In this document: positions 1-64,000 of the stretch, piece by piece | How the letters are laid out: each line of letters begins with the position of its first letter | How positions within the stretch are numbered: the first letter of the stretch is position 1 | Assembly (NCBI RefSeq): GCF_014653945.1 | Contig: NZ_BNAU01000001.1 | Location: forward strand, 992,001-1,056,000 | Reading direction: 5' to 3' | Source of the DNA: Amycolatopsis deserti | GTDB taxonomy: Bacteria > Actinomycetota > Actinomycetes > Mycobacteriales > Pseudonocardiaceae | Length of the DNA: 64,000 bases | The notes under the pieces: model-generated | What the model was told of the DNA's origin: nothing | Database searches by the model: none | Seen by the model: only the letters and a program-made list of their open reading frames with translations | Made by a program: the position numbers and the translations under genes

Positions 1-1
1 G

Positions 2-2908
2 GTCCAGGTGCTGCGCGGGCTGCGCCGCGCCGCGACCGCCGACGAGTGGGCCGCCATCGAGCGGGACGCCGGCGGCGGGCTGGCCGTGCTGCTCGGCGAG
101 GCGGACCCGCGGGAGACGCCGGACGGGTTCCGCCTCTACGACGCCGTCACCAGCGCCCTGGTCACCGCCTCGCACAGCCGCCCGGTCGTGGTCGCCCTCG
201 ACGATCTGCACTGGGCCGACACCGCGTCCCTCAAGCTGCTCGAGTTCGCCGCCGGCCACACCTGGTTCGAGCGGCTGCTGCTGCTCGGCACCTACCGCGA
301 CGCCGAGGTCGAGGTCGCCGACCACCCGCTGCGCCCGCTGCTGTCCTCCCTGGTCGCCAAGGCCCGCACGATCACGCTCACCGGCCTGGAACCGGACGAG
401 GTCGGCCGGCTGATCGCGCGGACCGTGGGCGAGACCCCGGGCGAGGACGTCGTCGCCGAGGTCCACCGCCGCACCGGCGGCAACCCGTTCTTCGTCGAGC
501 AGGCCGCGCGCCTGTGGCACAGCGGCGGATCGGTCACCGCGATCGCGCCGGGCGTGCGGGACGCGGTGCGCCGCCGCCTGTCGCTGCTGCCGGACCCCGT
601 CGTCGGCCTGCTGACCACCGCCGCGGTGCTCGGCCAGCAGTTCCACCGCCAGGTGCTGGCCGCGGTGGCCGCGATCCCCGCCGCGCCCGCCGACCGGCTT
701 CTCGACCAGGCCGTCGCCGCGCGGCTGGTCACCGTGCGCGGCGGCGGCCGGTTCGCCTTCGCCCACGACCTGGTGCGCGAGACGCTCTACGACGCGCTCG
801 GCGAGGACGAGGCCCGCGAACGCCACGCCGCGGTGGTCACCGCGCTGGCGGGCAACCCGGCGCTGGAAGAGCGGATCCTCCCGGCCGAGGCCGCCCGGCA
901 CGCCTACCTCGCCGTCCCGCTGGTGCCGCCGTCGCGGGCGGTCGGCCTGCTCGTCGCCGCCGGGCGGGCCGCCTCCGGCCGGATGGCGTTCGAGGAGGCC
1001 ATCGGGCACTTCCGCCGCGCGGCCGAGATCGCCGACGAGCCGCGGCGGCGCGTGCTCGTGCTGCTGGAGCTGGGCGGCGAGCTGCACCACTCCGACGAGA
1101 CCGCCGAGGGCTGGGCGGTGTTCGAGGAGGCGACCGCCCAGGCCAGGGCGCTGGGTGAGGCGGAGCTGCTGGCCCGCGTCGCCCTGACCGCCTACCGCTG
1201 GGGCGACGACGCCGAGCGCGCCGACCTGAAAGCCGGGCTGATCGCCGAGGCGCACCACGCGCTGATCGGGCCGGGCGAGGCCGAGCGCCCGCTGGAGGAC
1301 CGGGCGCGCGAGGTGATCGTCCAGCTGGGCATGCTGGCCCGCGAGGACGGCGACGACGAGGCGCTCGGCTTCAGCCTGTCCACCCTGCACGACTCGATCT
1401 GGGGCCTGGGCACCGCCGCGGAGCGCGAGGCGCTGATGGCGGAGCTGGCCGAGGTCGCCCACCGCAGTGGGGACACCGAGACCGAGCAGTACGCCACCTC
1501 GCTGCGCTGGGTCGCGCTGCTGGAGATGGGCGACCCGCGCTACTTCGACCAGATGCGGGCCTTCGTCGCGCTCGCCGAGCAGGGCGACTCGCGCCGGATG
1601 CAGTTCGGCGCGCAGATCGACCAGAGCATCCTGGCCGGGTTCCAGGGCCGGTTCGCCGACGCCGAGGCCCTGTTCGACGGCGTCGTGACGACGCAGGAAC
1701 AGGTGCACCACAGCCACTTCCTGCCGATGCTCCGGCAGCACCGCTGGTCCTTGCTGCTGCAGCAGGGCCGGTTCGACGAGCTGGCGGAGTTCCACGCCGC
1801 GCTCGGCCCCGGCGACCACCCGTACCCGGGCCTGCTGGAGGCCACCACCGCGGCGCAGCGCGGGGACGCGGCCGCCGCGGCCGAGTACCTGGCCGGCCTG
1901 GGGGAGCGGCCGCCGTTCCCGCGCTCGTACCTGCCGATGTTCCTGCGGCTGCAGGCGCAGACCGCGGCCGCGACCGGAGACTCCCGGATGGCGCAGCGGG
2001 CCCGGGAGGCGTTGCTGCCCTACGACGGGCAGTGGCTGGTGTCGGTGTTCGGGTTCGAGATCAGCGGGCCGGTCACGCTGTGGCTGGGCAGGCTGGCCGC
2101 TGCCGAACAGCGGTGGGACGAGGCGCTGGAGCGCTACCACGCGGCCGAGCGGTCCGCCGAGGCGATGCGGGCCCGGCCGTGGGTGGTCGAAGCCCGTCTC
2201 GCGCGGGCCGCCGCGTTGCTGGACCGAGCCGCGCCGGGCGACGACGCCGAGGCCGCCGCCCTGCTGGACGCGATCGCCGCGGAGGCAGCCGAGCTGGGCC
2301 TACGGCACGTGCCCGAACGGGTGCGCCGCCTGCGCGCCCGCGGCGACCGGCCCGCCGCGACCGGCGAGTTCCGCTTCACCGACACGACGTGGACCCTCGC
2401 GCTGGCGGGTCGCACGCTGCACCTGCCGGACGCGAAAGGACTGCGGGACCTGCACTTCCTGCTCAGCCACCCGGGCACCGACGTGCCGGCGGTGCGGCTG
2501 CTCGACCCGGCCGGCGGCGAGGTGGTGGTGGCCGCGCGCCGACTGGGCGGGGACGAGGTCCTCGACGACACCGCCAAGGCGGCCTACCGGCGGCGTCTGG
2601 CCGTCCTGGACGACGAGATCGACGCGGCGGCCGCCCGCGGCGACGACGACGAGGCCGCCCGGCTCGACACCGAGCGGGCGGCTCTGCTGGCGGAACTGCG
2701 GGCCGCCGCCGGTCTCGGCGGGCGCACCCGGCGCCTTGGGGACGAGGCCGAGCGCGCCCGCAAGACCGTGACCGCCCGGATCCGCGACACGCTGCGCCGG
2801 CTGGACGGTCGCCACCCCCAGCTCGCCGAGCATCTGCGGGCGACCGTCTCCACCGGCGCGAGCTGCCGCTACGACCCGGGCGAGCCCGGCATCACCTGGC
2901 GGCTGTAG
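2..2908 (+). CDS. Large AAA (AAA_16-type) ATPase, 5' end outside window
   Basis: The frame is open to the window edge, so the N-terminus (including the Walker A loop) is missing; a GTG at 8 is only an internal possibility. A Walker B-like stretch (VVVALDDLHWAD) lies about 65 residues in, followed by a helical, TPR-like alpha-rich region. The C-terminal ~180 residues form a separate domain with a coiled-coil-like segment rich in Glu, Arg and Ala. This architecture is typical of large actinobacterial signalling ATPases related to MalT/LuxR-type regulators, but no LuxR HTH is obvious at the end. It converges on the ABC exporter genes with 6 bp between stop codons. The regulatory role is inference. 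Confidence 0.8.
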   Translation, partial: VQVLRGLRRAATADEWAAIERDAGGGLAVLLGEADPRETPDGFRLYDAVTSALVTASHSRPVVVALDDLHWADTASLKLLEFAAGHTWFERLLLLGTYRDAEVEVADHPLRPLLSSLVAKARTITLTGLEPDEVGRLIARTVGETPGEDVVAEVHRRTGGNPFFVEQAARLWHSGGSVTAIAPGVRDAVRRRLSLLPDPVVGLLTTAAVLGQQFHRQVLAAVAAIPAAPADRLLDQAVAARLVTVRGGGRFAFAHDLVRETLYDALGEDEARERHAAVVTALAGNPALEERILPAEAARHAYLAVPLVPPSRAVGLLVAAGRAASGRMAFEEAIGHFRRAAEIADEPRRRVLVLLELGGELHHSDETAEGWAVFEEATAQARALGEAELLARVALTAYRWGDDAERADLKAGLIAEAHHALIGPGEAERPLEDRAREVIVQLGMLAREDGDDEALGFSLSTLHDSIWGLGTAAEREALMAELAEVAHRSGDTETEQYATSLRWVALLEMGDPRYFDQMRAFVALAEQGDSRRMQFGAQIDQSILAGFQGRFADAEALFDGVVTTQEQVHHSHFLPMLRQHRWSLLLQQGRFDELAEFHAALGPGDHPYPGLLEATTAAQRGDAAAAAEYLAGLGERPPFPRSYLPMFLRLQAQTAAATGDSRMAQRAREALLPYDGQWLVSVFGFEISGPVTLWLGRLAAAEQRWDEALERYHAAERSAEAMRARPWVVEARLARAAALLDRAAPGDDAEAAALLDAIAAEAAELGLRHVPERVRRLRARGDRPAATGEFRFTDTTWTLALAGRTLHLPDAKGLRDLHFLLSHPGTDVPAVRLLDPAGGEVVVAARRLGGDEVLDDTAKAAYRRRLAVLDDEIDAAAARGDDDEAARLDTERAALLAELRAAAGLGGRTRRLGDEAERARKTVTARIRDTLRRLDGRHPQLAEHLRATVSTGASCRYDPGEPGITWRL

Positions 2909-2914
2909 ACCGGC

Positions 2915-3760
2915 TCACTTGCGGTTGTAGCGCCGCATCGTGAGCGTGCCGAACACCGCGAGCAGCGCGCCGCTGACGATGAACGTCCAGGTGATGGCGC
3001 TGCCGTCCGGGGCGCCCGCCATCAGGCTGCGGACCGCGTCGGACAGGATCGTCACCGGGTTGACGTCGACGAACGCCTGCAGCCAGCCGGGCATGGTGGC
3101 CGGGTCGACGAACACGCTGGACAGGAACGTCAGCGGGAACAGCACCATCATGCTCACGCTCATCACCGACTTCTCGGTGCGCAGCATCAGCCCGAACATC
3201 GTCCAGATCCAGGAGAACGCGAACGAGAACACGATCAGCAGCCCCACCCCGGCGAGCACGCCGCCGACGCCGCCGGCCGGGCGGAACCCCAGGACCAGCC
3301 CGACGGCGAGGATGACCGCCGAGGCCATGCTGTAGCGGGCCATGTCCCCGAGCAGCGCGCCCACCAGCGCCGCGGGCCGCCAGATCGGCAGCGTCCGGAA
3401 CCGGTCGAACACGCCCTTCTCGATGTCGATGTTCACGCCCAGCCCGGTGTACATCGTGATCATCACGACGCTCATCACCAGGATCCCGGGCAGCAGGAAC
3501 TGCAGGTACTGGGTGGTCGACCCGGCCAGCGCGCCACCGAACAGGTAGGTGAACATCAGCGTCATCATGATCGGGAAGGCGGTGACGTCGAACAGCTGCT
3601 CGGGCACGTGCTTGATCTTGAGCATCGCCCGCCAGCCGAACGTCAGCGACGCCGACAACGCGCTGGGCCGTTGCGGTTGCTCGCCCGCGTCGAGCACGGC
3701 GTGCAGGCTCTCGGCGGCCGGGGTGTAGGCCGGGGTCGTGTCGGTCGTGGTGGCGGTCAT
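2915..3760 (-). CDS. ABC-2 type transporter permease (DrrB-like)
   Basis: 281-residue integral membrane protein with a cytoplasmic N-terminal tail and about six hydrophobic segments. It has the ABC-2 permease layout seen in daunorubicin-resistance DrrB proteins, including the [20 protein letters not shown]-type first membrane region. Its ATG overlaps the stop of the ATPase gene by four bases (ATGA), so the two are translationally coupled. It should form the membrane channel of a drug or lipid exporter; the substrate cannot be read from sequence. Confidence 0.9.
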
Positions 3761-4734
3761 GCCGCTGCCTCCTGTTCCGCGGGGTGGTCGGTCAGCGCCA
3801 GGAACACCTCGTCGAGGCTGGGCTGGCCGAGGGAGAAGTCGTCGACGGTGATGCCGGCCTGCGTCAGATCGGACAGCGCGCGGGCGGCGTGCTCGGCCGC
3901 GCCCAGATCCGACTCGCCGCCGCCGATCCGCGCGGTCAGCGACACCGGGTCGCCGCCCAGTTCCACAGTGGACCCCAGCGCGCGGGCCATGACCCGCTGG
4001 GCCTCGGCGCGCTGGGCGCCGTCGCGCAGGCGGACGTGGATCGAGCCCGCGCCCACGGAGGCCTTCAGCTCGCCGGGGGTGCCCTCGGCGATGACCTTGC
4101 CGTGGTCGATGACCGCGATGCGGTTGGCGAGGTGGTCGGCCTCGTCGAGGTACTGGGTGGTGAGCAGGACGGTGGTGCCCTGCGCGACGATGATCCGCAC
4201 GATGTCCCACACCTGGTTGCGGCTGCGCGGGTCCAGGCCGGTGGTCGGCTCGTCCAGGAACAGCACGTCCGGGGTGCGCAGGATGCTCGCGGCGATGTCG
4301 ATGCGCCGCCGCATGCCGCCGGAGTAGTTCTTCACCTGCTTGCCGCCGGCGTCGGTCAGCCCGAACGCCTCCAGCAGCTGGTCGGCGCGGCGGCGCGCGG
4401 CCGGTTTGCGGTGGCCGAGCAGGCGGCCCAGCAGCACCAGGTTCTCCACGCCGGTCAGGTCCTCGTCGATGGAGGCGTACTGGCCGGTGAGGCTCACCCG
4501 CTGCCGCACCGCGTCGGCTTCGCGCAGCACGTCGTGGCCGAACACGCGGGCCTGCCCGCCGTCCGGCCGCAGCAGGGTGGCCAGCATCCGCACCGCGGTG
4601 GTCTTGCCCGCGCCGTTGGGCCCGAGCACGCCGTACACGGTGCCGGCGGGCACGGCCAGATCGACGCCGTCCACGGCGCGGGTCTTGCCGAACACCTTGA
4701 CCAGCCCGGACGTTTCGATCGCCAGGTCGCTCAT
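3757..4734 (-). CDS. ABC transporter ATP-binding protein (DrrA-like)
   Basis: 325 residues. Walker A is GPNGAGKT near residue 40, the signature is YSGGMRRR and Walker B is [16 protein letters not shown], all as in DrrA-family exporters. The C-terminal ~90 residues match the DrrA extension domain. The ATG at 4734 is preceded by a strong purine-rich ribosome site (AAGGAAGGAAGGG); an upstream in-frame start would add a low-quality leader. It energises the permease encoded directly downstream. Confidence 0.93.
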
Positions 4735-4751
4735 GGTCCCTTCCTTCCTTG

Positions 4752-5312
4752 TCACGCCACGTAGGGGCGGGCCCGGCGGGCGGCGCGCAGCGCGTGGCCC
4801 CACCAGACGAGCTGGTCGAGCATCGGGCCGACCGCGTGGCGGACGGCCTCGTCACGCGGGCCGCCGTCGGGCCCGGTGTCGAAGAGGTTGAAGCTGACGG
4901 TGTTGCGCAGGGTCACGGTGTGCAGCTCGGTGAAGACCACGCGCAGCTGCTCGACCGCGTACAGCCCGGCGCAGCGGCACCCGTAGGACACGAACGCCAC
5001 CGGTTTGGCGTGCCACTCGTCGTAGGCGTAGTCGATCGCCTGCTTCAGCGAGGCCGGGAAGCTGCGGTTGTACTCCGGGGTGATGACGACGAACGCGTCG
5101 GCGCGGTCGATCTCGGTGGTGAACGCCGTCATCGCCGGGGTCGCGCGGGCCGGGTAACGGGCGGGGAAGTCGAACTCCGCCAGGTCCACCACCGCCAGGT
5201 CGAGGTCGCCGCGCTCGCCGGCCTGGCGGGCGAACCACCGCCCGATCCGCTGACCGGCGCGGCCCTCCCGGGTGCTCCCGATCAGGGCCAGGACCCTCAG
5301 GACGTCCTCCAT
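4752..5312 (-). CDS. NADPH-dependent FMN reductase family protein
   Basis: 186 residues with the flavodoxin-like pattern of this family: a phosphate-binding loop near the N-terminus ([15 protein letters not shown]) and the flavin-contact segment [21 protein letters not shown]. These proteins reduce FMN or quinones with NAD(P)H in the cytosol. A GGAGG site precedes the ATG. It lies 17 bp upstream of the exporter genes on the same strand and may be co-transcribed with them. Confidence 0.88.
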
Positions 5313-5367
5313 GGCGGCCTCCTCCCGTTCTCGACCGGGAGGCGCGAGATCGCCCGCTGGATCCGAT

Positions 5368-5892
5368 CTAGCGGGCGGGGTCGCGGAACCGGAACCGGCC
5401 TCGCGGCTGCCAGGTCCCGTCGAAGACGGCGAGCCACGCCTCGGTGAGCCGGGCGGCCATCGGCAGCGCGGCGTCGACCGACCGCACCAGCGCGGCGGCC
5501 TCTCGCGGGCTCACGCCGATCGCGATGGTCAGGTGCGGGCCGACGTCGTCACCGAACCGGCCGTCGTAGGGCGGGACGCCGGGCCACTGCCGGCGCAGGG
5601 CCGCGATCAGCGCGATGAGCGGCTGCGGCGGCTCGGGCCGCAGGTACACGAACCCGCCGTGGTGGTGGCAGCGATCGAACCGGACCTGGAGTTCGGGTTG
5701 CGGCTCGAGCAGCCCGGTCAGCGTGGCGACGGCGGTCTCGTCCAGCTCGGCGGCCGGCAGGAACGGGTACAGCAGCGAGATGTGCGCGGGCAGGCCCCGG
5801 CGCGCGCCCGGCGACTGCTCGGCCGCGCGAGCCAGCAGCGGGTCGGCGGCCGGCACCGGGATCGCCAGCACGCTGCGTCCCCGCTCGGTCAT
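5368..5892 (-). CDS. 2'-5' RNA ligase / LigT-like phosphoesterase
   Basis: 174 residues. The two HxT/S motifs that define the 2H phosphoesterase fold are present: HISLLYP near residue 37 and HLTIAIG near residue 120. Members cleave or form 2'-5' or cyclic phosphodiester bonds; the physiological substrate here is unknown. It is divergent from the acyl-CoA ligase gene across 65 bp. Confidence 0.82.
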   Translation of the reverse strand: MTERGRSVLAIPVPAADPLLARAAEQSPGARRGLPAHISLLYPFLPAAELDETAVATLTGLLEPQPELQVRFDRCHHHGGFVYLRPEPPQPLIALIAALRRQWPGVPPYDGRFGDDVGPHLTIAIGVSPREAAALVRSVDAALPMAARLTEAWLAVFDGTWQPRGRFRFRDPAR

Positions 5893-5944
5893 GGACCGGT
5901 TCTACCGCGGATTGCGAAGGCAGCGGAAACGATCTCGCGGGGGA

Positions 5945-5950
5945 TACGCT
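5945..5950 (+). promoter_or_regulatory. Candidate -10 element, leaderless start of acyl-CoA ligase gene
   Basis: TACGCT fits the TANNNT pattern and ends seven bases before the GTG start at 5958, the spacing expected when transcription begins at the start codon. No Shine-Dalgarno sequence is visible. The same arrangement recurs at several other genes in this window. Confidence 0.45.
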
Positions 5951-5957
5951 CGATCGC

Positions 5958-7511
5958 GTGACGGAGCTGTCCTTCGAGCCACTGTCGCCGGTGTCCTTCC
6001 TGGACCGGGCGGAGGCGGCGCACGGTGACCGGGTCGGGGTGGTCGACGGGGAGCGGCGCTTCACCTACGCCGAGCTGGCCGACCGGTGCCGGCGGCTGGC
6101 CGGGGTCCTCGCGCCGCTCGCCCAGGGACGGCCGGTCGCCGTGCTCGCCCCGAACACGCACGTGCTGCTGGAGGCCAACTTCGGCGTGCCGTGGGCCGGG
6201 GTGCCGCTGGTCGCGCTCAACACGCGCCTGTCCGCCGGGGAGATCGCCTGGATCCTCGAGCACTGCGAGGCCGCGGTGCTGGTGCACGACCCGGTGTTCG
6301 ACCAGCTCGCCGCCGACGTGCTCGCCCGCCTGGCCCACCCCGTCGAGGTCGTCCGCGCGGGGGAGGACTACGAGCGGCGGCTCGCCGGCGCCACCCCGCG
6401 GGCCGAGGCGCCGCGCGACGAACGCGGCCTGTTGTCGATCAACTACACATCGGGCACGACCGGTCGCCCGAAAGGCGTGATGTACCACCACCGCGGCGCC
6501 TACCTGCAGGCCCTGGCGATGGTCGGGCACACCGGGCTCACGCCCTCGGCGGTGCACCTGTGGACGCTGCCGATGTTCCACTGCAACGGCTGGTGCTTCC
6601 CGTGGGCGGTGACCGCGGCCGCGGCGACGCACGTGTGCCTGCCGAAGGTCGAGCCCGCGCGGGTGTGGCGGCTGATCCGCGACGAGGGCGTCACGCACCT
6701 CAACGGCGCCCCGACCGTGCTGTCCATGCTCGCCTACGCGCCGGAGGCGGCGCCGGTCGCGCACCCCGTCCGCGTCGCCACCGGGGGTGCCCCGCCGAGC
6801 CCGGCGATCCTGCGCCGCATGGGCGAACTCGGCTTCGACGTCACGCACCTCTACGGCCTGACCGAGACCTTCGGGCCGATCATGATCTGCGACTGGCGCC
6901 CGGAGTGGAACACGCTCGACACGGCGGCGCAGGCCCGGCTCAAGGCGCGTCAGGGCGTGGGCAACCTGGTGTCCTGCCGGGCCCGGGTCGTCGCCGAGGA
7001 CGGTTCGGACGTGCCCGCCGACGGCGTCACCACCGGCGAAATCGCGGTGCGGGGCAACAACGTCATGCTCGGCTACTTCCGCGATCCGGAGGCGACCCGG
7101 CAGGCCGCGCCGGACGGCTGGTTCCGCACCGGCGACCTGGGCGTGATGCACCCGGATGGCTACGTCGAGCTCCGGGACCGCGGCAAGGACGTGATCATCT
7201 CCGGCGGCGAGAACATCGCCAGCGTCGAGGTCGAGCAGGTGATCGCCGACCACCCGGCCGTGCTGGAGGTCGCCGTGATCGCCGCGCCGGACGAGCACTG
7301 GGGCGAGGTGCCGGTGGCCTACGTCACGCTGCAGGACGGCGCGGAGGCGACCGCGGAGGAGATCGTCGAGTTCGTGCGCGGGAGGATCGCCCGGTTCAAG
7401 GCACCGAGGCGGGTGGTGTTCGGCCCGCTGCCCAAGACCTCCACCGGCAAGATCCGCAAGTACGTGCTGCGTGAGCAGGTGTGGGCGGGTCACGAACGAC
7501 ATATCCGATGA
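5958..7511 (+). CDS. Acyl-CoA synthetase (AMP-forming, FadD-like)
   Basis: 517 residues of the ANL adenylate-forming superfamily. The AMP-binding P-loop is YTSGTTGRPKG near residue 170, the A5-type motif LYGLTETFGP near 300, the hinge region GWFRTGDLGV then RGKDVIISGGENI, and the catalytic Lys motif PKTSTGKIRK near the end. This order and length match medium-chain acyl-CoA ligases (dimethylsulfoniopropionate demethylation-type or fatty-acid ligases). GTG start; the TACGCT hexamer seven bases upstream suggests leaderless transcription. Substrate not assignable. Confidence 0.92.
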   Translation: MTELSFEPLSPVSFLDRAEAAHGDRVGVVDGERRFTYAELADRCRRLAGVLAPLAQGRPVAVLAPNTHVLLEANFGVPWAGVPLVALNTRLSAGEIAWILEHCEAAVLVHDPVFDQLAADVLARLAHPVEVVRAGEDYERRLAGATPRAEAPRDERGLLSINYTSGTTGRPKGVMYHHRGAYLQALAMVGHTGLTPSAVHLWTLPMFHCNGWCFPWAVTAAAATHVCLPKVEPARVWRLIRDEGVTHLNGAPTVLSMLAYAPEAAPVAHPVRVATGGAPPSPAILRRMGELGFDVTHLYGLTETFGPIMICDWRPEWNTLDTAAQARLKARQGVGNLVSCRARVVAEDGSDVPADGVTTGEIAVRGNNVMLGYFRDPEATRQAAPDGWFRTGDLGVMHPDGYVELRDRGKDVIISGGENIASVEVEQVIADHPAVLEVAVIAAPDEHWGEVPVAYVTLQDGAEATAEEIVEFVRGRIARFKAPRRVVFGPLPKTSTGKIRKYVLREQVWAGHERHIR

Positions 7512-7586
7512 GTAACGGCCCGGGTTAGCGGTCCACCCGCCGGGGTAGCCGATGGGCAACGAACACTAGGCAGGGGTGGGGCACGA

Positions 7587-7706
7587 ATGTTGTGGCTGAT
7601 GTTGCTGATACCGATCGTGATGCTGGTCTTCACCGTGAGCCTGCAGAAGTTCGAGGCCGTGATGCTGGAGACCGATCCGCTGCGGGACCGCCGCCGCTAC
7701 CGATGA
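7587..7706 (+). CDS. Small membrane peptide upstream of devR
   Basis: 39 residues. The first ~20 are strongly hydrophobic (MLWLMLLIPIVMLVFTVSL) and form one probable membrane helix; the tail is charged and ends in an Arg-rich stretch. A purine-rich stretch (GGGGTGGGGCACGA) precedes the ATG. Its stop lies 12 bp before devR on the same strand, so the two are almost certainly one transcript. No function known; a link to envelope sensing or DevR control is speculation. Confidence 0.65.
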   Translation: MLWLMLLIPIVMLVFTVSLQKFEAVMLETDPLRDRRRYR

Positions 7707-7718
7707 GGACGTGAGGCG

Positions 7719-8366
7719 ATGACCACGGTCTTCCTGGTGGACGACCACGAGGTGGTGCGGCGCGGTGTCGCCGACCTCGTGGACGCCGACCCGGACCTGA
7801 CCGTGGTGGGCGAGGCCTCGACGGTGGCCGAGGCGCTCGCCCGGATCCCGGCGGTACGGCCGGACGTGGCGGTGCTCGATCTGCGGCTGCCCGACGGCAG
7901 CGGCATCGAGCTGTGCCGGGAGCTGCGGTCCCGGATGCCCGGGCTGCACTGCCTGATCCTCACGTCCTACACCGACGAGCAGGCCATGCTGGACGCGATC
8001 CTCGCCGGTGCCGGCGGGTACGTCGTGAAGGACGTGCGGGGCATGGAACTGGTGTCCGCGGTGCGGCAGGTCGGGGCCGGGAAGTCGTTGCTGGACAACC
8101 GGGCCGCCTCGGCGCTGATGTCCCGCATCCGGGACGAGGCCGCTCCGGCGGGCGCGGTGGCCCGGCTGTCCGAGCAGGAACGCAAGCTGCTCGACCTGAT
8201 CGGCGAGGGCCTGACCAACCGCGAGATCGCCGAGCGGATGTTCCTGGCGGAGAAGACCGTGAAGAACTACGTGTCGCGGCTGCTGCACAAGCTCGGGATG
8301 CAGCGCCGCACCCAGGCGGCCGTGCTGGCCACGAGCCTGCGCCGGGACCTGCCGGGCCGCCGGTAG
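7719..8366 (+). CDS. devR: DevR/DosR-type NarL response regulator
   Basis: 215 residues. Receiver domain with acidic pocket D8/D9 and phospho-acceptor D54 ([10 protein letters not shown]), then a LuxR-type HTH ([20 protein letters not shown]). Similarity to mycobacterial DevR is dense along the whole length as I recall that sequence, including the [19 protein letters not shown] and [15 protein letters not shown] stretches. DevR activates hypoxia/NO dormancy genes when phosphorylated by DevS/DosT. Its kinase partner is probably the devS gene at 27636-29360, which is not adjacent. It follows the small membrane peptide and ends in a strong hairpin. Confidence 0.9.
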
Positions 8367-8379
8367 CGGCGGCCCGGCA
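8350..8379. terminator. Strong hairpin terminator after devR
   Basis: Perfect 12-bp inverted repeat (TGCCGGGCCGCC / GGCGGCCCGGCA) with a 6-base loop GGTAGC that contains the devR stop codon. It sits between convergent devR and the aldo/keto reductase gene and could serve both. There is no T-tract, as is usual in actinomycetes. Confidence 0.7.
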
Positions 8380-8385
8380 CGCGCG

Positions 8386-9219
8386 TCAGCGCACGTTGAA
8401 GGTGTCCGGGTCCGGCCCGGTGCGCAGGCCCTTGTCCAGCTTCGCCAGCTCCGCGAGGTCGCTGTCGTCCAGCTCGAAGCCGAACACGTCGAGGTTCTCC
8501 GTGATCCGCGACGGCGTCACCGACTTCGGGATCACCACGTTGCCCAGCTGCAGGTGCCAGCGCAGCACGATCTGCGCCGGGGTGCGGCCGTGCTTGCCGG
8601 CCAGCGCGGTCACCGCCGGCTCGGCCAGCAGCTCGCCGCCCTTGGCCAGCGGGCTCCACGCCTCGGTCACGATGCCGTGCCGGGCGTGGTAGTCGCGCAG
8701 CTCCGCCTGCTGCAGGTAGGGGTGCAGCTCGATCTGGTTGACCGCGGGCACGATCTGGCTCTCCTGCGCCAGCCGGTCCAGGTGGTGCGGCTGGAAGTTG
8801 GACACGCCGATCGCGCGGATGCGGCTGTCGGAGTAGAGCGCCTCGAACGCGCGCCAGGTGTCGGCGTAGCGGTCGGCTTCGGGGACCGGCCAGTGGATCA
8901 GGTACAGGTCCAGGTACTCCAGGCCCAGCTCGGCCATGCTCTTGTCGAACGCGCGCAGCGTCTCGTCGTAGCCCTGGTCGGCGTTCCACAGCTTGGTGGT
9001 GACGAACAGCTCGTCGCGGGCGATGCCGGACTGGGCCAGCGCCTTGCCGACCGCGGCCTCGTTGGCGTAGGCGGTGGCGGTGTCGATGCTGCGGTAGCCG
9101 GCCTCCAGCGCCGCGGTGACCGCCTGGGTGGTCTCGTCCGCGGGGACCTGGAAGACCCCGTAGCCCACCCGCGGCATGTGGACGCCGTTGTTGAGTTCGA
9201 CGGTGGGAATGGCGGTCAT
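8386..9219 (-). CDS. Aldo/keto reductase (2,5-diketo-D-gluconate reductase type)
   Basis: 277 residues. The AKR tetrad is visible: Asp and Tyr in SIDTATAYANE, Lys in VTTKLW and His in LYLIHWP. The C-terminal NADPH-binding segment IPKSVTPSRITEN is also typical of this family. It reduces aldehydes or ketones in the cytosol. The MFS gene lies 20 bp upstream on the same strand, suggesting one operon under the MarR regulator next door. Confidence 0.92.
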   Translation of the reverse strand: MTAIPTVELNNGVHMPRVGYGVFQVPADETTQAVTAALEAGYRSIDTATAYANEAAVGKALAQSGIARDELFVTTKLWNADQGYDETLRAFDKSMAELGLEYLDLYLIHWPVPEADRYADTWRAFEALYSDSRIRAIGVSNFQPHHLDRLAQESQIVPAVNQIELHPYLQQAELRDYHARHGIVTEAWSPLAKGGELLAEPAVTALAGKHGRTPAQIVLRWHLQLGNVVIPKSVTPSRITENLDVFGFELDDSDLAELAKLDKGLRTGPDPDTFNVR

Positions 9220-9239
9220 GTGTTTCCTTTCGCGGTCGT

Positions 9240-10424
9240 TCAACGGTGGACGGCCGGGATCTCCGGCTGCGTCCGGGGTGCCGGGCGCCGGTCGAGCGCG
9301 CCGGAGACCAGCGCGACGCCGAGCCCGGCGGCGGCCAGCGCCGCGCCGATCCAGTTCGGCGCGGTGTAGCCGAGGCCGTGGCCGATCGCGAGCCCGCCGA
9401 GCCAGGCGCCGCCCGCGTTGCCGAGGTTGAAGGCCGCGATGTTCGCGGCCGACGCCAGCGCCGGGGCGTCCCCGGCCTTGGCCATCACGCGGGCCTGCAG
9501 CGGCGGCACGGTCGCGAACCCGGCGGCGCCGAACAGCGCGATCGTGACGGCGGCCGGCAGCTGTTCGTGCGCGGTGAAGACGAACACGACGAGCACCACG
9601 GCCAGCGCGGCCAGGATGACGTACAGGCTCGGCATCAGCGCGCGGTCGGCGGCCTTGCCCCCGACCAGGTTGCCCACCACCAGGCCCCCGCCAAACAGCA
9701 CGAGCAGCCAGGTCACCGCGCCGGGGGAGAAGCCGGCCACGTCGGTCATCATCGGGGCGACGTAGGTGAAGGAGGCGAACACCCCGCCGAAGCCGAGCGC
9801 GGTCATCGCCAGCGCGAGCCACACCTGGGGGCGGCGGAACACGGCCAGCTCGCTGCGCAGGCTCTGGTCCTCGGCGACGGGCTGGCGGGGGACCAGCGCG
9901 ACGACGCCGAGCAGGGCGATCACGCCGAGGCCGGCCACCGCCCAGAACGTCGAGCGCCAGCCGAACTGCTGGCCCAGCGCGGTGCCGCCGGGCACGCCGA
10001 GCACGTTGGCGACGGTCAGCCCGGTGAACATGATCGCGATCGCGCTCGCCTGGCGCGCGGTGGGCACCAGCGAGGCGGCGACGACCGAGCCGACGCCGAA
10101 GAACGCGCCGTGCGAGAGGGCGGCGACCACGCGGCCGGTCATGAGCAGACCGTATCCGGGCGCGATGGCCGACACGACGTTGCCCGCGATGAACAACACC
10201 ATCAGGCCGGTCAGGACGGTCTTGCGCGGCACTTTCGAGCCCAGCGCGGTGAGCAGGGGCGCGCCGACCACGACGCCGAGGGCGTATCCGGAGATCAGGA
10301 GCCCGGCCGTGGGTACCGAGACGCCGAGGTCGGTGGCGACCTCGGGCAGCAGGCCCATGATCACGAACTCCGTCGTGCCGATGCCGAAGGCGGCGATGGC
10401 CAGCGCGATGAGGGCGACAGGCAT
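9240..10424 (-). CDS. MFS transporter (AraJ/YdhP-like efflux)
   Basis: 394 residues with twelve predicted membrane helices. The first contains AIAAFGIGTTEFVIMGLLPE, the signature of AraJ/YdhP-type sugar or drug efflux proteins. The ATG at 10424 has a well-placed AGGAA site; an in-frame ATG eleven codons upstream (10457) lacks one. It is divergent from a MarR gene and is probably repressed by it through the inverted repeat at 10484-10516. Confidence 0.9.
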   Translation of the reverse strand: MPVALIALAIAAFGIGTTEFVIMGLLPEVATDLGVSVPTAGLLISGYALGVVVGAPLLTALGSKVPRKTVLTGLMVLFIAGNVVSAIAPGYGLLMTGRVVAALSHGAFFGVGSVVAASLVPTARQASAIAIMFTGLTVANVLGVPGGTALGQQFGWRSTFWAVAGLGVIALLGVVALVPRQPVAEDQSLRSELAVFRRPQVWLALAMTALGFGGVFASFTYVAPMMTDVAGFSPGAVTWLLVLFGGGLVVGNLVGGKAADRALMPSLYVILAALAVVLVVFVFTAHEQLPAAVTIALFGAAGFATVPPLQARVMAKAGDAPALASAANIAAFNLGNAGGAWLGGLAIGHGLGYTAPNWIGAALAAAGLGVALVSGALDRRPAPRTQPEIPAVHR

Positions 10425-10483
10425 GTGATTCCTCGAGTCTTGGAGAGCTTTCGTCAACTACCCGCGCTGTGTTGTTACCGGCC

Positions 10484-10516
10484 TTGGCAATAGTTGCACA
10501 CGCGGGTTATTGCCAA
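10484..10516. promoter_or_regulatory. Putative MarR operator
   Basis: Perfect 9-bp inverted repeat TTGGCAATA / TATTGCCAA separated by 15 bases in the 158-bp divergent region between the MFS exporter and the marR gene. The position and AT-rich arms in a GC-rich background fit an autoregulated MarR operator, possibly as two half-operators. Confidence 0.6.
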
Positions 10517-10582
10517 CGGGGGCTACACTAGCAGGCAAGGACTCAGCGGGTAGGCTGAGAGGCCTGGCGGAAGAGGTGAAAC

Positions 10583-11047
10583 GTGTCACTGCCCGACGAC
10601 GCGGTCGAAGCCCGCGCACACGGCTGGCGGACCCTGGCCGCGCTGCACGCGCGGATCGAGGACCGGCTGGAGCGCGCGCTGCAGCGGGAGCACGAGCTGT
10701 CCGTGAGCGAGTACACGGTGCTGGAGGTGCTGTCCCGGCAGGACGGCTTCCACCTGCGCATGAACCAGCTCTCCAGTGCGGTGGTGCTGAGCCAGTCCGC
10801 GACGACGCGGCTGGTGAGCCGGCTGGAGGACCGCGGGCTGCTGCAGCGGTACCTGTGCCCGACTGACCGGCGCGGGATCTACACCGAGGTGACCGCCGCG
10901 GGCCGGGAGCTGCTGGACGCCGCGCGGCCCACACACGACCGCGCGCTGACGGAGGCACTCGCGGCGGCGGAGGAGCTGCCGGAGCTGGCGCCGCTGGTGA
11001 CCGCGTTGCAGGGGCTGGAGGTTCCCGCGCCCGCGGGGCGTGCCTGA
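10583..11047 (+). CDS. MarR family transcriptional regulator
   Basis: 154 residues with a central winged HTH (LRMNQLSSAVVLSQSATTRLVSRLEDRGLLQR) flanked by dimerisation helices, as in MarR proteins. GTG start with GGAAGAGGTGAA upstream. Divergent from the MFS efflux/aldo-keto reductase pair; it likely represses both directions and responds to a small phenolic or electrophilic ligand (family knowledge). Confidence 0.9.
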   Translation: MSLPDDAVEARAHGWRTLAALHARIEDRLERALQREHELSVSEYTVLEVLSRQDGFHLRMNQLSSAVVLSQSATTRLVSRLEDRGLLQRYLCPTDRRGIYTEVTAAGRELLDAARPTHDRALTEALAAAEELPELAPLVTALQGLEVPAPAGRA

Positions 11048-11069
11048 CGGCGCGTGCGGCGGGGACCGG

Positions 11070-11639
11070 TCAGGTGCGGCGCAGGCCGGCGATCAGCAGG
11101 TCCACCAGGCGGCGCGCGTCGTAGCGGGGGTCGGATTCCGCGCCGATGCACAGGTTTCCCACGCCGCGCATCAGGGCGTACGCCTCGATTCCCGGGCGGA
11201 TCTCGCTCGCGGCCGCGTCGAGCAGCTGGGTGCACACCGGGACGAGCCGGTCGAGGAAGTACGCGTGCAGCGACTGGAAGCCGGCCTCGTCGGACTGCAG
11301 CATCCCCGCCAGGCCGTGCTTGGTGACCAGGAAGTCCACGAACAACTCGATCCACTTCCGCAGAGCCTGGTACGGGCTCGCGCTGTTCGCGAGCAGTCCC
11401 GGGCCGGCCACGGCGCACGCTTCGACCTGGTGCCGGTACACGGCGATGATCAGATCCGCCCGGGTGGGGAAGTGGCGGTAGATCGTGCCCACGCCGACCC
11501 CGGCCTCGGCGGCGATGTCCCGCACCGGCGCGTCCACGCCCGCCCGCACGAACACCGCGGCCGCCGCGTCGAGCAGCGCCTTCTCGTTCCGCCGGGCGTC
11601 GGCCCGCTTGGTCCGGGTGGATTTCTCCTCGTCGGCCAC
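11070..11639 (-). CDS. TetR family transcriptional regulator
   Basis: 189 residues. The N-terminal TetR HTH (VRDIAAEAGVGVGTIYRHFPTRADLI) is intact, and the C-terminal ligand-binding region resembles the SbtR-type domain. GTG start. Divergent from an aldo/keto reductase gene, with two matching inverted repeats between them, so it most likely represses that gene and itself. Confidence 0.92.
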   Translation of the reverse strand: MADEEKSTRTKRADARRNEKALLDAAAAVFVRAGVDAPVRDIAAEAGVGVGTIYRHFPTRADLIIAVYRHQVEACAVAGPGLLANSASPYQALRKWIELFVDFLVTKHGLAGMLQSDEAGFQSLHAYFLDRLVPVCTQLLDAAASEIRPGIEAYALMRGVGNLCIGAESDPRYDARRLVDLLIAGLRRT

Positions 11640-11665
11640 GCACGTCTCCTCTGCACCTTGCTAAG

Positions 11666-11707
11666 CGGAACGAGGTTCCGTATGGTCGGTAGCGGAGCAA
11701 CGTTCCG
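11666..11707. promoter_or_regulatory. Two TetR operators (CGGARC-N3-GTTCCG)
   Basis: The divergent region holds CGGAAC-GAG-GTTCCG (11666-11680) and CGGAGC-AAC-GTTCCG (11693-11707). Both have 6-bp arms and identical 3-base spacing, and their centres are 27 bp apart. Duplication of the same palindrome between tetR and the aldo/keto reductase gene is strong evidence for a cognate operator pair. Confidence 0.7.
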
Positions 11708-11734
11708 GTTGCCCATCCTAGAGGAGACACCGCC

Positions 11735-12748
11735 ATGCAGTACCGCACATTGGGCCGGACGGGCGTACGGGTCAGCGCCCTCGCGCTCGGCGCGATGAAC
11801 TTCGGCGCGATCGGCCGCACCACCCAGGACGAGGCGAACGCCATCGTCGACGCCGCACTCGAGGCCGGCGTCACCCTGATCGACACCGCCGACTTCTACC
11901 CCGGCTCGGAGGAGATCGTCGGCCGCGCCATCGCGGGCCGCCGCGACGACGTCGTGCTCGCCACCAAGGCGGGCCTGCCGGTCGACGACGATCCCGGTCA
12001 CCGCGGCGCCTCGCGCCGCTGGCTGGTCGCCGAGCTGGACCACAGCCTGCGCCGTCTCGGGACCGACCACGTCGACCTCTACCAGATCCACCGCTGGGAC
12101 CCGGCCACCAGCGACGAGGAGACCCTGTCGGCCCTGACCGACCTGCAGCGCGCCGGCAAGATCCGCTACTTCGGGTCCTCGACCTACCCCGCCTACCGCA
12201 TCGTGCAGGCCCAGTGGGCCGCCCGTGAGCACCGCCTGGGCCGGTACGTCACCGAGCAGCCCGGCTACTCGATCCTGCAGCGCGCCGTCGAGGCCGACGT
12301 CCTGCCGGTCACCGAGCAGTACGGGCTGGGCGTGCTGGTGTGGAGTCCGCTCGCGTCGGGCTGGCTCTCCGGCGCCATCCGGGCGGACCGCGAGTTCCGC
12401 ACCAACCGCTCGGCGAAGATGCCGGAGCGCTTCGACACCACCCTGCCGGTCAACCGGGCCAAGCTCGAAGCCGTCGAGCAGCTGGCGAAGGTCGCCGAGG
12501 AGGCCGGCCTGACCCTGATCCAGCTCGCGCTCGGTTTCGTGCTCGCGCATCCGGCCGTGACCAGCGCCCTGATCGGCCCGCGCACGCTGGAGCACCTGCA
12601 CTCGCAGCTCGCCGCCGCCGACACCGTGCTGTCCGCGGACGTGCTCGACGCCATCGACTCGATCGTCGCGCCCGGGGTCGACCTCGCCCCCGAGGAGAAG
12701 GTCGACACCCGCCCGGCGCTGGCCGACCCGTCGCTGCGCCGCCGCTGA
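11735..12748 (+). CDS. Aldo/keto reductase (AKR with general-stress type length)
   Basis: 337 residues. Tetrad motifs are DTADFYPGSEEIVG (Asp, Tyr), LATKAG (Lys) and YQIHRWD (His). The C-terminal ALIGPRTLEHL region fits NADP binding. GAGGAGACACC precedes the ATG. TetR-controlled by position. Its stop is one base before the ATG of the interrupted LLM oxidoreductase (TGAGATG), so the two were co-translated. Confidence 0.92.
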   Translation: MQYRTLGRTGVRVSALALGAMNFGAIGRTTQDEANAIVDAALEAGVTLIDTADFYPGSEEIVGRAIAGRRDDVVLATKAGLPVDDDPGHRGASRRWLVAELDHSLRRLGTDHVDLYQIHRWDPATSDEETLSALTDLQRAGKIRYFGSSTYPAYRIVQAQWAAREHRLGRYVTEQPGYSILQRAVEADVLPVTEQYGLGVLVWSPLASGWLSGAIRADREFRTNRSAKMPERFDTTLPVNRAKLEAVEQLAKVAEEAGLTLIQLALGFVLAHPAVTSALIGPRTLEHLHSQLAAADTVLSADVLDAIDSIVAPGVDLAPEEKVDTRPALADPSLRRR

Positions 12749-12749
12749 G

Positions 12750-13610
12750 ATGCCCAGTTTCGGCATCATGACCGCGCCCGTGCACGCCGGCTACGACGAC
12801 ATCCGGCGTGTGTGGCGGGAGGCGGACGCCATCCCGGAGATCGAGCACGCCTGGCTGTTCGACCACCTGCTGCCGATCGCGGGCGATCCGGGCGGGCCGG
12901 TCTTCGAAGGGTGAACCCTGCTCTCGGCGCTGGCCGCCCAGACGGCCCGTCTGCGGCTGGGGCTCCTGGTCACCAGCAACCGGTTCCGGCCGCCCGCCGT
13001 GCTGGCCAAGATCGCCACCACCGTCGACATCGTCTCGAACGGGCGGCTCGACTTCGGCATCGGCGTCGGCTCGCGGCCCAGCCACCCGCTGGCCCGCCGC
13101 GAGTACGACGCGCACGGCCTGCCCTTCCACGGCTCCGAGCACGCGGTGGCGGGTCTCGCCGAAGCGTGCGTGGTGATCCGCCGGCTGTGGACGGAGGAGG
13201 AGCCGTTCGACTTCGACGGCGCCGCCGTCCGGCTCCGCGGCGCGTCCGGCAACCCCAAACCGGTCCAGCGCCCGCACCCGCCGATCGTGATCGGCGGCCG
13301 CGCGAAGGCGACGTTGCGCGTGGTGGCCGAGCACGCCGACGTGTGGAACATCCCGGGCGGCGACCTCGACGATGCCGTGGCACGCAGCGCGCTGCTGGAC
13401 CGCTACTGCACCGAGATCGGCCGCGACCCGGCGACGATCACCCGGTCGATCCACCTGCCCGTCTCCTACGACGAGCCGGGCATGACCCGGAAGGCGATCG
13501 CGGAAGCCACCGGCGCCGGTTTCACCCACGTGGTTCTCGGGCTGGCGTCGCCGTATCCCACAGGCGTCGCGCGATGGGTCGCCGAGGAGCTGATCCGCGG
13601 CACGGCCTGA
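12750..13610 (+). pseudogene. LLM-class F420-dependent oxidoreductase with in-frame UGA
   Basis: A single frame of 287 codons encodes a luciferase-like F420 oxidoreductase: FDHLLPIAGD near residue 40 and the GRLDFGIGVGSRPSHP region near 95. Codon 55 (12912-12914) is TGA where relatives, as I recall them, carry Trp (FEG-W-TLL), so one TGG to TGA change explains it. Downstream coding is intact and in frame. No GGUCU SECIS loop lies at the right distance, so Sec decoding is unlikely. A GTG or ATG restart after the stop would lose the N-terminal strand. Probable recent nonsense mutation or a base-calling error. Confidence 0.8.
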
Positions 13611-13683
13611 GCGTGCGGGGGAGCGGGAGATGAGCGCAAGATCGGAGAAGCGTGCCGCGGTGATCCGGTCATAGGGTGCGGTC

Positions 13684-14091
13684 ATGACGAAACAGATGAT
13701 CTTCGTGAACCTGCCTGTCGCCGACCTGGACCGCGCCAAGAAGTTCTGGGCCGGCCTGGGCTACGAGTTCAACCCGCGGTTCACCGACGAGAACGCGGCC
13801 TGCCTGGTGTTCAGCGACACGATCTTCGCGATGCTGCTGAGAAACGAGTTCTTCAGCACCTTCACCGACAAGGAGATCACCGACAGCGCCAAGTCCACCG
13901 AGGTGCTGCTCGCCCTGTCGGCGGAGAGCCGGGAGGCCGTCGATGCGCTGGTGGACAAGGCGGTCGCGTCCGGGGGCCGGGAGGTCCGCGACCCGACGGA
14001 TCTCGGGCAGATGTACCAGCGCGTCTTCGAGGACCTGGACGGGCACACCTGGGAGATCGCGTGGATGGACCCGGCGGTCGTGCAGAGCTGA
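13684..14091 (+). CDS. VOC (glyoxalase/bleomycin-resistance fold) protein
   Basis: 135 residues. It opens with IFVNLPVADLDRAKKFWAGLGY and ends with FEDLDGHTWEIAWMDP, the paired beta-alpha-beta-beta-beta modules of the VOC fold with a C-terminal metal-ligand Glu. Similar to the YtcA/PhnB-like extradiol-type VOC proteins of unknown substrate. TAGGGT six bases before the ATG suggests a leaderless transcript. Confidence 0.85.
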   Translation: MTKQMIFVNLPVADLDRAKKFWAGLGYEFNPRFTDENAACLVFSDTIFAMLLRNEFFSTFTDKEITDSAKSTEVLLALSAESREAVDALVDKAVASGGREVRDPTDLGQMYQRVFEDLDGHTWEIAWMDPAVVQS

Positions 14092-14099
14092 CACCGAGG

Positions 14100-14124
14100 T
14101 GTATAACGACCTATACGGCGCGGC
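14100..14124 (+). repeat. 25-bp dispersed repeat, copy 1
   Basis: This copy is identical over 25 bases to 26470-26494. It contains an imperfect hairpin GTATA-ACGACC-TATAC followed by GGCGCGGC. It lies nine bases after the VOC gene stop. See the second copy for comparison. Confidence 0.8.
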
Positions 14125-14138
14125 TTTAACAGGCGAGC

Positions 14139-14720
14139 TCAGGACTCGCCCTTCGTCCTGGCCCGGACGTGCACCCGCTCGCCCTGGGGGCCGAACAGGC
14201 TGAGGATCTCGGCCGGTTCCGGGCCGGGGTTGCCGAACCAGTGCGGCGTCCGCGTGTCGAACTCCGCGGCCTCCCCGGGTGTCAGGATCACGTCGTGCGT
14301 GCCGAGCACCAGCCGCAGCCGGCCGGAGAGCACGTACAGCCACTCGTAGCCCTCGTGCACCTTCTGGTCCGGTTCGCGCGAGGGCTTGCCGGGCGGGTAG
14401 ATCATCTTGAACGCCTGCAGCCCGCCCGGCCGCCGGGTCAGCGGCAGGATCGTCACCCCGAACCGCACCACCGGCTTGGCGTGCACCCGCGGATCCCCGG
14501 TCTCCGGCGCGCCCACCAGCTCGTCGAGGGTCACCTGGTGCACCCGCGCCAGCGGCAGCAGCAGCTCCAGCGTCGGCCGCCGCCCCCCGGACTCCAGCCG
14601 GGACAGCGTGCTCACCGAGATCCCGGTCGCCTCCGCCAGCTGGGCCAGCGTGACCCGTCGCTGCCTGCGCAGCGCCCGCAGCCGCGGCCCGACCGCGTCG
14701 AAGACCTCCCCGTCGTTCAT
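14139..14720 (-). CDS. XRE-cupin transcriptional regulator
   Basis: 193 residues. The N-terminal XRE HTH (VTLAQLAEATGISVSTLSRLE) is followed by a cupin barrel with the metal-site stretch HEGYEWLYVLSGRLRLVLG. These two-domain proteins sense small ligands and often control amino-acid, polyamine or stress genes. The ATG at 14720 is chosen because the upstream in-frame extension is low-complexity and overlaps the glmS promoter side. The target is unknown. Confidence 0.88.
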   Translation of the reverse strand: MNDGEVFDAVGPRLRALRRQRRVTLAQLAEATGISVSTLSRLESGGRRPTLELLLPLARVHQVTLDELVGAPETGDPRVHAKPVVRFGVTILPLTRRPGGLQAFKMIYPPGKPSREPDQKVHEGYEWLYVLSGRLRLVLGTHDVILTPGEAAEFDTRTPHWFGNPGPEPAEILSLFGPQGERVHVRARTKGES

Positions 14721-14845
14721 CCCGCCATCCTGCCGCAGCGGAAAACGGACCCGGTCACGACGCGCCAGCGCCGGGAACCCCGGTAACGGTGGTCGCCGCA
14801 CCGGCGACTTCGACAGCATCGCCGCCGCGGAAGGGAAGGCGTGCC

Positions 14846-16654
14846 ATGTGTGGAATCGTGGGGTACCTGGGCCGGCGGCCCGCGTTGCCGATCCTGCTGG
14901 AAGGTCTGCGGCGGCTGGAATACCGCGGCTACGACTCGGCCGGCGTGGCGCTCGCCCGCGACGGCCGGCTGCTGGTGCGCAAGGCCGCGGTGCGTGTGGC
15001 GGAACTGACCCGGCTCACCGCCAACCTGGCCGGCAGCACGACCGGCATCGCCCACACCCGGTGGGCCACCCACGGCCCGGCGACGGCCACCAACGCCCAC
15101 CCGCACACCGACACCGGACGCCGGATCGCCGTGGTGCACAACGGGATCATCGAGAACGCCACCGAACTGCGCGCCACGCTGAGCGCGTCCGGGGTGCGGC
15201 TGGTGTCCGACACCGACAGCGAGGTCCTCGCCCACCTGATCGCCGCCGCGGCCGCGCGCGGCGGCACGCTCACCGAGGCCGTGCGCACCGCGCTGGCCGA
15301 CGTCGAGGGCACCTACGGCCTGCTGGTGCTCGACGCCGAACGGCCCGACGTCCTGGTCGCCGCGCGCCACGGCAGCCCGCTCGTGCTCGGCCTGGGCGAC
15401 CGCGAGATGTTCGTCGCCTCCGACCTGGCGGCGCTCGTCCGGCACACCCAGCAGGTCATCTACCTCGAGGACGGCGAGCTGGCCACCATCCGCGCCGACG
15501 GCTACGAGACCCGCGGCGCCGACCGGCCGCCCACGGTGGTGGAGGACGTGCCCGGGGACTACGAGCTGGGCGGGCACCCGGACTTCATGGCCAAGGAGAT
15601 CGCCGAACAGCCCGAGGCCGCCCAGCGGGTGCTGCGCGGGCGGCTCGACGAGCGGCTGGGCACCGCGCGCCTGGACGGGCTGCGGCTCACCGCGCGGGAG
15701 CTGCGCGGCATCCGCCGGGTCAAGTTCCTCGGCTGCGGATCGGCCTACTACGCCGGGCAGGTCGGCGCCGGGCTCGTCGAGGAACTGGCCCGCGTGCCCG
15801 CCGACGCCGAACCGGCCGCCGAGTTCCGCTACCGCAACCCGGTGGTCGACCCGGACTGCCTCTACATCGCGGTCAGCCAGTCCGGCGAGACCGCCGACAC
15901 GCTCGCAACGGTGGAGGAGCTGCAGCGCAAGGGCGGGCGCGTGGCCGGCGCGGTCAACGTCGTCGGGTCGGCGATCGCGCGCGAGTGCGACAGCGGGGTG
16001 TTCCTGCACGCCGGGCCGGAGATCTCGGTGGCCTCGACGAAGGCGTTCACGAACATGACGCTGGCGTTCGCGTTGCTCGCGCTGACGCTGGGCCGGGTCC
16101 GGGACCTGTCGTTGGGCGAGGGCAGGCGGATCGCGCGCGCCCTGGCGGAGCTGCCGGAGCGGATCGGGCAGGTGCTCGCGGAGGAGGACCGGATCGCCTC
16201 GCTGGCCGGCCGGTTCGCCGACGCCCAGCACGTGTTCTACCTCGGCCGGGTGCGCGGCTGGCCGGTCGCCCGCGAGGGCGCCCAGAAACTCAAGGAGATC
16301 TCCTACGTGCACGCCGAGGCCTACCAGTCCTCGGAGCTCAAGCACGGCCCGCTCGCGCTGGTCGATGCCGCGATGCCCAGCGTCGTGCTGATCCCGGACG
16401 ACGAGCTGGCCGTCAAGAACCTCGGCACGATCGAGCAGATCCGGGCGCGCGGTGGCCCGGTCGTCGCGGTCACCACCACCGGCCTGGCGGTGCCCGGCGC
16501 CGAGGAGGTGGTCCGGGTCCCCACCGCCGGCCCGGAGCTCGACCCCGTCCTGCTCACGATCCCGCTGCAGCTGCTGGCCTACCACACCGCGCGCAAGCTC
16601 GGCCGCGACATCGACAAGCCCCGCAACCTCGCCAAGAGTGTCACGGTCGAGTAA
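14846..16654 (+). CDS. glmS: Glutamine--fructose-6-phosphate aminotransferase
   Basis: 602 residues, close to the usual ~610. Starts MCGIVGYLG with the catalytic Cys2 exposed after Met removal. N-terminal glutaminase domain, then two SIS domains (GCGSAYYAG and VSQSGETADT; C-terminal YVHAEAYQSSELKHGPLAL). It makes glucosamine-6-phosphate for peptidoglycan. AAGGGAAGG precedes the ATG. No glmS ribozyme-like leader is visible. It may be one of two copies in the genome, since it sits among accessory genes (inference). Confidence 0.96.
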   Translation: MCGIVGYLGRRPALPILLEGLRRLEYRGYDSAGVALARDGRLLVRKAAVRVAELTRLTANLAGSTTGIAHTRWATHGPATATNAHPHTDTGRRIAVVHNGIIENATELRATLSASGVRLVSDTDSEVLAHLIAAAAARGGTLTEAVRTALADVEGTYGLLVLDAERPDVLVAARHGSPLVLGLGDREMFVASDLAALVRHTQQVIYLEDGELATIRADGYETRGADRPPTVVEDVPGDYELGGHPDFMAKEIAEQPEAAQRVLRGRLDERLGTARLDGLRLTARELRGIRRVKFLGCGSAYYAGQVGAGLVEELARVPADAEPAAEFRYRNPVVDPDCLYIAVSQSGETADTLATVEELQRKGGRVAGAVNVVGSAIARECDSGVFLHAGPEISVASTKAFTNMTLAFALLALTLGRVRDLSLGEGRRIARALAELPERIGQVLAEEDRIASLAGRFADAQHVFYLGRVRGWPVAREGAQKLKEISYVHAEAYQSSELKHGPLALVDAAMPSVVLIPDDELAVKNLGTIEQIRARGGPVVAVTTTGLAVPGAEEVVRVPTAGPELDPVLLTIPLQLLAYHTARKLGRDIDKPRNLAKSVTVE

Positions 16655-16658
16655 TTGA

Positions 16659-16672
16659 TCTAGTGCTAGAAT
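16659..16672 (+). promoter_or_regulatory. PadR promoter with overlapping palindrome
   Basis: TCTAG-TG-CTAGA is a perfect 5-bp-arm palindrome (16659-16670). It overlaps a candidate -10, TAGAAT (16667-16672), six bases before the GTG start of the padR gene. Overlap of operator and -10 fits autorepression of a leaderless transcript. Confidence 0.5.
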
Positions 16673-16678
16673 AGCCGG

Positions 16679-17221
16679 GTGACTCCCGCCCTGACCCCGG
16701 CCGAGCTGACCCTGCTCGGCCTCCTCGTGGAGAAACCCCGGCACGGCTACGAGCTGGACGAGGTCATCACCGCCCGCGGCATGCGCGAGTGGACCGAGAT
16801 CGGGTTCAGCTCGATCTACTACCTGCTGGGCCGGCTCCGCGACCGCGGGCTGATCACCGAGGTCGCGACCGGCGGGACCGGGCGAGCCAAGGCGCGCAAG
16901 GTGTTCGCGGCGACCGAGCAGGGGCGGCGGGTGTGCGCGGCGGAAGCGGAAGCGGCCATCGCGCAGCCGCGGCCGGTGTTCCCGCCGGTCCTGGTCGGCC
17001 TGGCCAGCCAGCCCGTCATCCCGCCGGACCGCCTGCGCGAAGCCCTGGCCGCCCGCGCGGCCGCGCTCGACGAACGCGTCGAAGCCGTCCGTCGCGCCGC
17101 CGACGCCCAGCCGGACGCACCCGCGTTCGTGCGGGCGATCTTCGACTTCTCGCTGCACCAGCTCACCGCCGAACAGCGGTGGCTGAGCGGCTACCGCGCC
17201 ACCCTGGAAGGGAACCGCTGA
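16679..17221 (+). CDS. PadR family transcriptional regulator
   Basis: 180 residues. The N-terminal PadR winged helix is clear (LTLLGLLVEKPRHGYELDE, then SSIYYLLGRLRDRGLI), followed by the C-terminal helical dimerisation domain. GTG start without a visible ribosome site. Its stop is two bases before the GyrI-like gene, so the two form an operon and may share a ligand. Confidence 0.92.
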   Translation: MTPALTPAELTLLGLLVEKPRHGYELDEVITARGMREWTEIGFSSIYYLLGRLRDRGLITEVATGGTGRAKARKVFAATEQGRRVCAAEAEAAIAQPRPVFPPVLVGLASQPVIPPDRLREALAARAAALDERVEAVRRAADAQPDAPAFVRAIFDFSLHQLTAEQRWLSGYRATLEGNR

Positions 17222-17223
17222 CC

Positions 17224-17841
17224 ATGCCCGGCTACGACCCCAAACGCGCGCTGAAAGCGCTCTACGCGCCGAAGAACACCGACTGGGCCCTCGTCGACGT
17301 GCCCGCGCAGCGGTTCCTCGCCATCGACGGCAGCGGCGACCCCAACACCTCCGCGGAGTACGCCCAGGCCGTCCAGGCGCTCTACGCGGTCGCCTACACG
17401 ATCAAGTTCGCCGTCCGCCGCGCCGGTGGCGAGGACTTCGTCGTCGGGCCCTTGGAAGGACTGTGGTGGGCCGACGACTACGGCGTCTTCACCCGGCGCG
17501 AGAAGGAGTCCTGGCACTGGACGATGCTGATCAGCCAGCCGCCGTGGGTGGACGAGCAGCTGGTCGAGCAGGCGCGGCAGGCCGCGCTGGAGAAGAAGAA
17601 GCTGCCCGCGATCGCCGGGGTCCGCCACCACACGCTGCACGAGGGACGCTGCGCCCAGGTGCTGCACGTCGGCTCCTACGACGACGAAGGCCCGGTCCTG
17701 GCGCGGCTGCCCGGCTACCTGGCCGCGCACGGGCTGCGGCATTCCGGTCTGCACCACGAGATCTACCTCGGCGACCCGCGCCGGGCCGCCCCGGACAAGC
17801 TCCGCACGGTCCTGCGACAGCCCGTCGCGCCCCTCGGCTGA
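17224..17841 (+). CDS. GyrI-like small-molecule binding protein
   Basis: 205 residues with the GyrI/AraC effector-binding fold: VDVPAQRFLAIDGSGDPN near residue 25, the GLWWADD stretch in the middle and HEIYLGDPRRAAPDKLRTVL at the end. Stand-alone members bind or hydrolyse hydrophobic compounds. Close coupling to padR suggests the pair handles the same ligand. It carries the Asp-Pro and Glu residues common in this family, but catalysis cannot be asserted. Confidence 0.88.
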   Translation: MPGYDPKRALKALYAPKNTDWALVDVPAQRFLAIDGSGDPNTSAEYAQAVQALYAVAYTIKFAVRRAGGEDFVVGPLEGLWWADDYGVFTRREKESWHWTMLISQPPWVDEQLVEQARQAALEKKKLPAIAGVRHHTLHEGRCAQVLHVGSYDDEGPVLARLPGYLAAHGLRHSGLHHEIYLGDPRRAAPDKLRTVLRQPVAPLG

Positions 17842-17845
17842 GGGA

Positions 17846-17886
17846 ACGGGGCCTTCGGCCTCGCCGACCGGGGACCAAGTGCTCTT
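17846..17886. promoter_or_regulatory. Candidate DevR-box-like sites before the USP gene
   Basis: The 113-bp region before the USP gene contains GGGGCCTTCGGCCTC (17848-17862) and CCGGGGACCAAGTGCTCT (17868-17885). The first is palindromic and resembles the site near the alcohol dehydrogenase gene; the second keeps the GGGAC half of the DevR consensus. The first could instead be a terminator hairpin for the GyrI-like gene. Known DevR consensus: TTSGGGACTWWAGTCCCSAA. Confidence 0.4.
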
Positions 17887-17954
17887 CGCCCCGCGGCGCC
17901 CGGCCGCGAAGCTGGATGCACGGCGTTCAGGCTGTCGGCCGCGAGGAGCACACC

Positions 17955-18842
17955 ATGGACTGCGCAGGCACCGGCACCAGCGTCGTGGTGGGCGTCGACG
18001 GCTCACCCGGTTCGCAGGGGGCCGTCGGGTGGGGCGCGCGGGAGGCGTCCCGGATGGGCCTGCAGCTGGTCCTGGTGCACGGGTTCGGCATCCCGGACGC
18101 CTTCGCCGGTGAGCCGGTGCCGCGCGGGAACTGGCTGTCGGCGCACGAGATGCACGCGGAACGGATGCTGGCCGACGCGCGGCGGCTGGCCTGGCGGATC
18201 GACCCCGGCCTGCTCGTGAGCGTCGAGTCGAGCCTGGACGAGCCGATCCCGGTGCTGGTCAAGAAGTCCGTCACCGCGCGGATGCTGGTGCTCGGGCCGG
18301 CCGGGGGCAGCCCCTTGCGCGACCTGCTGGTCGGGCCGACCGCGCTGGCGCTGGCCGTGCACGGGCACTCGCCGATCACCGTGGTCCGCGGCCGCGAGCC
18401 GGGTGAGGACGCGCCGGTGGTGGTCGGCGTCGACGGGTACGCGCCCGCCGAGCCGGCGATCGGACTGGCCTTCGAGGAGGCCGCCGCGCGGGAGGTGGAG
18501 CTGGTGGCGGTGCACGTGTGGCACGACTTCGACCTGGCCGAGGCGTTCGGACCCGGGCGCGACCCGTTCGGCACCGCGTCCCGCGAGGACGCCGAGCACG
18601 CGGTGCTGGAGCGGTCCTTGGCGGCCTGGCGGGCCGTCTACCCCGAGGTGCGCGTGCGGGCGGTGACCGAGCGCGACCAGCCCCGCGCGCGGCTGCTCGG
18701 CTGGAGCGCCCGGGCGCAGCTGATCGTGGCCGGCATCCGGGGCCGCGGCGGATTCCGCGGCACGCTGCTCGGCTCCACGACGCAAGCCCTGATCCACCAC
18801 GCCGAATGCCCCGTGCTGATCGCCCGTTCGCCACTCGATTGA
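17955..18842 (+). CDS. Universal stress protein, tandem USP domains
   Basis: 295 residues with two UspA domains. The first opens VVVGVDGSPGSQGAVGWG; the second opens VVVGVDGYAPAEPAIGLA and ends with the ATP-loop residues GIRGRGGFRGTLLGSTTQAL. The first domain has a looser G-X2-G-X9-G loop. Tandem USPs are prominent members of the mycobacterial DevR regulon. GAGGAGCACACC precedes the ATG. Likely a cytosolic ATP-binding stress protein. Confidence 0.92.
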   Translation: MDCAGTGTSVVVGVDGSPGSQGAVGWGAREASRMGLQLVLVHGFGIPDAFAGEPVPRGNWLSAHEMHAERMLADARRLAWRIDPGLLVSVESSLDEPIPVLVKKSVTARMLVLGPAGGSPLRDLLVGPTALALAVHGHSPITVVRGREPGEDAPVVVGVDGYAPAEPAIGLAFEEAAAREVELVAVHVWHDFDLAEAFGPGRDPFGTASREDAEHAVLERSLAAWRAVYPEVRVRAVTERDQPRARLLGWSARAQLIVAGIRGRGGFRGTLLGSTTQALIHHAECPVLIARSPLD

Positions 18843-18862
18843 GGACTTTCGCCCCCTTTACC
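18839..18862 (+). promoter_or_regulatory. DevR-box-like element before the ALDH-like gene
   Basis: TTGAGGACTTTCGCCCCCTT fits the DevR consensus at about 14 of 20 positions by eye, and TTTACC follows. It overlaps the USP stop codon and lies 60 bp before the ALDH-like gene. A near copy with the same flank (GAGGACNNNNGCCCCCTTTACC) is at 25593 before the Rv1733c-like gene. Confidence 0.55.
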
Positions 18863-18921
18863 CGGCGTCGGCCACCGCGTTCTCTGAGTGGGACCGTCGT
18901 GCACGGTGAGGAGTTTCGGAA

Positions 18922-20346
18922 ATGAGATATTCGCCTCCCGGGACGCCGGGTAGTTCGGTTTCCGTACTGCCGCGTTATGACAATTTCATCGGGGGCGAAT
19001 GGCTGGCGCCGACGGAGGGCCGGTACCGGGCGGTGGTGGCCCCGGCGACCGCGGGCACGATCTGCGAGACCGCCGACTCCTCCGCCGCGGACCTGGAGCT
19101 GGCGCTGGACGCCGCGCACGTCGCGCTCGACGTCTGGCGGGAGTGCTCGCGGGCCCGGCGGGCGGAGGTGCTGACCGCCGTGGCCGACGCGATCGAGGAC
19201 AACGCCGAACTGCTGGCGGTATCCGAAAGCTGGGAGACCGGGCGGCCGATCCGGGAGGCGCTCGGCGTCGACATCCCGCTCGCGGCCGACCATTTCCGCA
19301 ATTTCGCCGCGGTCGTGCGCGGTGCGGAGTGGACCGTCTCGGGAATCGACGAGGATGTGCTCTCCTGTCAGTTCCGGGAACCGCTGGGTGTCGTCGCGCA
19401 GTTTCTTCCCGTGCATTTTCCCGTGCTCGTCGCGGCGTGGAACCTGGCGCCCGCGCTGGCCGTGGGCAACTGCTCGGTGGTGAAGCCCGCGTCGGACGCG
19501 TCGTGGTCGGTGCTGAAGCTGGCCGAGGTGATCGGCGAGGTGCTCCCGCCGGGCGTGGTCAACATCGTCACCGGGCGCGGGGACGGCGTCGGCCGCGACC
19601 TGGACGTCGGGGCCCGTTCGCCGAGCGTGTTCTTCGCCGATGTGCTGGCCGAGGAGGACGGGTTCCTGGACCGCGCGGTGGAGGCGATGGTGCTGTCGGC
19701 CGCCGGCGAGGGGCTGGTGTGCACGTGCCCGTCGCGGGCGCTGGTGCACGAGCCGGCGTACGACGAGTTCGTCGGGCGGGCGCTGGAGCGGATCGCGGAG
19801 CTGGTGGTCGACGATCCGCTGGACACCGCCACCCGCGTGGGCCCGCGGGGCGGCGCGGAGCAGCTGGCGCGGCTGGAGTCCGGTGTGGACAGCGCCCGGG
19901 ACGGGGGGGCGAGGGTGCTGATCGGCGGGCACCGGGTGGACGTGGGTGACGAGTTCAGCGACGGCTATTTCTACGCGCCGACGGTGCTGCGCGGCCACCA
20001 CCGGATGCGGGTGTTCCGGGAGGAGGTGTCCGGGCCGGTGCTGGCGGTGACGACGTTCGCCGACGAGGAAGACGCGATCGCGATCGCCAACGACTCGCGC
20101 GACGGGCCCGGCGCGGGCGTGTGGACCCGCGACGGCGAGCGCGCCTACCGGGTCGGGCGCGCGGTGAAGGCCGGCCGCGTCTGGACGGACTGCTACCACC
20201 AGTACGCGGCGTCGGCGAGGTACGCGTGCACCCCGGCGACCGGCGCGGGCCGCGAGGGGCACCGGCTGGTGCTGGACCAGTACAGCCGGCTGAAGAGCCT
20301 GGTGGTGAGCCACGGGCGCCGGCACTCCGGCCCCCTGGCGAGCTGA
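18922..20346 (+). CDS. Degenerate aldehyde dehydrogenase family protein
   Basis: 474 residues, most similar to the ExaC/AldA type but shorter. The Cys region is kept (GLVCTCPSR, Cys267). Key parts are altered: the PWNFP motif with the oxyanion Asn reads PVHFP (residues 163-167), KPAE reads KPAS, and about 35-40 residues carrying the FTGS/T loop and the ELGGK general-base Glu are missing around residue 228. The C-terminal GGYKQSG segment is also replaced. The frame is otherwise intact and codon use normal. It may be a non-catalytic or altered-function homologue. GAGGAG lies nine bases before the ATG. Confidence 0.85.
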   Translation: MRYSPPGTPGSSVSVLPRYDNFIGGEWLAPTEGRYRAVVAPATAGTICETADSSAADLELALDAAHVALDVWRECSRARRAEVLTAVADAIEDNAELLAVSESWETGRPIREALGVDIPLAADHFRNFAAVVRGAEWTVSGIDEDVLSCQFREPLGVVAQFLPVHFPVLVAAWNLAPALAVGNCSVVKPASDASWSVLKLAEVIGEVLPPGVVNIVTGRGDGVGRDLDVGARSPSVFFADVLAEEDGFLDRAVEAMVLSAAGEGLVCTCPSRALVHEPAYDEFVGRALERIAELVVDDPLDTATRVGPRGGAEQLARLESGVDSARDGGARVLIGGHRVDVGDEFSDGYFYAPTVLRGHHRMRVFREEVSGPVLAVTTFADEEDAIAIANDSRDGPGAGVWTRDGERAYRVGRAVKAGRVWTDCYHQYAASARYACTPATGAGREGHRLVLDQYSRLKSLVVSHGRRHSGPLAS

Positions 20347-20402
20347 GCCGGCCGCTGCGGGGGACGCCGGTCAGGGGAGGAGGGGCCGCCGGGCGGCGCC
20401 GG

Positions 20403-22058
20403 TCAGAGCGCCGCCAGCTCCGGCTCCAGATCATCCAGCCCGAGGGTGCCCACCGAGAGTGCCGCCATGTGCCAGGTCTTCAGCTCGAACGCCGGGTTGC
20501 GGGCCCGGGCCGCCGCGCGGCCGGCCAGCCACGCGCGCTCCCCGAGCTTGTAGCTGATCGCCTGGCCCGGGACGCCCAGGTAGCGCACGATCTCGCTGTC
20601 CAGGAACGCCGACTCGCGCGTGGTGTGGGCTCCGAAGAACGCCCGGCCGGTCTCGGCGGTCCACCGCAGGCCGGCGCCGAGCCCGGCCTCCTCCGGCACC
20701 GGCAGGCCGAGGTGCATGCCGATATCCACGATCACCCGGATCACCCGCATCATCTGCGAATCCAGGTAACCCAGCCGGGCGGCCGGGTCGTCGAGGTAGC
20801 CCAGCTCGTCCATCAGCCGTTCCGCGTAGAGCGCCCAGCCCTCGGTGGTCGCGCTCACCGAACCGGCGCTGGTCTGGAACAGCGACAGCCGCCCGGACAG
20901 CGTGGTCCAGTGCCCGAACTGCAGGTGGTGGCCCGGCACGGACTCGTGGTACCAGGTGCTGATCAGCGTCCACAATGGAAACCGCGTCTGCCCGAGCGTC
21001 GGCAGCCAGGTGCGGCCGGGCCGGGAGAAGTCCCGCGCGGGACGCGTGTAGTAGGGCGCCGCCGCGCTCCCGGGCGGCGCCAGGCGCGTCTCGAGCACGC
21101 GCACCGGCGGCGCCAGGTCGAAGTGCGTGCCGTCGAGATCGTCCATCGCCCGCTCGGTCAGCTCCGCCAGCCAGCCACGGACCTCCTCCGCGCCCTCCAC
21201 GACCGGGCCCTCGCGGTCCAGGAACGCCATGGCCTCCAGCACTGGGGCGCCGGGCAGCACCCGGGCGGCCTCCTCGCGCACCTGCTGGGCCAGCGCGCGG
21301 TACTCCGCCCACGCCCACTCGGTGGTCTCGGCGAGGTCGAGGTGCGCGCCGGTCCACTGGCGCGCGTGCAGCAGGTAACGGTCCTCGCCGACCCCGTCCG
21401 GTGTCCCGGCGGCGCGCGGCAGGTACTCGCCGGCGAGGAAGCTGCGCAGCCCGGTCAGCGCCTCCTGCGCGGTGGCGCTCGCCCGGTCGAGGTCGGCCCG
21501 CAGCGCGGACGGCACGTCGGCCGCGGCGGTGAAGACGGCGAACCAGCCGTCCCACGCGTCGAGCTGGGCGATCGCGGTTTCGACCTGGCGGGGCGCGGCG
21601 AACAGGCCCCGCCGCACGCCCTCGCGCAGCGACGAGACGTACCCGGCCAGGGCCCAGGGCACCCGTGACAGGCGGCGGGCGATCACCGCCCAGTCCTCGG
21701 CGGTGCCCGTGGGCATCATCAGGAACGTGTTCCGCAGGCTCTGCAGGGGCCCGAGGATGTTGCGGACCATCCGCAGGTGCTCACCGGCGGCGCTGAGTGC
21801 CAGCCCGGTCTCCAGCCGCTCGCGCAGCAGCCGCGCGCACCGGCGCTCGTCGTCGCCCGCCGGCTCCAGGTCCCGCAGGCGGACCAGCGTCGCGGCCGCC
21901 AGCTCGTCCCGCTCCCGCTGGCCGTCGGGGGAGAGGTCGGTGAGCCGGTCCTCCCCGGGCGCGACGCCGAGCATCGTGCCCAGCTGGGGGTCGGCGGCAC
22001 ACCACCGGTCGACGTGGGAGTCCGCGAGATCACGTACAGCGGTGGTGGGGTCGGGCAT
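20403..22058 (-). CDS. DUF885 family protein (probable metallopeptidase)
   Basis: 551 residues, typical DUF885 length. The zinc-type motif [10 protein letters not shown] is near residue 375, followed by the conserved [16 protein letters not shown] stretch. Actinobacterial members are widespread cytosolic proteins of unproven substrate. Probably leaderless: TAGACT ends six bases before the ATG on the minus strand. Convergent with the ALDH-like gene across 56 bp. Confidence 0.9.
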
Positions 22059-22064
22059 CGTCGG

Positions 22065-22080
22065 AGTCTAGATCTAGGCT
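22065..22080. promoter_or_regulatory. Back-to-back -10 elements between DUF885 gene and nadE
   Basis: AGTCTAGATCTAGGCT holds TAGACT on the minus strand (six bases before the DUF885 ATG) and TAGGCT on the plus strand (37 bases before nadE). The two divergent promoters share a central palindrome, TCTAGATCTAG, so they probably cannot fire independently. Confidence 0.45.
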
Positions 22081-22117
22081 CGAAGGTGCACGGCACGCAC
22101 GCGGAAACGGGGACAGT

Positions 22118-24181
22118 GTGACATCAGCGCAGGCCCACGACTTCACCTCGCTCTACCGGCACGGGTTCGTGCGGGTGGCCTCCGCGGTCCCGGAGGTCCG
22201 GGTCGCGGATCCGGAGTTCAACTGCGACGCCACGCTGGCGCTCGCCCGCCGGGCGGCCGCGGACGGCGTCGCCCTCACGGTGTTCCCCGAGCTGGGCTTT
22301 TCCGCCTACACGGCGGACGACCTGTTCCACCAGAACGCCCTGCAGGGCGCGGTGGACGACGCCGTGGCGCGGTTCGTGCAGGAGTCGGCGGACCTGCCGG
22401 GCGTGTTCGCGATCGGCGCGCCGCAGCGGTTCGACGGGCGGCTGTTCAACTGCGGCATAGTGGTGCACCGCGGCCGGGTGCTGGGCGTGGTGCCCAAGAG
22501 CTACCTGCCGAGCTACCGCGAGTTCTACGAGAAGCGCCAGTTCGTGGCGGGCCGGGACGCGGTGTCGGAGCGGGTGCGGGTGGCCGGCCAGGACGCGCCG
22601 TTCGGCAGCGACCTGCTGTTCGCCGCGCCGAACGTGCCGGGCCTGGTGTTCCACGTCGAGGTGTGCGAGGACGGCTGGGTGCCGGTGACGCCGAGCGGGT
22701 TCGCCGCGCTGGCCGGGGCCACCGTGCTGCTGAACCTGTCGGCGAGCAACATCGTGATCGGCAAGGCCGGCTACCGGCGCAACCTGTGCACCAACCACTC
22801 GGCCCGCTACATCGCCGCGTACCTGTACTCGGCGGCCGGGCCGGGGGAGTCCACCACGGACCTGGCGTGGGACGGGCAGGCGGTGATCGCGGAGAACGGG
22901 TCGCTGCTGGCCGAGGGCGAGCGGTTCGAGTCGGACCAGCTGGTGACCGCCGACGTCGACCTGGAGCGGCTGGCCGCCGACCGGCTGCGGATGACCAGCT
23001 TCACCGACAACGCCCACGACCACCGGGAGCGGCTCAAGTCCTTCCGCCGGGTGGACTTCGAGCTGGAGCTGCCGCCCGGGCCGGTGCGGCTGCGGCGGGA
23101 GATCCAGCGGTTCCCCTACGTCCCGGCGAACACCGCGGACCGCAACGAGCGCTGCCGCGAGGTGCACCACATCCAGGTGCAGGGGCTGACGCAGCGGCTC
23201 GCGGCGACCGGCATCGAGAAGGTCGTCATCGGCGTGTCCGGCGGGCTCGACTCGACCCAGGCGCTGATCATCGCCGCGCAGAGCATGGACAAGCTCGGGC
23301 TGCCGCGGGAGAACGTGCTGGCCTACACGATGCCTGGGTTCGCCACCAGCGATCACACGCTGACCAACGCGCACAAGCTGATGAAGGCGCTGGGCACCTC
23401 CGCGCACGAGATCGACATCCGGCCCTCGGCGAAGCAGATGCTGGCCGACATCGGGCACCCGGCCGCCGACGGCTCGCCGGTGTACGACGTGACGTTCGAG
23501 AACGTGCAGGCGGGGGAGCGGACCTCGCACCTGTTCCGGCTGGCCAACCACCACAACGCGCTGGTGGTCGGCACGGGTGACCTGAGCGAGCAGGCGCTGG
23601 GCTGGGCGACCTACGGCGTGGGCGACCAGATGTCGCACTACAACGTCAACGCCTCGGTGCCCAAGACGCTGATCCGGTACTTGATCGCGTGGGAGGTGGA
23701 GACGGAGCGGCTGGGCGAGGGCGCCGACGAGGTGCTGCGGTCGATCCTGGCGACGGAGATCTCGCCCGAGCTGGTGCCGGGGGAGGGCCCGGACGCCGGC
23801 CCGGCGCAGAGCTCGGAGGCGAAGGTCGGGCCGTACGAGCTGCAGGACTTCCACCTGTACTACCTGCTGCGGTTCGGCTACCGGCCCAGCCGCATCGCCT
23901 ACCTGGCGCAGCACGCGTGGGGTGACGTGCACGCCGGGCGGTGGCCGGACCTGGTGCCGGAGTCCGAGCGCAACAGCTACGACCTGCCGACGATCAAGAA
24001 GTGGCTGCGCGAGTTCCTGTGGCGGTTCATCCAGACCAGCCAGTTCAAGCGCTCGGCGATGCCCAACGCGCCGAAGGTCGGGTCGGGCGGTTCGCTGTCC
24101 CCGCGCGGCGACTGGCGCGCCCCGAGCGACGCGAGCGCGCGGGCGTGGCTGGACGAGCTGGAGGCGAACGTTCCCGGCTAG
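22118..24181 (+). CDS. nadE: Glutamine-dependent NAD(+) synthase
   Basis: 687 residues, two-domain NadE as in Mycobacterium. The N-terminal nitrilase-type glutaminase shows the Glu-Lys-Cys triad in [32 protein letters not shown] and [11 protein letters not shown]. The C-terminal synthetase has the PP-loop [15 protein letters not shown]. It makes NAD+ from NaAD with glutamine. GTG start. An 18-base stretch just upstream is repeated before the DUF1876 gene. Its 3' end overlaps that gene's stop by four bases. Confidence 0.96.
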
Positions 24182-24447
24182 TGGACCCGTGGGCCCGGGA
24201 AGGTGAACTGGGTGTCGATGTCGGAGGCGGCCGCTTCGAGCAGTTCCTCGGTGAGGTCGCTCAGGGCGCGGGCGAGGGCCAGTTCGGCCGCGATGTCGGG
24301 CCGGTACACGCCGCGGGGGCCGGTCTCAACCAGGCCGATGCCGGTGAAGCGGGTGCCGTCGGTGCCCCCGAGGCGGACTTCGGCGCGCGTCACACCCCCG
24401 ATCTCGTCCAGCCCGATGTCCATCTTCCACTGGCAGGGTTGCCGCAT
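24178..24447 (-). CDS. DUF1876 protein, Rv1738/Rv2632c-like
   Basis: 89 residues. The [20 protein letters not shown] opening and the [23 protein letters not shown] helix match the DUF1876 family as I recall it. Rv1738 is one of the most strongly DevR-induced genes of M. tuberculosis and has a fold like ribosome hibernation factors. Here it probably has a similar dormancy role (inference). AGGAGCG precedes the ATG. A DevR-box-like site lies about 55-70 bases upstream. Confidence 0.88.
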
Positions 24448-24499
24448 GAACGCTCCTCGTCCGACTGGCCTCACTGTCCCCGTTTCCGCGGCCACGGTC

Positions 24500-24519
24500 C
24501 AAGAGTCGGAAGTCCCTAA
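24500..24519 (-). promoter_or_regulatory. DevR-box-like element before the DUF1876 gene
   Basis: Read on the minus strand, 24519 to 24501 is TTAGGGACTTCCGACTCTT. The first half (TTAGGGACTT) fits the DevR consensus almost fully; the second half (CGACTC) is weaker. Distance to the ATG at 24447 is normal for DevR activation. Confidence 0.5.
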
Positions 24520-25232
24520 CCGGCGCGCCCTGCGAACCACGCCAGCACGAGCCCGCCGGAGTTGAGCGCCAGGTGCACCAGGGCCGGGGCCAGCACGCCA
24601 CGGCCGGTGTAGCGGAGCGCGCAGAGGGCGACGCCGGCGACCGCGGCGCCGAGCATCGCCAGCGCGGACAGCAGCGGCAGGGGCAGCGCGCCCACGGCCG
24701 CGTCGACGCCGGCGTTGCGCCGCAGGGCCAGTGACGGCAGCAGGTGCCACAGCCCGAACAACGCGGACGCGCCCAGGATGGGCCGCCAGCGCCAGCGTTC
24801 GCCGCCGCCGAGCAGCGCGGGTAGCACGCCGCGGAAGGCGACCTCTTCGACGAGGACGGTGCCCAGCGGGATGCGCACCAGCGCGAGCCACACCAGCTGG
24901 GCGGGCGGGTGCTGGCCGACGCGGCCGTCCTGGAACAGCGGCCGCAGGGCGGGCACGGCGAGCGAGAGGCCGAACCCCGCCGCGACGACCAGGCAACCGA
25001 GACCCCCGGCGATCGCCGGGCGGCGCCAGTGCCGCAGGCCCATCTCGGCGAAGGTGCGGCCGGTCAGGCGCGCGAGTCCGATGAGGACACCCGCCGTCAC
25101 CGCCCCGCACAGCGGGTAGGCCCAGCCGGGCAGCACGCGGTTCGCCAGCGTGGTGGCCGCGGCGAGGACCGCGACGGCGCCGAGAACGGCGGCCCGGTCG
25201 GACAGTCGGGGGGCGGTGCCGATCTCGCGCAT
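24516..25232 (-). CDS. CPBP family intramembrane metalloprotease
   Basis: 238 residues, mostly hydrophobic, with about six to seven membrane helices. Conserved CPBP motifs are visible: EEVAFRG (EEXXXR) near residue 129, FGLWHLLP (second His) and HLALN (third motif). Members cleave prenylated or membrane peptides or act in immunity and maturation. The gene's 3' end overlaps the promoter region of the DUF1876 gene. Confidence 0.88.
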   Translation of the reverse strand: MREIGTAPRLSDRAAVLGAVAVLAAATTLANRVLPGWAYPLCGAVTAGVLIGLARLTGRTFAEMGLRHWRRPAIAGGLGCLVVAAGFGLSLAVPALRPLFQDGRVGQHPPAQLVWLALVRIPLGTVLVEEVAFRGVLPALLGGGERWRWRPILGASALFGLWHLLPSLALRRNAGVDAAVGALPLPLLSALAMLGAAVAGVALCALRYTGRGVLAPALVHLALNSGGLVLAWFAGRAG

Positions 25233-25592
25233 CCACCCCAGTGTGCTGGAGTGCCGGGCCCGCGGCCAGTGGGTGCGTGTGCCGGTGTCAGGCGGCCGCT
25301 GGGTGCCCGGTGGCGCCGCCCGGCCAAGTATGAGGGCGGCACGCCACCGGCGCGGACGGCGGTGGTGGGCACGGCGGGCGTGGCCGGGGTGGGCTGGGGA
25401 GCGTGCCTGGAGCGGAACTGCGCTTCAGGGCGGCCACGCGCCGAGTGGCCGCGCACGGCGGCGGCTGGTCCGAGCGGCCCGGGTAGCCCGCCGGGCCTCG
25501 CCGCCCGTGTGCCGAGCCCGGACCGTTCAGGGTCCGCTGTTCCGCAGCCGTGCCGCTCCGCGCCCGCCGCCCGGCGTATCCGGCCCCGCGCC
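25233..25592. other. Intergenic region with no recognised gene
   Basis: About 360 bases between the CPBP protease start and the DevR-like site. Very GC-rich. I found no convincing ORF, tRNA-like fold (including selC) or clean hairpin. It may be the 5' flank of the Rv1733c-like gene's promoter. Confidence 0.5.
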
Positions 25593-25614
25593 GAGGACCA
25601 ATGCCCCCTTTACC
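25593..25614 (+). promoter_or_regulatory. DevR-box-like element before the Rv1733c-like gene
   Basis: GAGGACCAATGCCCCCTTTA is followed by CC; the 22-base element matches 18841-18862 at every position except the four central bases. It lies about 100 bp before the Rv1733c-like start. Two spaced copies with an identical 3' flank argue for a real regulatory element. Confidence 0.55.
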
Positions 25615-25715
25615 TGCGGCCGTTCGGCGGTCACCCTTGACCTGGGTGGTGGAAGGACTCGGGTGATGTGTGGCTCAGCCGGGGTGGTGTGGTCAGGCCG
25701 GGAGGCGGGCCGGTG

Positions 25716-26303
25716 ATGTCCGCTCCCGAGTCGTGGCCCGTCCGGTTCTGGCGTCTGCTCCACCCGGGCGGCCCGCTGGTGCGCCCGTGGGACCGCTGGG
25801 AGGCCCGCCTCACCGTCGTGGCGATCCTGCTCGCGGTGGTCGCCGTGCCGGTGGCCGGGGTGCTCGTGTCCGGCGTCTACGCCCGCCAGGCCGATCTCGC
25901 CCGGGCGCAGCAGGCCGACCGGACCCAGGTGACCGCGCTGGTGCTGGAGGACGCCGGCTCGTTCGTCGCCGGCGGGCCCGCCGTGCAGGTCGTGCAGGTC
26001 CCGGCCCTGTGGCGGCTGCCGGACGGCACCGACCGCACCGGCCCGGTCACCGTCCCGGCCGGCACCGACCAGGGGGCCCGGGTGCCGATCTGGGTGGACG
26101 GGGCGGGGGAGCCGGTGCCGCCGCCGCTGTCGACGTTCAACGCGATGAGCATCGCGCTCAGCATCGGCCTGCTGGTGTGGCTCGGCGTGGTGCTGGTGCT
26201 GACGCTCGTCGTGCTCGCGGTGCATTTCGCGCTCGACCGGGTCCGCGCGGCCGCGTGGGAGCGAGAATGGGAAGCGCTCGGCCAGGGAAGGAGTGGACGA
26301 TGA
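25716..26303 (+). CDS. Rv1733c-like two-helix membrane protein
   Basis: 195 residues. Membrane helix 1 is near residues 35-57 (LTVVAILLAVVAVPVAGVLV), an external domain with TVPAGTDQGARVPIWVDGAG follows, and helix 2 is near 150-175. This layout and the VPIWVDGAGEPVPPP region match the Rv1733c family, a DevR-regulon antigen of M. tuberculosis. A GTG three bases earlier (25713) has better spacing to GGAGG and could be the true start. Its stop overlaps the next ATG (ATGA). Confidence 0.82.
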   Translation: MSAPESWPVRFWRLLHPGGPLVRPWDRWEARLTVVAILLAVVAVPVAGVLVSGVYARQADLARAQQADRTQVTALVLEDAGSFVAGGPAVQVVQVPALWRLPDGTDRTGPVTVPAGTDQGARVPIWVDGAGEPVPPPLSTFNAMSIALSIGLLVWLGVVLVLTLVVLAVHFALDRVRAAAWEREWEALGQGRSGR

Positions 26304-26476
26304 ACGACCTGGAGAGCCGTCGGGCCGCCCGGGAGGCGCGGGTGACGGCGGCGTCCCGCACGGGCCGGCACACGACCGAGGAGATGGCGGAGGCGGCGAT
26401 GCGGCGCTACTTCGCCGAGAAGGCCTTCCAGGAGCGCGTCGAGCGGGAACGACGGCAGCACCAGAAGACTGTATAA
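26300..26476 (+). CDS. Small basic helical protein partner of the Rv1733c-like gene
   Basis: 58 residues, highly charged and probably all helical (RRAAREARVTAASRTGRHTT, then EEMAEAAMRRYFAEKAFQER). The ATG overlaps the previous stop by four bases, and GGAAGGAG lies upstream, so it is a real co-translated gene. Its TAA stop sits inside the second copy of the 25-bp repeat. No family recognised. Confidence 0.7.
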   Translation: MNDLESRRAAREARVTAASRTGRHTTEEMAEAAMRRYFAEKAFQERVERERRQHQKTV

Positions 26477-26494
26477 CGACCTATACGGCGCGGC
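26470..26494 (+). repeat. 25-bp dispersed repeat, copy 2
   Basis: This copy is identical to 14100-14124. Here the repeat supplies the last codon and the TAA stop of the small 58-residue gene, so it reached or formed the 3' end of that gene. It is followed by a separate hairpin at 26499-26514. Confidence 0.8.
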
Positions 26495-26498
26495 ATTT

Positions 26499-26514
26499 GG
26501 CGAAACGATTCGCC
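26499..26514. terminator. Hairpin between convergent small gene and alcohol dehydrogenase
   Basis: GGCGAA-ACGA-TTCGCC is a perfect 6-bp stem with a 4-base loop, placed between the stop codons of two convergent genes. Short, so only a modest terminator candidate. Confidence 0.35.
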
Positions 26515-26564
26515 GCAACTCACCCACCTAGCCTCCCGCAGTTCCACAGCACGGACGACAGAGG

Positions 26565-27563
26565 TCACGGAACCAGAACCGCGGCGCCGGTGACGCGGCC
26601 GGCCGCCAGGTCGGCGAGCGCCTGGTCGGCCTGGTCGAGGGCGTAGGCGGTGGTGACGATCCGGAGGTGGTGCTCGCCGGCGAAGTCCAGGAACTCCCGC
26701 GCGTCGCGGCGCGTGTTGGCGGTGACGCTGCGCAGGGTGCGTTCCTGGAACAGGTGGTCCTGGTAGGTCAGCGGCGGGATCCCGGTCAGGTGGATGCCGG
26801 CGACGGCGAGGGTGCCGCCGCGGTCCAGCGCCGCCAGCGCGGCCGGGACGAGTTCGCCGGCGGGGGCGAACAGGATGGCCGCGTCGAGGGGTTCCGGCGG
26901 CGGCTCGTCGGCGGCGCCGGCCGAAGTCGCGCCGAGGTCGAGGGCCAGCTGCCGGGCCTGGGCGCTGCGGGTCATGACGTGCACGGTGGCCCCTTCGGCG
27001 AGGGCGACCTGGGTGGCGAGGTGGGCGCTGGCGCCGAACCCGTAGACGCCGAGGCGGCCGCCGCGGGGCAGGTCGGCGCGGCGCAGGGCGCGGTAGCCGA
27101 TGATGCCGGCGCACAGCAGCGGGGCGAGTTCGGTGACCGAATAGCCGCCGGGGAGCCGGTGAGCGTAGGCGGCGGGGACGGTGGTGAAACGGGCGTAGCC
27201 GCCGTCGGCGTCCCAGCCGGTGTAGCGGGAATGCGGGCAAAGGTTCTCGGCGCCGCGGCGGCAGTAGGCGCACTCGCCGCAGGTGCCGCGCAGCCAGGCG
27301 GCGCCGACGCGGTCGCCGGCCGCGAAGCCGGTGACGTGCGTGCCGAGGGCCGCGACCTCGCCGACGACCTCGTGCCCGGGCACCACCCCGGCGCGGTGCA
27401 CCGGCAGATCCCCCTCGACGACGTGCAGGTCGGTGCGGCACACCCCGCACGCGAGCACGCGCAGCAACAGTTCGCCGTCGCCGACGTCGGGGATCGCCTC
27501 GTTGTGGAGCTGGAACTCGCGGGTGCCCGGAGGGCCGGGGCGGAACACTCGCCAGGCGTGCAT
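26565..27563 (-). CDS. Zinc-dependent alcohol dehydrogenase (AdhP/AdhA-like)
   Basis: 332 residues. Catalytic zinc ligands in [13 protein letters not shown] and GHEVVGEV; structural zinc cluster [15 protein letters not shown]; Rossmann glycines in [12 protein letters not shown]. This is the medium-chain ADH type that oxidises simple alcohols or reduces aldehydes with NAD(P)H. It is 72 bp downstream of devS on the same strand, with a palindromic DevR-like site between, so it may be read from devS or from its own promoter. Confidence 0.93.
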
Positions 27564-27593
27564 GATCCCAGCCTCGCCGAGCCCACGACGGCC

Positions 27594-27613
27594 GGTAAGG
27601 GCCGAAGGGCCCT
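27594..27613 (-). promoter_or_regulatory. Palindrome between devS and adh (DevR-like or terminator)
   Basis: On the minus strand AGGGCCCTTCGGCCCTTACC includes the inverted repeat AGGGCC-CTTC-GGCCCT. It resembles the site at 17848 and shares the TTACC 3' flank of the 18841/25593 elements. Because it follows the devS stop by about 22 bases it could equally be a terminator hairpin. Confidence 0.4.
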
Positions 27614-27635
27614 GCGGCTCTCGCCGTCCGCGCTC

Positions 27636-29378
<1,743 letters not shown>

Positions 29379-29437
29379 TCACCTTGGCGAACACCAGTCA
29401 AAACCTGCCGCGTGGGGCGAATTCCGCCGCGGGACAG

Positions 29438-29470
29438 GGCACAAAGGCCTCCGCGGTGGGGACACCGGGC
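29438..29470. promoter_or_regulatory. Divergent devS/acg control region with DevR-like half sites
   Basis: Minus strand 29452 to 29438 reads GAGGCCTTTGTGCCC, similar to the GAGGACTTTCGCCCC element. Plus strand 29459 onward reads GGGGACACCGGGCTCTCGC, similar to the GGGAC site before the USP gene. Both are imperfect, so binding is only a proposal. Confidence 0.35.
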
Positions 29471-29537
29471 TCTCGCGGGGAGCCGGGCCGCCGTGGACAG
29501 TGGACCGATCCTGGACCCTTCCCGGCAGGGAGGCCAG

Positions 29538-30452
29538 ATGTCGTTCGACGGCCAGGACCCGGTGCGGGCCGCGCTCGAGGCCGCGATCCGGGCGCCCTCG
29601 CCGCACAACAGCCAGCCGTGGCGGTTCGAGGTGGACGGTCACCGGATCGGCGTGTTCCTGGACCCGGCCCGGATTCTGCGGGTGGCCGACCCCGACTGGC
29701 GGGAGGCGCGGCTGGCGTGCGGAGCGGCGATCCTGAACGTGCGGCTGGCGTTGCGGGCGGCGGGCCGGAACCCGGTGGTGCACCTGTTGCCGCGGTGGGA
29801 CGTGTCGGATCACCTGGCGACGGTGTGGGTGCGGGGCCCGGTGACGCCGGCGCCGGACGATGTGGCGCTGGCGCGGGCGATCGGGTACCGGCGGAGCAAC
29901 CGGCGGGCGTTCACCGCGCGGGAGGTGCCGGTGTGGGTGCGGGAGGCGCTGGTGCGGGCGGCGGCCGAGGAGGGCGCGCACCTGGCGGTGGCTCGGCGGG
30001 CCGGTGAGCTGGACGAGCTGGTGCGGGAGGCCGAACGGGTGCAGCGGGACGATCTGGCGTTCCGGGACGAGCTGCGGCGGTGGACGGCGACCGACGGCTC
30101 GCGGGACGACGGGGTGCCCGCGGCGGCGGCCGGACCGGGCCCGGCGTGGCCGTTCGACCGCAAGCCGCTGGTGGCGGTGCTGTCGTCCTACACGGACACG
30201 CGGCCGCGGCTGGCGCAGGTGCGCGCGGGGCAGGCGTTGCAGCGGGTGCTGCTGCGGGCGACGACGGCGGGGGTGAGCGTGTCGCTGCTGTCGCAGCCGG
30301 TGGAGATCCCGGCGTTGCGGGCGGCGGTGGGCCGGGTGGGGGCCGCACCCGGGAATCCGCAGGTGGTGCTGCGGTTCGGGTACGGGTTCGCGGCGCCGGC
30401 GACGCGGCGGCGCCCGGCCGCGGCGGTGACCCGCCACCCCGGGGACGATTAA
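29538..30452 (+). CDS. acg: Acg-type nitroreductase family protein
   Basis: 304 residues. Opens with AAIRAPSPHNSQPWRFEVDG, the FMN-contact motif of Acg/Rv3131-type proteins, and keeps the YRRSNRRAFTAREVP and GVSVSLLSQPVEIPALR segments. Acg-family genes (Rv2032, Rv3127, Rv3131) are strongly DevR-induced in M. tuberculosis. They bind flavin but lack a clear nitroreductase activity. It heads the same-strand run that ends with the formate dehydrogenase. GGAGG is upstream of the ATG. Confidence 0.9.
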   Translation: MSFDGQDPVRAALEAAIRAPSPHNSQPWRFEVDGHRIGVFLDPARILRVADPDWREARLACGAAILNVRLALRAAGRNPVVHLLPRWDVSDHLATVWVRGPVTPAPDDVALARAIGYRRSNRRAFTAREVPVWVREALVRAAAEEGAHLAVARRAGELDELVREAERVQRDDLAFRDELRRWTATDGSRDDGVPAAAAGPGPAWPFDRKPLVAVLSSYTDTRPRLAQVRAGQALQRVLLRATTAGVSVSLLSQPVEIPALRAAVGRVGAAPGNPQVVLRFGYGFAAPATRRRPAAAVTRHPGDD

Positions 30453-30481
30453 CCGGGGCCGTGGCGGGGCATGTGTGCGGC

Positions 30482-30910
30482 ATGGCGGTTGAAGACTCCT
30501 TGCCCACGCTGCGCCGGCTGGCGGACCTGGCCGAGCTGCTGATCCCCGGGACGGTCGTGTACGTGCGGTACTCGCCGGGCCCGGAGGCCGACGCGGAGCA
30601 CCCGAGCACCGATCACGAGAGCGGGCTGGAGATGCCCGGGGTGTCGGTGAACCCGCTGAACGCGCCGGGCTGGTGGTCGTTGCCGGTGGAGGACTGGCTG
30701 GCGCGGCGGATCGTGCAGTACGCGCACCAGCAGGCGGAGGGCGCGCGGCCGTGGGTGCTGACGGGCAAGGAGATCGACTTCGGGCCGGACAACGAGCCGC
30801 TGCTGGTCGACGTCGAGCCGATCGCGTGGATTTCGGACGATCTGGTGCGGGAGGCGCACGAGCGGTACCACTCCCGGTTGGACGCGGGGCGCGCGACGCA
30901 CGAAGATTGA
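30482..30910 (+). CDS. DUF6098-like small protein
   Basis: 142 residues. The pattern YVRYSPGPEADAEHPSTDHE, then GVSVNPL, then PWVLTGKEIDFGPDNEPLLV fits what I recall of the actinobacterial DUF6098 family. Function unknown. It lies 29 bp after the acg-like gene and 33 bp before the formate dehydrogenase alpha gene, so it is probably in their transcript. Acidic, no signal or membrane segment. Confidence 0.75.
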   Translation: MAVEDSLPTLRRLADLAELLIPGTVVYVRYSPGPEADAEHPSTDHESGLEMPGVSVNPLNAPGWWSLPVEDWLARRIVQYAHQQAEGARPWVLTGKEIDFGPDNEPLLVDVEPIAWISDDLVREAHERYHSRLDAGRATHED

Positions 30911-30943
30911 ACGCGGCCCCGTGGAGAAGCCGGGAGGTGAGCG

Positions 30944-33900
30944 ATGGGCGTGGGTGACTGGGTGCGGTCGTGGCCCGTCTACCGGCAGCTGACCGGCGCC
31001 GACCGGCTGGGGCGGGGCAGCGCGGCGCAGTCCGCGCGGTCGCGCTCCCTGCTGCCCCGCACGGCGTCGGCGGACCGGGTGGTCAACTCGGTGTGCCCGT
31101 ACTGCGCGGTGGGGTGCGCGCAGAAGGTGTACGTCTCCGATGAGCGGGTCGTGCAGATCGAGGGCGATCCGGACTCGCCGATCTCGCGTGGCCGGTTGTG
31201 CCCGAAGGGGTCGGCCAGCAAGCAGCTGGTGACCGGCCCGCAGCGGCTGGACAAGGTGCTCTACCGCGCGCCGTACGCCACGCAGTGGCGGGAGCTGGAC
31301 CTGCCGACCGCGATGGACATGGTGGCCGAGCGGGTGCTGGACGCGCGGCGGCGGGGCTGGCAGGACCACGACGAGCACGGCCGCCCGCTGCGCCGCACGA
31401 TGGGGCTGGCGAGCCTGGGCGGCGCGACGCTGGACAACGAAGAGAACTTCCTGATCAAGAAGCTGTTCACGGCGCTGGGCGCGATCCAGATCGAGAACCA
31501 GGCCCGTATTTGACACTCCGCCACGGTTCCCGGTCTGGGAGCCTCCTTCGGTCGCGGTGGCGCGACGGACTACCAGCAGGATCTCGTCAACTCCGACTGC
31601 GTGATCATCATGGGCTCGAACATGGCCGAGGCCCATCCGGTCGGGTTCCAGTGGGTGGTGGAGGCCAAGGCGCGTGGCGCGAAGGTGTTCCACATCGATC
31701 CGCGGTTCACGCGGACGAGCGCGCTGGCGGACCGGCACGTGCCGTTGCGGGCGGGGTCGGACATCGCGTTCCTGGGCGGGGTGATCAACCACATCCTGTC
31801 CAACGGGCTGGAGTTCCGGGAGTACGTGCGGGCGTACACGAACGCGTCGTTCCTGCTGCGGGAAGATTTCCGGGACACCGAGGACCTGGACGGGTTGTTC
31901 AGCGGGTACGACCCGGCGACCGGGTCCTACGATCCGGCGAGCTGGCACTACGAGAGCGCGCGGCCGCGGGAGGACCGGGGTGCGCGGGCGAAGGAGCAGT
32001 CGGCGCCGGAGCAGCACGGGTCGGGTGGGCCGCCGCTGGAGGGCGGGGCGGACGAGATCGCCGCGGATCCGTCGCTGGAGCACCCGCGGTGCGTGTTCCA
32101 GGTGCTCAAGCGGCATTTCGCGCGGTACACGCCGGAGATGGTGGAGCGGACCTGCGGGGTGCCTGCCGAGGTGTTCGGTGAGGTGTGCCGGGCGTGGACG
32201 GAGAACTCGGGCCGGGAGCGGACGGCGGCGCTGGTGTACAGCGTGGGCTGGACGCAGCATTCGATGGGCGCGCAGTACATCCGGGCGGGGTCGATCATCC
32301 AGCTGCTGCTGGGCAACATCGGCCGCCCCGGTGGCGGGGTGTTCGCGCTGCGCGGGCACGCCTCGATCCAGGGGTCGACGGACATCCCGACGCTGTTCAA
32401 CCTGCTGCCCGGCTACCTGCCGATGCCCGACACCTCGCACGAGAGCATCGGCGAGTACCTGCACCTGGTGCGGGGTGACCGGCAGAAGGGGTTCTGGCGC
32501 AACGCCGACGCCTACCTGGTGTCGCTGCTGAAGGAGTACTGGGGCGAGCACGCCACGGCCGGAAACGACTGGTGCTTCGACTACCTGCCGCGGATCAACG
32601 GCGACCACGGCACCTACCGCACGGTCATGGACATGATCGACGGGAAGGTGTTCGGGTACTTCCTGCTGGGGCAGAACCCGGCGGTGGGATCGGCGCACGG
32701 GCGGTTGCAGCGGCTGGGCATGGCGAACCTGGACTGGCTGGTGGTGCGGGACCTGGCGATGATCGAGAGCGCCACGTTCTGGAAGGACTCGCCGGAGGTG
32801 GAGACCGGGGAGATCGTGCCGGAGCGGTGCCGCACGGAGGTGTTCTTCTTCCCGGCGGCCTCGCACGTGGAGAAGTCGGGCACGTTCACCCAGACCCAGC
32901 GGATGCTGCAGTGGCGGGACAAGGCCGTCGAGCCGAGTGGTGACCAGCGCAGTGAGCTGTGGTTCTTCTACCACCTGGGCCGGATCCTGAAGGAGAAGCT
33001 GGCCGGGTCCACCGACGAGCGGGACCGGCCGCTGCTGGACCTGTGGTGGGACTACCGGATGGAGCACGGCGACGAGCCCTCCGCGGAGGACGTGCTGCGC
33101 CGCATCAACGGGGTGAACCTGCAGACCGGGCGCGCGCTGGACGGCTACCTGGAGCTGAAGGCCGACGGCAGCACGGCGTGCGGCTGCTGGATCTACAGCG
33201 GGGTGTACGCCGACGAGGTGAACCAGGCGGCGCGGCGGAAACCGCACGACGAGCAGGGGCCGTACGAGTCGGAGTGGGGCTGGACGTGGCCGCTGAACCG
33301 GCGCGTGCTCTACAACCGGGCCTCAGCCGATCCGCAGGGCCGTCCGTGGAGCGAGCGCAAGAAGCTCGTGTGGTGGGACGCGGAGCGGGGCGAGTGGACC
33401 GGGCACGACGTGCCGGACTTCGAAAAGACCAAGCCGCCGGACTACCGGCCGGAGCCGGGCGCGTCCGGCCCGGAGGCGTTGCACGGGGACGACCCGTTCA
33501 TCATGCAGGCCGACGGCAAGGCGTGGTTGTTCGCGCCGAACGGGGTGCTGGACGGGCCGCTGCCCACGCACTACGAGCCACACGAGTCGCCGGTGCGCAA
33601 CCCCCTGTACGGGCAGCAGGGCAATCCGGCGCGCAAGGTGTACGCGCGGGTGGACAACCCGTCCAACCCGTCGCCGCCGGAGCCGCACGGTGAGGTGTTC
33701 CCGTACGTGTTCACCGCCGCGCGGCTGACCGAGCACCACACGGCGGGCGGGATGAGCCGTCAGCTGCCCTACCTGGCCGAGCTGCAGCCGGCGTTGTTCG
33801 TCGAGGTGTCGCCGGAGCTGGCCGCCGAGCGCGGGCTGGCGCACCTGGACTGGGCGCACGTGGTCACCAGCAGGGCGGCGGTGGACGCGCGGGTGTTCGT

Positions 33901-34198
33901 GACCGAGCGGATGCGGCCGTTGCGGATCGAGGACCGGGTGGTGCACCAGATCTGGATGCCCTACCACTGGGGGCAGGCCGGCCTGGTGGACGGGGACGTG
34001 GTCAACGACCTGCTGGGCGTGGTGCTGGATCCGAACGTGTTCATCCAGGAGAGCAAGGTCGCCACCTGCGACATCCGGCCGGGTCGCCGCCCGCGGGGCC
34101 GCGATCTGCTGGCCTACCTGGAGGAGTACCGCACGCGGGCGGGGATCACCGTGGAGACCGGCACGCACCTGGACACCACGAGGGGATCGGAGGGGTGA
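30944..34198 (+). CDS. fdhA: Formate dehydrogenase alpha subunit, predicted selenoprotein
   Basis: One frame of 1085 codons, 1084 residues with selenocysteine at residue 190 (UGA at 31511-31513, context ENQARI-Sec-HSATVPGLG). The E. coli FdnG counterpart is NQARV-Sec-HGPTV. A [4Fe-4S] site is formed by Cys51, Cys54, Cys58 and Cys86. His191 follows Sec as required for catalysis. Then the Mo-bisPGD domains (IIMGSNMAEAHPVGFQW; WTQHSMGAQYIR) and the C-terminal cap. No twin-arginine signal precedes the cluster, so the subunit should stay in the cytoplasm. Read as two ORFs it would look broken. The stop overlaps fdhB (TGATG). Confidence 0.94.
31514..31543 (+). promoter_or_regulatory. Bacterial SECIS element of fdhA
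   Basis: The hairpin GGTTCCC-GGTCT-GGGAGCC (31525-31543) is a 7-bp stem with one G-U pair and loop GGUCU. Eighteen nucleotides separate the UGA from the loop, the same distance and loop as in E. coli fdhF as I recall it. Further weak pairing of CGCCAC (31519-31524) with GTGGCG (31557-31562) may extend it. SelB should bind here to insert selenocysteine. Confidence 0.9.
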
Positions 34199-35088
34199 TG
34201 GCGAACAGCTTCTACGGCCCGCTCGACGATCCGGCGGGCGACGCGGGCCACCTCGAGCACCCGCCGCGGATGGGGTTCTTCACCGACACCTCGGTGTGCA
34301 TCGGGTGCAAGGCGTGCGAGGTGGCGTGCAAGGAGTGGAACGGGGTGCCCGACGACGGGTTCGACCTGCTCGGCATGTCGTTCGACAACACCGGGATGCT
34401 CGGTGCGAACTCGTGGCGGCACGTGGCCTTCGTCGAGCAGCCGAAGGCGCCGTCGGTCGATCTCGGGATGCCCTCGTTCGACCTGCCCGGCGCGGGCAGC
34501 GGCGCGGAGAGCCGGACCGACTTCCGGTGGCTGATGAGCTCGGACGTGTGCAAGCACTGCACGCACGCCGGGTGCCTGGACGTGTGCCCGACCGGGGCGT
34601 TGTTCCGCACCGAGTTCGGGTCGGTGGTGGTGCAGCCGGACATCTGCAACGGGTGCGGCTACTGCGTGTCCGGCTGCCCGTACGGGGTGATCGACCGGCG
34701 CGAGGACGACGGCCGGGCCTGGAAGTGCACGCTGTGCTACGACCGGCTGCGGGACGGGATGGAACCGGCGTGCGCGAAGGCGTGCCCGACCGATTCGATC
34801 CAGTTCGGGGAGCTGGACGAGCTGCGGGAGCGGGCCGCGCGCCGGGTGGACGCGCTGCACGAGGCCGGGGTGTCGCAGGCGCGGCTGTACGGGGAGAGCC
34901 CGGCCGACGGCGTGGGCGGCGACGGCGCGTTCTTCCTGCTGCTGGACGAGCCGGAGGTGTACGGGTTGCCGCCGGATCCGGTCGTGCCGACCAAGGACGC
35001 GGGGTCGATGTGGAAGTTCGCGGGCATGGCCGCCTCAGCGTTCGTGGCCGCCGCGGTGTCGGTCTTCTTCGGACGGGGCAGGCGATGA
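34198..35088 (+). CDS. fdhB: Formate dehydrogenase iron-sulfur (beta) subunit
   Basis: 296 residues. Sixteen Cys in four ferredoxin-type clusters: CIGCKACEVAC, CKHCTHAGCLDVCP, CNGCGYCVSGCP, and CTLCYDRL with CAKACP. A C-terminal hydrophobic helix (MAASAFVAAAVSVFF) anchors it to the membrane, as in FdnH/FdoH. It carries electrons from the alpha subunit to the quinone side. Its ATG shares a base with the fdhA stop and its stop overlaps nrfD (ATGA). Confidence 0.94.
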   Translation: MANSFYGPLDDPAGDAGHLEHPPRMGFFTDTSVCIGCKACEVACKEWNGVPDDGFDLLGMSFDNTGMLGANSWRHVAFVEQPKAPSVDLGMPSFDLPGAGSGAESRTDFRWLMSSDVCKHCTHAGCLDVCPTGALFRTEFGSVVVQPDICNGCGYCVSGCPYGVIDRREDDGRAWKCTLCYDRLRDGMEPACAKACPTDSIQFGELDELRERAARRVDALHEAGVSQARLYGESPADGVGGDGAFFLLLDEPEVYGLPPDPVVPTKDAGSMWKFAGMAASAFVAAAVSVFFGRGRR

Positions 35089-36041
35089 CGGGGCGGGGGA
35101 TGGCGGAGCAGGTGGCGGTGCCCAGGGCCGAGTTCCGGTCCTACTACGGGCGGCCGGTGCTCAAGCCGCCGGTGTGGGAGTGGAAGATCCCGGCCTACCT
35201 GTTCACCGGCGGATTGTCGGCGGGGTCGGCGATGCTCGGCGCGGGCGCCGACCTGACCGGGAGGCCGGTGCTGCGGAAGGCGAGCCGCGCCGGGGCGCTG
35301 GGGGCGCTCGTGGCGTCGATGTACCTGCTGGTGGCCGACCTGGGGCGGCCGGAGCGGTTCCTGCACATGCTGCGGGTGGCCAAGCCCAGTTCGCCGATGA
35401 GCGTGGGCACCTGGATCCTCGTCGCCTACGGGCCGGGCGCGGGGCTGGCCGGGATGGCCGAGCTGGTGCCCAAGCGGTGGCAGCGCACGCTGCCCGGGCG
35501 GTTGGTGCGGTGGGCGGCGCGGCCGGCGGGGTGGTCGGCCGCGGCGATCGCGCCCGGGGTGGCCTCCTACACGGCGGTGCTGTTGTCGCAGACCGCGGTG
35601 CCGGCCTGGCACGAGGCCCACCGGCAGTTGCCGTTCGTGTTCACCGGATCGGCGGCGGCCAGCGGCGGTGGGCTGGGCATGGTGTGCGCGCCGGTGTCCG
35701 AGGCCGGTCCGGCGCGGCGGCTGGCGGTGCTCGGCGCGGCGGCGGAGCTGGTGGCGTCGAAGGTGATCGACCAGCGGCTCGGGCTGGTTTCGCAGGCCTA
35801 CACCACCGGGAAGGCGCACCGGCTGCGGAAGTGGTCGGAGTACCTGACCCTGGGCGGCGCGGTGGGCGCGGTGGCGGGCCGACGCAGCCGGGCCGTGCAG
35901 GTGGTGTCGGGGCTGGCTTTGCTGGCGGGCAGCGCGTTGCAGCGGTTCGGGGTGTTCGAGGCCGGGGTGGAGTCCACGAAGGACCCGAAGTACGTGGTGG
36001 TGCCGCAGCGGGCGCGGGTCAGCCGGGCGATCGGGCGCTGA
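35085..36041 (+). CDS. nrfD: NrfD-type membrane subunit of formate dehydrogenase
   Basis: 318 residues, eight or so hydrophobic helices, opening WEWKIPAYLFTGGLSAGSAM as in NrfD/PsrC quinol-interacting subunits. It replaces the heme-b FdnI subunit of enteric formate dehydrogenases and should exchange electrons with menaquinone. No haem ligands are apparent. ATGA overlap with fdhB. The 3' end overlaps the convergent metallo-hydrolase by 23 bp. Confidence 0.93.
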   Translation: MTGRGMAEQVAVPRAEFRSYYGRPVLKPPVWEWKIPAYLFTGGLSAGSAMLGAGADLTGRPVLRKASRAGALGALVASMYLLVADLGRPERFLHMLRVAKPSSPMSVGTWILVAYGPGAGLAGMAELVPKRWQRTLPGRLVRWAARPAGWSAAAIAPGVASYTAVLLSQTAVPAWHEAHRQLPFVFTGSAAASGGGLGMVCAPVSEAGPARRLAVLGAAAELVASKVIDQRLGLVSQAYTTGKAHRLRKWSEYLTLGGAVGAVAGRRSRAVQVVSGLALLAGSALQRFGVFEAGVESTKDPKYVVVPQRARVSRAIGR

Positions 36042-36840
36042 GCAGGGTCGCCAGCGAGAAGCTCTCGCCGCGGGCGAGCAGGCGCACGTCGGTGGCCGGG
36101 TGGCGGCGGGCGGCCTCGGTGAGGAAGTTCGACACCGGCGAGGTGAACTTGCCGTAGTCGTCGAAGTGCACCGGCACCACGTGGGTGGGGTTCATCAGCT
36201 CCAGCATCCGCCCGCCCTGCCGGTCGTCCAGGGTGACCAGGACGCCGAGCACGCGGGTGCCGCCCAGGTGCAGCACGGCCAGGTCGATGTCGGGGTAGCG
36301 GCGGCGGATCCCGGTCAGCTCGTCGTGGATGATCGTGTCGCCGCTGACGTAGAGGCGCAGCGTGGCGGCGCCGGGACGCGGGGTGTACTCCCAGATGCTG
36401 CCCATGACCGGCGGCAGGATCCGGTCGAGCGGGCCGCGGGCGTGCCGGGCGGGCACGGCGGTGACGGTGAGCTGGGCGTCGCCGTCGCGGAAGGTGTCGT
36501 GGTGCCAGGTGGGCAGGGCGACGGTGGACTGGAAGCCGCGTCTGGCCAGCCGCCGGGCGGCGTGCTCGGTGGTCAGGATGGGCACGTCGGGGGGCAGGTC
36601 CCGGCGGGCGATCCGGTCGAAGTGGTCGCCGTGCAGGTGGGACAGCACGACCCCGTCCAGCGGCGGCAGGTCGGCCACCTGCGCGGCCGGTTCGGTGCGG
36701 CGCCGGGAGACCAGGCCCTGCCCGAAGTAGGACCACTGGCCGCGGTGCAGGAAGTTCGGGTCGGTCAGCACGGTGAACGGCCCCAGCCGGATGAGGGTGG
36801 TGGCGGTGCCGATGAAGGTGAGCGAGTCGGCCGGGAACAT
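36019..36840 (-). CDS. Metallo-beta-lactamase fold hydrolase (UlaG/NAPE-PLD-like)
   Basis: 273 residues. The zinc motif SHLHGDHFDRI is near residue 66, and HARGPLDR and YVSGDTIIHDEL supply later metal ligands. Overall it resembles the L-ascorbate-6-P lactonase/N-acyl phosphatidylethanolamine hydrolase group. Substrate unknown. Divergent from the hypothetical gene at 36925. Confidence 0.87.
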   Translation of the reverse strand: MFPADSLTFIGTATTLIRLGPFTVLTDPNFLHRGQWSYFGQGLVSRRRTEPAAQVADLPPLDGVVLSHLHGDHFDRIARRDLPPDVPILTTEHAARRLARRGFQSTVALPTWHHDTFRDGDAQLTVTAVPARHARGPLDRILPPVMGSIWEYTPRPGAATLRLYVSGDTIIHDELTGIRRRYPDIDLAVLHLGGTRVLGVLVTLDDRQGGRMLELMNPTHVVPVHFDDYGKFTSPVSNFLTEAARRHPATDVRLLARGESFSLATLLSARSPG

Positions 36841-36870
36841 GCGTCGGCCCCTTCCGGTCGGTGTCCGGCT

Positions 36871-36917
36871 ACGGCTACCCATCGGGGGACGGATGATTCG
36901 GCCGCGGCTGGGTAGCC
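36871..36917. promoter_or_regulatory. Long-spaced inverted repeat in divergent promoter region
   Basis: The perfect 10-bp arms CGGCTACCCA and TGGGTAGCCG are separated by 27 bases between the metallo-hydrolase and the gene at 36925. The spacing fits two half-operators bound by a dimer of dimers, or a divergent-promoter regulator. No cognate regulator is obvious nearby. Confidence 0.45.
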
Positions 36918-36924
36918 GCCCGGT

Positions 36925-37536
36925 ATGGCACCTCCCGTCGTGCGACCCGTGTTCGGCGCGCTGGCCCGGTGGCGGCGGGCGCGCGTGTTCCATCCGCGCG
37001 GAATCCTGCTGCGGGGCACGCTCGAGACGCTGGCACCGGGCGAGCTGCCACTGCCGCCCGGTGGCCCGGTCGTGGCGCGGCTGTCCAAAGGGGCCGGTCT
37101 GCCCGGCCGGATGCCCGACATCCTGGGCGTGGCGCTGCGCATCCCGACCGACGAGGGCCCGTGGGACCTCACCCTGGCCAGCGCGAGCGCGCGGGTGCTG
37201 CTGCGCCCGGCGCGCGGCTGGCGGCGGGCGCGGTTCAGCAGCATCGTGCCCTACCGGGTAGCGCGCGGGCTGCGGTGGATCCTCGCCTCGGTGGACGGCC
37301 CGGAAAGCGCGTCGCTGGACGACGTCGGGTCCGTGACGGTCACCTGCAGCGTCGCCAAGCTGACCGGCCCGGCCACCCCGGTCGCGCGGATCGTGCTGGA
37401 CACACCCCTGGGCGACGGCGAGCGCCCCAGCTTCGACCCGATGCTGCACAGCCCACCCGGAGCGCGCCTCTACCCGGACTGGCTGTCGCGCCTGCGGGAG
37501 CCCGCGTACCAGGGCAGCCGCGCCGGGCGCCGCTGA
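36925..37536 (+). CDS. Hypothetical protein, possibly catalase-fold related
   Basis: 203 residues, basic, soluble. The stretches FHPRGILLRGTLET, VARLSKGAGLPGRMPDILGV and ALRIPTDEGPWDLTLA recall the heme-pocket region of catalase-like proteins (srpA type), but I cannot confirm heme ligands. The protein is well formed with normal codon use. Function unknown. Confidence 0.6.
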   Translation: MAPPVVRPVFGALARWRRARVFHPRGILLRGTLETLAPGELPLPPGGPVVARLSKGAGLPGRMPDILGVALRIPTDEGPWDLTLASASARVLLRPARGWRRARFSSIVPYRVARGLRWILASVDGPESASLDDVGSVTVTCSVAKLTGPATPVARIVLDTPLGDGERPSFDPMLHSPPGARLYPDWLSRLREPAYQGSRAGRR

Positions 37537-37701
37537 GTCCGCGCACATCCGGCGGACACGTCGTGACGGCGAGGAGACCGGCTTCGGCGGGTTCCTCCTG
37601 CTCGGCGCGGTGGCGCGGCGGGCTCGCTCTGGCAAGGGCCGGCCCCGGCCGGCGGCTACTTCGCGACGCTGTGCCGTGGGCGAAACCACGATCTTCGCCG
37701 G

Positions 37702-37707
37702 TAGGTT
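37702..37707 (+). promoter_or_regulatory. Candidate -10 of leaderless gene
   Basis: TAGGTT ends seven bases before the ATG at 37715. The same hexamer precedes the phosphatase gene at 52488, supporting it as a real promoter element. Confidence 0.45.
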
Positions 37708-37714
37708 GGACGGC

Positions 37715-38245
37715 ATGGCAAGGCCGAACAGCACCGTCGTCGTGCTCGCCGGCTCCGGCAGCGCGCAGATCCTCGCCGGGCTCGACGGGCTGGCCAACGT
37801 CCGCGTCGCGTCCTCGGGGGAGCCGGCCGCGCTCGTGGGGCAGACCCACGCGGCGTACGTGGTGCACGACCGGGACCCACTGGCCGGGGTCGCGGACGCC
37901 TGGGCCGGGTTCTTCGACCGGCAGGCACCGCCGGGCACGCTGGAGGTCGCGATCGAGGCCGCGGTGGCCGACCTGCGCCGGGGCGCCACGCTGCTGCCCG
38001 ACTACTACCTCGTCCTCGACCCGGAATCCCTGCCCGCGACGGGGAAGCACTGGTGGCTGGGCGTGCTCGCCGGCGCCGCGCCCAGCCGGGTCGTGCCGGC
38101 CGCGCCGACGGTGTCCGCCGTGCGGGAGGCGCTCTCCCGGCTGCCCGCAGGCCGCTGGTGGCCCGACGACGTCGAGACCTGGCTGCGTGACCTGGTCCGC
38201 GTGGTGCCGGACCAGGTCGGGCTGCCGCGGCCGGCTCAGGCCTGA
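37715..38245 (+). CDS. Hypothetical protein
   Basis: 176 residues, soluble, mixed alpha/beta by appearance ([40 protein letters not shown]). I recognise no family. The start is chosen at 37715 because a -10-like TAGGTT lies seven bases upstream and the longer frame is a low-complexity Arg-rich stretch. Its 3' end overlaps the convergent CoA-transferase gene by 10 bp. Confidence 0.6.
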
Positions 38246-39336
38246 ACGCCCCAGTCGCGGATGACCTCCGCGGTATCCGCGCCCGGTGTGGCCGGGGGCG
38301 CCGGCTCCGCGTTGGCGGTGCGGGAGAAGCGCGGGGCGGGCGCGGCCTGCGTCGCGCCGTTGATCTCGCGCACCGAACCACGCGTGGCCAGGTGCTCGTT
38401 CTGCGCCGCCTCGGCGAAGGACAGCACCGGCGTCACACAGGCGTCCGTGCCGTCGAACACCGCCGCCCACTCGTCGCGGGTGCGGGAGGCGATGACCTCG
38501 GTGAACCGCTCCCGCAGCTTCGGCCAGCCGTCGCGGTCGCCCTGCGCGGGCAGGTCCTCACCGTCCAGGCCCAGCCCCTTGAGCAGCTCGGCGTAGAACT
38601 GGGACTCCAGCGCCCCCACCGCGATGTACCGGCCGTCGGCGCACCGGTAGGTGTCGTAGAACGGGCAGCCGGTGTCGAGCAGGTTCGTGCCCGGCTCGTC
38701 GGCCCAGGCGCCCTGCGCCCGCAGCGCCCACACCATCTGCAGCAGCACGCTCGCCCCGTCGACCATCGCCGCGTCCACCACCTGGCCGCGGCCGGAACCC
38801 GCCCGCTCGACCAGCGCCGCGAGGACCCCGGTGACCAGGAACATCGAGCCGCCGCCGAAGTCGCCCACCAGGTTCAGCGGCGGGATCGGCTTGCCCGCGG
38901 TGTCGCGCACCGCGTGCAGGGCGCCGGTGAGGGAGATGTAGTTGATGTCGTGACCGGCCCGCGGCGCCATCGGGCCGTCCTGGCCCCAGCCGGTCATGCG
39001 GCCGTAGACCAGGCGCGGGTTGCGGGCCAGGCATTCCTCCGGCCCGACGCCGAGCCGCTCGGCCACGCCCGGCCGGAAGCCCTCCAGCAGCACGTCGGCC
39101 TTCTCGACGAGCTGCTGGACCAGCTGTTTGCCCTCTGCGGTCTTGAGGTCGGCCGCGATCGAGCGGCGGCCGCGCAGCACGTGGTCCCGCGCCTGTGGCG
39201 GCAGCACCTGCAGGCCACCCGAGGGCCGCTCCACGCGCACCACGTCCGCGCCGAGGTCGGCGAGGATCATCGCCGCGTGCGGTCCCGGGCCGATGCCCGC
39301 CAGTTCCAGCACCTTGATCCCGGCCAGCGGCCCCAT
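38236..39336 (-). CDS. CaiB/BaiF CoA-transferase family, alpha-methylacyl-CoA racemase-like
   Basis: 366 residues. Opens [35 protein letters not shown], as in MCR-type enzymes, and carries [27 protein letters not shown] with the catalytic His and Asp region. It likely epimerises 2-methylacyl-CoA esters in branched-chain lipid or sterol breakdown. The ATG at 39336 follows a purine-rich site; longer starts lack homology. Confidence 0.92.
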
Positions 39337-39500
39337 CGGCGCTCCCCACTCGTCGTCGTGCAGTGCCCCGGATTGTGCCAGGCGTGGCGGCCGCCCGGGT
39401 GTGGCGTATTCCACCGCGATACCGGGACCACTCAGGAAACCAGGCGCATCATGGAGGCAGGGCGCTCGCGCCGGGCGCCGCCGTGGTGAGGGAGCAGCCG

Positions 39501-40178
39501 ATGCCCTACCAAGACCTGGGAGCGTTCATCTGGCCCATCATGGTGCTGATCTGGGTGCTGGCCGCGTCCTACTCCCGCGCGGCGATGCACCAGCGCTGGC
39601 AGGCCCGCGCGCACCCCGCACCGGCCCGGCCACCCGGGCGGCCCGTCGACGCCCCCGACGCCGCCGAATCCCTGCGCGCCCTGTGGGAGACCGCGCGTGA
39701 GCGCTACGCCCGGATCGCGGGGGAGTACGGCGACTACGAGTCCGACCCCAAGCAGGTCCTGCGGCGGCCCGCGCTCGCCGATCCGGCGGTGCCCTCGACC
39801 AGCCGGTTCATCGACGCCTTCCACGAGGCCATGGCGCTGCACACCGACACCTACCCGCCCACCGACCTGGCCCGCAAGTACGTCGCGGCCACGGAGAACG
39901 CGGAAAAGGCCTGGCGGGCGGCCTGCGAGGCGGCCGACAGGCTGCGCGCGTCCCGGTTCACCACCGACGAGCGGGCGCTGATCAACCAGGGCATCAAGCT
40001 GCTCGAACTCGCCGAGGGCGCCACGACCCCACCCGAGCAGGAAGCCGCCTTCGCCGCGGCCCGCCAGGTGCTCGCCAAGCTCGAACGCAGCGCCGGCACC
40101 CGCCTCGACTGGCGCGTGCCCCGCCCGGCCCGCCAGACGATCGACCGGCTCGGGCGCCCGCCACTGCCCCCGGCGTGA
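39501..40178 (+). CDS. Hypothetical membrane-anchored protein
   Basis: 225 residues. One N-terminal hydrophobic helix ([17 protein letters not shown]) and then a soluble helical domain rich in Ala, Glu and Arg with the segment [28 protein letters not shown] precedes the ATG. No family recognised. It may be a septum or envelope accessory protein, which is guesswork. Confidence 0.65.
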
Positions 40179-40209
40179 CGAAGGCCGCGCGGTCACGGCG
40201 GGTTCTCCG

Positions 40210-41136
40210 TCAGCGTGAGCGGCGAGCAGGTGGCACGTGGTGCAGCGGCGGGCCGGCGATCACGGTGTTGTGGATGGTGCCGATCCCTTGCACGGTCATG
40301 CGCACGGTGTCGCCGACGCGCAGTGGCGGTGGTTGCCGCTCGCCGCGCCATCCCCACAGTTCGGCGAGGCAACCACCGCCGCACGTACCGGAGCCCAGCA
40401 CGTCACCGGGGCGCACCCAGGTGCCGCGGCTGGCGTAGGCGATCAGCTCGGCGAAGGTCCAGGCCATGTTCGCGAGCGTGTCGCCGCCGATGCGGGTGTC
40501 GTTGACGAAGACCTCCATGGCGAGGTCGTACCGGCCGTCGCTTTCGTGGCCGGCGAGTTCGTCCGGGGTGACCAGCACGGGGCCGAGGGTGGTGGCGGTG
40601 TCCTTGCCCTTGGCCGGTCCCAGGCCGACGCGCATTTCCCGGCTCTGCAGATCGCGGGCCGACCAGTCGTTGAGGATGGTGAACCCGGCGATGTGGTTCA
40701 CGGCCTCGGCTGTGGACAGGTTGAAGCCCGCTTTACCGATCACGACCGCGACTTCGAGTTCGAAGTCCAGCACTTCGCACCCGGGCGGCATCGGGACCGG
40801 TGTGCCGGAGCCGATCGCCGCATGCGGGTTGGTGAAGTAGAAGGCGGGTGCTTCGTACCAGGCGTCCGGGACCTCGCTGCTACCGGTGATCGCGCGGAGC
40901 GAGCCGGCCGTGTGCTGTTCGAAGGTGATGAAGTCGCGGATGCTGGCGATCGGCACCGGGACCGCGATCGGCCCGGTTTCGTCCCAGTCCAGCCTCCGGC
41001 CGGCCGCCGCGGGCGCGGCGTCCCCGGTCGCCAGCACCTCGAAGACGTCGGCGGTCTCGGCGAGCGGATCGATGCGATCACCGTCGATGACGCCGTAACG
41101 CCGTACCCCATCGACGAGCAGGGAACCGATTCTCAT
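40210..41136 (-). CDS. Fumarylacetoacetate hydrolase family protein
   Basis: 308 residues. The metal-binding Glu-Glu region is LDFELEVAVVIGK, then NDWSARDLQSREM and the late VGDTVRMTVQGIGTIHNTV, as in FAH-family hydrolases or decarboxylases of aromatic-degradation pathways. Its ATG overlaps the cyclase stop (ATGA), so it is co-translated. It likely performs the last C-C cleavage of a TetR-controlled degradation pathway. Confidence 0.92.
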   Translation of the reverse strand: MRIGSLLVDGVRRYGVIDGDRIDPLAETADVFEVLATGDAAPAAAGRRLDWDETGPIAVPVPIASIRDFITFEQHTAGSLRAITGSSEVPDAWYEAPAFYFTNPHAAIGSGTPVPMPPGCEVLDFELEVAVVIGKAGFNLSTAEAVNHIAGFTILNDWSARDLQSREMRVGLGPAKGKDTATTLGPVLVTPDELAGHESDGRYDLAMEVFVNDTRIGGDTLANMAWTFAELIAYASRGTWVRPGDVLGSGTCGGGCLAELWGWRGERQPPPLRVGDTVRMTVQGIGTIHNTVIAGPPLHHVPPARRSR

Positions 41137-41915
41137 GCCACGTCCTCGTCGAAGATCGCCACCGCGCGGGTCCAGCCGGCGGAGGCTCGATGGATCTTCA
41201 CCGGGAAGCAGGCGACCTGGAAGCCGTGTGCCGGGAGGTTTTCCAGGTTGTGCAGCTTCTCGAGGTGGCAGTAGCCGATCTCGCGTCCGGCGCGGTGACC
41301 CTCCCAGATGAGGGAGGCGTCGTGGTCCCGGGCGTAGCGTTCGGCGGTGAACACGAACGGGGCGTCCCAGCTCCAGGCGTCGGTGCCGGTCACCCGCACC
41401 CCCTGTTCGAGCAGGTGCAGGGTGGCGGCGCGGCCGACCCCGCACCCGGAGGTGACGTAGTCGTCCTGGCCGTAGCGGGTGCCGGCGCGGGTGTTGACCA
41501 GCACGATGTCCAGCGGGCGCAGCTGGTGGCCGATGCGGTCGAGCTCGGTGTCGATGTCGGCGGGGGTGACGACGTGGCCGTCGGGGAGGTGGCGGAAGTC
41601 CAGCTTGACCCCGGGCTGGAAGCACCAGTGCAGGGGAACCTCGTCGATCGTGATGGCCCGGCGTCCTCCGTCCATGGTGGACGCGTAGTGGTAGGGGGCG
41701 TCGAGGTGGGTGCCGGTGTGGGTGGTGGCCTCGATCCGCTCGATCGCCCAGCCCTCCCCGTCGGGCAGGTCCGCGGCCGTGGCGCCCGGGAAGAAGCGGA
41801 GCATGTCCGGGACTGACTGCTGGTGGTCGATGTAGGTGATCGAGGGCCGGTGGCCGGGTGGGTCGGAGGCGATCCCGCTCCGCAGCGGGACCGAGATGTC
41901 CACGAATTTTCGCAT
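41133..41915 (-). CDS. Cyclase family protein (kynurenine formamidase-like)
   Basis: 260 residues. The metal motif HTGTHLDAPYHY is near residue 66. It opens with VDISVPLRSGIASDPPGH and has the GWAIERIEATTHT lead-in typical of cyclase/amidohydrolase-like enzymes that open cyclic amides or esters. It sits between CocE and FAH genes, consistent with a ring-opening step. A CGGAAGG site precedes the ATG. Confidence 0.9.
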   Translation of the reverse strand: MRKFVDISVPLRSGIASDPPGHRPSITYIDHQQSVPDMLRFFPGATAADLPDGEGWAIERIEATTHTGTHLDAPYHYASTMDGGRRAITIDEVPLHWCFQPGVKLDFRHLPDGHVVTPADIDTELDRIGHQLRPLDIVLVNTRAGTRYGQDDYVTSGCGVGRAATLHLLEQGVRVTGTDAWSWDAPFVFTAERYARDHDASLIWEGHRAGREIGYCHLEKLHNLENLPAHGFQVACFPVKIHRASAGWTRAVAIFDEDVA

Positions 41916-41945
41916 GGCGAATCCTTCCGGGCGGCGTGGCCGGCC

Positions 41946-43457
41946 TCAGCGCGGGATGACGGGAACGAGCAGGTGGGAGGCGTGGTCACCGCCGAGGTGG
42001 ACGGTGGCGGTGGTCGCCGGGCGGCGGAGACCGGGGTGGTCGTGGGTCATGAAGCCGAGGTCGCTGTCGCCGGTGACCAGTTCGAGGCGCAGCCGCTCGC
42101 CCGGGGCGAGTGTGATGCTGGTGGGCCAGATCTCGACCTCGAGCAGGGTCGGCTCGCCGTGCACGAGGGGGATCTCGCGGGTGTGGGTGTGCCACGGCCG
42201 GTACGGCAGTGACCGCTCCGGGTCGGTCTCGCGGTGTGACGCCTTGAGCCAGCCCATGGTCATCGGGACCGGGCCGCCCTGGGGGCCGATCGCCGGGATC
42301 GGCTCCCCGTCGACTCCGATGTGCTGCACCCGCGCGAAGACGTCGAGGTCGTCCTGCTCGGCGCTGAGCCACAGGCGCAGCGCGATGGGGCCGGTCAGCT
42401 CGAGCGGCTCGGACACCGGGGCGGTGTCGAAGCTGGCGGGGTAGGCCACCGTCGTGGCATCCGCGGGCGGGTCCCAGTCGAGGACGCCGTCGCCGAGGTG
42501 GAGTTCGCGCCACTGGGTCTGCGGGAGGGGGAAGTCCGTGGCGTCTCGCCACTCGACCTCGCGCCCGTGCCGGATCGCCAGTCGCACCGGGGCCACGCCG
42601 TCCATGCGGCCGGGCTGGTCTTTGAGGAAGCGGTCGAGGAAGCGCAACTGCAGATCCAGTGCCCACTCGGCGTAGTAGGGATCGATGTGGGTGCCGGTGT
42701 GCACCACGAGCCACTTGTCCCGCGACGCCGCGCGGGTCCAGCCTTCGATGTTGCCGCGCAGGTGCACGTGCAGCGCGCCCCAGTTGCCGGCCGACAGCAC
42801 CGGAACGGTGACCCGGTCCAGATCGACGATGCGCGGCTGGTGGTATTCGTCGAGCACGCGATGCCGTGGGAGCACCTCCCGCCAGTCGTCGCCCTCAGTG
42901 CCGTTGCGCTGCGGGGTGATCTGGCGGTTCCACCAGAACTCGACGAACCCGTGGGCGTACAGGCCGCCCTGGTAGATGAAGTCGCGGTAGAAGTCGGTCG
43001 CGCCTTCCCAGGCCACGATCGCCGCGAGGTGCGGCGGCTGCAGCTCGGCCACCCTCCAGCCCATGATCGCGAGCCACGAGATGCCGCTGGAGGCCACCTT
43101 GCCGTTGGACCACGTCTGCTCGGCAGCCCACTCGACGACGTCGTAGAAGTCCTCGGAATCACCCGGGCTCATCAGGTCCATCCGGCCGGGTGACTTCCCG
43201 GTGCCCCGGGTGTCGGCGCGCAGTACCGCGTAGCCGCGGGCCGTCCACCACTCGGGATCCGGGGTTTCCCACACCATGTGCTCGTTCTGCGGAACGAGTT
43301 CGTAGAGCGGGTAGCGGTCCGGCCAGTGCACGTCCTTGCCGTACGGACTGATCGACGCCAACACCGGAAAGGCGCCGTCGTCGTCGGGCAGGAACACGTC
43401 GGCCAGGATCGGCGAGCCGGTGCGGGTGGGGACCTCGATGTCCCGTTCGATGCGCAT
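41946..43457 (-). CDS. CocE/NonD family alpha/beta hydrolase
   Basis: 503 residues. The core motifs of X-Pro dipeptidyl-peptidase/CocE proteins are present: Asp region VLRADTRGTGKSPGRMD, nucleophile region VASSGISWLAIMGW (Ser), and a C-terminal jelly-roll domain with EPLELTGPIALRLWLSAEQD. These enzymes cleave esters (cocaine esterase) or acyl groups. First gene of the operon and divergent from tetR across 124 bp. Confidence 0.92.
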   Translation of the reverse strand: MRIERDIEVPTRTGSPILADVFLPDDDGAFPVLASISPYGKDVHWPDRYPLYELVPQNEHMVWETPDPEWWTARGYAVLRADTRGTGKSPGRMDLMSPGDSEDFYDVVEWAAEQTWSNGKVASSGISWLAIMGWRVAELQPPHLAAIVAWEGATDFYRDFIYQGGLYAHGFVEFWWNRQITPQRNGTEGDDWREVLPRHRVLDEYHQPRIVDLDRVTVPVLSAGNWGALHVHLRGNIEGWTRAASRDKWLVVHTGTHIDPYYAEWALDLQLRFLDRFLKDQPGRMDGVAPVRLAIRHGREVEWRDATDFPLPQTQWRELHLGDGVLDWDPPADATTVAYPASFDTAPVSEPLELTGPIALRLWLSAEQDDLDVFARVQHIGVDGEPIPAIGPQGGPVPMTMGWLKASHRETDPERSLPYRPWHTHTREIPLVHGEPTLLEVEIWPTSITLAPGERLRLELVTGDSDLGFMTHDHPGLRRPATTATVHLGGDHASHLLVPVIPR

Positions 43458-43514
43458 CTCAGTACTCCTGTGAGTGGGGCAGGCGGGCCGGGCCGGGCGC
43501 CCTAAAAGCCAGTC

Positions 43515-43572
43515 GACTTGCATCAGGAGTATGTCGGGTCGCTCCCACTAAAGCAAGAGGACTTGTATTAGG
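43515..43572. promoter_or_regulatory. TetR operators between CocE operon and tetR
   Basis: Direct repeats GACTTGCATCAGG (43515-43527) and GACTTGTATTAGG (43560-43572) share 11 of 13 bases. The second overlaps CAAG-AGGA-CTTG (43554-43565) and the -10-like TAGGGT (43569-43574) of tetR. Repeated half-sites at both promoters fit binding of the divergent TetR. Confidence 0.6.
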
Positions 43573-43581
43573 GTGGGTTCT

Positions 43582-44202
43582 GTGACTGATGCCGACGTCC
43601 GGCGACGGCCTGGTGGACGGTCGGCGCGCGTACGCGCCGCTGTCATCGAGGCCACCAACCAGCTCCTGCGGGAGCAGGGCCTGATGGGCCTGACGGTGTC
43701 CGAGGTGGCCCGGAGCGCGCAGGTGAACGAGACGTCGATCTACCGGCGGTGGGGCACCCGCGAGAACCTCATCATCGACGCCCTGCTCGCCGATGCCGCC
43801 GAACAGCTCCCGGTGCCCGACAGCGGGACGTTGCGGGGCGATCTGATCGCCTACGCCACCGCGCTCGCGAGATACCTGACCTCGCCCGCCGGCAACGCCC
43901 TCGATCGAGCGCTGGCCTCGGCCGGCGATGACCCCGCCATCCGGCGGCTGCGCGACCAGTACTGGGACGCCCGCTACGCCCAGTCCAGCCAGATCGCCGC
44001 GCGGGCGATCGAGCGCGGAGAGCTGCCCGACACCACCGACCCCCGCTTCGTGCTCGAGATGCTCGTCGCGCCGCTGCACTTCAGGATCGTGCTCACCCGC
44101 GAGCCGCTCGACCCGGACCTGCCCACCCGCATCGTCGACGCCCTCCTCCACGGGTTCGTCCGGGCCGCCGACCCGGCGCAACCGGAACGGCGATTCTCCT
44201 GA
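43582..44202 (+). CDS. TetR family transcriptional regulator of the CocE operon
   Basis: 206 residues with the TetR HTH (LTVSEVARSAQVNETSIYRRWGTRENLI) and a ligand domain of the TetR_C type. The GTG at 43582 is chosen over a GTG at 43573 because TAGGGT lies seven bases before it, implying a leaderless mRNA. By position it represses the hydrolase operon and itself. Confidence 0.9.
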   Translation: MTDADVRRRPGGRSARVRAAVIEATNQLLREQGLMGLTVSEVARSAQVNETSIYRRWGTRENLIIDALLADAAEQLPVPDSGTLRGDLIAYATALARYLTSPAGNALDRALASAGDDPAIRRLRDQYWDARYAQSSQIAARAIERGELPDTTDPRFVLEMLVAPLHFRIVLTREPLDPDLPTRIVDALLHGFVRAADPAQPERRFS

Positions 44203-44221
44203 GAAATCCAGGGCATGACGA

Positions 44222-44245
44222 AGGGCCCGGCCGGAGCCGGGCCCT
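44222..44245. terminator. Bidirectional hairpin terminator
   Basis: Perfect 10-bp stem AGGGCCCGGC / GCCGGGCCCT with a 4-base loop CGGA, between convergent tetR and chaB genes. Confidence 0.7.
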
Positions 44246-44263
44246 CCACCAACCAGTACCTGC

Positions 44264-44662
44264 CTACCGGCGAGCCTTCGCGGTTTCCCGGTTGTTCGCC
44301 TTCTCGATCGCCTTGACCAGTTCGTTCTTGGTCATCGACGAGCGGCCCTTGATGTCGAGCTTCTTGGCCACGTCGTACAAGTGCTGCTTGCTGGCCGAGG
44401 CGTCCACCCCGCCGGCGGTCTTCGTCGGCTTGCGGCCGGCGCCGCGCGCGGCCTGCTTGTCCGACGGGCCCTTGCGGCCCTTCTCTTCCCAGTGGTCGCC
44501 GACCTTCTCGAACGAGTGCTTCAGCGACGCGTACGCCGTCTGGTGCGCGCGCCGGCCCTCGCCGTAGGTCTCGACCGCCGAATCGTGGGTCTTCACCCAC
44601 GTGTCCTGCGCCTTCTTCGACGACCGCTTCACCGTGCTGGGCAGGGCCTCACGTCCAGGCAT
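44264..44662 (-). CDS. ChaB family protein with C-terminal Rho_N-like domain
   Basis: 132 residues. The ChaB core (LPSTVKRSSKKAQDTWVKTH, then RRAHQTAYASLKHSFEKVGDHW) is followed by a basic C-terminal SAP/Rho N-like segment (KQHLYDVAKKLDIKGRSSMT). Actinobacterial members are conserved but uncharacterised; ChaB in enterobacteria regulates cation transport. GGAGGTGC is upstream of the ATG. Confidence 0.92.
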   Translation of the reverse strand: MPGREALPSTVKRSSKKAQDTWVKTHDSAVETYGEGRRAHQTAYASLKHSFEKVGDHWEEKGRKGPSDKQAARGAGRKPTKTAGGVDASASKQHLYDVAKKLDIKGRSSMTKNELVKAIEKANNRETAKARR

Positions 44663-44719
44663 CGGAGCACCTCCTGTCGCCTCTCGTGCCTGCCCACGGT
44701 TTCCCGGGACGCCCGTACG

Positions 44720-44992
44720 TCAAACTTCGGAGTCCTCGACCCGCAGCGCCTGCTGCTCGGCGCCCCCGGCGGGCCGCTGCCGGCCCTGGTCCTCGCCGAT
44801 CTCGGCGCCCTCGGCGTCGACCAGCTCGTTGGACCGGTCCGGTGCCGACACCTGCTCGGCCGCGGCTTCCGAATCCGGTTCGACCGCCCGGTCCGGATCG
44901 GTCACCCGCCAGCTCACCGGGTCCTCCAGCGGCTTCGGCTCGGCGTCCAGCTCCAGGTTCTCCTGCTGCTCCGACGCTGGCTCCTGCGGCAT
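44720..44992 (-). CDS. Acidic hypothetical protein
   Basis: 90 residues, Glu/Asp/Ala-rich and probably disordered (EQQENLELDAEPKPLEDPVS). The start is supported by GGAGGGAAC next to the ATG and by its place nine bases after the SDR gene on the same strand. No family recognised; weak conservation is expected. Confidence 0.55.
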   Translation of the reverse strand: MPQEPASEQQENLELDAEPKPLEDPVSWRVTDPDRAVEPDSEAAAEQVSAPDRSNELVDAEGAEIGEDQGRQRPAGGAEQQALRVEDSEV

Positions 44993-45001
44993 GTTCCCTC
45001 C

Positions 45002-45847
45002 TCAGCCCGGCAGCGTCTCGCCGCCGAGCGCGGCGAGCACCTCACCGGTGTAGTACGACGACAACTGGTTGGACGCGAAGAACACGAACGACGGCGCCAG
45101 CTCGTCCGGCTGCGCCGCCCGCCCCATCGGCACCTGCTGCCCGAACTTCTCCACGTGCTCGCTCGACATCGTCGCCGGGATCAGCGGTGTCCACACCGGA
45201 CCCGGCGCGACCGCGTTGATCCGCACGCCCCGGTCGGCCAGCGCCTGCGCCATCGCGTAGGTCCACGCGATCACCGCGCCCTTGGTGGCCGAGTAGTCGA
45301 TCAGGGACTTGTTGCCGCGCAACCCGTTCACCGACGCGGTGTTGATGATCGACGAGCCCTCGCCCAGGTGCGGCAGCGCCGCGTGCGTCACCCGGAAGTA
45401 GCTGTGGATGTTCACGTCGAAGGTGCGCATCCACTGCTCGTCGGTCAGGTCCTCGGGCGAATCCAGCTCCTGCTGCGTGGCGACGTTGTTGACCAGCACG
45501 TCCAGCCCGCCGAGCTCGCGCACGGTTTCGTCCACGATCTTGCGGCACTGCTCCCGCGCCCCGAGGTCACCGGGCAGGAGCAGGCAGCGGCGGCCTTCCT
45601 TGCGCACCAGCTCCGCGGTCTCCTCGGCGTCGGAATGCTCCTCCAGGTAGGCGATCGCCACATCGGCGCCCTCCTTGGCGAACGCGATCGCCACCGCCCG
45701 CCCGATCCCGGAGTCCCCGCCGGTCACCAGCGCACGCTTGTCGCGCAGCAACCCGCGCCCGGCGTAGTCCTCCATCCGGTCCCGCGGCCCGGGCTCCATC
45801 TCGTGGGTGACGCCCGGCGGTTCCTGCTGATGGGGTGGCTGTCCCAT
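45002..45847 (-). CDS. SDR family oxidoreductase (YghA-like)
   Basis: 281 residues. NADP-binding GGDSGIGRAVAIAF, the catalytic Tyr-Lys in DYSATKGAV and the NNVATQQELDS region match the YghA/general-stress SDRs (GsiB-like clusters). The ATG at 45847 has AGGAAGGAG seven bases before it; a GTG two codons earlier has poor spacing. Likely a stress-related aldehyde/ketone reductase. Confidence 0.93.
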   Translation of the reverse strand: MGQPPHQQEPPGVTHEMEPGPRDRMEDYAGRGLLRDKRALVTGGDSGIGRAVAIAFAKEGADVAIAYLEEHSDAEETAELVRKEGRRCLLLPGDLGAREQCRKIVDETVRELGGLDVLVNNVATQQELDSPEDLTDEQWMRTFDVNIHSYFRVTHAALPHLGEGSSIINTASVNGLRGNKSLIDYSATKGAVIAWTYAMAQALADRGVRINAVAPGPVWTPLIPATMSSEHVEKFGQQVPMGRAAQPDELAPSFVFFASNQLSSYYTGEVLAALGGETLPG

Positions 45848-45944
45848 GCGCACACTCCTTCCTCACCTGCCCCGAGGTGTCCCCGCTCCAGGCCGCACCA
45901 AACGCGACGGTTGGCGCCCCGGCGGGCCGGGTAACCGCGTGCGC

Positions 45945-47015
45945 ATGAACTCGCCAGTGAGCAAGGGCCTGCGCGTCGTGGTCACCGGCGCCAGCGGCAA
46001 CGTGGGCACCAGCACCGTCCAGGCCCTCAGCCGCGACCCCGGCGTGGCCTCGATCCTCGGCGTGGTCCGCCGCGAACCCGAGTGGAGCGTGCCGAAGCTG
46101 CGGTGGCGCACCGCCGACCTGGCCGAGGACCAGATCGCCCACCTGGTGCGCGACGCCGACGTGGTCATCCACCTGGCGTGGCTGTTCCAGCCCACCCACG
46201 ACCCGGCCATCACCTGGCGCTCCAACGTGCTCGGCGCGATCCGCGTGTTCGAGGCCGTCGCCCGGGAGCACGTGCCCGCCCTGGTGTACTCCTCGTCGGT
46301 CGGCGCCTACTCGCCCGGCCCGAAGGACAGCCCGGTCACCGAGACCTGGCCCACCCACGGCTGGCCCGCGGCCGCCTACCCCCGCGAGAAGGCCTACCTG
46401 GAGCGCTACCTCGACGGGTTCGAGAAGGCCAACCCCGGCGTGCGGGTCGTGCGGCCGCGCCCGGCGTTCGTCTTCAAGCGCGAGGCCGCCTCCGAGCAGC
46501 GGCGCCTGTTCGCCGGCCCGTTGCTGCCCGGCAGCCTGGCCCGGCCGTCGCTGATCCCGGTCATCCCGGACGTCCCCGGTCTGCGGGTGCAGGCCGTGCA
46601 CTCCGCCGACATCGGCGAGGCGTTCCGGCTGGCCGCGCTGAACGACGTGCGCGGGGCGTTCAACATCGCCGCCGACCCCGTCATCGACGCCAAGGCACTG
46701 GCCCGGCTGCTCGGCGCCCGCACCGTCCCCGTGCCGACGTGGACGCTGCGGGCCGCGGTGTCCGCCGGCTGGTACGCCCACCTGCTGCCGGCCTCACCCG
46801 GCCTGCTCGACACCGTGCTGCGGCTGCCGATCATGGACACCACCCGCGCCCGCGACGAACTCGGCTGGATCCCACGGCACGACGGGCTCGAGGCGATCGG
46901 GGAGTTCCTGGCCGGCCTGCGCTCCGGCGCGGGCATGAACACCCCGCCGCTGGCACCGGACAGTGCCGCCGGACGGGCACAGGAGATGGGCACCGGGATC
47001 GGCTCGAAGCCCTGA
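45945..47015 (+). CDS. NAD-dependent epimerase/dehydratase family protein
   Basis: 356 residues. TGASGNVGTSTVQAL Rossmann loop, YSSSVGAYS (Ser) and YPREKAYLE (Tyr-Lys) form an extended SDR active site. Resembles actinobacterial nucleoside-sugar or isomerase proteins of unknown substrate. Divergent from the SDR gene, with 97 bp between starts. Confidence 0.9.
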   Translation: MNSPVSKGLRVVVTGASGNVGTSTVQALSRDPGVASILGVVRREPEWSVPKLRWRTADLAEDQIAHLVRDADVVIHLAWLFQPTHDPAITWRSNVLGAIRVFEAVAREHVPALVYSSSVGAYSPGPKDSPVTETWPTHGWPAAAYPREKAYLERYLDGFEKANPGVRVVRPRPAFVFKREAASEQRRLFAGPLLPGSLARPSLIPVIPDVPGLRVQAVHSADIGEAFRLAALNDVRGAFNIAADPVIDAKALARLLGARTVPVPTWTLRAAVSAGWYAHLLPASPGLLDTVLRLPIMDTTRARDELGWIPRHDGLEAIGEFLAGLRSGAGMNTPPLAPDSAAGRAQEMGTGIGSKP

Positions 47016-47067
47016 CTCAGTCGCGGAGGTGGACGCCGGGCCGCGCCGTGATGATAGGAATGGCGGG

Positions 47068-48378
47068 GTGAGCATCGAGATCGCGGCCGAAGAAGCCGTC
47101 ACGCTGACCAGCGAACTGATCCGCATCGACACCACCAACACCGGCGACCCGGACACGCTGGTGGGGGAGAAGGCGGCAGCGGAGTTCGTCGCGGAGAAGC
47201 TCACCGAGGTCGGCTACGAGATCGAGTACGTCGAGTCCGGCGGCCGCGACCGCCACAACGTCATCACCCGCCTCGCCGGCGCCGACCCCAGCCGCGGGGC
47301 GCTGCTCGTGCACGGCCACCTCGACGTCGTCCCGGCCGACGCCTCCGAGTGGTCCGTGCACCCGTTCTCCGGCGCCATCCAGGACGGCTACGTGTGGGGC
47401 CGCGGCGCCGTCGACATGAAGGACATGCTCGGCATCATGCTGGCGCTGGCCCGCCACTACAAGCGCGAGAACATCGTCCCGCCGCGCGACATCATCTTCG
47501 CCTTCCTCGCCGACGAGGAGGCCGGCGGCAAGTTCGGCGCCCAGTGGCTGGTGGAGAACCGCCGCGACCTGTTCGAGGGCGCCACCGAGGCGATCAGCGA
47601 GGTCGGCGGCTTCTCCATCAGTCTCAAGGACGACGTGCGCACCTACGTGGTGGAGACCGCGGAGAAGGGCATCCGGTGGATGAAGCTGCGCGTGCGCGGC
47701 ACCGCCGGCCACGGCTCGATGATCCACCGCGACAACGCCGTCACCAAGCTCTCCGCCGCCGTCGCGCGGCTCGGGCAGCACCGGTTCCCGCTCGTGCTCA
47801 CCGACTCGGTGCGCGAGTTCCTCGCCGGCGTCACCGAGATCACCGGCTGGGACTTCCCCGAGGACGACATCGACGGCGCCGTCGCCAAGCTCGGCAACAT
47901 CTCCCGCATGATCGGCGCCACCCTGCGCGACACCGCCAACCCGACCATGCTCACCGCCGGCTACAAGTCCAACGTCATCCCCTCGGTCGCCGAAGCCGCC
48001 GTGGACTGCCGCATCCTTCCCGGCCGGATGGAGGCCTTCGACCGCGAGCTGGACGAGATCCTCGGCCCGGACATCGAGAAGGAGTGGATGGAGCTGCCGC
48101 CGGTGGAGACCACGTTCGACGGTGCGCTGGTGGACGCCATGACTGCCTCGATCACCGCCGAGGACCCGGGCGCGAAGGTGCTGCCCTACATGCTCTCCGG
48201 CGGCACCGACGCCAAGTCGTTCCAGACGCTGGGCATCCGCAACTTCGGGTTCGTGCCCCTGCAGCTGCCCGCCGACCTGGACTTCTCCGGGCTGTTCCAC
48301 GGCGTGGACGAGCGGGTGCCGGTCGACGCGCTCAAGTTCGGCACCCGCGTGCTGGACCGGTTCTTCCGCGCGTCGTGA
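47068..48378 (+). CDS. M20/M25/M40 family metallopeptidase
   Basis: 436 residues. Metal ligands in HGHLDVVPAD and GRGAVDMKDM, the catalytic Glu in DEEAGG, and the dimerisation domain with GTAGHGSMIHRDNA. Member of the peptidase M20 group that deacylates or hydrolyses peptides and N-acyl amino acids. GTG start; its stop overlaps the next GTG (GTGA). Confidence 0.93.
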   Translation: MSIEIAAEEAVTLTSELIRIDTTNTGDPDTLVGEKAAAEFVAEKLTEVGYEIEYVESGGRDRHNVITRLAGADPSRGALLVHGHLDVVPADASEWSVHPFSGAIQDGYVWGRGAVDMKDMLGIMLALARHYKRENIVPPRDIIFAFLADEEAGGKFGAQWLVENRRDLFEGATEAISEVGGFSISLKDDVRTYVVETAEKGIRWMKLRVRGTAGHGSMIHRDNAVTKLSAAVARLGQHRFPLVLTDSVREFLAGVTEITGWDFPEDDIDGAVAKLGNISRMIGATLRDTANPTMLTAGYKSNVIPSVAEAAVDCRILPGRMEAFDRELDEILGPDIEKEWMELPPVETTFDGALVDAMTASITAEDPGAKVLPYMLSGGTDAKSFQTLGIRNFGFVPLQLPADLDFSGLFHGVDERVPVDALKFGTRVLDRFFRAS

Positions 48379-48881
48379 CCACCGCGGCGCAGCTGCGCAA
48401 GACCGCGCGGTCCCTCCCGGAGACGGCGGTCGACGGCGACGCCTTCACCGTGGGCGGCGCGGTGTTCGCCGCGCTGGAGGACGAGCAGGTGCGGCTGCGG
48501 CTCCCCGCCGCGGAGGTGGCCGAGGTGCTCGCGGCGCACCCCACGGCCACCCGTGTGCGCGGCGGGGTGCGGGTGCCGCTGGCCGACCTCAACGGGCAGC
48601 AGCTCAACCACTGGGTCCGGCGCGCCTGGCTCGCCCATGCGCCCGAGCCGCTGGCCGCGCGGGCGCGTGCCGCGGAAACCGCCGAGCCGGGTTCGGGGGA
48701 CCTGCCGCGCGCCATCGGCCGCCCGGCGACCCGCGCGCTCGCCGGCGCCGGGATCACCACGCTCGACCAGCTCACCGCGCTGACGGAGGCGGAGCTACTC
48801 GCGCTGCACGGGATGGGCCCCAAGGCGGTGCGCGTACTCCGCGAGGCGCTCGCCGAGAGGGGCCGCTCACTCGCCGGCTGA
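48375..48881 (+). CDS. MmcQ/YjbR-like protein with C-terminal HhH domain
   Basis: 168 residues. The N-terminal half has the MmcQ/YjbR pattern (LPETAVDGDAFTVGGAVFAALE; LNGQQLNHWVRRAWLAHAPEP). The C-terminal half is a helix-hairpin-helix (RALAGAGITTLDQLTALTEA, then HGMGPKAVRVL), as in RNAP alpha CTD-type domains. It is translationally coupled to the peptidase. Its 3' end overlaps the next gene. Confidence 0.82.
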   Translation: MTTAAQLRKTARSLPETAVDGDAFTVGGAVFAALEDEQVRLRLPAAEVAEVLAAHPTATRVRGGVRVPLADLNGQQLNHWVRRAWLAHAPEPLAARARAAETAEPGSGDLPRAIGRPATRALAGAGITTLDQLTALTEAELLALHGMGPKAVRVLREALAERGRSLAG

Positions 48882-49175
48882 CGCGGCCACCGCGGGGCGC
48901 GAGTTCGCGGCCCAGATCAGCGCGGCGACCCAGCCGAAGAAGGTCCACCCGCACACGAGCGTGAACACCGCGAGCGGCCGGATGTCGGCCACACCCCGGC
49001 GGCGGGCGACGAGCACCGGCGCGAACCAGACGGGCACGCAAGTGACCAACCCGACGATGCCCAGCAGCACCAGCAGCGCCACCCCCATCCCGGCGAAGAT
49101 CGCGAGCAAGACCAGCGCCGCCACGACCCCGGCACAGCCGGTGATCAACGACACGAACGAGGGGCGACGGGGCAT
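48867..49175 (-). CDS. Superinfection-immunity-like membrane protein
   Basis: 102 residues with two or three membrane helices; the C-terminal LVCGWTFFGWVAALIWAANSR is the hallmark of the superinfection immunity (Imm) family. In phages it blocks DNA injection; chromosomal copies of unknown role are common. Convergent with the preceding gene by 15 bp. Confidence 0.75.
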   Translation of the reverse strand: MPRRPSFVSLITGCAGVVAALVLLAIFAGMGVALLVLLGIVGLVTCVPVWFAPVLVARRRGVADIRPLAVFTLVCGWTFFGWVAALIWAANSRPAVAASAGE

Positions 49176-49247
49176 GCTGCTCCTTTCCGGGGCAGCACTG
49201 AGGTCGCCGCGACAGCCCCGCCCGTTACCGGTGCAGGGCCGGGCCGG

Positions 49248-49469
49248 TCAGATCAGGACCTCGGGCAGCGCGGTGGCCGGCTGGCGCTTGCGGCGCAGCC
49301 ACACGCGCCGGGTGCCGTCGGAGTAAAGCCGGACCGTCGACAGCTCCCACCCGCCGTACTCGGCGTTGATCGACAGCTGCGTGGCCGCGGCCCGCCGGGA
49401 GACGCCGGGTGGCAACTGCAACCGGCGGTACTCCCAGTCCTCGTCGACCACCGCCTCCTGGTGCTTCAT
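49248..49469 (-). CDS. DUF5703 family protein
   Basis: 73 residues (WEYRRLQLPPGVSRRAAATQ and GGWELSTVRLYSDGTRRVWL), as in DUF5703. Found in many actinomycetes, often beside a lipoprotein gene as here (ATGA overlap, 49466-49469). Function unknown. Confidence 0.8.
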   Translation of the reverse strand: MKHQEAVVDEDWEYRRLQLPPGVSRRAAATQLSINAEYGGWELSTVRLYSDGTRRVWLRRKRQPATALPEVLI

Positions 49470-50494
49470 GGCTGGATCACCTGGACCCCTTCTCCCGCCG
49501 CGGAGCCGACGACCACCCGCCCGCTCCGCTCCTCGACGGTAACCGAATTCGGCTGCCGGACCGTCGGGAAACGGTACTTCTCGACCGGTTCGCCGCCGCG
49601 CACGTCGAACCCGACGACCTCGTTGCGCTCGGTGAGCGTCACCCACGCCAGCGCGCGCTGCGCGTCATAGGCGAGACCGTACGCCCCGCCGGGCACCGGG
49701 TACCGCTGCCGCAGCAACAGCGGGCCGGTGGAGAAGGCCAGGAGAGCCCCGGCGCGGGTGTCCACCACCAGCACCCGGCCGAAGGAGTCCGCGACCGCGT
49801 GCGTGGCGCCGTCCCCGGCGCGCAGGCCCTCGGCCATGGTGCCGCCGTCGACGTCCACCGAGAACACCGCGGTGCGCAGCTCGTCCAGCACCACGGTGTT
49901 CCCGCCGGCCACCAGCACGTCGTCGGCGCTGTAGAGCTGGCCCTGGATGGTCTTGGTCGGCTGCCCGCCGGTGAACACCTCCACCGCCTTGCGGTCCCGC
50001 ACCGCGACCAGCGTCCGGTCACCCTCGACGACGGCACCGGCCGGCTGACCCGCCACCGCCAGCGTGCTCACCTCGCCCCCTGGCAACGCGATCCGCGCGA
50101 CCTGCCCGGCCGCGGGGAGCGTGGCCAGCAGGACCCCGCCGGACACGCGCAGCTGCTCGACCCGCCCGGCCACCGGCACCCGCACCGGCGCGGCGGCCAG
50201 GTCGGCGGACCGGTACAGCAGCACCGCGTCCGCAACGGCCACGGCGAGCGTCCCGGTCGCCGGATCCGCGGCCACCGCGGTGACCTCGCCGGGGACCGTG
50301 ATCACCGTGCCCGCCGGGGCGGCGGTGGGCGGGGGCGACGCCGGCGCGGTCGCCGCGACCGGGTTGGCCACCACCTGCAGGGTGTCGGTGGAATCGGCGG
50401 ACTTCGACGAGCACCCGCTCAGCACCAGAGCGCAGACCAGCACGACACCGGTCCCGACGGTGACGGAGGAGCGCACAAGACCTCCGGATCGCAT
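49466..50494 (-). CDS. Lipoprotein with beta-propeller-like repeats
   Basis: 342 residues. The signal peptide ends at the lipobox LSGC (Cys28), so it is membrane-anchored outside the cell. The mature part has repeated blade-like units (LAVAVADAVLLYRSADL; AVRDRKAVEVFTGGQPTKTI; GYDVRGG-type ends). Likely a sugar- or cell-wall-associated propeller; ligand unknown. Co-translated with the DUF5703 gene. Confidence 0.85.
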   Translation of the reverse strand: MRSGGLVRSSVTVGTGVVLVCALVLSGCSSKSADSTDTLQVVANPVAATAPASPPPTAAPAGTVITVPGEVTAVAADPATGTLAVAVADAVLLYRSADLAAAPVRVPVAGRVEQLRVSGGVLLATLPAAGQVARIALPGGEVSTLAVAGQPAGAVVEGDRTLVAVRDRKAVEVFTGGQPTKTIQGQLYSADDVLVAGGNTVVLDELRTAVFSVDVDGGTMAEGLRAGDGATHAVADSFGRVLVVDTRAGALLAFSTGPLLLRQRYPVPGGAYGLAYDAQRALAWVTLTERNEVVGFDVRGGEPVEKYRFPTVRQPNSVTVEERSGRVVVGSAAGEGVQVIQP

Positions 50495-50556
50495 TCCTCT
50501 GGTGCCTCCAGCATCCCCTGAAAACCTCGCCGCGTCACGTGCCGTCCACCGCACGG

Positions 50557-51519
50557 TCACTTCGTGCCCCGCTCCGGGTAACCGAACTCGACGGCGCTGA
50601 CGTCGTCCAGCGCCGAGGAGATCGCGACCGGCAGGGCGATCTCCTCCGCCGCCAGCGATCCGGTGAGCTGCCCGGTGTCGCGCGCCCCCACCACCGGCGC
50701 CACCACACCCGGCCGGTCCCGCACCCAGGCCAGCGCCACCACCAGCGGAGACACCCCCAGCCCGTCGGCCGCGGTGGCGACCGCCTCCACGATCCGCGCC
50801 GCCCGCTCGGTGCGGTGCTGCTCGACGTACCCGGCGTACTCGGCCGACGCGCCCCGCGAATCGGCCGGTGTGCCGTGGCGGTACTTGCCGGTCAGCACCC
50901 CGCGGCCCAGCGGCGCCCACGGCAGCACGCCGAGGCCGTGGTAGCGGGCCGCCGGCACCAGCTCGCGCTCCACGCCGCGCTCCACCAGCGAGTATTCGGC
51001 CTGCGTGGCGACCAGCCCGGCCGGCCCGTTCGCGGCGGCCGAGGCCAGCTGCCAGCCGGCGTAGTTGCACACCCCGGTGTAGCGGACCTTGCCCGAGGTC
51101 ACCGCGTGGTCCAGCGCCGAGAGGGTCTCCTCCAGCGGCACCGAGTCGTCCCACGCGTGCAGCTGCCACAGGTCCAGGTGGTCCACGCCCAGCCGCCGCA
51201 ACGACCCCTCCAGCGCGGACAACAGCGCACCGCGGGACGCGCCGCCGCCGAACGGCCCGTCGGTGCGGCGGGCGACGGCCTTGGTCGCCACGACGATCTC
51301 GTCGCGCGGCACCAGGTCGCCCAGCAGCCCGCCGAGGATCCGCTCGCTCTCCCCGCCGGAGTAGATGTCGGCGGTGTCCACGAGAGTCCCGCCCGCCTCG
51401 ACGAACGCGACGAGCTGGCTGGCCGCCTCGTCCGCGTCGGTCTCCGCACCCCAGGACATCGTGCCGAGCGCCATCCGGGAGACCCGCAACCCCGACCTGC
51501 CCAGCTGTCGCTTCTGCAT
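50557..51519 (-). CDS. Aldo/keto reductase (YhdN/AKR11-like)
   Basis: 320 residues. Tetrad motifs DTADIYSGGESE (Asp, Tyr), VATKAVARR (Lys) and WQLHAWDD (His). Opens MQKRQLGRSGLRVSRMALGT, as in general-stress AKRs. The longer upstream frame lacks AKR homology, so the ATG at 51519 is used. Divergent from uppP. Confidence 0.93.
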   Translation of the reverse strand: MQKRQLGRSGLRVSRMALGTMSWGAETDADEAASQLVAFVEAGGTLVDTADIYSGGESERILGGLLGDLVPRDEIVVATKAVARRTDGPFGGGASRGALLSALEGSLRRLGVDHLDLWQLHAWDDSVPLEETLSALDHAVTSGKVRYTGVCNYAGWQLASAAANGPAGLVATQAEYSLVERGVERELVPAARYHGLGVLPWAPLGRGVLTGKYRHGTPADSRGASAEYAGYVEQHRTERAARIVEAVATAADGLGVSPLVVALAWVRDRPGVVAPVVGARDTGQLTGSLAAEEIALPVAISSALDDVSAVEFGYPERGTK

Positions 51520-51641
51520 GCACAGAGGGTAACTAAGGTATAGGAAAGGACTTGACGAAGGCGGCTCATCGGGTGATCCGCGCCGCCGATAGCCTCTCCC
51601 ACCGTGCGAACGCGACTGATTTTCCCGAAGGCCCGGTGAGC

Positions 51642-52478
51642 ATGGGCTGGTTCGAAGCACTCGTCCTCGGCCTGGTGCAGGGCCTGACCGAGTTCCTCCC
51701 CATCTCCTCCAGCGCCCACCTGCGCATCACCGCCGCGCTCGCCGGCTGGGACGACCCCGGCGCGGCCTTCACCGCGGTCACCCAGATCGGCACCGAGCTG
51801 GCGGTCATCCTCTACTTCTCGAAGAAGATCGGCCGCATCCTCGCCGCCTGGTGGCGCTCGCTCTACCAGCGCGAGGCGCGTCACGATCCGGACGCCCGGC
51901 TGGGCTGGCTGATCATCGTCGGGTCGCTGCCGATCGTGGTGCTGGGACTGCTGTTCCAGGACGCCATCGACAGCGCCTTCCGCGACCTGCGGCTCACCGC
52001 GACCACGCTGATCGTGTTCGGCATCCTGCTGCTCATCGCCGACCGCGTCGGCCGCCAGTACCGGACGCTGGACCACCTGACCGTCCCGCACGGCATCGGG
52101 TACGGCTTCGCCCAGGCGATGGCGCTCATTCCCGGCGTGTCCCGCTCCGGCGGCACCGTCACCGCCGGCCTGTTCCTCGGCTACACCCGCGCCGAGGCGG
52201 CCGAGTACGCGTTCCTGCTGGCCCTGCCCGCCGTGTTCGGCTCCGGCCTGTACAAGCTGACCGACATCGGCGGCGAGAACAGCCCCGAGTGGGGCCCCAC
52301 CATCCTCGCCACCCTGGTCGCGTTCGGCGTCGGCTACCTGGTGATCGCGTGGCTGATGAACTACATCAAGACCAAGAGCTACGTGCCGTTCGTGATCTAC
52401 CGGATCGCGCTCGGCGTGCTGCTCATCGTGCTGGTCGCCACCGGCGTCCTTGATCCCAACGCCGGTCCCGCCCTGTAG
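51642..52478 (+). CDS. uppP: Undecaprenyl-diphosphate phosphatase
   Basis: 278 residues, about eight membrane helices. Conserved motifs: [19 protein letters not shown], with the SSSAH motif, and [17 protein letters not shown], with the later catalytic Arg region. It recycles the peptidoglycan lipid carrier and gives bacitracin resistance. An in-frame GTG at 51636 is an alternative start. Confidence 0.96.
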
Positions 52479-52481
52479 GTT
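52476..52481 (+). promoter_or_regulatory. Candidate -10 overlapping the uppP stop
   Basis: TAGGTT begins with the uppP TAG stop codon and ends six bases before the GTG of the phosphatase gene. It implies a leaderless promoter inside the end of uppP. Confidence 0.45.
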
Positions 52482-52487
52482 GGCGGC

Positions 52488-53204
52488 GTGGCTACCGTGA
52501 TCCTGCTCCGGCACGGCCGCTCGACCGCCAACGGGTCGGGCGTGCTGGCCGGGCGGACCCCCAAGGTCGGGCTCGACGACACCGGCCGCGCGCAGGCCAA
52601 GGCGCTGGTCGAGCGGCTGGCCGGCGTGCCGCTGGCCGAGGTGGTGTGCTCGCCGCTGCTGCGCTGCAAGAACACCGTGGCCCCGCTCGTCGCCGAGCGG
52701 GGCCTGGCCCGCACCGTCGACCCGCGGCTGTCCGAAGTGGACTACGGCGAGTGGACCGGCCGCGAGCTGAAGACCCTGGTCAAGGAACCGCTGTGGCGGG
52801 TCGTGCAGGCCCACCCCTCGGCCGCGGTGTTCCCCGGCGGCGAGGGGCTGGCCGGCATGCAGGCCCGCGCGGTCGCCGCGGTGCGCGAGCACGACGCGCG
52901 GATCAGCGCCGAGCACGGCGACCACGCCGTCTGGCTGCTGTGCAGCCACGGCGACGTGCTCAAGTCCATCCTGGCCGACGCGCTGGGGCAGCACCTGGAC
53001 GCGTTCCAGCGGATCGTGGTCGACCCGGCGTCGATCTCCGTCGTCCGCTACACCGAGGTGCGCCCGTTCGTGATGCGCGTCAACGACCACAGCTCGGATC
53101 TGGCCGGGGTGGTGCCGCCCGCGCCGAAGCGCGTTAGGAAGAAGAAGACGTCCTCCGACGCGGAGGTCGGAGGGTCGACAGGACAGAAGGGCCGCGCTGG
53201 ATGA
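52488..53204 (+). CDS. Histidine phosphatase (phosphoglycerate mutase-like)
   Basis: 238 residues. RHGRSTANGSGVLAGR carries the phosphorylated His, and LCSHGDVLKSILADAL the second catalytic His. The C-terminal tail is basic and disordered (PKRVRKKKTSS), typical of the MSMEG_4193 group. Located between uppP and a peptidase. GTG start; stop overlaps the peptidase ATG. Confidence 0.93.
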   Translation: MATVILLRHGRSTANGSGVLAGRTPKVGLDDTGRAQAKALVERLAGVPLAEVVCSPLLRCKNTVAPLVAERGLARTVDPRLSEVDYGEWTGRELKTLVKEPLWRVVQAHPSAAVFPGGEGLAGMQARAVAAVREHDARISAEHGDHAVWLLCSHGDVLKSILADALGQHLDAFQRIVVDPASISVVRYTEVRPFVMRVNDHSSDLAGVVPPAPKRVRKKKTSSDAEVGGSTGQKGRAG

Positions 53205-55246
53205 CACCGGACAACCCGTTCGCGCAGGCGAGTGACCTGCCCTACGGTCTGCCGCCGTTCGACCGGATCGCCGACGAGCACTTCGGCCCGGCGTTCGAGG
53301 CGGGACTGGCCGAGCACGCCGCCGAGATCGAGGCCATCGCCGGCAACCCGGAACCGGCGACGTTCGAGAACACGATCGTGGCGCTGGACACCTCCGGGCG
53401 CCTGCTGCAGCGCGTGTCGTCGGTGTTCTTCAACCTGACCTCCTCCGACACCAACCCGGCGCGGCAGGAGCTGCAGGCGCAGATCGCGCCGAAGCTGGCC
53501 GCGCACTCCGACGCCATCCACCTCAACCCGGCGCTGTTCGCCCGGGTCCGCGACCTCTACCAGCGGCGCGACCAGCTGGGCCTGGACGAGGAGTCGGCCT
53601 GGCTGCTGGAGCGCACCTACACCGACTTCCAGCGCGCCGGCGCCGGGCTCGACGAGAGCCAGCAGGCCAGGCTGCGGGTGCTCAACGAGGAACTGTCCAC
53701 GTTGTCCACCCGGTTCCAGGAGAACCTGCTGCGCGACACCAACGACCTCGCCGTGCTGGTCGAGGACCCCGCGGAGCTGGCCGGGCTGTCCGAGGGCACG
53801 ATCGCCGCCGCCCGTGAGGCCGCCGCCTCCCGCGGTGTCGAGGGGTACCTGCTCACCCTGAACCTGCCCACCTCGCAGCCGCTGTTGTCGTCGCTGGAGA
53901 ACCGGGCGCTGCGGGAACGGCTGTTCACCGCGTCGATCTCGCGCGGCAACCGCGGCAACGACAACGACAACTCGGCCGTGCTGGCACGGATCGTGCAGCT
54001 GCGCGCCGAGAAGGCCGCGCTGCTCGGCCACCCCAACCACGCCGCGTACGTGATCTCCGACGAGACCGCCCGCACCGCCGAGGCCGCCGTCGGGCTGCTG
54101 GAGCGGCTCGCGCCGGTCGCGGTCGCCAACGCCCGCCGCGACGCCGAGGAGCTGCAGAGCTACCTCGAGCAGGACCACCCGGGCGCGACGCTGCAGCCGT
54201 GGGACTGGGCCTTCTACGCCGAACGCGTCCGCAAGGCCCGCTTCGACCTCGACGACGCCACGCTGCGGCCGTATTTCGAGCTGGACCGCGTGGTGCGCGA
54301 CGGTGTCCTGTTCGCCGCGAGCAAGCTGTACGGGCTGAGCTTCACCGAGCGCCACGACCTGCCCGTCTACCACCCGGACGTGCGGGTGTTCGAGGTCTTC
54401 GACGCCGACGGCAGCCCGCTGGGCCTGTTCCTCGGCGACTACTACACGCGCGACTCCAAGCGCGGCGGCGCCTGGATGAACACCTTCGTCGACCAGTCGC
54501 ACCTGCTGGGGGAGCGGCCGGTGGTGGTGAACAACCTCAACATCGCCAAGCCCCCGGCGGGCGAGCCGACGCTGCTGACCTTCGACGAGGTCACCACCCT
54601 GTTCCACGAGTTCGGCCACGCGCTGCACGCGCTGGTCTCCGACGTGCGCTACCCGAAGTTCTCCGGCACCAACGTGCCGCGGGACTTCGTGGAGTACCCG
54701 TCGCAGGTCAACGAGATGTGGATGCTGTGGCCGGAGGTGCTGGCCAACTACGCCAAGCACCACCGCACCGGCGAGCCGCTGCCGCGGCGGCTGGTCGAGC
54801 GGCTGGAGGAGTCGGCCCAGTACGGGCAGCCCTTCGCCACCACCGAGTACCTGGCCGCGTCGCTGTTGGACCAGGCCTGGCACGGGCTGGGCACGGAGGA
54901 CGCGATCGGCGACGTCGCCGCGTTCGAGGCGGCGGCGCTGGAGAAGGCCGGGGTGGCGGTGCCGGCGATCCCGCCGCGCTACCGCAGCACCTACTTCGCG
55001 CACGTGTTCAGCGGCGGCTACTCGGCCGGGTACTACTCCTACATCTGGAGCGAGGTGCTCGACGCCGACACCGTGGAGTGGTTCAAGGAGAACGGCGGCC
55101 TCAAGCGCGAGAACGGCGACCACTTCCGCCGCACGCTGCTGTCGCGCGGCGGCGCCGGTGACCCGATGGGCTTCTTCCGCACCTTCCGCGGCCGCGACCC
55201 GGAGATCGCGCCGCTGCTGGCGCGGCGGGGCCTGACCGGGGCGTGA
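53201..55246 (+). CDS. M3 family metallopeptidase (Dcp-like)
   Basis: 681 residues. Zinc motif FHEFGHALHAL near residue 469 and a third ligand Glu ~25-30 residues later in the PSQVNEMW segment; the C-terminal GYSAGYYSYIWSEVLDADTV is the conserved M3 helix. Peptidyl-dipeptidase or oligopeptidase of the cytosol. Overlaps the phosphatase stop (ATGA). Confidence 0.95.
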   Translation: MTPDNPFAQASDLPYGLPPFDRIADEHFGPAFEAGLAEHAAEIEAIAGNPEPATFENTIVALDTSGRLLQRVSSVFFNLTSSDTNPARQELQAQIAPKLAAHSDAIHLNPALFARVRDLYQRRDQLGLDEESAWLLERTYTDFQRAGAGLDESQQARLRVLNEELSTLSTRFQENLLRDTNDLAVLVEDPAELAGLSEGTIAAAREAAASRGVEGYLLTLNLPTSQPLLSSLENRALRERLFTASISRGNRGNDNDNSAVLARIVQLRAEKAALLGHPNHAAYVISDETARTAEAAVGLLERLAPVAVANARRDAEELQSYLEQDHPGATLQPWDWAFYAERVRKARFDLDDATLRPYFELDRVVRDGVLFAASKLYGLSFTERHDLPVYHPDVRVFEVFDADGSPLGLFLGDYYTRDSKRGGAWMNTFVDQSHLLGERPVVVNNLNIAKPPAGEPTLLTFDEVTTLFHEFGHALHALVSDVRYPKFSGTNVPRDFVEYPSQVNEMWMLWPEVLANYAKHHRTGEPLPRRLVERLEESAQYGQPFATTEYLAASLLDQAWHGLGTEDAIGDVAAFEAAALEKAGVAVPAIPPRYRSTYFAHVFSGGYSAGYYSYIWSEVLDADTVEWFKENGGLKRENGDHFRRTLLSRGGAGDPMGFFRTFRGRDPEIAPLLARRGLTGA

Positions 55247-55362
55247 CCGTCGGCCCGCAGCCGCGGTACGAGGCGTTCGCCGGCGAGTTCCTCGACCACG
55301 CCCAGGACGGGCCCACTTCGACCGGGTCGCAGCGCTCTGGCCCGGCAGGTTGTCCCGCATGA
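55243..55362 (+). pseudogene. Remnant of a class I SAM methyltransferase N-terminus
   Basis: 39-codon frame overlapping the M3 stop (GTGA). Residues 7-23 (PRYEAFAGEFLDHAQDG) match the conserved N-terminus of small actinobacterial SAM methyltransferases, after which homology stops and the frame ends. Most of the gene is lost. The homology is recalled, not searched. Confidence 0.5.
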
Positions 55363-55412
55363 TCGGCGAGGGCTAGCCTCCCGGGGGATGTTGCCGATCA
55401 TGGAGGCCCGTG

Positions 55413-55967
55413 ATGTTCTCGGTCCCGCTTGGCTCTGATGGCGCACGCTTGTGCCCGCTCGAACCCTGGCACGCCGAGGAGTTCCTGGCCCACCTCGATC
55501 GTGGCCGGGAGTTCATCGGGCAGTACATCGGCTTCGCCGACCGTGCCACGGATCTGGACTCCAGCCGGGCACTGCTGCGCGCGTACGCGGACAAGGCGGC
55601 CACCGACACCGGCCGGATCTACGGCATCTGGACTGGTGACACCCTCGTGGGCGGCGTGTTGTTCCGAAGGATGGACCTCACCCACGGAGTCGTCGAGGTG
55701 GGCTGCTGGCTCGAGCCGGCGGGCACCGGGAAGGGCCTGGCCACCCGGGCCGCCCGCGCGATCATCGACTGGGCGGTGCAGATCCGGGGCGCGCACCGCG
55801 TGGAGTGGCAGGTCAAGGCGGGCAATCTGGCGAGCATCGCGGTGGCCCGCCGACTGGGCATGACCCGCGACGGCGTGCTCCGTGAGGCCGTGGTGCACCG
55901 GGGAAAGCGCTTCGACCTCGAGGTCTGGTCGGTGCTCGCCCCGCAATGGCGCGCTCAGCACCTGTGA
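55413..55967 (+). CDS. GNAT acetyltransferase (RimJ/RimL-like)
   Basis: 184 residues. Acetyl-CoA binding region PAGTGKGLATRAARAIIDWA and the C-terminal NLASIAVARRLGMTRDGVLRE fit RimJ/RimL-type N-acetyltransferases. GGAGG is six bases before the ATG. Substrate not assignable. Confidence 0.92.
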   Translation: MFSVPLGSDGARLCPLEPWHAEEFLAHLDRGREFIGQYIGFADRATDLDSSRALLRAYADKAATDTGRIYGIWTGDTLVGGVLFRRMDLTHGVVEVGCWLEPAGTGKGLATRAARAIIDWAVQIRGAHRVEWQVKAGNLASIAVARRLGMTRDGVLREAVVHRGKRFDLEVWSVLAPQWRAQHL

Positions 55968-56039
55968 CGGCCACACCCGGTCGCCGGTGCCGGATCATCT
56001 CAGCGTGGATCAGGCGACCAGTACTTGAGGACCGGGTGG

Positions 56040-56423
56040 TCATGGCGTTGCAGACGAGCCGGTGAGTTCGGCTTGGTTGTCGGCTGCCCACTGCGCGAGC
56101 TGTGCCAGGGGCCCGTTCGCGAGCGAGTCGCCGAGCGGGGTGAGCTGGTAGATCGCTCCGCTCGGCGGCGCCGGTTGCTCCGCGTTGAGGGCTTTGGTGA
56201 CGAGCCCGCGCTCTTGGAGGCGTTGGAGAGCCTGGGTGAGGACTTTGTCGCTGACTCCTGCGATGCGGGTGAGTAGCTCGTTGCGTCGCGTCGGCCCCAT
56301 GCGCAGGGCCGACAGGACAACCGAGTCCCAAGCGTGCCTGATGAGCTCGATCGCCGCGCGCACGTGGCAGTCGGAGACGAAGGTTTGGCAGGAGTCATCG
56401 ATCACCAGTCCAGTCTCGCGCAC
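56040..56423 (-). CDS. HxlR-type winged helix regulator
   Basis: 127 residues. WDSVVLSALRMGPTRRNELL, then LTQALQRLQERGLVTKAL and LTPLGDSLANGPLAQLAQWA form the HxlR winged helix. GTG start. A clean palindrome just upstream supports autoregulation and control of the divergent F420/NADP-like gene. Confidence 0.9.
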   Translation of the reverse strand: MRETGLVIDDSCQTFVSDCHVRAAIELIRHAWDSVVLSALRMGPTRRNELLTRIAGVSDKVLTQALQRLQERGLVTKALNAEQPAPPSGAIYQLTPLGDSLANGPLAQLAQWAADNQAELTGSSATP

Positions 56424-56429
56424 GTCGCC

Positions 56430-56443
56430 CTACCGAACGGTAG
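56430..56443. promoter_or_regulatory. HxlR operator
   Basis: Perfect palindrome CTACCG-AA-CGGTAG, seven bases before the HxlR start and in the divergent gap to the dinucleotide-binding gene. Confidence 0.6.
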
Positions 56444-56497
56444 GAACCTGGTTCGTAGCGTTCCCAAGGACACCACTTCCACCTGAAGGAGATCGTT

Positions 56498-57163
56498 GTG
56501 AACGTGGGCATCTTGGGCACCGGGAACTTGGCCGTGGCGCTTGGTCGCGCGTGGGCGTCGGCCGGCCATTCGCTGTTGATCACAGGGCGCGACCCGCGGC
56601 ACGCCAGTGAGGCCGCCGCCCAGGTGGGCGATGCGGCGAGTGCCGTCGACCCCGCCGACTTCGCAGGCCGGGCCGACGTGGTCGTAGTCGCGGTCTCTTG
56701 GGCGGGGCTTGAGGCCGCCGTTTCGCTCGTCGGAGGTCCACAGGGGGCCTTGGCCGGCAAGACCGTGATCGACTGCACCAATCCGGTGGACTACGCGACC
56801 GGTGAACTGAAGCCCGCGTCCGGCTCGGCGGCAGAACTCGTGGCGTGCTCGGCGCCCGGCGCGTCTGTGGTCAAGGCGCTCCACCTGTTCGCGGGAGCTT
56901 CGTGGCCGTACGTGGGGTCGAAGGAGACGGCGCCGGTCGTGGCGATCTGCGGCGACACGCCCAGCGCCCTCGATCTCGCCGCGGCGCTGATCGGGGACCT
57001 CGGCGGGCAGACCGCGGTGGCCGGAGGGCTCGCCAGCGCACGGCAACTGGAGGAAGCCGCGGGATTCGTCATGCGGGTCGTGGCGGCGGGCCACAACCCG
57101 CGGCTCGCTGTGCCCGACGTGGACCCGGCGCTCCTCAGCGCTGCAGGCACCACGACCGACTGA
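56498..57163 (+). CDS. NADPH-dependent F420 reductase-like dinucleotide-binding protein
   Basis: 221 residues. GTGNLAVALGRAWASAGH Rossmann loop at the N-terminus, and DVVVVAVSWAGLEAAV with a TNPVDY-type segment, as in FNO/NADP oxidoreductases. It may act in NADP/F420 exchange or be an orphan reductase. GAAGGAGATCGTT precedes the GTG. Confidence 0.88.
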   Translation: MNVGILGTGNLAVALGRAWASAGHSLLITGRDPRHASEAAAQVGDAASAVDPADFAGRADVVVVAVSWAGLEAAVSLVGGPQGALAGKTVIDCTNPVDYATGELKPASGSAAELVACSAPGASVVKALHLFAGASWPYVGSKETAPVVAICGDTPSALDLAAALIGDLGGQTAVAGGLASARQLEEAAGFVMRVVAAGHNPRLAVPDVDPALLSAAGTTTD

Positions 57164-57213
57164 GCCACCAGAACATCCAGCTTGCCGCGCACGTGCTCGA
57201 CCACACGAGATCG

Positions 57214-58167
57214 TCAGGGCATCAGGACGATCTTGCCGAACTTGCCCGGGCCGGCCAGGCGGGCGTAGGCGTCAGCGAACTGGTCGAGCGGGAAGGCTGC
57301 ATCGACGGGTACGCGCAACCGGCCCTGCGCCAGCAGCGGCACCACGGACGTCCGCACGGTGGCGGCGAGGAGCACCTTCTCGGCGTGTGAGCGCCCGCGG
57401 ATGGTGGTGCCGATCAGCTGGGCACGCGCGAGCATGAGGTCGAACATCCGCAGAGGCGCCGTGGTGCCGGCCTGGACTCCGACGACGAGGACCTTGCCCC
57501 GGCTGCGGAGCAGAGCGACCCGCTGCAGGCAGTCCTGTCCGCCGACCAGTTCCACGATCACGTCGTACGGCGCGTGCCCGGCTTCCTGGTCGGGGGTCAC
57601 GACGTCCACCCGGCCGTCCGGGGCGAGTGCCTTCACCCGGTCATGGAGTTCGGGCCGGCGCACGCTGGCCACGGTGTGCGCCCCGGAGACCGCGGCGACC
57701 TGGACCATGGCCGTGCCCACCCCGCCCGCCGCGCCGGTGACCAGCACCCGATCGCCGGCACGGACTCCAGCCTGGGTGACCAGGGCGTCCCAGGCGGTAC
57801 TGAACGCTTCCGGGAACCCGGCTGCCTCCTCCCAGGGCAGGCCCTCCGGGACCGGCAGGAGAAGATCGGCGGGGACCGTGATCCGCTCGGCGTGGCCGCC
57901 GCCACCGACCAGTGCCATCACCCGGTCCCCGGGCGCAACCCCCGTGACCCCGGGTCCCACCTTCTCGACCTCGCCTGCTACCTCCAGGCCGGGCACGTCG
58001 GCCGGCCATCCCGGCGGCGCCGGGTAGTCCCCCCGTGCCTGCTGCAAGTCGGCGGCGTTGAGTCCAGCGGCCCGCACCCGGACGACCACGGCCCCCGGTC
58101 CCGCGACCGGATCTGGACGCTGCTCCAGCCGGAAGGTCCCTCCGGAATCGATCACGACGGTTCGCAT
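57214..58167 (-). CDS. Zinc-type NADPH:quinone oxidoreductase
   Basis: 317 residues, MDR/QOR type without the zinc cysteines. GVGTAMVQVAAVSGAHTVAS Rossmann region and the C-terminal FPLDQFADAYARLAGPGKFG. Reduces quinones or enones with NADPH. Convergent with the F420-like gene. Confidence 0.93.
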   Translation of the reverse strand: MRTVVIDSGGTFRLEQRPDPVAGPGAVVVRVRAAGLNAADLQQARGDYPAPPGWPADVPGLEVAGEVEKVGPGVTGVAPGDRVMALVGGGGHAERITVPADLLLPVPEGLPWEEAAGFPEAFSTAWDALVTQAGVRAGDRVLVTGAAGGVGTAMVQVAAVSGAHTVASVRRPELHDRVKALAPDGRVDVVTPDQEAGHAPYDVIVELVGGQDCLQRVALLRSRGKVLVVGVQAGTTAPLRMFDLMLARAQLIGTTIRGRSHAEKVLLAATVRTSVVPLLAQGRLRVPVDAAFPLDQFADAYARLAGPGKFGKIVLMP

Positions 58168-58311
58168 GAGCGCAGCGTATTCCCGCGGCCGGCCCGCCAG
58201 CCGGTGTTGATCCACAGATCGCTCATGGTGTCGATCACGACCGCCTGACGTTTCGGGCGGCTGCGCCGTCGTAAAGACGGAACAGGCACACCGGATGGAA
58301 GGCGTCGGACC

Positions 58312-58752
58312 ATGCCCACGCAATGCGAAGCGGACGAAAGCGCGATCAGGAACCAGATCGGCAAGCTGATCGACGGGCTGCGGGCCCGGGACCTGCCGGC
58401 GCTGAGCCGGCTCTACACCCCGGACGTGGTGTCCTTCGACGTCGAGCCGCCGCTGCAGCACGTCGGGATCGAGGCGAAGTCTCGGAACTGGGCGGCGGTG
58501 TTCGCGGCCTTCCGGGAGGTCGACTACGAGGTCCGCGACTTCGCCGTCACCGTCGGCGGGGACGTCGCGTTCGGACACGGGTTCGGCCGGCTCAGCGGCA
58601 CGCTCGACGACGGCACGGCGACGAAGGGGATGTGGGTGCGGGCCACGTTCGGCTTCCGCAAGACCGGTGGCGGCTGGCTGATCGCGCACGACCAGGTGTC
58701 CGTGCCGTTCGACCTGACCAGCGGACGCGGGGTGACCGACCTCGAGCCCTGA
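58312..58752 (+). CDS. SnoaL-like polyketide cyclase / ketosteroid isomerase fold
   Basis: 146 residues of the NTF2-like fold: LIDGLRARDLPALSRLYTPD and FGHGFGRLSGTLDDGTATKG. Family members bind hydrophobic or steroid ligands; no catalytic assignment. Its stop adjoins the MFS stop (58753). Confidence 0.87.
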   Translation: MPTQCEADESAIRNQIGKLIDGLRARDLPALSRLYTPDVVSFDVEPPLQHVGIEAKSRNWAAVFAAFREVDYEVRDFAVTVGGDVAFGHGFGRLSGTLDDGTATKGMWVRATFGFRKTGGGWLIAHDQVSVPFDLTSGRGVTDLEP

Positions 58753-59868
58753 CTACCGGTCGCCGTGCCGTCCCGGGATCAGGGCGACCAGCGCCCCCGC
58801 GCCGCACAGCACGGCGGTCCACGCCACGGTCGCGGCCGGCCCGGTCCGGTCGGCCACCACACCGGCCAGCCAGGGCCCGGCGGTCTGCCCGGCGGCGAAC
58901 ACCGTGGTGAACGCGCCGAGCGTGGCGGTCCAGTCCGCGGGCGGGGTGTGGTCCCTGATGAGCGCGGTGATCGCGGCCGGGACACCGATGAACGTGGCCC
59001 CGTAGACGATCGCGGAGGTCAGCACGACCGGCAGGGCGGGGGAGACCAGCGCGAGCGCGGAGCCCGCGGCGAGCACCGCGAGCAGGGTCGCCAGCCCACG
59101 GCCGCCGCGCCACATCGCCGACGCCACCACGACCGCCAGGCCCAGCACCGTCCACACCAGACTCACCTGCCAGACCGCGGCGCCGTGCGCGGCGAGGACG
59201 GCGGACAGGAAGGTGATGTAGGTGATGTATCCCAGGGCGAACAGCAGGTAGGCCACCGCGGTGGGCCACAACGGCTTCATCCGGGCGCGGCCGGTGTTGG
59301 TGGCCGGGGCGTCCGCGTCCACCGCGGCCGCGGACCAGCTCACCAGCGCGGCGACCGCGGCGGCGGCGCCGAGCCCGAGCCAGGCCAGGCGCCAGTGCGG
59401 CCCCAGGGCGGGGATCGCCGCTCCACTGAGGACGATGCCGAGCCCGCTGCCGGCGAAGTAGACGGTGAGCGGTGTCCCGGAGGAAGCACGGACGGCGATG
59501 CGTGAGGCGAGCACACCCCCGACGATGAACACCACCGCACCCGTCAACCCGGCGACGGCGCGCACGACCAGCAGCACTCCGAAGTTCCCGCTGACCGCGG
59601 TGGCCGTGAGAGCCAGCGCGGTCAACACCATGCCCCAGCGGAAGGCGGCCGCGGAGCCCACCCGCCGGGCGACGGTCGCGGTGACCAGGGCGCCGAGCAG
59701 GTAGCCGAGCCCGTTGGCGGTGCTCATCACCCCGGCGTCGGCGAGGCTCCACCCGAGATCGCGCCCCATGGCCGGAACGACGAGCCCGTAGGCGAAGCGC
59801 GCGAACCCCAGGGCCGAGGCGGTGCCGAGCGACAGCCGCGCGGCCTGCCACACCGGATCGCCGGGCAT
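58753..59868 (-). CDS. YbfB/YjiJ-type MFS transporter
   Basis: 371 residues, twelve helices. Opens LSLGTASALGFARFAYGLVV and retains GLGYLLGALVTATVARRVG, as in YbfB/YjiJ-type efflux proteins. The ATG at 59868 is used because longer starts add a Pro/Arg-rich leader of low quality. Substrate unknown. Confidence 0.9.
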   Translation of the reverse strand: MPGDPVWQAARLSLGTASALGFARFAYGLVVPAMGRDLGWSLADAGVMSTANGLGYLLGALVTATVARRVGSAAAFRWGMVLTALALTATAVSGNFGVLLVVRAVAGLTGAVVFIVGGVLASRIAVRASSGTPLTVYFAGSGLGIVLSGAAIPALGPHWRLAWLGLGAAAAVAALVSWSAAAVDADAPATNTGRARMKPLWPTAVAYLLFALGYITYITFLSAVLAAHGAAVWQVSLVWTVLGLAVVVASAMWRGGRGLATLLAVLAAGSALALVSPALPVVLTSAIVYGATFIGVPAAITALIRDHTPPADWTATLGAFTTVFAAGQTAGPWLAGVVADRTGPAATVAWTAVLCGAGALVALIPGRHGDR

Positions 59869-59989
59869 CACACCACTATCCCCGAGGGGGAGCGGGTTTC
59901 GCAGCGGACACCCCGCGCGCGCCGGTCTTGGCGTGGGTGTCCGGCCCAGAGCGGGGCGGGCGGTTCGCCGGGGCCGCTCCGTCACGCCG

Positions 59990-60250
59990 CGACCCCGGCG
60001 GGTTCGGCCGCAGGGACCGCCCGGAGCGGGCTGTCGCGTTTGGGGTGGCCGTCACGGCCACGCGGTCTCGGCCCGCCGCAACTGCGGCCCCGGCCGGGGT
60101 GTCGCGCTCGGGGCGGCCGCACCAGTGACCCCGGCGGATTCCACCGGGCCCGCCCCGCGGGGGCGTCACGTCGCGGTGGCCGCACCTCAGCCATGCCTCC
60201 GCCCGGTAGGCCCCGCGGCCGCACCTCCGCCACGTCGCAGCCCCGCAGCT
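59990..60250. repeat. Degenerate ~65-bp tandem repeats in a gene-free gap
   Basis: Three to four diverged units, each beginning near ACCCCGGCGG(G/A)TTC and ending near GTCGCGNTNGGGGYGGCCGY, at about 59992, 60060, 60128 and 60185. The 410-base gap between the MFS and YciI genes has no convincing ORF. Alignment was done by eye. Confidence 0.4.
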
Positions 60251-60278
60251 TCCACCGCACCGCCCCCCAACCGGGGCA

Positions 60279-60605
60279 TCAGGTCTGCAGCGGCCAGACC
60301 TCCACCACGCCGTGGGCGACCGCGCACGGGGTGCCGGCCACCAGGCGCGCCGCCTCTTCCACCGAATCCGCCTCGATGATCGCGAAACCCGCCACCGGCA
60401 GGTCGGATCGCAGGTACGGGCCCGGCGTCACCTGCGCCCCGGCCGCGCCGTGGTTGCGCACCTGCACCGGGTCGCCCGCGATGCCCATCTCGGCCCCGGC
60501 CGCGCGCAGCCGGGCGTCGTGCTCGTGGGCGGCCGCTCGTACCGCCTCGTCCGTGCGCTCGTAGCCGGCGCTGTCGCCGTAGCCGATCGTGATGAACTTT
60601 CCCAT
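60279..60605 (-). CDS. YciI family protein
   Basis: 108 residues. FITIGYGDSAGYERTDEAVR and the ferredoxin-like end PVAGFAIIEADSVEEAARLV fit the YCII fold. Function of this group is unclear. The ATG at 60605 is chosen because longer frames are low-quality. Divergent from a MarR gene. Confidence 0.88.
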   Translation of the reverse strand: MGKFITIGYGDSAGYERTDEAVRAAAHEHDARLRAAGAEMGIAGDPVQVRNHGAAGAQVTPGPYLRSDLPVAGFAIIEADSVEEAARLVAGTPCAVAHGVVEVWPLQT

Positions 60606-60672
60606 CCGTCCGGTATAGACCCCTCCGCCCCGCCGGTATATGCGCTTGCATGGATCCACATCTCGTGGCATA

Positions 60673-60692
60673 GTTGGTTTTGCCCAACCAAC
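60673..60692. promoter_or_regulatory. MarR operator
   Basis: Inverted repeat GTTGGTT-TTGCCC-AACCAAC with perfect 7-bp arms in the divergent gap, 16 bases before the marR ATG. Confidence 0.65.
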
Positions 60693-60708
60693 CAATTGAG
60701 GAGTCGAG

Positions 60709-61179
60709 ATGGCACACGCCGGCGAAGAGCGCCCGTCGCGGGAAGCCGTCGACGGCGTGGCGGCGGCGCTGGCCACGGTGGGCAACTGGATGTTCTCCCC
60801 GGCCACCCGGCGCAGGATCATGGCGTCCTCCGGCCTGGAGCTGTCGCTGGGGGACTACACCCTGCTGGCCCAGATCTCGGTGCACGCCCCGGTGCGCCTG
60901 TCGGTCCTGGCGGAGCTGATGGAGGTGGACAAGTCCACCCTGTCGCCCCCGGCCAAACGCCTCGAGCAACGCGGGTTCATCGAACGCCGTCCCGACCCGG
61001 CCGACGCCCGCGCCCAGCTGGTGAGCGTCACCCGGGCCGGCAAGCTCGCCATCGGCAAGCTCTGGAAGGCCCGCGCGGCCGCCGTCGCCGACCTGCTGGC
61101 CGACTGGGACCCCGCCGACGTCGAACAACTGGCGGCCGGCCTCGGCGCGTTGAGCGAAGCGATCAAGAACAGCCGCTGA
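60709..61179 (+). CDS. MarR family transcriptional regulator
   Basis: 156 residues with winged HTH LSVLAELMEVDKSTLSPPAK and the beta-wing ERRPDPADARAQLVSVT. GGAGTCGAG precedes the ATG. It is likely to control the operon of a quinone reductase and NmrA-like protein downstream and the divergent yciI gene. Confidence 0.91.
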   Translation: MAHAGEERPSREAVDGVAAALATVGNWMFSPATRRRIMASSGLELSLGDYTLLAQISVHAPVRLSVLAELMEVDKSTLSPPAKRLEQRGFIERRPDPADARAQLVSVTRAGKLAIGKLWKARAAAVADLLADWDPADVEQLAAGLGALSEAIKNSR

Positions 61180-61218
61180 CGCCCATCCTCCAACTCCCGC
61201 ACCACGAAGTGAGGTCAC

Positions 61219-62193
61219 ATGCGTGCCGTTGTGCTGCACGAATTCGGGCCACCGGCCAACCTGCGCGTCGCGGACGTGCCCACCCCGCGGCCCGCGGCGG
61301 GTGAGGTCGCGGTCCAGGTCGCCGCGGCCGGCATCCAGTTCCTGGAGACCCAGGTCCGCGCCGGGACGATGCCCGGCGCGCTCGGCGGGGCGCGCCTGCC
61401 GGTGATCCTCGGCAAGGAGATCGCCGGACTGGTCACCGAAGTCGGCCCCGGCGGCGACCCCGCCCTGATCGGCACGCGGGTCCTGGCCAGCACCGCCGGC
61501 CTGGGCGGCTACGCCGAGACCGCCGTCGTCCCCGCCGAAACGCTCGTCCCGGTCAGCGACGGCCTCGGCCTGCCCGAAGCCGTCGCCCTCTACCGGTACG
61601 GCGTCACGGCCCAGGGCCTCATCCGGGCGGCCCGCGTGACCGCCGGTGACCGGGTCCTGGTGCTGGCGGCCGCGGGTGCCGTGGGCACCGTCCTGGTCCA
61701 GTTGCTCAAGCGCGCCGGGGCGACCGTCGTCGCGGCCGCCGGTGGGCAGCGCAAGCTCGCCCTGCTCCGCGAGCTGGGCGCCGGCCACGTCGTGGACTAC
61801 ACGCAGCCCGGCTGGACGGACCAGGCCCGTGCCGGCGGCCCGGTGGACGTGGTCTTCGACCACGTCGGCGGCGCGCCCGGCCGCGACGCGTTCGAGCTGC
61901 TCACCCCGGGCGCCGGACGGCAGATCATCTTCGGCTTCTCCAGCGGCGCGCCGCTGGACGTCCGGCCCGCGGAACTGGTCGGCCGCGGCCTGACCCTGAC
62001 CGGCTTCAGCGCGGGCTTCCTCTGGCGCCGGCCCGCCCTCGCCCGCGAGCTGGCGACCGAGGTCCTGGACCTGGCCGCGGCCGGCCAGCTGACCCCCGTG
62101 ATCGGCCAGCGCTTCCCGCTGGACCGGGCCGCCGACGCGCACGCCGCCATCGAGGCGCGCGGAACCGTCGGCAAGACCCTGCTCATTCCCTGA
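61219..62193 (+). CDS. Zinc-type NADPH:quinone oxidoreductase, second copy
   Basis: 324 residues of the MDR/QOR type. [20 protein letters not shown] Rossmann loop and the C-terminal [20 protein letters not shown]. It follows marR on the same strand and precedes the NmrA-like gene by 32 bp. A quinone or enone response is likely. Confidence 0.93.
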
Positions 62194-62225
62194 CACACAA
62201 CCAAAAAAGAAGGAGTTCACACATC

Positions 62226-63125
62226 ATGTCCGAAACCCCCAAGATCTTCGTCGCCGGCGCAACCGGCCTGCTCGGCGGCCAGATCGTCCGGGCGCTGCTC
62301 GACCAGGGCGCCCCCGTGCGGGCCCTGGTGCGGCCCGGCACCAGCGAAGACAAGAAGCGTGCCCTGACCACCGGGGACGTGGAGCTGGTCGAGGGTGACC
62401 TCACCGATCCGGCCGAGCGGCTCGCCGAAGCCGTCGGCGACGCCACCACCGTGATCTCCGCCGTCCAGGGCGGCCCCGAGGTCATCGTGGACGGCCAGGC
62501 CAACCTGCTGCGCGCCGCGGAGAAGGCCGGCGCCCGGCGGTTCATCCCGTCCGACTTCGCCGTCGACCTGACCAAGCTCGACGACGGCGACAACTTCATG
62601 ATCGACTGGCGCCGGCAGGCCGCCGCCGCCCGCACCGGTACCAGCCTCGACGTGGTGTCCGTGCTCAACGGCGCCTTCTACGAGGTGATGACCGGCTTCA
62701 TGGAGCTCGTCGACTGGGAGCAGGGCACCGTGTCCCACTGGGGCGACCCCGACCAGCCGCTCGACCTGACCTCGGTGGCCGACACCGCCGCCTACACCGC
62801 GGCCGTCGCCCTCGACCCGGCCGCCACCGGCACCCTGCGCTTCGCCGGTGAGGTCCTCTCGATGCGCCAGTTCCACGAGGCCGTCCAGCGCGGCTCCGGC
62901 CGCACCCTGCGGCTGCAGCACCTGGGCAGCGCCGACGAGCTGCGCGCGGAGATCGCCCGCCGGGCGGCGGCCACCGACAACCCGTTCGAGTACGTGGCGC
63001 TGCAGTACCAGTGGTGCATGGTCAGCGGCAAGGCCAAGTTCGACAACCTGGACAACGCCCGGTACCCGCAGGTCAAGCCGCAATCGCTGACCGACTTCGT
63101 GCGCGCCACCGCGCCCGCGCGCTGA
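62226..63125 (+). CDS. NmrA-like NAD(P)-binding protein
   Basis: 299 residues. [20 protein letters not shown] Rossmann loop, [20 protein letters not shown] and YRQ-type C-terminus fit NmrA/isoflavone-reductase-like SDRs. GAAGGAG precedes the ATG. It probably works with the quinone reductase under MarR. Confidence 0.9.
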
Positions 63126-63131
63126 CGCCGG

Positions 63132-63716
63132 TCAGCCGGCGCCGAGGGCACCGATCGCGAAGTCGATCGTGCGAGCCAGCCGCTGCGGGTCGTGCCCGGC
63201 GCGTTCCCGGACCCGCAGTCCCAGCACGGTGGTGAACAGCAGTTCCACCGCGGCGTCGACATCGAGGTCGGCGGGCAGCTCACCGTCCCGGCAGCCGCGG
63301 CGCAGCACGGCCGCGATGGCCTCCCGGGTGACCTCGAACGCCGCCTCGGTGCGCTGCCGGACCTCCGGGTCGGCGGTGCCCAGCTCGGTCGTCGTGTTGA
63401 CCACGAAACACCCGAGCCCGGCGTGCTCTCCGGCGCCGGTGGCCAGCCACATCAGCCAGGCCCGCAGCACCTCGCGGGCCGGGCCGGGCCGGTTCAGCCG
63501 GGCTTCGGCTTCCGCCGAGTCCGTCTCGCGGTAGTGGTCGAGCGCGCGCAGGAACAGCGCGTGCTTGTCGCCAAAGGTGCGGTAGAGGCTGCTGGAGGTC
63601 AGCTCCAGTTCGCCGTTCAGATCCCGGACCGAGGTGGCGTGGTAGCCCAGGCGCCGGAACAGCCCGGCGGCCCGCGCGACCACCTCCCGTTCGTCGAATT
63701 CCCGTGGCCGTGGCAC
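63132..63716 (-). CDS. TetR family transcriptional regulator
   Basis: 194 residues. HTH TSVRDLNGELELTSSSLYRT is followed by the TetR_C-type ligand domain. GTG start. Two matching palindromes lie in the gap to the divergent MFS gene. Confidence 0.91.
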   Translation of the reverse strand: MPRPREFDEREVVARAAGLFRRLGYHATSVRDLNGELELTSSSLYRTFGDKHALFLRALDHYRETDSAEAEARLNRPGPAREVLRAWLMWLATGAGEHAGLGCFVVNTTTELGTADPEVRQRTEAAFEVTREAIAAVLRRGCRDGELPADLDVDAAVELLFTTVLGLRVRERAGHDPQRLARTIDFAIGALGAG

Positions 63717-63739
63717 GTCCCACAGCCTACCAGTATTGT

Positions 63740-63792
63740 GGAGCGATCGTTCCCGTACTAGCGTGCGCCGCTATACGGGAGCGATCGCTCCC
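63740..63792. promoter_or_regulatory. TetR operators between tetR and MFS gene
   Basis: GGGAGCGATCGCTCCC (63777-63792) is a perfect 16-bp palindrome; GGAGCGATCGTTCC (63740-63753) is the same core with one mismatch. The two copies are centred about 38 bp apart. Confidence 0.75.
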
Positions 63793-63812
63793 AAATTGGA
63801 GGGAGATCGACT

Positions 63813-64000
63813 GTGGTGACAACGGAACCGCCACCGACCCGGGAACGCGGCCGGTGGCCGGCGGTCGCCGTGGTGGCGTTCGGGACGTTCCTGCTGGTGA
63901 CCGCGGAGCAGCTGCCGGTCGGGCTGCTGACCCGGGTCGGCGCGGACCTCGCGGTCTCCGCCGGCACCGCGGGCCTGATGGTGACCGTGACCAGCATCGT
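63813..64000 (+). CDS. MFS transporter, 3' end outside window
   Basis: The frame runs open to the window edge. It starts VVTTEPPPTRERGRWPAVAV (GTG 63813 or 63816) and continues into the first membrane helix (VVAFGTFLLVTAEQLPVGLL), typical of MFS efflux pumps of the AraJ type. GGAGGGAG lies upstream. Likely TetR-controlled. Confidence 0.8.
   Translation, partial: MVTTEPPPTRERGRWPAVAVVAFGTFLLVTAEQLPVGLLTRVGADLAVSAGTAGLMVTVTSI

Follow-up and report, generated by a model that had tools for sequence, protein, structure and literature searches.

Selenocysteine (Sec) formate dehydrogenases have been described in several other actinobacteria. In Actinomycetospora chiangmaiensis DSM 45062, the selenium-dependent, membrane-bound enzymes FDH1 and FDH2 have a Sec-containing alpha subunit, the removal of formate requires selenite, and low levels of FdhA1, FdhB1, SelA, SelB, and SelD were detected in the proteome (PMC7176365). 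Streptomyces incarnatus has a Sec formate dehydrogenase, FDH-O, together with selABCD (PMC4498112), and formate dehydrogenases with Sec at UAG are reported from the Geodermatophilaceae (PMC5330540). Among bacterial selenoproteins, the formate dehydrogenase alpha subunit and SelD are described as those with the widest distribution (PMC5029168).

In the Amycolatopsis deserti sequence analysed here, a stretch of 64 kb referred to as the window, the genes at 30944-36041 (Table 1) almost certainly encode a molybdopterin formate dehydrogenase with Sec190, which would be made by SECIS/SelB decoding of UGA-31511. This reading, first put forward from the letters of the window alone (the sequence-only reading), is supported by family models, by alignment to the Sec of solved enzymes, by a covarying hairpin, and by the Sec machinery of the genome. 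The claim that the alpha subunit is one frame across the UGA is borne out, as the TGA is the single interruption of the frame 30944-34198, which is open for 189 aa upstream and as far as 34198 downstream. The peptide at the UGA is QARI-U-HSATVPGLG, with His directly after the Sec position. As had been claimed, U190-H191 aligns with the X-His of FdnG (1kqf), and residue 190 also aligns with the X of 1h0h.

Table 1. Features of the A. deserti formate dehydrogenase locus and of the sel cluster
Feature	Location	Strand	Basis or remark
Acg/Rv3131-type nitroreductase	29538..30452	+	NF047509 256 bits (cut-off 199); start by eye
DUF6098 gene, directly upstream of fdhA	30500..30910	+	PF19593 159.5 bits (longer frame from 30080); start provisional
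fdhA (alpha subunit of formate dehydrogenase; 1084 residues including Sec190)	30944..34198	+	family models, Pfam domains
In-frame UGA, predicted Sec codon	31511..31513	+	alignment to residue X of 1kqf_A (FdnG) and 1h0h_A
Predicted SECIS hairpin, 7 pairs	31525..31543	+	RF01989 E 3.9e-6 (below gathering score), covariation, absence in 7/7 Cys homologues
fdhB, iron-sulphur subunit	34195..35088	+	Pfam Fer4_11 and others
NrfD/PsrC-type membrane subunit	35085..36041	+	Pfam NrfD PF03916 61 bits (cut-off 25.8)
selC	C4:374861-374951		82.4 bits, UCA anticodon; ARAGORN tRNA-SeC (tca)
selD	C4 locus L014: 10019-11011	+	392 bits
The same selC in L014 numbering	9952-9862	opposite selD	
selA	L014: 9839-8559	opposite selD	429 bits
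selB	L014: about 8571-6874	opposite selD	248.1 bits TIGR00475 (cut-off 242.25); wing_3 domain

When read through, FdhA scores 1949 bits against NF041513 (cut-off 1400) and 919 bits against TIGR01553 (cut-off 814), and it carries the Pfam domains Molybdop_Fe4S4, Molybdopterin, and Molydop_binding. These two scores, with a Sec or Cys and then His at the metal site, are the features by which a formate dehydrogenase alpha subunit is recognized here. Among the relatives fetched, the closest named ones are Amycolatopsis tucumanensis, at 95% over residues 1-1080, and A. thermalba, at 96% over residues 346-1084 in a fragment.

The start of fdhB, either GTG at 34195 or ATG at 34198, overlaps the stop of fdhA, and the ATG of the membrane subunit overlaps the stop of fdhB (ATGA). 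The fdhB product has a C-terminal hydrophobic stretch, as judged by eye, and scores 177.7 bits against TIGR01582, under the cut-off of 334.7. No Tat-like signal, taken as an RR pair with a hydrophobic stretch after it on hydropathy means, is seen in FdhA, which lacks RR and lacks any hydrophobic stretch before the Fe-S motif, its top 13-residue mean hydropathy being 0.25. RR is present in the leaders of 18 of 80 relatives, whose starts are approximate, with a top hydropathy of 1.32 for any of them and a median of 0.22. The lack of a visible Tat-like signal suggests that the alpha subunit lies on the cytoplasmic side.

The enzyme would consist of an alpha subunit whose Sec190 is at the metal, the beta subunit as an iron-sulphur wire, and the NrfD-type protein as membrane anchor. 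It would oxidize formate to CO2, and the electrons would pass by way of beta to the membrane subunit and probably onward to menaquinone. For the synthesis of the alpha subunit, SelD would make selenophosphate, SelA would convert Ser-tRNA to Sec-tRNA, and the hairpin after UGA-31511 would hold SelB and the Sec-tRNA(UCA), and the ribosome would thereby insert Sec and not terminate.

The Acg-type nitroreductase upstream of fdhA is probably not part of the enzyme. Beside fdhA, the region 26565-30910 has a two-GAF histidine kinase, a zinc alcohol dehydrogenase, the Acg-type nitroreductase, and the DUF6098 gene, and resembles a hypoxia-response neighbourhood. Because a GAF histidine kinase and an Acg-type gene adjoin fdhA, a DosR-type box was sought; its matches number 54 where 106.6 are expected, which is no enrichment. 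A tRNA-Phe called by ARAGORN on the reverse strand at 61798-61893, considered as a possible misread selC, lies within a frame that matches zinc-binding dehydrogenase domains, is without a match in Rfam, and is taken as a false positive.

The genome search proposed with the sequence-only reading found selA, selB, selC, and selD, all clustered on contig C4, while the fdh genes are on contig C1. Absence of selB and selC had been named as counter-evidence, which does not arise since both are present. Each of selA, selB, and selD is above its curated cut-off when scored as a whole protein, SelB having scored 232.4 in the genome search against 248.1 for the whole protein (TIGR00475). There is also an fdhD on contig C2 (175 bits). 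All parts of the bacterial Sec-decoding trait, being selC with UCA, selA, selB, selD, and a downstream hairpin, are found, and Sec incorporation in A. deserti is predicted from these sequences.

In A. bartoniae and A. sacchari, selA and selB immediately precede fdhA, and a divergent selD comes before them. ARAGORN places selC between selD and selA in A. sacchari and reports no selC in its scan of the A. bartoniae locus. At least one of selA, selB, and selD is present in the flanks (up to 6 kb per side) of 60 out of 80 related fdhA loci, with all three at 31 and selD alone at 12.

Of 198 relatives found, 80 were fetched, and 79 of these cover the Sec codon, the remaining one starting downstream of it. 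TGA stands there in 78 of them, and the other, from a Modestobacter metagenome-assembled genome (L057:5478), has TAG; in that genome the best match to selC is a tRNA-Ser and selC was not found by best match. This distribution bears on the reading of UGA-31511 as a genuine stop or a sequencing error, with fdhA as a pseudogene or as two ORFs. Standard translation does give two ORFs, of 189 and 865 aa, as such a reading would have it, but the same stop in 78 of the 79 relatives and TAG in the other, the conservation of the protein and of the GGT loop codon beyond the UGA, and the Sec machinery in the genome make it most improbable. Base-calling error in particular is very unlikely, judging from the sequences compared, because the identical stop codon is present in many other assemblies.

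The gene is also frequent more broadly. In the genus, the enzyme with TGA and a selC above cut-off are found together in 18 of 19 genomes and both are absent from the other (G012); only 17 reach the family cut-off because the enzyme of one genome (G014) is split over two contigs. In the phylum sample, selC is present in 164 of 296 genomes and the enzyme (E 1e-250) in 76, with both in 62, while the order sample has the enzyme in 233 of 348 genomes. The statement that selenoproteins are rare in actinomycetes is therefore contradicted by the selC counts in phylum and genus. Of the 76 phylum genomes with the enzyme, 14 have no selC match, two of them without an in-frame stop and 12 with TGA, these 12 being assemblies of 30 to 640 contigs searched for selC with stricter filters. 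Some phylum matches have two or three stops, and the idea that these might be double-Sec enzymes is set aside; most end at profile position 1052 or later, and the extra stop is probably the terminal one. One enzyme sequence (G289:C184:361-3447) has three internal TGA codons, of which the extra ones may be a terminal stop, an error, or decay.

The predicted SECIS hairpin pairs 31525-31531 with 31537-31543 around the loop GGUCU at 31532-31536. It had been described as a 7-bp hairpin starting 18 nt after the UGA; the hairpin and its loop stand, but 18 nt is the distance to the loop, and the stem starts at 11 nt. In E. coli fdhF there are also 18 nt from the UGA to GGTCT, in a 48-nt stretch that is 100% identical to annotated fdhF in three records. 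GGTCT occurs 46 times on the forward strand and 60 times on the reverse strand of the window, and only the copy at 31532-31536 has a stem of at least 6 pairs. Rfam SECIS_3 (RF01989) matches 31508-31566 with 33.3 bits, short of the gathering score of 63, and the scan of the whole window has no match at gathering level. The folding energy is uninformative by itself (z -0.15; 86 of 200 shuffles fold equally well).

Comparison between sequences is more telling. All 79 relatives retain at least 6 stem pairs. The bases at 31528 and 31540 are each the third of their codon, and in 80/80 sequences (the window and 79 relatives) they make a standard pair (UA 45, CG 18, UG 14, GC 2, GU 1), compared with a mean of 80.1% in shuffles, where 100% is reached in 0 of 20000. 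When the variable third positions are taken two by two (153 combinations), two combinations pair in at least 95% of the sequences, and this one alone reaches 100%. Every one of the 80 has GGT as its loop codon, although GGT is 12.9% of the Gly codons across these frames; as the sequences are related, counts over the 80 are not independent.

In 22 sequences chosen from the 80 (21 distinct), the share of paired stem cells is 93.9% and falls to 34.7-62.6% once the stem is slid, and three of five covariation measures exceed all shuffles (0/500 reach them). The number of pairs with both sides changed (2) is not above shuffles in these 22, where 335/500 reach the value, and further pair types are in partial excess only (16/500). 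The outermost stem pair is unformed in 9 of 21 sequences. Taken as a whole, the comparative evidence for the predicted hairpin is strong.

U31527 is invariant, and the base opposite is G in 47/80 and A in 33/80, so that it is able to pair; the corresponding U of the E. coli SECIS is bulged. The description of the element as canonical is right for the loop and the distance, and fails for this U and for the SECIS_3 score below cut-off. It is tentatively possible, though somewhat doubtful, that an actinobacterium from an aerobic genus, Amycolatopsis, here holds the Sec subunit of a formate dehydrogenase on the cytoplasmic side by means of an NrfD anchor and has a SECIS variant in which the U is paired, so that the actinobacterial SelB would read an element somewhat different from that of E. 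coli.

Homologues with Cys or TAG at the Sec position serve as natural controls. The seven Cys homologues, all of those with no stop among the matches listed in the order sample, have TGC (six) or TGT (one), and at the aligned place they have stems of 0-2 pairs and no GGUCU loop (7/7). There is no selC match at E 1e-8 in six of their genomes, one of which (G461) is weak evidence because it is 85% complete and in 460 contigs; what matches in the seventh (G358) is a tRNA-Ser. Six TAG homologues, out of 21 TAG-only sequences among the matches listed, have stems of 7 pairs, with the loop GGUCU in five and AGUCU in the sixth. Each of their six genomes contains a tRNA-Sec match whose anticodon is CTA, called Pyl by ARAGORN. 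The Cys group (61-64% identity to the window protein) and the TAG group (62-66%) are about equally far from it, so that distance does not explain the loss of the hairpin. Across the UGA, UAG, and Cys versions in these sequences, codon, hairpin, and tRNA change together. That UGA is instead read as Cys or Trp by near-cognate readthrough, without Sec, would fit with the existence of Cys homologues, but it would not explain why those examined have no hairpin and their genomes no selC, and has very little probability.

All 21 of the TAG-only sequences among the matches listed carry one family label (f84), which would be the Geodermatophilaceae, the family of the Modestobacter relative, whose UAG-Sec formate dehydrogenases were reportedly the subject of work by Mukai in 2016. 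One UAG-Sec genome (G390) has two tRNA-Sec genes (G390:C17:1173-1263 and G390:C11:15836-15927). The one with CTA adjoins selA, selB, and selD, while for the one with TCA none of these is present within the 9 kb examined; the sole enzyme match in this genome uses TAG.

The gene is common among relatives of A. deserti, and the find is an ordinary one; the content of the window alters nothing in existing knowledge. It does correct a gene split in two by default translation, and it shows the complete Sec gene set for the A. deserti genome. Occurring in UGA, UAG, and Cys versions, the enzyme provides a clean natural test of SECIS function.

FdnG of E. coli (1kqf) is like FdhA in Sec position and in family, by sequence. 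FdnG is exported by Tat and its membrane subunit FdnI is a cytochrome b, whereas FdhA has no visible Tat-like signal and the membrane subunit here is NrfD. The actinobacterial family is already named as NCBIfam NF041513 (formate_DH_Act), whose cut-off FdhA passes, and since Sec formate dehydrogenases are published for Actinomycetospora, Streptomyces, and Geodermatophilaceae, that of A. deserti is of a known kind. In the Geodermatophilaceae the family and the hairpin are the same, with UAG and a CUA anticodon there and UGA and UCA here. S. incarnatus FDH-O likewise has an in-frame UGA, a SECIS, and selA-D in the genome, but its sel cluster is near the enzyme gene rather than on another contig (PMC4498112). 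FDH1 and FDH2 of A. chiangmaiensis, as described in PMC7176365, are similar in the length of the alpha subunit, at 1078 and 1089 residues against 1084 here; SelA and SelB are given there under the FDH1 cluster, unlike the separate contigs of the fdh and sel genes in A. deserti.
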